From a virus: DNA of 21,194 nt. Positions within the stretch are counted from its first letter, which is position 1. Each line of letters opens with the position of its first letter. The DNA lies in IMG/VR virus record IMGVR_UViG_3300047549_000015, positions 1 to 21,194 of that record; one strand, 5' to 3'. Of the stretch, positions 1 to 21,194 are shown piece by piece. The notes under the pieces are model-generated. The model saw only the letters and a program-made list of their open reading frames with translations, searched no databases and was not told the DNA's origin. A program made the translations under genes and the position numbers.

Positions 1-1
1 C

Positions 2-211
2 AATAGTATTAAAGAAGCTCATAGAAATTTATCTGGTGCTTTGAAACTTCAACCGCATTCTAAAGATGTGTTCTCATACCTGTTAACTTGGAAAGAGAAT
101 TCTAAAGATAAAATTTTAGTTGTGCAAGACATAGTTATAGCAAAAAGGTTGTACACCAAGCTTCAACTCAAGTATGCTAAAATTTTAAACAGATATTGTG
201 TATTCGACTAA
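2..211 (+). CDS. C-terminal end of an unrecognised protein (cut by window edge)
   Basis: An open frame enters from the left edge and stops at TAA 209-211, giving 69 residues of C-terminus. It is rich in Lys and Leu with no Cys clusters. The first residues (SIKEAHRNLSGAL) faintly recall the small DNA-binding repeats at the ends of phage homing endonucleases, which would suit the endonuclease-rich neighbourhood, but the match is too weak to name a family. No gene follows for about 360 nt. Confidence 0.55.
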   Translation, partial: NSIKEAHRNLSGALKLQPHSKDVFSYLLTWKENSKDKILVVQDIVIAKRLYTKLQLKYAKILNRYCVFD

Positions 212-260
212 CAAATGACGTGCCTTTGATTGAAAAATTAGACGATACTTGATATTTCTC

Positions 261-289
261 TTGAAATTTACGAATTCGTATGATATAAT
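261..289 (+). promoter_or_regulatory. Sigma-70-type promoter driving the gene-free RNA region
   Basis: TTGAAA at 261-266 and TATAAT at 284-289 are separated by exactly 17 bp. TGA directly before the -10 gives an extended -10 element (TGnTATAAT). Transcription should start near 296. No start codon with a usable ribosome site follows for over 250 nt, so the first product is probably a non-coding RNA or the leader of the tRNA transcript. Confidence 0.8.
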
Positions 290-291
290 CA

Positions 292-507
292 AGGCTTCTA
301 CGTAAATTAAACTATAGTCATTTGTGTAAATTGCAGTATTAAGAGCTGCAAACCTGCCTAAGATAGAAGCGGTTTAACCCTATGTAGAAATAAACCTTCA
401 TATGTTAGTCTAATGAACTTTGAACTCCTTTCTGCATTAGATGCTTCGGTATGAGCTGGATAAGTAACCAGCATTAATTCACTACGTTCGTTAGTCTAGT
501 GCTAATA
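292..507 (+). ncRNA. Candidate structured RNA between promoter and small zinc-ribbon gene
   Basis: This stretch has no convincing ORF but many local inverted repeats. GCTTCTA (about 294-300) can pair with TAGAAGC (about 364-370). GGTTTA/TAAACC enclose a 14-nt loop (371-396). GCAT/ATGC follow near 436-446, next to a C(UUCG)G-type turn. GCTGG/CCAGC (about 457-474) flank 8 nt. CACTA/TAGTG (about 480-501), reinforced by ATTA/TAAT, forms a long hairpin. The 9-mer GTTAGTCTA occurs twice (404-412 and 490-498). It lies immediately downstream of a near-consensus promoter. I cannot assign it to a known RNA family; phage-associated large RNAs such as GOLLD or ROOL would be the ones to compare, but I see no specific match. 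Confidence 0.4.
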
Positions 508-524
508 CAAAATGTAAACCATAC

Positions 525-553
525 TTGACAAATAGCATGAGTATGGTTATAAT
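525..553 (+). promoter_or_regulatory. Consensus sigma-70 promoter upstream of the zinc-ribbon gene
   Basis: TTGACA at 525-530 and TATAAT at 548-553 are perfect consensus hexamers with a 17-bp spacer, the strongest-looking promoter in the window. The start point should be near 560, leaving a leader of about 15 nt before the ATG at 575. It probably also feeds the downstream RNA motif, HNH gene and tRNAs, since no terminator is visible between them. Confidence 0.85.
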
Positions 554-574
554 GAGATACAATAAGAATAATTT

Positions 575-775
575 ATGAAATGCATAATCTGTAATCAATA
601 TTTCAAACATACGGTTTTCAACCAAAGTTTTGAATGCGAAAATTGTCAATCTATTGTTTTAGATGAAATTGACTCTGAGATGCAAGTCGAAGTAGAATTA
701 CTAAAGCATCCTTCCGGTAAGACTCGTGCTGTTATGTACGATGACCTTTACGATGATGCAGGTGATTCAATTTAA
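575..775 (+). CDS. Small zinc-ribbon protein, 66 aa
   Basis: The protein starts with C-x2-C (residues 3-6) and has a second C-x2-C at about 22-25, the spacing of a small zinc ribbon. The rest is strongly acidic, with runs of D and E at the C-terminus (YDDLYDDAGDSI). There is only a weak A-rich ribosome site ahead of the ATG, but the consensus promoter sits just upstream and no other start makes sense. Short acidic zinc-ribbon proteins are common in early or accessory phage regions, with unknown functions. It is the first gene of the transcript that runs into the HNH/tRNA cluster. No catalytic motif is visible. Confidence 0.6.
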   Translation: MKCIICNQYFKHTVFNQSFECENCQSIVLDEIDSEMQVEVELLKHPSGKTRAVMYDDLYDDAGDSI

Positions 776-783
776 AGAATATA

Positions 784-928
784 GCAGGTGGGCGGCTGGA
801 AGTCGCATGGAGTTTCATATGCTCTAGAAAAGTTACGTTCGATTCGTAAACACTGCAACCAGATTAGACTAGGGTAGCTCCCGAAAAGATGATTCATCAC
901 CATCCTGTCTATATTTTAATGTGATGAA
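784..928 (+). ncRNA. HNH-associated pseudoknot RNA, copy 1
   Basis: A core at 865-928 repeats the layout of two other copies in this window. Stem A is TAGAC (865-869) with GTCTA (907-911). Stem B is GGG (872-874) with CCC (880-882) around TAGCT. A GAAAA linker (883-887) follows. Stem C is GATG (888-891) with CATC (901-904). Its loop TTCATCAC (893-900) is fully complementary to GTGATGAA at 921-928, across an AT-rich linker of about 10 nt. Upstream, GCAGGTG (784-790) can pair with CACTGC (851-856) and enclose hairpins GCGGCT/AGTCGC (792-806) and TTACG/CGTAA (833-849). The RNA runs directly into the translation start of the HNH gene at 950. Confidence 0.7.
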
Positions 929-949
929 ATTTCCTTGATGGAGAAATAT

Positions 950-1285
950 ATGAAAGAATTTAAAGAAAATCCTAGATATTTAATAGATGTTTTAGGTAGG
1001 GTATATGACAGTGAAAAGAACATATTTGTTTGTCAGTACGACAACGGTTGTGGTTATATCGCTGTTAAAATGAGATATCCAAACGGAAAAAGAAAGCAAC
1101 ACTATATCCATAGACTACTTGCCGAAGTTTACTTAGGTTGCACTAAAAATATGGATATTAATCATTTAGACGGTGATAAAAGTAATAACTGCTTAGACAA
1201 TTTAGAGATTGTTACACATCGAAAAAATATGCAACATGCTTTTGATAATAAACTACTAAAAGGCTTTGTTCAAAAGTTTTATTAA
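950..1285 (+). CDS. HNH endonuclease, HNH_3/NUMOD4-like homing nuclease, 111 aa
   Basis: This is a small free-standing nuclease of the phage homing-endonuclease type. The N-terminal strand region (YLIDVLGRVYD) resembles the NUMOD4-like opening of I-HmuI-type enzymes. The catalytic part reads IHRLLAEVYLG, then DINHLDGDKSNNCLDNLEIVT, the HNH_3 pattern with His and Asn/Asp metal-site residues, followed by a helix (HRKNMQHAFD). I chose ATG 950 because GGAGAA lies at 940-945, 4 nt before it; ATG 938 and TTG 935 are in-frame alternatives with poorer ribosome sites. The stop codon TAA (1283-1285) abuts the first base of tRNA-Thr with no gap. It is preceded by RNA copy 1. It probably cuts or nicks DNA to promote spread of its own locus. 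Confidence 0.8.
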   Translation: MKEFKENPRYLIDVLGRVYDSEKNIFVCQYDNGCGYIAVKMRYPNGKRKQHYIHRLLAEVYLGCTKNMDINHLDGDKSNNCLDNLEIVTHRKNMQHAFDNKLLKGFVQKFY

Positions 1286-1361
1286 GCTGAAGTAGCTCAT
1301 CTGGTAGAGCAACGGTTTTGTACTCCGTAGGCGGTGGGTTCGAGTCCTACCTTCAGCACCA
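1286..1361 (+). tRNA. tRNA-Thr (anticodon UGU)
   Basis: The acceptor GCTGAAG pairs with CTTCAGC and CCA is encoded. The D-arm is GCTC/GAGC, the anticodon stem ACGGT/TCCGT (one T-T mismatch at 31-39), with loop TTTGTAC giving anticodon TGT. The T-arm GTGGG-TTCGAGT-CCTAC is canonical. It reads ACA codons, which are common in this AT-rich phage. It begins directly after the stop codon of the HNH gene. Confidence 0.93.
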
Positions 1362-1441
1362 AATTTAGTTTAACGTACAAATGGTATGTCGGCAAGTCTC
1401 ACAAGAAACATTCGGTCGAGAGGGACTTACGTTAAATTTAT
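1362..1441 (+). other. tRNA spacer with long inverted repeat
   Basis: The 80-nt gap between tRNA-Thr and tRNA-Glu is bounded by TTTAACGTA (1369-1377) and its perfect reverse complement TACGTTAAA (1428-1436). Inside, AGTCTC and GAGGGACT can form a second imperfect helix. It could be a tRNA-processing structure, a small RNA, or the remnant of an element like the HNH-associated RNAs nearby. A frame crossing it into the tRNA-Glu is not credible as a gene. Confidence 0.4.
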
Positions 1442-1516
1442 GCTACCATCGTCTATCGGTTAGGACATTAGGTTTTCATCCTAAGAAGCGGAGTTCGATT
1501 CTCCGTGGTAGCTCCA
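1442..1516 (+). tRNA. tRNA-Glu (anticodon UUC)
   Basis: The acceptor GCTACCA pairs with TGGTAGC, with discriminator T and encoded CCA. The D-arm is GTCT/GGAC, the anticodon stem TTAGG/CCTAA, and loop TTTTCAT gives TTC. The T-arm is CGGAG-TTCGATT-CTCCG. All conserved positions are in place. It reads GAA codons. Confidence 0.95.
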
Positions 1517-1552
1517 GTATAAACGTGTATTCTGCTTACTACGTCAAAAGTG

Positions 1553-1673
1553 CAGCTGCTCAATCGCCAACGGAAAGAGCATAAGGTAACAGTTGGATGA
1601 ATTTATACAACAGCTAGGTTGGCCCACCGAAAAGACGATTATCCACCGTCCTGCTGATTGTTATTTAGTGGAT
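1553..1673 (+). ncRNA. HNH-associated pseudoknot RNA, copy 2
   Basis: This has the same layout as the copies at 784 and 2563, with different bases in the helices. GTTG (1592-1595) pairs with CAAC (1608-1611). Stem A is CAGC (1611-1614) with GCTG (1653-1656). Stem B is GGT (1617-1619) with ACC (1626-1628). The GAAAA linker is at 1629-1633. Stem C is GACG (1634-1637) with CGTC (1647-1650). Loop ATCCAC (1641-1646) is complementary to GTGGAT (1668-1673), 11 nt after stem A closes. Upstream, GCTC (1558-1561) can pair with GAGC (1577-1580). It lies between tRNA-Glu and the HNH start at 1689. Confidence 0.7.
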
Positions 1674-1688
1674 GTGTTTGGATAACAT

Positions 1689-2051
1689 ATGAATAAATTA
1701 ACTAAAACATGTAAAGTACACGGAGAAACTGCATATAGACTAGAAAGCAGCAACAATAATAGATATCGGTGCGTAAAATGTGCATCAGAGGCTGTACAGA
1801 AAAGACGAGACAAATTAAAAGTCTTAGCTGTAGAGTACAAAGGTGGTTGTTGTTCTATTTGTGGTTATAAGAAATACATAGGAGCTTTAGAGTTTCACCA
1901 CTTAGACCCGAATGCAAAAGATTTTGCAATTTCTGGAAGCGGTTTAACTAGAAGTTTCGAAAAAATTAAATTAGAACTTGATAAATGCATTTGTGTTTGT
2001 GCTAATTGTCACAGAGAATTACATCAAGAAATTAGAAATATTCCATTGTAG
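1689..2051 (+). CDS. HNH endonuclease, Cys4 zinc-type, 120 aa
   Basis: This is a small HNH nuclease of a different family from its neighbours. An N-terminal zinc-finger-like part has Cys at about 8 and C-x2-C (CVKC) near 29-32. The nuclease fold follows as C-x2-C (CSICG, about 56-60), then ALEFHHLDP (about 68-76) with the catalytic His pair, then CVCANCHRELHQE near the C-terminus with the second Cys pair and the last His. The start ATG 1689 is poorly served by a ribosome site (TTGGATAAC just before). The last codons run into the next RNA gene: TAG 2049-2051 lies at positions 8-10 of tRNA-Asn. It is preceded by RNA copy 2. Confidence 0.85.
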   Translation: MNKLTKTCKVHGETAYRLESSNNNRYRCVKCASEAVQKRRDKLKVLAVEYKGGCCSICGYKKYIGALEFHHLDPNAKDFAISGSGLTRSFEKIKLELDKCICVCANCHRELHQEIRNIPL

Positions 2052-2117
2052 CTCAGTCGGTAGAGCAAACGCCTGTTAAGTGTTGGGTCGGAGGTTCAAG
2101 CCCTTCCAATGGAGCCA
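2042..2117 (+). tRNA. tRNA-Asn (anticodon GUU)
   Basis: The acceptor TCCATTG pairs with CAATGGA, followed by discriminator G and encoded CCA. The D-arm is GCTC/GAGC, the anticodon stem AACGC/GTGTT, and loop CTGTTAA gives GTT. The T-arm is GGAGG-TTCAAGC-CCTTC. Its first ten bases also encode the C-terminal end and stop codon of the preceding HNH gene. Confidence 0.94.
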
Positions 2118-2121
2118 ATTT

Positions 2122-2211
2122 AGAAGTATGGTCGAGTGGCTTATGGCAATGGTTTGCTAAACCATCGGTGGCGAAAGCTGCCCACAGGTTCGAATCCTGT
2201 TACTTCTGCCA
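2122..2211 (+). tRNA. tRNA-Ser (anticodon GCU)
   Basis: This is a class II tRNA of 90 nt. The acceptor AGAAGTA pairs with TACTTCT, with discriminator G and encoded CCA. The anticodon stem ATGGT/ACCAT holds loop TTGCTAA (GCT). A long variable arm contains GGC-GAAA-GCT. The T-arm is ACAGG-TTCGAAT-CCTGT. It reads AGC and AGT. Confidence 0.94.
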
Positions 2212-2217
2212 AATAAT

Positions 2218-2295
2218 CTATGTATAGGCTAGTCTGGTTAAGTCACTGCATTTGGGGTGCAGATATCGGTGGTTCGAATCCATCTACATAGACCA
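2218..2295 (+). tRNA. tRNA-Pro (anticodon UGG)
   Basis: The acceptor CTATGTA pairs with TACATAG, with discriminator A and encoded CCA. The anticodon stem CTGCA/TGCAG has loop TTTGGGG (TGG). The D-arm is GGCT/AGTC with GG in its loop, and the T-arm is GGTGG-TTCGAAT-CCATC. It reads CCA and probably other CCN codons. Confidence 0.94.
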
Positions 2296-2301
2296 ATTTC
2301 T

Positions 2302-2325
2302 ATTCTCCATTTGCAAATGGAGAAT
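2302..2325 (+). repeat. Perfect 24-bp palindrome between tRNA-Pro and tRNA-Tyr-like gene
   Basis: ATTCTCCATTTG is followed immediately by its exact reverse complement. As RNA it folds into a strong hairpin, but no U-tract follows, so it is unlikely to be an intrinsic terminator. It may guide tRNA processing, or be a protein or dimer-binding site in DNA. Confidence 0.55.
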
Positions 2326-2352
2326 GCGTTATATCAGAATAGCGAATAATTA

Positions 2353-2439
2353 GGATACGTATACCGTTAAAGAGACGGTCTGGTCTGTAAAACCAGCGCT
2401 AATATAGCTCATATGGGGCGTTACCATAAGTATCCACCA
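2353..2439 (+). tRNA. tRNA-Tyr-like element (anticodon GUA) with abnormal D and T loops
   Basis: GGATAC pairs with GTATCC, followed by A and encoded CCA, so both ends look like a tRNA. The anticodon stem CTGGT/ACCAG holds loop CTGTAAA (GTA, Tyr). The variable arm is long (GCTA-ATA-TAGC), as expected for bacterial tRNA-Tyr. The D-arm ACCG-TTAAAGAGA-CGGT lacks the GG pair, and the T-arm TATGG-GGCGTTA-CCATA lacks TTC. The two loops that normally dock to form the elbow are therefore both altered. The seventh acceptor pair is G-A. It is either a decaying tRNA-Tyr or a tRNA-like RNA with another job. Confidence 0.55.
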
Positions 2440-2560
2440 AGAACCTACCTTAGGTCCGAAGTCACCTCGGTTTTAGGCGTCCCACGAATCTGTTGCGTGG
2501 TAACACGAAGTGTAAGAAGCTTCGGGTAAGTACCGCCAAGTACTTATGCAAAGAATACAG
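2440..2560 (+). ncRNA. Tandem hairpin region following the tRNA-Tyr-like element
   Basis: Five hairpins lie in a row without an ORF: ACCTA/TAGGT (2443-2455), CCGA/TCGG (2456-2470), CCACG/CGTGG (2482-2500), ACAC/GTGT (2503-2513) and the perfect TAAGTAC/GTACTTA (2527-2546). Copy 3 of the HNH-associated RNA follows directly, so this may be its 5-prime domain or a separate RNA. Copies 1 and 2 show no obvious equivalent. Confidence 0.4.
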
Positions 2561-2562
2561 CG

Positions 2563-2688
2563 TTCCATCTTGCGGCAACTACGAAAAGGTTGCACTGGAA
2601 GTCGTAACCCAGACTAATTTATACGACAGCTAGGGTAGCTCCCGAAAAGTAAGCTCCTCACTTACCTGCTGCTTGTTTATTTTGAGGA
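2563..2688 (+). ncRNA. HNH-associated pseudoknot RNA, copy 3
   Basis: TTCCA (2563-2567)/TGGAA (2596-2600) enclose GCAAC (2575-2579)/GTTGC (2589-2593). GTCG (2601-2604) pairs with CGAC (2624-2627). Stem A is CAGC (2627-2630)/GCTG (2668-2671). Stem B is GGG (2633-2635)/CCC (2641-2643). The GAAAA linker is at 2644-2648. Stem C is GTAAG (2649-2653)/CTTAC (2661-2665). Loop TCCTCA is complementary to TGAGGA (2683-2688), 11 nt after stem A, and again to TGAGGAG at 2695-2701, which is the ribosome site of the HNH gene. A 20-nt block (2630-2649) is identical to copy 1 (869-888). Confidence 0.72.
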
Positions 2689-2707
2689 TTATTCTGAGGA
2701 GAATAAA

Positions 2708-3235
2708 GTGTATAAAACATGCTATACATGCAAAGAAGAAAAATTATTTAGCGATTTTAGTAAAGATAAAACTAAAAAAGATGGCTATTGCAGTCAATGT
2801 AAGATTTGTAAGAAAAAATATCACGAAGCTAATAAAGAATGTATTGCTGAGTATAAAAAACAATATAAAGATACAAATAAAGAACAAACTATTGATTACC
2901 AAAAGTATTATCGTGAGGCTAATAAAGACAAGATAGCTGAACAAAAGAAGAGATACCAAAAAGATAATCCTGCGAAAATTAATGCCAAAAATGCTAAACG
3001 CAGAGCTGCAAAACTTCAGGCTACTCCAAAATGGTTAACACTTGAAGATTTACAACAAATTGAAAACTTTTATAAAGAAGCTCAACGCTTGAAATTACTC
3101 ACCAACCAAGAATATCACATAGATCATATAGTTCCGCTACAAGGTAAAAACGTGTGTGGTTTACACGTACCGTGGAATCTACAGATTTTACAGGCTTCGG
3201 AGAATAGAATTAAATCAAACAAATTACAGGAATAA
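2708..3235 (+). CDS. HNH endonuclease with zinc finger and 15-aa repeats, 175 aa
   Basis: This is a third HNH family in the same cluster. The N-terminus has CYTCKEEK (about 5-12) and CSQCKICKKKYHE (about 29-41), a four-Cys zinc module. Then come about four 15-residue repeats of the form Y-x-E-A-N-K-E-x-I-A-E-Y-K-K (about 39-97), likely a long helical DNA-binding stalk. The nuclease motif YHIDHIVPLQGKNVCGLHVPWNLQIL (137-162) carries the His-Asp-His core and ends with N-rich SENRIKSNK. I use GTG 2708 because GAGGAG (2696-2701) lies 6 nt upstream. The gene ends 5 nt before terS and its last codons contain the terS ribosome site. Confidence 0.85.
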   Translation: MYKTCYTCKEEKLFSDFSKDKTKKDGYCSQCKICKKKYHEANKECIAEYKKQYKDTNKEQTIDYQKYYREANKDKIAEQKKRYQKDNPAKINAKNAKRRAAKLQATPKWLTLEDLQQIENFYKEAQRLKLLTNQEYHIDHIVPLQGKNVCGLHVPWNLQILQASENRIKSNKLQE

Positions 3236-3240
3236 TAAAC

Positions 3241-3585
3241 ATGGCATTTACTAAAGGCAAATCAGGTAATCCGAATGGTCGTCCTCGCAGAGACAGTATT
3301 GTGGATAAACCAACTAACCGTGAGCTAAAAGAGCGTGAATTAGTCATGCTGCTTCGCAAAATCAAACCTCACGTAGCTGAAGCCATTGTGCAGGCGGCTA
3401 ACATTATGAAGAATCAAGAAGCGAGTCACCAAAACCAGTTAAAAGCTGCAACTATTCTTTTAGATAACTACCGTAGATTAACTCTAGACATGTACGATGG
3501 TGAAGACCAAGCTGATGAAGCGGGTGTAGAAGTACAACAAAATAATGCAGCAGTGTTTAGTCTTAAAGTTGTAAACGAAGAATAA
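3241..3585 (+). CDS. terS: Terminase small subunit (probable), 114 aa
   Basis: This probably recognises phage DNA and hands it to the large terminase. The N-terminal GKSGNPNGRP motif (about 6-15) is the conserved opening of a family of small phage proteins often found at the terminase position (DUF5681-like). A helical middle (about 25-85) and a variable acidic C-terminus follow. It ends 8 nt before the large terminase gene, the usual pairing. AGGA of the ribosome site lies inside the end of the HNH gene. There is no similarity to a specific well-studied TerS, so position carries much of the assignment. Confidence 0.65.
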   Translation: MAFTKGKSGNPNGRPRRDSIVDKPTNRELKERELVMLLRKIKPHVAEAIVQAANIMKNQEASHQNQLKAATILLDNYRRLTLDMYDGEDQADEAGVEVQQNNAAVFSLKVVNEE

Positions 3586-3593
3586 GGATAAAA

Positions 3594-5063
3594 ATGTCAG
3601 AACAAATAATGATTGCACCTGCATCTAAGAAACAGGAAATGTTTTTGAACAGTGATGCAACCATTACTCTAGCTGGTGGTGCAGCGGGTTCTGGTAAAAC
3701 GTATACTTCTTTACTGATTGCTTTAAAGTTCATGCAACACCCTAGAGCTACAGGGGTGATCTTTCGTAGAACATCTAAGATGCTTACTGCTCCCGGTTCA
3801 ATCTGGCATGAAGCTGTCAGTTTGTATACAAGTATTTATCCTAATTTAAGAATTCGAAGTAGAGAACTTGAATTAGTTTTTCCAAATGGAGCACTACTTA
3901 AATTTAGTCACATGCAACATGCCACTAACATGTACGATCACAAAGGTGGTCAATACTCGTTAGTAATCTTCGATGAAGCAACAGACTTTGAAGAAGAGAT
4001 GGTTGTTTATTTGTTATCTCGTATGCGCAATGCTTACGTAGATTATAAACCACAAATGTTCATGATGACGAACCCTGACTATAATTCATTTTTACGGTCA
4101 TGGATTGAAGACTATTATCTTGATCCAAACACAGGTATTCCGCTTCCAGAAAAGACTGGAGACAAGCGTTATTTCTTTCGTCAAGGTAACACAATGCTTT
4201 GGTATAACTCCTTGCGAGAAGCTGAAGCTGTACACGGTGAAGGTAATGAATCTGGTCTTAGTTCATTTACATTTATCGGTGCTACTTGTAGAGATAACCC
4301 ACCTTTACTTAAAGCACAACCGGATTACATTAGTCGTTTGATGTCCCTACCTCGTGTAGAAAAAGAACGATTACTAGACGGTTCATGGTTCGCTCGTCAA
4401 GAGTCTGCAGGTTTGTTTAAACGCGAATGGGTTGGACTTGTGGATCACGCAAACGGTAGAGCTAGAAAAAGAATTAGAGCTTGGGACTTTGCATTTAGTA
4501 AACCCTCAGAGCAATACCCGAATCCCGACTGGTCACGAGGTGTGTTAATCTCAAAAGACCCAAATAACTTATACACAGTAGAAGATGTAGTGTCTTTGCG
4601 TGACAGAGTTCATGAAGTAGAAAAACTTGTGTTTGATACAGCAATTCATGATGGTCAAGATGTAATTATTAGTATTCCGTTAGACCCCGCTGCTGCTGCT
4701 GGCGCTTATGCCAAGGACTTGCAACGTAAGTTAGCTGAGATGGGTTTTAGTGTAAGACTGACAAAGCCTGTTAAATCTAAGATTACTCGTTTTGCACCAT
4801 TCTCAAGTATAGCACAGGCAGGGTTTGTAAACGTAGTAAAAGCTAACTGGAATAAAGATTTCTTCGATGAACTAGAAGTGTTCGATGGTGATCCTAAAAA
4901 GAAAGATGACCAAGTAGACTGCTGCTCAGATGCAATGCTGCTGCTCAACAAAGATACTCAACTACCTATCTTTTCATTACCAGATTTTACAGGTAGTAAT
5001 CCTTTCGATTCTGCAATTTCAGATTCAAGTATACCTTCATTTCAAAGTTCATTAGTTTCATAA
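3594..5063 (+). CDS. terL: Terminase large subunit, 489 aa
   Basis: This is the ATP-driven packaging motor and nuclease. Walker A GGAAGSGKT is at 28-36. Walker B LVIFDE is at 123-128 with the catalytic Glu. The coupling motif region follows near FMMTNPD. The C-terminal RNase H-like nuclease starts at RAWDFAFS (Asp about 298) and finishes with DDQVD (Asp about 442), plausible metal-binding acids. The length fits the family. AAGGAT precedes the ATG. It is followed after 15 nt by the portal gene. This is the best diagnostic gene for placing the phage and its packaging strategy. Confidence 0.95.
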   Translation: MSEQIMIAPASKKQEMFLNSDATITLAGGAAGSGKTYTSLLIALKFMQHPRATGVIFRRTSKMLTAPGSIWHEAVSLYTSIYPNLRIRSRELELVFPNGALLKFSHMQHATNMYDHKGGQYSLVIFDEATDFEEEMVVYLLSRMRNAYVDYKPQMFMMTNPDYNSFLRSWIEDYYLDPNTGIPLPEKTGDKRYFFRQGNTMLWYNSLREAEAVHGEGNESGLSSFTFIGATCRDNPPLLKAQPDYISRLMSLPRVEKERLLDGSWFARQESAGLFKREWVGLVDHANGRARKRIRAWDFAFSKPSEQYPNPDWSRGVLISKDPNNLYTVEDVVSLRDRVHEVEKLVFDTAIHDGQDVIISIPLDPAAAAGAYAKDLQRKLAEMGFSVRLTKPVKSKITRFAPFSSIAQAGFVNVVKANWNKDFFDELEVFDGDPKKKDDQVDCCSDAMLLLNKDTQLPIFSLPDFTGSNPFDSAISDSSIPSFQSSLVS

Positions 5064-5078
5064 TTAAAGGAGCCATTA

Positions 5079-6545
5079 ATGGCAAAACAAAGTATTAAAA
5101 AGGCTACATTAGACGATACTCCAGAACGTTTCAAATTGAGTGAAGCAGGTTATCTAGGATTAAATGTATTTAATGGTGTTTCTAATGACGAGTTAAAAAA
5201 GGAATTGAATTTCCCTCATAGTATTAAGACGTACAAGAACATGACGTATCATAGTACTATTAATGCTTCTTTAACTTTATTTGATAATTTAATCGGTAAA
5301 GTTCAATGGACTTTTAAAGCACCTAAAGATGCAACTGAAGAAGAAAAGCGTCAGGCTGAAATCATCAATCAAATGATGCATGATATGCAAGATCAAACTT
5401 GGCAAGAATTCATCAGTGAAGCTTTGAGTTCAAACGTATTTGGTTTCTCTGTACATGAGAAAGTATATCGTCGTAGAAATAATTCCAATGGTTCAAAGTA
5501 CAATGATAACTTGATTGGTTGGAAACGTCTACCTATCAGAAATCAAGAAACGATTGAAAAGTTTATTTTCTCTGAAAACGGTAACGATGTTCTAGGTGTA
5601 AAACAAAATCTGTCTTCAATTTCAGATTTATACAGTAGATATTCTAGCAGAACAAACAAAGAAATTATTCTACCTCGTAGCAAAGTTCTATTGTTTAGAG
5701 CAGGTAAACATAAAGGTGATCCATTCGGTAAATCGATGCTTCGTGATGCGTATCTATCTTGGAGATTCCTGACTGTAATCGAAGAAATTGAAGCCAATGG
5801 TGTAGCTAAAGATTTAGCTGGTTTACCTGTACTAAAATTACCTCCTCAGTATCTTTCTACAGAAGCTTCCCCTGAACAAAAAGCTATTCGTGCTTATTAC
5901 GAAAATGTAATGCGTAATTTGCAGATGAATCAACAATCCGCTTTGATTCTACCGCAAGCACACGATCCTGATACTCGTCAACCGATGTTTGAACTTGAAT
6001 TACTTTCCTTAAACGGTAGTAAGGCAATGGATACCAGTAAGATTAAAGAATATTATAAGAATTCGATTCTAACTTCTTTATTCGCTGATGTTTTAGTCAT
6101 GGGTCAATCTGGTGGTGGTTCATTCGCTCTAGGTCAAATTAAGAATTCATTATCAGCTAGTGCAGCAGAAGCAATGCTAGATAAGATTACTAGTGTAATC
6201 AATAATGACTTGATTCGTCAAACTTACGAGTTGAATTCTTGGGATACTTCCCGAATGGGTTCAATGGATTATGATAATCTACAAACAGAAGATTTGGAAT
6301 CTTTCTCCAAGGCTGTTCAACGTTTCGCTAGTACATCGGTAATTGAAATTGATCGCGCTGTTCTTAATAGAGTACGTGAATCAATTGGTGTAGATGCTCT
6401 ACCTGAAGATGCTGAACCAAATAAAGAATTACTACCTTCAATGACTTCTAGAAGTGGTGATGGTTTTAAAACAGCAGGTGAAGGTACAAGTAATTCTCCA
6501 TCTGGTGCTGATACAAGTTCATCTAATTTAGAGAATGCTGCATAA
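5079..6545 (+). CDS. Portal protein, DUF935/Mu gp29-like, 488 aa
   Basis: This forms the dodecameric ring at the head vertex through which DNA passes. The size, the place right after terL, and segments such as the N-terminal region with repeated amphipathic helices, LPIRNQETIEKF (about 150-161) and the long helical C-terminal half (TSVINNDLIRQTYELN) match the DUF935 type of portal. The last 50 residues are low-complexity Ser/Gly/Thr. AAAGGAG lies 7 nt before the ATG. The last 11 nt overlap the start of a GIY-YIG gene. Confidence 0.82.
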   Translation: MAKQSIKKATLDDTPERFKLSEAGYLGLNVFNGVSNDELKKELNFPHSIKTYKNMTYHSTINASLTLFDNLIGKVQWTFKAPKDATEEEKRQAEIINQMMHDMQDQTWQEFISEALSSNVFGFSVHEKVYRRRNNSNGSKYNDNLIGWKRLPIRNQETIEKFIFSENGNDVLGVKQNLSSISDLYSRYSSRTNKEIILPRSKVLLFRAGKHKGDPFGKSMLRDAYLSWRFLTVIEEIEANGVAKDLAGLPVLKLPPQYLSTEASPEQKAIRAYYENVMRNLQMNQQSALILPQAHDPDTRQPMFELELLSLNGSKAMDTSKIKEYYKNSILTSLFADVLVMGQSGGGSFALGQIKNSLSASAAEAMLDKITSVINNDLIRQTYELNSWDTSRMGSMDYDNLQTEDLESFSKAVQRFASTSVIEIDRAVLNRVRESIGVDALPEDAEPNKELLPSMTSRSGDGFKTAGEGTSNSPSGADTSSSNLENAA

Positions 6546-6894
6546 TACTGAAAAAGTAGCTGCAGTTTATTGGTTGCATTTGAAGGGACACACTGACGTT
6601 TTCACACAAGGATACGTTGGTGTGACTACTAGACTTATCGATATTAGATTTAAGGAACACTGTTTTAAGTTTAATAATTCATATAATCAGTATAATCCTT
6701 TGCATCTTGCTTTTTCACAACATGGTATAGATTCTATAGTAGTTACTAGATTATGTGTATGCCCTGTAAAACAAGCATATGAAATTGAAAAACTATTCAG
6801 ACCTTTTGAATACATGGGTTGGAATACCAGTGAAGGTGGTAAGATTTCAAGAAGAGCAGCTGAGATTATCACCAGAAAACGCAAAACTAACTAA
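6535..6894 (+). CDS. GIY-YIG endonuclease family protein, 119 aa
   Basis: VYWLHLKG (about 11-18) followed by GYVGVTTRLIDIRFKEH (about 26-42) is a GIY-YIG core: the Tyr of strand 1, the YVG equivalent of YIG, the catalytic Arg, and EH. HLAFSQHG and the late GWNTSEGGK segment are also typical. It is probably a free-standing homing endonuclease inserted behind the portal gene. Its ATG lies inside the portal gene (11-nt overlap) with no clear ribosome site, so translation is probably coupled to the portal stop. Its target is unknown; an intronless allele near the portal end would be expected. Confidence 0.75.
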   Translation: MLHNTEKVAAVYWLHLKGHTDVFTQGYVGVTTRLIDIRFKEHCFKFNNSYNQYNPLHLAFSQHGIDSIVVTRLCVCPVKQAYEIEKLFRPFEYMGWNTSEGGKISRRAAEIITRKRKTN

Positions 6895-6906
6895 ATACAA
6901 TTTATC

Positions 6907-6935
6907 TTGAAATTATTACTATTTCATGATATAAT
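6907..6935 (+). promoter_or_regulatory. Sigma-70-type promoter for the fibre module
   Basis: TTGAAA 6907-6912 and TATAAT 6930-6935 are separated by 17 bp, with TGA forming an extended -10. The start should be near 6942. A terminator-like hairpin begins only about 5 nt later. Confidence 0.8.
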
Positions 6936-6946
6936 AAAACTTACGA

Positions 6947-6983
6947 ACCTACCGAGAATACTCGGTGGGTCTTTATTTGTTTG
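6947..6983 (+). terminator. Intrinsic terminator or leader hairpin after the packaging genes
   Basis: A ten-pair stem (6947-6956 with 6961-6970, one G-T pair) surrounds the loop AATA and is followed by CTTTATTTGTTTG. It would end transcripts from the terminase/portal unit. Because it lies just inside the transcript from the 6907 promoter, it may also act on that transcript as an attenuator or a stabilising 5-prime hairpin. A second small hairpin, TAAGAT/ATCTTA, is at 6984-7000. Confidence 0.7.
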
Positions 6984-7010
6984 TAAGATCGTAAATCTTA
7001 AAGGAATAAT

Positions 7011-7367
7011 ATGCAACCAGCAACTATTGATTTAACAATTTATAAAGGATCGACTTACTCGAAAATTATTCAATGGAAAACTGGTACTCCTGCATTACCT
7101 GTTAATCTTAGCGGTTGTACTGCTAGAATGCAAATTAGAAAAAGAGTAACCGATACTGAAATCCTAGATACACTAACGACAGAAAATTCAAAACTGCAGA
7201 TTTATGATGCAGTTAATGGTCGTTTTAAAATCTCAATCCCAGCAAACGTGTCTTCTGCATATAACTTCAATACTGCAGTTTATGACTTAGAAATTGTATT
7301 CCCAGATACAACTGTTGTTCGAGTGATCGAAGGTTGTCTATCTGCTGTACCAGAGGTGACACGATGA
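7011..7367 (+). CDS. Small beta-rich structural protein ahead of fibres, 118 aa
   Basis: The sequence is an all-beta pattern: IDLTIYKGSTYSKIIQWKTG at the start, a variable middle, and YDLEIVFPDTTVVRVIEGCLSAVPEVTR at the end. Such proteins precede receptor-binding genes in many siphoviruses, and the pattern recalls the N-terminal domain of baseplate upper proteins (BppU-like). A role as baseplate or fibre adaptor is an inference from position. AAAGGA precedes the ATG. Its TGA overlaps the ATG of the next gene (ATGA), indicating coupled translation. Confidence 0.55.
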   Translation: MQPATIDLTIYKGSTYSKIIQWKTGTPALPVNLSGCTARMQIRKRVTDTEILDTLTTENSKLQIYDAVNGRFKISIPANVSSAYNFNTAVYDLEIVFPDTTVVRVIEGCLSAVPEVTR

Positions 7368-7642
7368 CAACTGAAATCATTACAGAAGTTGTTCACGATA
7401 CAATTATTGTAGATGATTCTCAAGATACTATAGTCGTTGAGAGTGCAGGTCAAACTACTGTGATTACATCTGCAGAACAAGGTCCACCGGGACCAGCAGG
7501 TATTCAAAACATCAGTCAGGCATCCGATGTAGACATTAGCAATAGAGCTGATGGTTCTGTCTTAGTTTATTCTTCGCAGGACCAAAAATGGATTGCAACA
7601 ACTTCACTACAAAACCAGAATTTTGAATCTGGACATTATTAA
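7364..7642 (+). CDS. Small structural protein with collagen-like motif, 92 aa
   Basis: I use ATG 7364, which overlaps the previous stop and has AGAGGTGA just upstream, rather than the earlier in-frame ATG 7334. Residues 1-35 alternate Val/Ile/Thr with acids (beta). GPPGPAG (about 40-46) is a short collagen-like trimer motif. The C-terminus, SVLVYSSQDQKWIATTSL and then ESGHY, is a pattern often seen at the end of phage fibre and adaptor proteins. It probably forms a small trimer linking fibre to tail. Confidence 0.6.
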   Translation: MTTEIITEVVHDTIIVDDSQDTIVVESAGQTTVITSAEQGPPGPAGIQNISQASDVDISNRADGSVLVYSSQDQKWIATTSLQNQNFESGHY

Positions 7643-7655
7643 TTAAGGAAAAATT

Positions 7656-9842
7656 ATGGCTTCAATCGTAAGAATTAAACGTTCGGAAGTTTCTGGTAAT
7701 CCGTCTACACTTGGTCAAGGTGAATTAGCTTATTCAGCGTTACCGGATAATGGTGTAAATGGTGGTGATCGCCTATACATTGGTATGGGTACAGAAACTA
7801 ACGGTAATGCAGTTAATCATATTGTAATTGGTGGTAAGTATTTTACCGATATCATTAATGCTGCTACAAGCACTAATACAGGTTCGACATTAGTTAAGCG
7901 TGATGCCTCTGGAAATTTCTCAGCTGGTACAATTACCGCTGCTCTATCCGGTAATGCTTCAACAGCTACCAAATGGATTTCAGCAAGAGATTTATCTTTA
8001 ACAGGTGATGCTACAGCTACATTATCTGCTGTTGATGGTTCAGCTAACGTATCTGCTGCAATTACACTTGCTACAGTTAATACCAACGTAGGTACATTTG
8101 GTTCAGCAAGTTCTATCCCTGTTATTACTACAAACGCAAAAGGTTTGATCACAGGTGTAACTACTGCTGCTGTTGCATCTAACCTAAACATCGCTGGTGA
8201 TACAGGTACAGATGCTGTTAGCCTATTAACAGATACGCTATCATTTACTGGTGGTATTGGTATTACTTCAAGTGTTACAAACAATGTTGTTACATTTGAT
8301 ATCGACAGTACAGTTGCTCTAAAAGCTAATAAACTAAGCGTATTTGCTGCTACTACTTCTGCAGAACTTGCTTCGGTAATTTCAGATGAAACAGGTTCAG
8401 GTGCTTTAGTATTCGCTAATAGTCCTACACTCGTTGCACCTAATATTGGTGCTGCAACAGCAACTTCTGTTAACAAATTAAACATTGTAGCTCCAGTAAC
8501 TTCAGCTACTCTTAACATTGCCAACGGTGCTACTCTTGCTACAACTGGTGCGTATGTAGTAACGTTGAATTCTACAGCTAACTCAACAGTAACACTTCCA
8601 ACAAGTGGTACATTAGCTACTCTAGCAGGTGCAGAGACTCTAACAAGTAAGACAATTAGTGGTGCTTCAAACACACTAACCAACATTGGTAATTCTTCAC
8701 TTACAAATAGTTCTGTAACAATTGGTTCTACAAATGTAGCACTAGGTGCAACAGCTACTTCATTAGCAGGTCTAACAGAAGTTACTGTAGACAACATTAA
8801 CATCAATGGTAACACAATTAGCTCAATCGATGCTAACGGTGATATCGTTATTGCTCCAAACGGTTCTGGTAATGTTGACGTATCCAATTCTCGTATTATT
8901 GGTGTAACTACTCCTGTAAACGATAATGATGCTGCCAACAAACTTTATGTTGATACTGTAGCTGCTCAAGGTTTGCACGTACAAGATGGTGTAGATGCTG
9001 CTACTACAAACACTCTAGCTGTTCTTTCTGGTGGTATTGTAACATACAGTAACGGTACAGCAGGTGTAGGCGCTACATTAACTACAACAGGTTCTTATGC
9101 AACAGGTAATCCGATTGATGGTGTAAATCTTGCTGCAATTGGTTATGGTGTAGCTCGCGTTCTAGTTAAGAATGAAACAAACCAAGTACACAATGGTATT
9201 TATATTCTAACAAGTCCTACTGTTCTAACCCGTGATCCTGTATTCGATGATGACGCAGATATTCAGGGTGGTGACTTCGTATTCGTAGTTGAAGGTGCAG
9301 TAAATGCAAGTACAGGTTGGGTACAAACTGCTACGGTTAATGTTATTGGTACTGATCCAATCGTTTGGACACAATTCTCCGGTGCAGGTACATATCTTGC
9401 TGATGGTGGTTTAACTCTAGTAGGTAATACTTTTGCAGTTGGTCAAGGTCTAGGTATTACTGTTAATGCCAATGACGTAGCACTTGCTGCTTCCGTAGCT
9501 GGCGCTGGTCTAACGTATACAAGCGGTGTTCTAGCCGTAGGTGGTACTGCAAATAGAATTACAGTAAGTGCAGACGCAATTGACATTGCTTCTACATACG
9601 CAGGTCAAAGCTCAATTACTACTGTAGGTACAATCACTTCTGGCACATGGAATGGTACAACTATTGCAGTAGCAAACGGTGGTACTGGCTTGACAAGTAT
9701 TACTTCTCGTGGTATTATGTTTGGTAACAACGGTTCTGCTGTAGGTGTTACTTCAGCTTCTGCGATTGACGGTAGTTTCTTGCGTGAAGACTCAACAGGT
9801 AATCCTTACTGGTCAAATTCTATTGACGGTGGAACTTACTAA
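7656..9842 (+). CDS. Large repetitive tail fibre protein, 728 aa
   Basis: The N-terminus (MASIVRIKRSEVSGNPSTLG, then ELAYSALPD and DRLYIGMGTE) is the Mtd_N-like attachment module seen in many fibres. The rest is Ala/Thr/Gly/Ser/Asn/Val-rich with no Cys, and consists of fibre repeats such as VNTNVGTFGSASSIPVIT, TIGSTNVALGATATSLAGL and GTWNGTTIAVANGGTG, typical of trimeric beta-helical shafts. The C-terminus ends in IDGGTY, with no S74 domain. TTAAGGAAAA precedes the ATG. A good intrinsic terminator follows 8 nt after the stop. The long opposite-strand frame here is a composition artefact. Confidence 0.85.
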   Translation: MASIVRIKRSEVSGNPSTLGQGELAYSALPDNGVNGGDRLYIGMGTETNGNAVNHIVIGGKYFTDIINAATSTNTGSTLVKRDASGNFSAGTITAALSGNASTATKWISARDLSLTGDATATLSAVDGSANVSAAITLATVNTNVGTFGSASSIPVITTNAKGLITGVTTAAVASNLNIAGDTGTDAVSLLTDTLSFTGGIGITSSVTNNVVTFDIDSTVALKANKLSVFAATTSAELASVISDETGSGALVFANSPTLVAPNIGAATATSVNKLNIVAPVTSATLNIANGATLATTGAYVVTLNSTANSTVTLPTSGTLATLAGAETLTSKTISGASNTLTNIGNSSLTNSSVTIGSTNVALGATATSLAGLTEVTVDNININGNTISSIDANGDIVIAPNGSGNVDVSNSRIIGVTTPVNDNDAANKLYVDTVAAQGLHVQDGVDAATTNTLAVLSGGIVTYSNGTAGVGATLTTTGSYATGNPIDGVNLAAIGYGVARVLVKNETNQVHNGIYILTSPTVLTRDPVFDDDADIQGGDFVFVVEGAVNASTGWVQTATVNVIGTDPIVWTQFSGAGTYLADGGLTLVGNTFAVGQGLGITVNANDVALAASVAGAGLTYTSGVLAVGGTANRITVSADAIDIASTYAGQSSITTVGTITSGTWNGTTIAVANGGTGLTSITSRGIMFGNNGSAVGVTSASAIDGSFLREDSTGNPYWSNSIDGGTY

Positions 9843-9849
9843 ATAATAT

Positions 9850-9876
9850 GGGCGGTTTTTACCGCCCTTTTCTTTT
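9850..9876 (+). terminator. Intrinsic terminator after the large fibre gene
   Basis: GGGCGGT (9850-9856) and ACCGCCC (9861-9867) form a perfect stem around TTTT, followed by TTTTCTTTT. No promoter is visible before the next gene, so some read-through is needed to express the second fibre. Confidence 0.9.
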
Positions 9877-9896
9877 ACCTTTGTTAAGGAATGCTC

Positions 9897-11531
9897 ATGG
9901 CAAATAAAGTCCAATTAAAGAAATCAAGTGTAGCTTCAAGAGTACCTTTGACTACAGATGTTGATTACGGTGAGTTAGCGTTAAACTATACTGATGGAAA
10001 ATTATATTACAAAAAATCAGATGGAACAACAATCGATCATTTTCCTTCTGTAACTCAGACTGTATCTCCTTTTGGTAGTTATGCAAATCCCTCTTGGATT
10101 ACTTCTTTAGATTCTTCTAAGTTAACAGGTACTATTGACAATGCAAGATTAAACGGTGGTACTTATAGTATTAATATTTCGGGTAATGCAGCAACAGTTA
10201 CTAATATCACCCGTGGTGAAGCTGCTGGTGCTGATTTAAACACACTCACCACATCAGGTTTTTATCGAATTGATAGCACCAATGCCAATCGTCCCGGTAA
10301 TTGGGGTCAATTACTAACAGTCTATGGGGGTTCTGATACAATTGGTCAGCTTTATTTTGATTATTCTAGCGGTGCAATAATTTCGCGTGCTGGTAATCCA
10401 ACTAATGTAGGTGGTAGTGGTTCTTGGAGTGCATGGAAAACTAACCTCAATAATACTAACTTTGGTGATTATCTTAACAACAGTTACATACGTGCTATTG
10501 GACAACCCTCAGACAGTAATGATTGGAATAGTATTGGTAATACTTATCCTAACACTGTTCAGCAGATTAGCGCAAATAATTTTACCAGCACAACTAATGG
10601 CCCAACCGCCGCTAGTTATCAGTACGGTACATTGCTAAATCTCTCCGGTCAAAGTAATACTCAAGCACAAATTTACATAAGTCACGCTGGTAACGATTTG
10701 ATTTTCCGAGGTGGTTGGGGTGGTACTTCTTGGCAAACATGGAATAAAGTTTTGACGAATCAAAACTACAGTTCTTACGCTCAACCAACTTTGGTATCCG
10801 GTACTAACATTAAAACGGTCAACGGTAACTCATTGCTTGGTTCTGGTAACATTATAGTATCTGCAACTAATGCAGATTATGCAACTACTGCAGGAGGTCT
10901 TAATAGTAGCAACTACATCTCTCGTACTGGTTCATCTGGAAATCTAAACACAGACTTTAGCAATACACCTGCTGGTACACAAAGATATCAAGGTGATGAT
11001 GGGGGTATAGCTAATAGTCCCGGTAATTACTGGTGGATTTATGAACATAAGCGTCATTCAAATGCGTCTAATTTATGGGGTACACAGATTGCATGGGGTT
11101 GGGAAGATAATTCTAACCGACTGATGCAACGAAATGTTACAGCTGGAAGTTGGTCAGGTTGGGTTGAATACTTAAATACAAGCGGAAGAACGTTTTCAGG
11201 TAATCTTACGATGTCTGGAAATATTACAGCCTACTCTGATGAAACTTTAAAAAAGGATTGGTTAGAATTATCAAGTTCTTTTATTGAAGATTTAGCTAAT
11301 GTAAAAAGCGGCACTTATACTCGCATTGATAGTGGAGACAGACAAGCCGGTTCCTCTGCACAAGATTGGCAGAAACTTTTACCAGAGGTTACTCACAAGG
11401 ATGAGGATGGTATTCTTTCACTAGCATACGGTAATGCTGCCTTAGTGTCTGCAATAGAATTAGCAAAAAGAGTAGTGTCTCAAGAATCTCGTATCAAACG
11501 TTTAGAATCTCTTATTGAGAAACTTATCTGA
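9897..11531 (+). CDS. Tail fibre with knob repeats and C-terminal S74 self-cleaving chaperone, 544 aa
   Basis: The start at ATG 9897 is preferred over ATG 9891 because AAGGA (9886-9890) abuts the latter. The Mtd_N-like module (1-45) matches the start of the fibre at 7656. Three pyocin-knob-like segments follow, each ending in a Trp-rich strand: GSWSAWKTNL, TSWQTWNKVL and GSWSGWVEYL. The C-terminal 98 residues begin at YSDETLKKDW. Ser447 and the downstream Lys are the likely catalytic pair of the S74 intramolecular chaperone, which helps the fibre trimerise and then cuts itself off before Ser447. The tail is a coiled coil (SRIKRLESLIEKL). This is probably the receptor-binding fibre. Confidence 0.85.
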   Translation: MANKVQLKKSSVASRVPLTTDVDYGELALNYTDGKLYYKKSDGTTIDHFPSVTQTVSPFGSYANPSWITSLDSSKLTGTIDNARLNGGTYSINISGNAATVTNITRGEAAGADLNTLTTSGFYRIDSTNANRPGNWGQLLTVYGGSDTIGQLYFDYSSGAIISRAGNPTNVGGSGSWSAWKTNLNNTNFGDYLNNSYIRAIGQPSDSNDWNSIGNTYPNTVQQISANNFTSTTNGPTAASYQYGTLLNLSGQSNTQAQIYISHAGNDLIFRGGWGGTSWQTWNKVLTNQNYSSYAQPTLVSGTNIKTVNGNSLLGSGNIIVSATNADYATTAGGLNSSNYISRTGSSGNLNTDFSNTPAGTQRYQGDDGGIANSPGNYWWIYEHKRHSNASNLWGTQIAWGWEDNSNRLMQRNVTAGSWSGWVEYLNTSGRTFSGNLTMSGNITAYSDETLKKDWLELSSSFIEDLANVKSGTYTRIDSGDRQAGSSAQDWQKLLPEVTHKDEDGILSLAYGNAALVSAIELAKRVVSQESRIKRLESLIEKLI

Positions 11532-11555
11532 TTGATTGTCTATAATTTAGGAGTT

Positions 11556-11577
11556 CCGCTACCTTAAGTGCGGGATT
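11556..11577 (+). other. Small hairpin after the S74 fibre gene
   Basis: TTCCGC and GCGGGA can pair around a 10-nt loop in the gap between the fibre stop and the next promoter. No U-tract follows, so it is a weak terminator candidate at best. Nothing else is seen in this gap up to the promoter at 11601. Confidence 0.3.
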
Positions 11578-11600
11578 AAAATCAGCAGCTTTATCGTTGC

Positions 11601-11628
11601 TTGACAAATGACAACATCATGTTATAAT
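11601..11628 (+). promoter_or_regulatory. Sigma-70-type promoter of the 50-aa gene
   Basis: TTGACA 11601-11606 and TATAAT 11623-11628 are separated by 16 bp, with TGT directly ahead of the -10 (extended -10). The start near 11635 leaves a leader of about 20 nt before ATG 11655. Confidence 0.8.
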
Positions 11629-11654
11629 TAATCTTTAACACGAAAGGATTTAAC

Positions 11655-11807
11655 ATGGATAAAATTACATTGAGTAAAGAAGTTGTCATTGGTATGTTGA
11701 ACTTTTTATCTGAGCAAAAACTAAAAGATTCGATTCAATTGTTTATTGCTTTAGAAAAAGAAGCTGTACCACAACTACAAGTTCAAGTAGAAAAAACTAC
11801 TGACTGA
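11655..11807 (+). CDS. Unrecognised 50-aa protein with its own transcription unit
   Basis: The ORF runs ATG 11655 to TGA 11805-11807, with GAAAGGA 7-13 nt before the start. The protein looks like two helices (LSKEVVIGMLNFLSEQ and KDSIQLFIALEKEAVPQLQVQVEK), is mildly acidic, and has no Cys or membrane segment. I do not recognise it. It has a consensus promoter 27 nt upstream and a strong terminator 6 nt downstream, so it is expressed alone between the fibre and head genes. This suggests a dose-sensitive or regulatory role, or an accessory (moron-like) gene. Confidence 0.7.
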   Translation: MDKITLSKEVVIGMLNFLSEQKLKDSIQLFIALEKEAVPQLQVQVEKTTD

Positions 11808-11812
11808 TACTA

Positions 11813-11840
11813 AAAAGGCTGCTAGTTGCGGCCTTTTCTA
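11813..11840 (+). terminator. Intrinsic terminator of the 50-aa gene
   Basis: AAAAGGCTGC (11813-11822) pairs with GCGGCCTTTT (11828-11837) around TAGTT, with a T-rich 3-prime arm. It isolates the small gene from the head operon that starts with the promoter at 11872. Confidence 0.88.
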
Positions 11841-11871
11841 TTATTAATGCATAATAACTATATAATTACAC

Positions 11872-11900
11872 TTGATTTTTTAATATATTTATGATATAAT
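11872..11900 (+). promoter_or_regulatory. Sigma-70-type promoter of the head operon
   Basis: TTGATT 11872-11877 and TATAAT 11895-11900 are separated by 17 bp, with TGA as the extended -10. The start near 11907 rules out the ATG at 11912 as a useful start and supports ATG 11930. Confidence 0.8.
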
Positions 11901-11929
11901 TATATTTAATTATGCTTATTGGAGTATTT

Positions 11930-12700
11930 ATGGAAGAGATTAATAAATCCAAAAGTTTCACTCCTACGCAAGCAATGCGAAATAATGCAAAACGTGGACT
12001 TGCACTACGAGAGAAATGGAACAGAGGTGGCTTGAGTGCTTCTCAGGCAAAATCTGAAGGTGTAGGTTCTGGCGTTGCTAGAGCTAGGGACATTATAAAT
12101 GGTTCTCTGTCTTTAGATACTGTAAAAAGAATGTATGCGTTTTTCAGCAGACACCAAAAGAATTATGCACCATCTAAGAAAGAATCTGATGGTGGTCCAA
12201 CAGCAGGTACTATTGCTTGGTTGTTGTGGGGTGGTTCTGCAGGTAAAGCTTGGTCTAGAAGTGTCCTGAGAGAACAGAAATTGCTAAAATCTGTAGATAA
12301 AACGCTTTCTCTTGAAGACGCAGGTAATCTACCAATTACAAAAGCAGTAAACGAAGAATTGATGCAAGTAACTTATGTTGCTATGCTGCCTGACAGTATT
12401 GATTTACACGGAGACTACACCTCTGAAGAAGAAGTTAGAAAAGCAAAAGAATCTTTCAACAGATCAAATATGCAAGCTAACTTATTTCATGTAGCAATGA
12501 CCGATAAATTTTCAGTTATTGAATCATACTTAGCTCCTGTAGACTTTTCATTAGATGACAAGGTTATCACTAAGGGTACTTGGTTAATGACTTTACAAGT
12601 TCACGATGAAGATGTTTGGACATTGATTAAATCAGGTGAAATTAACGGTATTAGTATTGGGGCATTAGCTTCAGTAGAAACGATTGAAGAGGATGAATAA
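11930..12700 (+). CDS. Head maturation protease, XkdF-like, with extra N-terminal domain, 256 aa
   Basis: The C-terminal half (about 146-256) matches the XkdF family of putative prohead serine proteases: YVAMLPDSIDLHGDYTSEEEVRKA, then VIESYLAPVDF, KGTWLMTLQVHDEDVW and INGISIGALA. The N-terminal part (about 8-115) is a separate domain with the pattern AKRGLALREKW-x-RGG, GSGVARARDI, VKRMYAFFSRH and AWLLWGGSAGKAW, often found beside phage head genes but without a function I can name. The start is ATG 11930, with GGAG 5 nt upstream. The stop overlaps the scaffold start (TAATG). It probably cleaves scaffold and capsid during head maturation. Confidence 0.75.
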   Translation: MEEINKSKSFTPTQAMRNNAKRGLALREKWNRGGLSASQAKSEGVGSGVARARDIINGSLSLDTVKRMYAFFSRHQKNYAPSKKESDGGPTAGTIAWLLWGGSAGKAWSRSVLREQKLLKSVDKTLSLEDAGNLPITKAVNEELMQVTYVAMLPDSIDLHGDYTSEEEVRKAKESFNRSNMQANLFHVAMTDKFSVIESYLAPVDFSLDDKVITKGTWLMTLQVHDEDVWTLIKSGEINGISIGALASVETIEEDE

Positions 12701-13656
12701 TGGCACGTAAAGCTAAACGTAAACTCTCTGACATTAGCTTTGAGACTGAAGGTTCTCATATTGCTCTGGTCAGCAAAACCCAAGGTGGTCCAGCTAATGG
12801 TGCAGACTACGCATTGGTTATGAAATCAAAAGGTTTCAGTCAAGAATTTATTGAGAAAGTTCAACAGATTAGAGTAACCATGGAGTTACCTGATTTTCTG
12901 AAGAAGTTTTTCGGAATGTACTATGAAGAAGCTGAGATTCTTGCACGTATGATGGGTTATGAAAAACCTGAAACACAAACACAAGATGCTACAGAATCTT
13001 ACGATGATTATATTCAATCAAAGTTAGAAGCTTTCGAAATTCTAAAATCTGTACACGATACAAATGACTTAGCCACTGCTCTATCCGAACTAGGTGAAGA
13101 AGAGTACCTTGCTATGTTAAAAGATCAAGAGTTAATTGAAAAAGCTTTTGAAAATGAATCTACGCTTTCTGCAACTTCTGCAGTGGCTGTTGATACCTCA
13201 CCCGCTAGCGAGGTTAATGAAGAAGAGGTGTCTGCCTCTGTTAACAAAGAAAACTTGGAGAAATCTAACATGGATGAAGACCAAAAAGAAATGGTTGAGA
13301 AAGCCGTTCTAGTACTTTTACAAAAGTCTTTTGACGAACAAAAAGTTGCTCTAGAGAAAGCTCTCGAAACTCTAGCTCAGTTTGAAGCTGAAAAGAAAGC
13401 TGCTGTTGAGAAGGCCCGTAAGGACCAGATCGTAGCTGCCGTAAAAGATGAAGCTAAAGCTGAAACCCTATTTAAAGCAGTAAAGGATGTAGCCGAAGAG
13501 GACTTCCAAGCTGTTGTTAAAGCTCTTACAGAAATGCAAGCTTCTGTAGAAAAATCTGCTCTATTTGAAGAGCAAGGTGCTTCCGTTCAAGAAGAAGCTC
13601 CTGTTATTCAAGAGTCTGCTGTGGCAAAAGTTTTAAAAGCCAAGCTCACTAAGTAA
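12700..13656 (+). CDS. Head scaffold/assembly protein, 318 aa
   Basis: The N-terminal part (DISFETEGSHIALVSKTQGGPANGADYALV, about 11-40) is a conserved segment seen in phage head assembly proteins encoded beside the protease. The middle is acidic. The last 130 residues are charged, Ala/Glu/Lys-rich helix with coiled-coil character (KALETLAQFEAEKKAAVEKARKD), as in scaffolds. The gene overlaps the protease by 1 nt. An internal in-frame ATG at 13270 has a strong ribosome site and may yield a separate short scaffold, listed separately. Confidence 0.7.
   Translation: MARKAKRKLSDISFETEGSHIALVSKTQGGPANGADYALVMKSKGFSQEFIEKVQQIRVTMELPDFLKKFFGMYYEEAEILARMMGYEKPETQTQDATESYDDYIQSKLEAFEILKSVHDTNDLATALSELGEEEYLAMLKDQELIEKAFENESTLSATSAVAVDTSPASEVNEEEVSASVNKENLEKSNMDEDQKEMVEKAVLVLLQKSFDEQKVALEKALETLAQFEAEKKAAVEKARKDQIVAAVKDEAKAETLFKAVKDVAEEDFQAVVKALTEMQASVEKSALFEEQGASVQEEAPVIQESAVAKVLKAKLTK
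13270..13656 (+). CDS. Possible internal in-frame scaffold product, 128 aa
   Basis: ATG 13270 lies in the same frame as the 318-aa gene and is preceded by TTGGAGAAATCTAAC. This is nearly the same ribosome site that serves the decoration gene (TTGGAGAAAAATT) and the tail tube gene (TTGGAGAAAATAAT). The product would be just the acidic/helical C-terminal half. In phage lambda a nested in-frame start (Nu3 within C) makes the scaffold in a comparable way. Seen here: the start, the spacing and the frame. Expression is inferred. Confidence 0.5.
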   Translation: MDEDQKEMVEKAVLVLLQKSFDEQKVALEKALETLAQFEAEKKAAVEKARKDQIVAAVKDEAKAETLFKAVKDVAEEDFQAVVKALTEMQASVEKSALFEEQGASVQEEAPVIQESAVAKVLKAKLTK

Positions 13657-13681
13657 TTTAAATTTATATTGGAGAAAAATT

Positions 13682-14014
13682 ATGGCATTAATTGCAACAG
13701 AAGCAAAACGTTTATCTAACGTTGTAAAACAAGAACTATGGGCTGACAGTGGTTTCTGCCGCCAAGTTCTAACAGTAACTGGTACAGACATTGTTCCCGG
13801 TACTCTACTCGACGCTGACGGTGTAGCCACTGTAGCTGCTGACGTAGTTGGTATTGCGATGCAAGAAGCTTCCGGTACTGACGTAAAGGTTCTAGCTCTT
13901 GTAAAGGGTCCAGCAATCGTTTCTAAAGCAGGTCTAGTCCTAAACGGTCTAACTCTAGCTGACGTAGTTGCTGTTCTAGAAGCTAAAGGTATTGCTTGTA
14001 ACGATGTGGTCTAA
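13682..14014 (+). CDS. Head decoration protein, 110 aa
   Basis: This is a small, Ala/Val/Leu-rich, mostly beta protein directly between scaffold and capsid genes, the usual place of gpD-like decoration proteins. Segments RQVLTVTGTDIVPGTLLDADGV (about 22-43), VVGIAMQEASGTDVKVLALVKGPAIV and the final ADVVAVLEAKGI fit that fold, which binds and stabilises the expanded capsid. TTGGAGAAAAATT precedes the ATG. Codons are strongly biased (CTA Leu, GTA Val), indicating high expression, as for the capsid protein. Confidence 0.75.
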   Translation: MALIATEAKRLSNVVKQELWADSGFCRQVLTVTGTDIVPGTLLDADGVATVAADVVGIAMQEASGTDVKVLALVKGPAIVSKAGLVLNGLTLADVVAVLEAKGIACNDVV

Positions 14015-14067
14015 TCAGACTAGTTTCGTTTTAAGACTATTTGAATAATTAATTAAGGAAAAATAAC

Positions 14068-15084
14068 ATGGCACAAGTACGTAGCTTTGAAAAACCATTT
14101 GAGTTAGTTGACTACACAGAAGAACTTCTATTAGTTCCTAATAAGTGGGGTTTGATCAACGAACTAGGCATCTTCCGTAACGAAGGCGTAGCTCAACACT
14201 CTATCACTATTGAATCCAACCAAGGTACTCTAGGTCTAGTAACCGACAAAGTACGTGGTGAACGCAATAACGTCAATAAAGACGACACCCGTAACCTTCG
14301 CTCTTTCGCTATTCCGCACTTCCCAATGGACGATGCAGTTAAGCCAGAAGACGTACAAGGTAAACGCGCTTACGGTCAAGCAGACGCTGCTGAAACCGAA
14401 GCTGCTGTAATTGCACGCAAACTAGAGCGCATTCGTCAAAGTCACGCTGCTACTCTAGAAGCTGCTCGTGCTTACGCTCTAACTACTGGTGCTATCTACG
14501 CTCCTAACGGTACTGTAGCTGGTAACTTCTACACTGATTTCGGCGTAACCCGTAAGGTCATCGACTTTGCACTCGGTACTACAACTACTGACGTTCTCGC
14601 TAAGTCTGAAGAAGCTGTTGCTCACATTCAGGACAACATCCAATCTGGTGAAACCGTCAGCAACGTAGTAGTTATCTGCTCACCTGCTTTCTTCGGTAAA
14701 CTAATTACCCAAGCCGGTGTTAAAGAAGCTTACAAGTACTACTCTAGCACACAAGAACCTCTACGTCAACGTCTAGGCTCCGGTCTATATCGTCGTTTCG
14801 TACACGGTGGTGTTGAGTACATCGAGTATCGTGGTAGCTACAATGGTACTGCTCTAATTCCTGCTGGTGATGCTTACGCTTTACCTGTTGGCACTAGCGA
14901 CACGTTCCTAACATACTTCTCACCTGCTAACAAGTTTGACTTTGTTAACACTATCGGTGAAGAGGCTTATGCTTTCACATACCGTGATCCAAAAGGCAGC
15001 TCAATCGAAGTTCAAACAGAATCTAACTTCTTGAACTTAGTTCGCCGCCCACAAGCTCTAGTTCGTCTACACACTAGCAACTAA
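14068..15084 (+). CDS. Major capsid protein, capsid E family, 338 aa
   Basis: The order protease, scaffold, decoration, capsid and the length fit. Recognisable segments are FELVDYTEELLLVPNKWGLINELGIF (about 11-36), RNLRSFAIPHFPMDDAVKPEDVQG (about 81-104) and the C-terminal FLTYFSPANKFDFVNTIGEEAYAFTYRDPKG, which resemble the lambda gpE-like capsid family with the HK97 fold. Codon use is the most biased in the window: CTA is the dominant Leu codon, and CGT, GGT and AAC are preferred, as expected for the most abundant virion protein. AAGGAAAA precedes the ATG. Confidence 0.88.
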   Translation: MAQVRSFEKPFELVDYTEELLLVPNKWGLINELGIFRNEGVAQHSITIESNQGTLGLVTDKVRGERNNVNKDDTRNLRSFAIPHFPMDDAVKPEDVQGKRAYGQADAAETEAAVIARKLERIRQSHAATLEAARAYALTTGAIYAPNGTVAGNFYTDFGVTRKVIDFALGTTTTDVLAKSEEAVAHIQDNIQSGETVSNVVVICSPAFFGKLITQAGVKEAYKYYSSTQEPLRQRLGSGLYRRFVHGGVEYIEYRGSYNGTALIPAGDAYALPVGTSDTFLTYFSPANKFDFVNTIGEEAYAFTYRDPKGSSIEVQTESNFLNLVRRPQALVRLHTSN

Positions 15085-15092
15085 TAGCTAAC

Positions 15093-15119
15093 TTAGATTG
15101 CCTCTTCGGAGGCATCTAA
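15093..15119 (+). terminator. UUCG-capped hairpin after the capsid gene
   Basis: TTAGATTGCCTC and GAGGCATCTAA form an 11-pair stem with one bulged base around TTCG. There is no U-run after it, so it may be a weak terminator or a 3-prime hairpin protecting the abundant capsid mRNA. Confidence 0.55.
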
Positions 15120-15127
15120 CATAAGAA

Positions 15128-15156
15128 TTGCTTTGTAACATTACATATGTTATATT
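15128..15156 (+). promoter_or_regulatory. Promoter of the neck/tail operon
   Basis: TTGCTT 15128-15133 and TATATT 15151-15156 are separated by 17 bp, with TGT as the extended -10. It is one mismatch weaker than the other sites. The transcript would begin near 15163 and immediately carry the perfect hairpin GTTAGA/TCTAAC (15168-15184). Confidence 0.6.
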
Positions 15157-15200
15157 GCAGTTTTTATGTTAGAATTTATCTAACGCATTAAAGGAAAATT

Positions 15201-15590
15201 ATGAGTGTAAAAGCTGTCAGAATTGAACTTGGTGATACTTCGCCAGAGTTCCCAATAATGTCCGACGATGAAATCCGTTATTTCCTAGATAAATCGGACT
15301 GGTCAGTTAGACGAGCATCGTTAGATACTGCCAAATCAATGCTGATGAAACTTTCATTACGCTCAGATGAATCAGTGGATATTTTTAGCATTAAAGGTAC
15401 GGGTACTGCAAAGCAATTCATGCAAGCATTACAAGCGTACATTAAGAATCCTGATCTTAATCCAGTTTATCAGACCTTGTTACCTTACGCTGGTGGCATT
15501 AGTAAATCTGACATGGAAACTAATAATTCATTACTGGACAATAATATCTTTATTAATCCAACACAAAGTATTGACAATCGTTTCATTTAA
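15201..15590 (+). CDS. Head-tail connector protein, 129 aa
   Basis: This is the first gene after the capsid, where the adaptor ring protein (HK97 gp6/lambda gpW position) is expected. The N-terminal half (VRIELGDTSPEFPIMSDDEIRYFLDKSDWSVRRASLDTAKSMLMKL) has the pattern of connector proteins: an ordered list of positions that must exist at position i, then helices. The C-terminus is Asn-rich and probably flexible. AAAGGAAAA lies before the ATG, and the next gene's AAGGAG overlaps its stop. The function is inferred mainly from gene order. Confidence 0.65.
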   Translation: MSVKAVRIELGDTSPEFPIMSDDEIRYFLDKSDWSVRRASLDTAKSMLMKLSLRSDESVDIFSIKGTGTAKQFMQALQAYIKNPDLNPVYQTLLPYAGGISKSDMETNNSLLDNNIFINPTQSIDNRFI

Positions 15591-15599
15591 GGAGTTAAA

Positions 15600-15959
15600 A
15601 TGTCAAATGCATTTCTTGCTTCTGCTAAACGTTCGATGGATCGTCATGGTCAAAACGTTCAATATGTCAGTGTAACTGAAGGTCAGTATAATGTTGAAAC
15701 AGGTAGTACAACAAATACAGAAACTAACTACACTGTTAAGATGTACAAAAAACATATTCGCGCAAATCAATATAATTTTCCAAGTATGATCGAAAAAGAT
15801 TCTGCGTTGTTTTACTTGGTCAATATCAACTTAAGTTTCTTACCTGCACCTAAAGATAAAATTACAATTGGTGCTGCTACATATACTGTAGATTCTATAA
15901 CAGAGCATTCAGCTGATGGTGTAGTAATCTTATATAAGCTATTGGCTGTAAAAGGTTAA
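15600..15959 (+). CDS. Head closure (neck) protein, 119 aa
   Basis: This is a small beta-rich protein (VQYVSVTEGQYNVETGSTTNTE, then ALFYLVNINLSFLPAPKDKITIGAATYTVDSIT) in the position and style of head-closure proteins of long-tailed phages, which seal the connector after packaging. TAAGGAG precedes the ATG by 7 nt. It ends 2 nt before the next gene. The last part (GVVILYKLLAVKG) is the usual closing beta strand of this family. Gene order is the main support. Confidence 0.6.
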   Translation: MSNAFLASAKRSMDRHGQNVQYVSVTEGQYNVETGSTTNTETNYTVKMYKKHIRANQYNFPSMIEKDSALFYLVNINLSFLPAPKDKITIGAATYTVDSITEHSADGVVILYKLLAVKG

Positions 15960-15961
15960 TT

Positions 15962-16504
15962 ATGCAGATTACATGCGATACTTCAAAACTAGAACAAAGC
16001 TTAAAGAAGTTCCATGAAGAAGCTGTACGTAAGATGCAGGGTATGGTGCAAATCTTTGCTTATAAAGTAACGGTTGAAGCTATTGATAATACACCTTATG
16101 GTAACGATCAAGATTACGCTGTTTTATATAATAACAGAGCTAGATTAGAGGTGTTACCTCCGTTTGCAGGTTCAGCTAAAGGTGGTTGGACAATATCATT
16201 TAATGGTCCTACTAAGATTATATTCCCCGAACGTGCAGATGGTCCCGGCGCTCAAAATATTAAGATGAATGCCAAATCAGATAGTACAGGTTATAAACTT
16301 GGTGATGATCTTTACATTATGAACAGTGTTAGATATGTTGCATCCGATGGTTGGCCTTATGATACGTATAGAAACGGTACTCCTGTAAAATCACTCGAAA
16401 GTGGTGCATCATCACAAGCACCTTATGGTATTATGGAACCTACGTTACATGCTGTTTATGGTATCTACAGGTCTGAATTAAACGAATATTATAAGGCAAG
16501 CTAA
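15962..16504 (+). CDS. Tail completion/neck protein, HK97 gp10-like, 180 aa
   Basis: The start (SKLEQSLKKFHEEAVRKMQGMVQIFAYKVTVEAIDNTPYG) is typical of the gp10-like family: an N-terminal helix that packs in the neck, followed by a TP-x-x-G loop region. The conserved Trp (GGWTISF) and the late motif YVASDGWPYDTYRNG fit. The protein joins tail to head. It overlaps the next gene by 1 nt (TAATG), so translation is coupled. Confidence 0.7.
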   Translation: MQITCDTSKLEQSLKKFHEEAVRKMQGMVQIFAYKVTVEAIDNTPYGNDQDYAVLYNNRARLEVLPPFAGSAKGGWTISFNGPTKIIFPERADGPGAQNIKMNAKSDSTGYKLGDDLYIMNSVRYVASDGWPYDTYRNGTPVKSLESGASSQAPYGIMEPTLHAVYGIYRSELNEYYKAS

Positions 16505-16911
16505 TGGCAATCATAGAAATTAAAAGAGCAGCTGAACGTCATTTAAGTACAATGACTCCACCTCTACCTACTGCTTGGGAAGGTGTTAGTTTCAATCCTG
16601 TTGATGGGTTATACCAACGAGTACAATTTACAATTCAAAATCCAGATGATCCGGTTCTTGGTACAGGCTTTCATAGAGAGCGCATGACAATGCAAGTATT
16701 TATTGTCGGTGCTGCAAACAAAGGAACATCTGAAGTTGTTACTCGTGCTGAAGTCGTTAGAAACAGATTCAGTAAAGGTCTTGTTCTAAATGAAGGTAGT
16801 ATTAAAATTCACGTTTTGAAAACACCTCAAGTTGCTGGAACTACAGTTGCATCGGATAGGATCGTTTGTCCTGTTCTAATCGAATTAGTAGCAGAAGTTT
16901 ATTCTGACTAA
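16504..16911 (+). CDS. Tail terminator protein, DUF4128-like, 135 aa
   Basis: The pattern (IKRAAERHLSTMTPPLPTAWEGVSFNPVDGLYQRVQFTIQNPDDPVLGTGFHRERMTMQVFIVGAANKG, ending in VLIELVAEVY) matches the family of small phage proteins with a conserved P-x-x-x-A-W-E-x-V and a Q-V-F/I-V core found between the neck and tail tube genes. It should cap the tail tube at its correct length. It starts inside the previous stop. Two hairpins lie between it and the tail tube gene. Confidence 0.7.
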   Translation: MAIIEIKRAAERHLSTMTPPLPTAWEGVSFNPVDGLYQRVQFTIQNPDDPVLGTGFHRERMTMQVFIVGAANKGTSEVVTRAEVVRNRFSKGLVLNEGSIKIHVLKTPQVAGTTVASDRIVCPVLIELVAEVYSD

Positions 16912-16924
16912 TCAATCGGGTTTT

Positions 16925-16958
16925 CTGATACCTTTAAATCAGTCATTTTGCAAAATGA
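16925..16958 (+). repeat. Tandem hairpins upstream of the tail tube gene
   Basis: CTGAT/ATCAG (16925-16942) is followed at once by the perfect 16-bp palindrome TCATTTTG/CAAAATGA (16943-16958), ending 11 nt before the ribosome site TTGGAGAAAA. There is no U-run. It may stabilise or separate the tail tube mRNA. Confidence 0.5.
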
Positions 16959-16977
16959 ATTAATTGGAGAAAATAAT

Positions 16978-18180
16978 ATGTCTATTTCAAAAGGTACTGC
17001 TAAACAAGTCGGTTACAAGAAAGAAACACAATGGGGTACACTAGCTGGTGCTTCCTCTGGTAAACTACTACGCCGTGTTACTGCTGCTTTTAACTTAACA
17101 AAAGAAACTTACGAATCTGGTGAAATTCGCACAGATCGTCAACTAGCTGATTTCCGTCATGGTGTTCGCTCTGCTGATGGTAGCTTAAACGGTGAACTAT
17201 CTCCTGCTACTTATGCTGATTTCATGGGTTCAATCGTAGGTAAAGATTTCGCTGCTATTGCACTTGGTGCTGCTGTAAACTGTACAGTTACTGTAAACGG
17301 TTCAACAAAGATCGTTCGTGCAACTGGTTCATGGTTGGCAGACGGTGTTAAAGTAGGTATGGTTGTTCGCGCTGCTGGTTTGACCGCTACTGCTGATAAT
17401 GCTCGTAACCTATTAGTTGCTGCTGTATCTGCTACCGAATTAACTGTAGTTGCTGTAAACGGTGTTGCAATGCAAGCACAAGCTTCAGCTACTAGCGTTA
17501 CAATTACTGCTCCCGGTAAACAAACATTTGTTCCAGCTTCTGGTCACACTGATGATTCATACACTGTAGAAGAGTGGTATTCTGATATTGCTCAGTCTGA
17601 AGTTTACACTGGTATGAAAGTAAACAGTATGTCTGTACAACTACCTGCAACTGGTCTTACAACTGTAGATTTTGGTTTTGCTGGTAAGGATATGGCTCAA
17701 ACAGGTCAAACTCAGTATTTCAATTCACCTGCTGCACAAAATACCAATGGTTTATTTGCTGCTGTAAACGGTGTAATGCTTGTTGACGGTGCTCCGGTTG
17801 CTCTAGTTACTTCTGCTGATTTCTCTGTAGAACGCGCTACTGAAAATGCAACTGCTGTTGGTTCTAACTCTATTGCTGAGATTTTTACTGGTCGTATCAA
17901 AGTTACTGGTAACATGAGTGTTTATTTCCAAGATGCTGCATTCCGTAGCTACTTCAACGATGAAACTCCAGTTAGCTTAGTACTTGCTCTAACTACTGAT
18001 AATTCAGCTAATTCTGATTTCGTTACATTCACACTACCTAAAGTAAAACTTGGTAGTTTCACCAAAGACGATGGTGAACTAGGTGTTGTAGCTTCTGCAG
18101 ATTTCCAAGCTCTAGCAAATAGTGCTACTGCCGCTGGTCTAGCTGCTACCACAATTCAAATTCAAGACTCTGCTGCTTAA
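16978..18180 (+). CDS. Major tail tube protein, 400 aa
   Basis: I use ATG 16978, which has TTGGAGAAAATAAT before it; the in-frame ATG 16948 has none. The N-terminal region (KKETQWGTLAGASSGKLLRRVTAAFNLTKETYESGEIRTDRQLADFRHGVRSADGSLNGELSPATYADFMGS) is characteristic of siphovirus tube proteins of the Phage_tube_2 kind. Residues of about 95-175 (TVTVNGSTKIVRATGSW and on) look like an inserted beta domain, which makes it longer than minimal tube proteins. High codon bias fits abundant expression. A strong terminator follows the stop. Confidence 0.82.
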   Translation: MSISKGTAKQVGYKKETQWGTLAGASSGKLLRRVTAAFNLTKETYESGEIRTDRQLADFRHGVRSADGSLNGELSPATYADFMGSIVGKDFAAIALGAAVNCTVTVNGSTKIVRATGSWLADGVKVGMVVRAAGLTATADNARNLLVAAVSATELTVVAVNGVAMQAQASATSVTITAPGKQTFVPASGHTDDSYTVEEWYSDIAQSEVYTGMKVNSMSVQLPATGLTTVDFGFAGKDMAQTGQTQYFNSPAAQNTNGLFAAVNGVMLVDGAPVALVTSADFSVERATENATAVGSNSIAEIFTGRIKVTGNMSVYFQDAAFRSYFNDETPVSLVLALTTDNSANSDFVTFTLPKVKLGSFTKDDGELGVVASADFQALANSATAAGLAATTIQIQDSAA

Positions 18181-18205
18181 TAGCTGATTAGATTAACTTG
18201 ACGAT

Positions 18206-18238
18206 AACCCTTCGGTCAAAAGCCGAGGGGTTTTTCTT
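18206..18238 (+). terminator. Intrinsic terminator after the tail tube gene
   Basis: AACCCTTCGG (18206-18215) pairs with CCGAGGGGTT (18223-18232; one T-G pair) around a 7-nt loop, and runs into TTTTTCTTTG. It separates the abundant tube mRNA from the chaperone and tape measure genes. Confidence 0.92.
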
Positions 18239-18250
18239 TGTTTACAACTC

Positions 18251-18279
18251 TTGCTTTTACACAAAAAATATGTTATAAT
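18251..18279 (+). promoter_or_regulatory. Promoter of the tail chaperone/tape measure unit
   Basis: TTGCTT 18251-18256 and TATAAT 18274-18279 are separated by 17 bp, with TGT as the extended -10. The start near 18286 rules out earlier in-frame starts and supports ATG 18314. Confidence 0.8.
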
Positions 18280-18313
18280 CGGTACTTCATTAACAATAAT
18301 AGAAAGGAATATT

Positions 18314-18727
18314 ATGACTTTTGATTTAGCAAAACATAATTATACAGAGATTGCCGAAGAAGGTTACACTTTTGAACTAAAGCTTCCCGGTACTGGTGAA
18401 GGTACAGGTGTATTTATTACAGTACGTGGTGATCAATCTAAGACCGTAAAAGCCTATGGTCGTAAGAAATATAGCGAGTTCAAGCTACGTGAACAACAAG
18501 CTAAACGCAGAGGTAAAGATGTAGAAGATATGACGCTAGAAGAAGCTGAAGAACTGAGCGTAGAGTCTGCTGTAGTGCGTGTTATCTCTTGGGAAAATAT
18601 TACTGAAAACGGTAAAGAAGTACCTTTCACAAAAGAAAACGCAGAACGTATCTTCAAAGAACATTCTTGGATCAAAGACCAAGTGATGGAGGAAGCGGGT
18701 CAGCTTTTGAACTTTCGACCCGAATGA
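18314..18727 (+). CDS. Tail assembly chaperone, short (G-like) product, 137 aa
   Basis: AAAGGA lies 6 nt before ATG 18314. The first part is beta-rich (YTFELKLPGTGEGTGVFITVRGD), then charged helix (YSEFKLREQQAKRRGKDVEDMTLEEAEEL) and VVRVISWENI with TKENAERIFKEHSWIKDQVMEEA, the pattern of siphovirus tail assembly chaperones. These coat the tape measure while the tube polymerises. The gene sits just before the tape measure gene. The reading frame ends at TGA 18725-18727. Near the end, TTT CGA CCC GAA TGA offers +1 slippage into the next frame to make a longer product. Confidence 0.78.
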   Translation: MTFDLAKHNYTEIAEEGYTFELKLPGTGEGTGVFITVRGDQSKTVKAYGRKKYSEFKLREQQAKRRGKDVEDMTLEEAEELSVESAVVRVISWENITENGKEVPFTKENAERIFKEHSWIKDQVMEEAGQLLNFRPE

Positions 18728-19106
18728 AATTGAAGACGCTGTAGCTTTTGCAAAACAAGAGTTTGAATTGGGTAGAAAATCGGGTAGTTCGGGATCGTTA
18801 CGTGATCAACTAAATTCAGTCTGGAGACAAACAGGTGTAAAACCTAAAGAGTTAGAAGAACTGAAAGAATTACCTGAGAGTTGTCAACAAGTTTGGCGCT
18901 GGTTCATCGATTTGAACAATGCACGATCATCAAATGGATTCGGTGTTAACCCAATTATGTATTCAGATATCAAAGCCTACATGGATTTAATTGGTATTGA
19001 AATACACGAATGGGAACTGCATTTGATTAAACGAATTGACAATGAAGCAATGCTATCTTATGCAAAAGAAGCAGAGTTAGAGCGAAAGAAATCCTCTAAG
19101 AAATAA
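18314..19106 (+). CDS. Tail assembly chaperone, frameshifted (GT-like) product, about 263 aa
   Basis: The frame that continues after the short chaperone is +1 relative to it, and is open from 18711 to TAA 19104-19106. It cannot start alone: its only candidate is a TTG at 18768 without a ribosome site. The joined product switches near 18713-18721, most simply by tRNA-Phe slipping from TTT to TTC with the slow CGA codon next, or by tRNA-Pro slipping from CCC to CCG. The added domain (QVWRWFIDLNN, then YSDIKAYMDLIGIEIHEWELHLIKRIDNEAMLSY) has the T-domain pattern that binds tail tube protein. The second segment is roughly 18717-19106, about 129 aa. Confidence 0.72.
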
Positions 19107-19141
19107 TAGTTGCTTTGGTTATCTTAATGGATGACCAGAGC

Positions 19142-19180
19142 TTCTATGTGTGCAAATTAGTGTAGTTTATACACATAGAA
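19142..19180 (+). repeat. Inverted repeat upstream of the tape measure gene
   Basis: TTCTATGTGT (19142-19151) and ACACATAGAA (19171-19180) are perfect complements flanking 19 nt, ending 12 nt before the tape measure ribosome site (AGGAGA 19193-19198). It is the only feature in the 99-nt gap and could regulate translation or mRNA processing. Confidence 0.5.
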
Positions 19181-19205
19181 TTCCGTTATAACAGGAGAAA
19201 GTGCT

Positions 19206-21194
19206 ATGGACTTGGCAGAATTAAAATTCGTAGTTGATACGAAACAATTAGAAACTGCAGCTACTAGAGTTGCAGAGTTAGGTACAGCTGTATCTAAACT
19301 AAATAAACCAATGCAGGATTTAACCAAAGAATCCACAAAGAACAACAAGGAGTTATCCAAAGCTGAAGAAGCTGCTGCTAAAGCTGCACTTGCTCAACTA
19401 AAACTTCAACAAGCACAAGAAAAATCTAACACTACATCAAAAGATTCAGTAAGTGTATTAGAACGTCAAACGATGATTCTGGATTACATGGCTCAAGGTT
19501 TCTCTAAGGGTCAATCTTCTATTATGGCTACATATAAGGCATCCGGTGCTTTAGATGATGCTATGATGCAGTTAGGTAATACACTTAAAACTCAGCGTAG
19601 TTTAATTGGTGGTGATGCGTTTGATAAGAGTATTGGTTTGATGCAAAAGCTTCAGAATGAAACTCGCATTACTGCTGAAGTTAATAATCTGTTTAACCGC
19701 AATTTAGGTTTGACAGAAAAACAAATGATTGAACTTGCTCGTGAAAAAGAACGTTTGATTGCTTTGTATAATCTTGAAGGTAAAAGTTTAGATGGTCTTG
19801 CTGCTGAATACGATCAAATCGTTCGCACTAGCTCTGAGCTTAATCATTTAAATGACGCACGTACCAAGAGTATGCGTGATCAAGTTAAAGCACAAAATGA
19901 TAGCGCAAAGGCTAACTCATATGTAGCTGGTGAAATGGAGAGAGTTAATCGTTTGACTCAATCAGGTGGTGATATCACAAGTGCTACCAACAATAAACTA
20001 ATGAAGTTCGAAGCTGCTTTAAAGCAAACAGGTATGTCTGCTGCTGATCAAACATCTAAGCTTGAAGCATATAAACAAGCTTTGTTATCTGTACAAAAAG
20101 CTGCAGGTAATCGTCAAGTTGATTATTTATCTCGCGCACTAGGTCCACAGATTACCGACATCGCCGTTGGTCTTGCTACAGGTCAATCACCTATGATGGT
20201 TCTGTTACAACAAGGTGGTCAATTACGAGATCAGTTTGCGTTAGCTGGTGTAGCTGGTAAAGACATGGGTGACATGCTAACTAAGGCTACACTCGGTATG
20301 GTTTCAAGTGTAAAAGACGTAGCTGTTGCTGTTGGTGGTGCAATGGTCGGTGCTTTTTCTGCTGCGGGTAAAGCTTCTCTAAATTTCATTGGTGACATTA
20401 CAGGTGTTAATTCTAGCATCATATTGTTCAAGAAATATCTTGTAGAAACTCACGGTTTTGCATCGAGAGATTGGCTTAGAATGCTTGATAATGTAGGTAG
20501 TGCAATGTCAATGTTGGCTGGCATCGGTGTTGCTGCTGCTATTGCTGCATTAGTTGCATTTGGTATTGCTATTAAGGAAAACATTAAGTTAGAGTCAGAG
20601 TTAAGTAAATCACTTAACCTTACAGGTGCTTCTTTAGGTTTAACAAAAGATAATGCACTTGCCTTAGCAAATCAACTAAGTGGTGGTAAGGATACCACAG
20701 GTAAGTATGTTGAAGCTATTACAGCAATTGCAAAAGAAGGTGGTGTTACTTCTGATAACTTAAAAGTTGTAGCCAAAACCATTGGTGATGTTTCAAAAGT
20801 AACTGGTATTAGTGCTGATACATTAGCTAAAAACTTTTCTAAAATTTCTGAGAAACCACTTGAAGGTTTAATTCCACTTGCTAAAGAATTGGGTACAATT
20901 GATGTAGCAATGTTGAAGCATATTCAAAAATTAGAATTAGCCGGTAAACATGCAGATGCCGCTAAAATTGCAACTAATGCTTATGCTGGTGCATTGAATT
21001 CTGCAAAAAATAAAATTGTTTCAGAAATGGGTTACATTGAAGATTTCTTCTATCATGTAGCTGCTGGTGCAAATATAGTTTTGAAAACAATTATGAGTTG
21101 GGGTGCAGCAGTACCTGTAGTAAAAAAATTAGCTAAAGCTCAGGAAGAGTTGGCAGTTTTGCAAGCAGGTGAAAAAAATGCAAACGGTGATTAT
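19206..21194 (+). CDS. Tape measure protein, N-terminal 663 aa (cut by window edge)
   Basis: The frame is open from ATG 19206 (AGGAGA 7 nt upstream) to the right edge with no stop. The long helical N-terminus (LAELKFVVDTKQLETAATRVAELGTAVSKL and on, to about 300) is followed by LSRALGPQITDIAVGLATGQSPMMVLLQQGGQLRDQF, the signature of the lambda gpH-type tail length tape measure family. Hydrophobic stretches near 375-390 and 434-457 are likely membrane-seeking segments used in DNA entry. The protein sets tail length and is the substrate of the chaperones encoded just upstream. The full length and C-terminal domains are unseen. Confidence 0.9.
   Translation, partial: MDLAELKFVVDTKQLETAATRVAELGTAVSKLNKPMQDLTKESTKNNKELSKAEEAAAKAALAQLKLQQAQEKSNTTSKDSVSVLERQTMILDYMAQGFSKGQSSIMATYKASGALDDAMMQLGNTLKTQRSLIGGDAFDKSIGLMQKLQNETRITAEVNNLFNRNLGLTEKQMIELAREKERLIALYNLEGKSLDGLAAEYDQIVRTSSELNHLNDARTKSMRDQVKAQNDSAKANSYVAGEMERVNRLTQSGGDITSATNNKLMKFEAALKQTGMSAADQTSKLEAYKQALLSVQKAAGNRQVDYLSRALGPQITDIAVGLATGQSPMMVLLQQGGQLRDQFALAGVAGKDMGDMLTKATLGMVSSVKDVAVAVGGAMVGAFSAAGKASLNFIGDITGVNSSIILFKKYLVETHGFASRDWLRMLDNVGSAMSMLAGIGVAAAIAALVAFGIAIKENIKLESELSKSLNLTGASLGLTKDNALALANQLSGGKDTTGKYVEAITAIAKEGGVTSDNLKVVAKTIGDVSKVTGISADTLAKNFSKISEKPLEGLIPLAKELGTIDVAMLKHIQKLELAGKHADAAKIATNAYAGALNSAKNKIVSEMGYIEDFFYHVAAGANIVLKTIMSWGAAVPVVKKLAKAQEELAVLQAGEKNANGDY

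Follow-up and report, generated by a model that had tools for sequence, protein, structure and literature searches.

Results

The window analysed here is the whole 21,194-nt stretch of the IMG/VR virus record IMGVR_UViG_3300047549_000015, and it carries three small HNH endonuclease genes on the plus strand, which is also the strand of all other features given below. HNH gene 1 (950-1285) encodes a 111-aa protein that matches Pfam HNH_3 (E = 1.3e-11) and is likewise HNH in PHROG. The product of HNH gene 2 (1689-2051) is a 120-aa Cys4 HNH protein (PHROG 2255 HNH, E = 2.7e-31; Pfam HNH, 0.007), and that of HNH gene 3 (2708-3235) is a 175-aa endonuclease VII-like protein (PHROG 1035 endonuclease VII, E = 3.2e-20; Pfam HNH_4, 0.02). 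A preliminary description of this DNA had taken the three proteins to be unrelated HNH types, and by BLAST they are indeed mutually unrelated and fall into different HNH families.

Each gene is preceded by one copy of a structured RNA, at 865-928, 1611-1673 and 2627-2688, with the helices first drawn for them confirmed from the sequence. The three-stem core of copy 1 (865-911) consists of stem A (865-869/907-911), stem B (872-874/880-882) and stem C (888-891/901-904), with GAAAA at 883-887 and loop C, ATTCATCAC, at 892-900. In copy 2 (core 1611-1656) the stems lie at 1611-1614/1653-1656 (A), 1617-1619/1626-1628 (B) and 1634-1637/1647-1650 (C), and the loop at 1638-1646 reads ATTATCCAC; in copy 3 (core 2627-2671) they lie at 2627-2630/2668-2671, 2633-2635/2641-2643 and 2649-2653/2661-2665, with the loop CTCCTCA. 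The pattern CTAGN{9,11}CGAAAAGN{15,17}CCTG occurs three times in the window, against 0.01 occurrences expected by chance. Across 63 relatives the three stems show strong covariation, with a score of 0.70 versus 0.148 (sd 0.014) when shuffled and with 255 cells changed on both sides of a stem versus 84 shuffled, so that the proposed structure, checked in this way, stands. In relatives, an additional helix suggested for copies 2 and 3 (GTTG/CAAC versus GTCG/CGAC) found no such support (own 3.45, swapped 3.37, sd 0.06), and its 5′ strand sits in flanking phage DNA beyond the inserted cassette. Minimum-energy folding of the isolated leaders from the window did not return the three-stem fold.

All three copies match the Rfam model int-alpA (RF02996) from end to end. 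Copy 3 (39.0 bits) exceeds the gathering score of 35.8 bits, while copies 2 (33.1 bits) and 1 (30.5 bits) are full-length matches that fall below it; 14 of 20 related loci are above. The R1 scores are 60.1, 51.0 and 62.1 bits for copies 1, 2 and 3, respectively. By sequence and fold, then, the RNA is a member of the already-known family int-alpA and not of an unknown one. The 71-nt Rfam model shares the three-stem fold and the CTAG/CGAAAAG/CCTG core and includes the strand that we call P below, but the entry describes an sRNA gene, without a pseudoknot and without the second site, D. Its name reflects a location between integrase and alpA genes, which is a setting and no structural requirement of the Rfam model, and to our knowledge no function has been established for it. 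In contrast to that integrase-alpA setting, the elements found here occur in HNH, replication and late-operon settings, and the copies in the window precede HNH genes among tRNAs.

Strand P lies just downstream of each core and complements loop C: GTGATGAA at 921-928 in copy 1, GTGGAT at 1668-1673 in copy 2, as read from the sequence, and TGAGGA at 2683-2688 in copy 3, which forms 6 bp with its loop. P had been put forward as the pseudoknot strand, and rightly so, because its complementarity to the loop beats all swaps in relatives. What had been overlooked is a second loop-complementary strand, D, over each ribosome-binding site. D covers the Shine-Dalgarno sequence, usually in a small hairpin, and pairs with the same loop as P. 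In copy 1 the small hairpin spans 930-944, with D (TGATG) at 936-940 and the Shine-Dalgarno GGAG at 940-943, as assigned from the sequence, the fold and the loop-D test described next. In copy 2, D (TGGATAA, 1679-1685) lies within a hairpin preceding the start codon and forms 7 bp with its own loop and at most 4 with the loops of the other two copies. In copy 3, D (TGAGGAG, 2695-2701) is itself the Shine-Dalgarno sequence, lies in a hairpin at 2689-2706 with a predicted folding energy of -4.9 kcal/mol, and also forms 7 bp with its own loop.

Both complementarities were evaluated in a strict set of 69 elements, one per protein family and with loops less than 75% alike. The longest loop-P match was 5.29 versus 3.21 (sd 0.105) when permuted, and the longest loop-D match 4.88 versus 3.52 (sd 0.105); none of 20,000 permutations reached either value. 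The same comparison in upstream and coding stretches gave no excess of loop complementarity, and no excess was found for an address sequence 5′ of the RNA, as in seqA of phage P4. D begins about 12 nt 5′ of the start codon, and the bases flanking it pair over at least 4 bp in 65% of elements versus 18% when shuffled; 5 contiguous D pairs are missing in about one-quarter to one-third of elements. In all 87 elements that carry both strands, the loop positions used by P and by D overlap, so that the two are mutually exclusive. The calculated duplex energies are -8.0 kcal/mol for P and -8.1 kcal/mol for D, versus -3.7 and -5.3 when swapped; the loop-P and loop-D duplexes are thus predicted to be about equal in strength. 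D and the Shine-Dalgarno sequence are alike in composition, and this lifts the swapped baseline. Among homologous genes, loop, P and D change in a coordinated three-way manner, as in ATTCTGATAC/GTATCAG/ATCAG versus AATCTTTCAC/GTGAAAG/TGAAAG (loop, P and D, in that order).

As relatives without the insertions show, RNA and HNH gene form mobile cassettes with the RNA at their 5′ boundary. Cassette 2 (RNA 2 and HNH gene 2, 1605-2041) lies between tRNA-Glu and tRNA-Asn; the corresponding site is empty in the relative L077, in which the sequence of window positions 1440-1604 adjoins that from 2049 onward, and the cassette is missing from DC31. Cassette 3 (RNA 3 and HNH gene 3, 2624-3237) is inserted 5′ of a DUF5681 gene, and in both L077 and DC31 the empty site GACTAATTTATA runs directly into the DUF5681 ribosome-binding site. 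At the same site, then, a free-standing HNH gene may be present in one relative and absent from another, and a further phage has an RNA of 96% identity in front of an HNH gene that is unrelated. Within this phage group, the empty sites that bracket RNA and HNH together and the exchange of the HNH behind the RNA support the earlier idea of a mobile unit.

Joint movement of RNA and HNH gene, with the RNA leading the cassette, is also what one would expect if a small HNH nuclease used the RNA as a guide or omega-like RNA, which was the main inference of the preliminary description. We regard this role as extremely improbable, because most relatives of these HNH proteins are without such an RNA: for the three proteins, it accompanies only 6 of 80, 2 of 80 and 1 of 20 relatives. 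The RNA also stands ahead of genes that have no nuclease, and its variable loop is accounted for by P and D. An Rfam scan of the window gave no match to the HEARO, group I intron or known self-cleaving ribozyme models, and we found nothing in support of the ribozyme that had been offered as another option. A small RNA that RNA-seq had led to be annotated in phage PAK_P4, close to an HNH gene, proved to lie outside this RNA family.

Phages and prophages carry the element, as do genomes from many phyla. It follows closely on the stop codon of an upstream gene and precedes a start codon by about 42 nt; a same-strand upstream stop codon is no more than 40 nt away in 73% of elements, versus 18% of random positions. 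Downstream of it are 116 protein families, with HNH or GIY-YIG nucleases only some of them, which refutes an exclusive RNA-HNH link. Most elements are intercistronic, with little promoter signal and without a T-run terminator; T-runs of at least 5 after stem A, as expected of an intrinsic terminator, were seen in only 29 of 163. The weak signal for a promoter of the element's own is better accounted for by the stop codons of the upstream gene.

Discussion

The position of the RNA and its two loop partners suggest to us that it probably switches translation of the downstream gene, and of the three roles first offered for it (guide, ribozyme, translational control) the last is the best reading. 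In the mechanism that we propose, each RNA would act as the control module at the 5′ end of a cargo cassette that lies between cistrons and apparently has no promoter of its own. Stem A encloses B and C, and the loop of hairpin C would serve as an address, for which there are two complements just downstream, P as a single strand and D in the small hairpin over the Shine-Dalgarno sequence. Since P and D need overlapping parts of the loop, only one can be held at a time: with the loop on P the ribosome site would be free, and with the loop on D it would be closed and the cargo, an HNH homing endonuclease in this phage, left untranslated. The switch might be set by the order of synthesis, by translation of the upstream gene, by a ligand or by free copies of the RNA that act in trans. 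We infer from the complementarities that D pairing represses translation and that P pairing relieves the repression, and we consider a portable translation switch of this kind, open on P and closed on D, to be fairly probable.

Two exclusive pairings are also typical of the expression platform of a riboswitch, in which the invariant core would bind a small molecule or a host protein and the exchange of P and D would follow. The core sequence is indeed common across phyla (CTA, GG..CC, GAAAA and CCTG) while stems and loop drift, but the constancy of the letters CTAGG..CGAAAAG..CCTG throughout the alignment was in part imposed by the search pattern. No pathway is common to the downstream genes, and there is usually a single copy of the RNA per genome or phage. 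A ligand- or protein-sensing riboswitch is for us an unlikely reading.

The C4 RNA of phages P1 and P7 and the CI RNA of P4 (RF01695) resemble the element in being phage RNAs with an outer stem, two hairpins, an address loop and two complementary targets, one of which is the ribosome site in P1/P7; here, too, the loop-D test finds the address loop complementary to the ribosome-binding site. RNase P is the enzyme that processes C4. The RNA of P4 has one target on its upstream side and the other on its downstream side, whereas here both lie downstream. The C4 model had no match in the window at E values up to 5, while P4 itself scores 74.9 bits. A tblastn search for phage P1 with an approximate short protein query gave no match, which is uninformative.

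This likeness raises the alternative that processing or termination releases the three-stem RNA from the transcript and that the loop of the free RNA blocks D on other copies of the same mRNA, with P occupying the loop of uncut mRNA; the outcome would be self-limitation or superinfection immunity. In P1/P7, C4 is excised from the leader of its own operon and occludes a ribosome site (PMC5320573), CI of P4 is a match to the Rfam C4 family, and IsrK works as both an sRNA and an mRNA (PMC4825925). In the window, each of the three addresses finds its best partner in the D of its own copy, and some HNH3 relatives without the RNA have a terminator-like hairpin whose loop matches both P and D (L299, L306, L298, L300 and L308), with promoter-like boxes upstream of it in several. 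Against such trans action, most elements have the intercistronic setting described above, loops diverge no faster than the remaining leader among homologues, and the copy 3 loop pairs fairly well with the copy 1 D as well (-8.0 kcal/mol). We thus hold the trans-acting form to be possible but doubtful. Fast address diversification, which we had considered as a mark of immunity groups, was discarded on the same divergence result. A broad test of the second, terminator-type scaffold gave only a modest excess, so that this scaffold is supported by a handful of loci.

Among the homing endonuclease genes of T4-type phages, several free-standing ones are known to be promoterless cassettes, and several have a structured RNA that covers the ribosome site (PMC2988022). 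The leaders of I-TevI, segB and Aeh1 mobE thus share with our proposed switch a phage endonuclease gene and a structured ribosome site, but they are simple gene-specific hairpins set by promoter choice, whereas here one conserved, portable RNA has two partners that compete for it. In prophage Gifsy-1, IsrK is one RNA that also occurs in an mRNA leader, where alternative structures control translation (PMC4825925); it shares these features with the element but belongs to another Rfam family, activates in trans and has a terminator.

Our results indicate that the int-alpA family reaches far wider than its name, into phages, prophages and many phyla and ahead of more than 100 gene families, and they offer a testable function for it. 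More tentatively, and with the odds somewhat against it, these RNAs may form a large unrecognised class of self-addressed switches on mobile elements, in which a constant scaffold bears an address loop that is free to change and recognises the ribosome site of the same element, perhaps with RNA-based immunity in trans between related phages. If so, each cargo gene would be regulated through a channel of its own, which could pass between unrelated genes. The proposed translation switch as such would explain how cargo such as homing endonucleases, replication initiators and accessory genes can enter busy phage operons without free translation, and a scaffold with a swappable address could become a part for programmable translation control.

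Identity and Fold of the Leader RNAs

Three copies of one small RNA, each preceding its own HNH gene, are read from the window sequence as the preliminary description had them, with three-stem cores at 865-911 (copy 1), 1611-1656 (copy 2), and 2627-2671 (copy 3); the core pattern occurs three times, versus 0.01 expected. The downstream proteins are, as also proposed there, unrelated HNH types. All three copies align over the full length of the Rfam family RF02996, int-alpA, with 39.0, 33.1, and 30.5 bits for copies 3, 2, and 1, respectively. Because the gathering score of 35.8 bits is passed by 14 of 20 related loci, the window RNA and its relatives belong to int-alpA, whose Rfam entry is for a three-stem sRNA gene without a pseudoknot. 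A text search of mainly open-access literature returned one paper that mentions int-alpA, and it gives no function. Immediately 5' of copy 1, window 784-858 is a tRNA-like sequence with a CCA end, for which neither ARAGORN nor Rfam gives a tRNA call.

Across 63 aligned elements, the named structure, in which stem A encloses stems B and C, is paired in 92.7% of cells versus 63.4% after shuffling; the covariation score is 0.70 versus 0.148 (sd 0.014) shuffled, and sliding the partners abolishes this signal. In 163 non-redundant elements, stem A has a mean of 6.2 pairs versus 2.5 after strand swapping among elements, and stem C has 4.5 of 5 versus 2.9. Free-energy folding alone did not recover the fold for the window leaders.

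Distribution and Genomic Setting

Exact-pattern scans for CTAGGNTNGCN{1,2}NCCGAAAAGN{13,19}CCTG found at least 119 stretches in IMG/VR and at least 120 in GTDB genomes, where we estimate ∼6 chance matches for the whole genome collection (from 20 fixed bases and 14 spacings, on both strands of 257 billion bases). Since the scans demanded the core motif, its conservation is partly imposed, and the matches listed are no census of frequency. Among them, the hosts include Proteobacteria, Planctomycetota, Firmicutes, anammox bacteria, and others, mostly with one copy per genome or phage and rarely two or three. Annotated examples include Enterobacter phage Tyrion, Acinetobacter phage Ab105-2phi, and E. 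coli prophages, where, between Rha and terminase, the RNA precedes a DUF551 gene.

The RNA starts directly after an upstream same-strand gene, with a stop codon at most 40 nt away in 73% of elements versus 18% of random positions, and the start codon, picked by a simple score, lies 42 nt (sd 6) downstream; the element is therefore intercistronic. The downstream genes fall into at least 116 families by single linkage. Pfam matches among 145 of them (DUF1376, 11; HNH_3, 9; HNH, 8; DUF927, 6; NUMOD3, 4; NUMOD4, 4; GIY-YIG, 3; and others) and PHROGs (primosomal, replication-initiation, and HNH families) make nucleases and replication genes prominent, not exclusive. A small window ORF at 6535-6894 carries a GIY-YIG-like motif (YVGVTTR); it has no Pfam or PHROG match, and no int-alpA-type RNA was found in front of it.

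Inserted Cassettes and Exchanged Modules

Parts of the tRNA-DUF5681-terminase segment are common to the window, Limnohabitans phage DC31, and the viral contigs L077, L064, and L036. L077 lacks both cassette 2 (1605..2041) and cassette 3 (2624..3237), running continuously from window 1604 to ∼2049 and from 2623 to ∼3238 with no RNA and no HNH. Between DUF5681 and terminase, L077 and L064 carry an RNA and an HNH where the window has eight bases. The inserted unit thus consists of an HNH preceded by an RNA, which forms the 5' edge of the unit, in keeping with the RNA-plus-HNH mobile unit envisaged earlier. The L064 RNA is 96% identical to that of copy 2 over 90 nt, yet the HNH of L064 resembles HNH 3 (36%) and shows no detectable similarity to HNH 2, which indicates that the modules are exchanged. 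A further contig, IMGVR_UViG_3300043400_000028, has all three HNHs at 99-100% identity together with three RNAs, so the window arrangement is no assembly accident.

The stop codon of HNH gene 2 lies inside the tRNA-Asn gene (window 2042-2051), whose acceptor stem differs from that of the empty-site relative L077. On the complement strand of L036, at ∼9401-9485, a decayed RNA copy sits just downstream of DUF5681, with GAAAAG changed to GAACG, CCTG to CTG, and the D hairpin (see below) kept. Window 2440-2622, non-coding and before DUF5681, is conserved in L077, DC31, and L036; it has covarying hairpins (e.g., CCACG..CGTGG, CCTCG..CGAGG, and CATTG..CAATG) and an unremarkable folding energy (z -0.46), and is a candidate structured RNA or packaging region.

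One Loop with Two Partners

The downstream strand complementary to the loop of hairpin C, here P, stands as first described; a second such strand, D, had been overlooked. D starts ∼12 nt 5' of the start codon, over the Shine-Dalgarno sequence, and reads TGATG (adjoining GGAG), TGGATAA, and TGAGGAG in window copies 1, 2, and 3, respectively. As the decisive test, we swapped loops within a set of 69 elements, restricted to a single member of each protein family and to loops under 75% alike. The mean loop-P match was 5.29 versus 3.21 (sd 0.105) swapped, the mean loop-D match was 4.88 versus 3.52 (sd 0.105), and none of 20,000 permutations reached either observed value. Stretches upstream of the RNA or within the gene showed no excess of loop complementarity. 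In each of the 87 elements that have both strands, P and D are complementary to overlapping parts of the loop; their mean duplex energies are -8.0 and -8.1 kcal/mol, equal strength on average. A small hairpin usually contains D across the collected elements, and the window folds agree. Among homologous genes, loop, P, and D change in coordination.

A guide role, as earlier suggested, is disfavored because the RNA is rare among relatives of the three HNHs (6/80, 2/80, and 1/20). Because a single loop can pair, exclusively and with balanced strength, with either P or the ribosome site, translational control is the most probable role, judged from sequence. Loop-D pairing would close the ribosome site and loop-P pairing would open it, a switch that probably acts mainly in cis. 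That the same pairing acts in trans from a released RNA, for which C4 and CI are the models, seems rather unlikely; it would use the same sites, and both could hold.

Upstream of HNH3-like genes in five relatives without int-alpA RNA (L298, L299, L300, L306, and L308) lies a terminator-like hairpin, preceded in several by promoter-like boxes. In these few loci, the hairpin loop is complementary to two strands downstream of it, of which the second covers the Shine-Dalgarno sequence, and the L299 loop, ATTCATCAC, is that of copy 1. This second scaffold, a lead from few loci, suggests that the two-partner logic may matter more than the scaffold that carries it.
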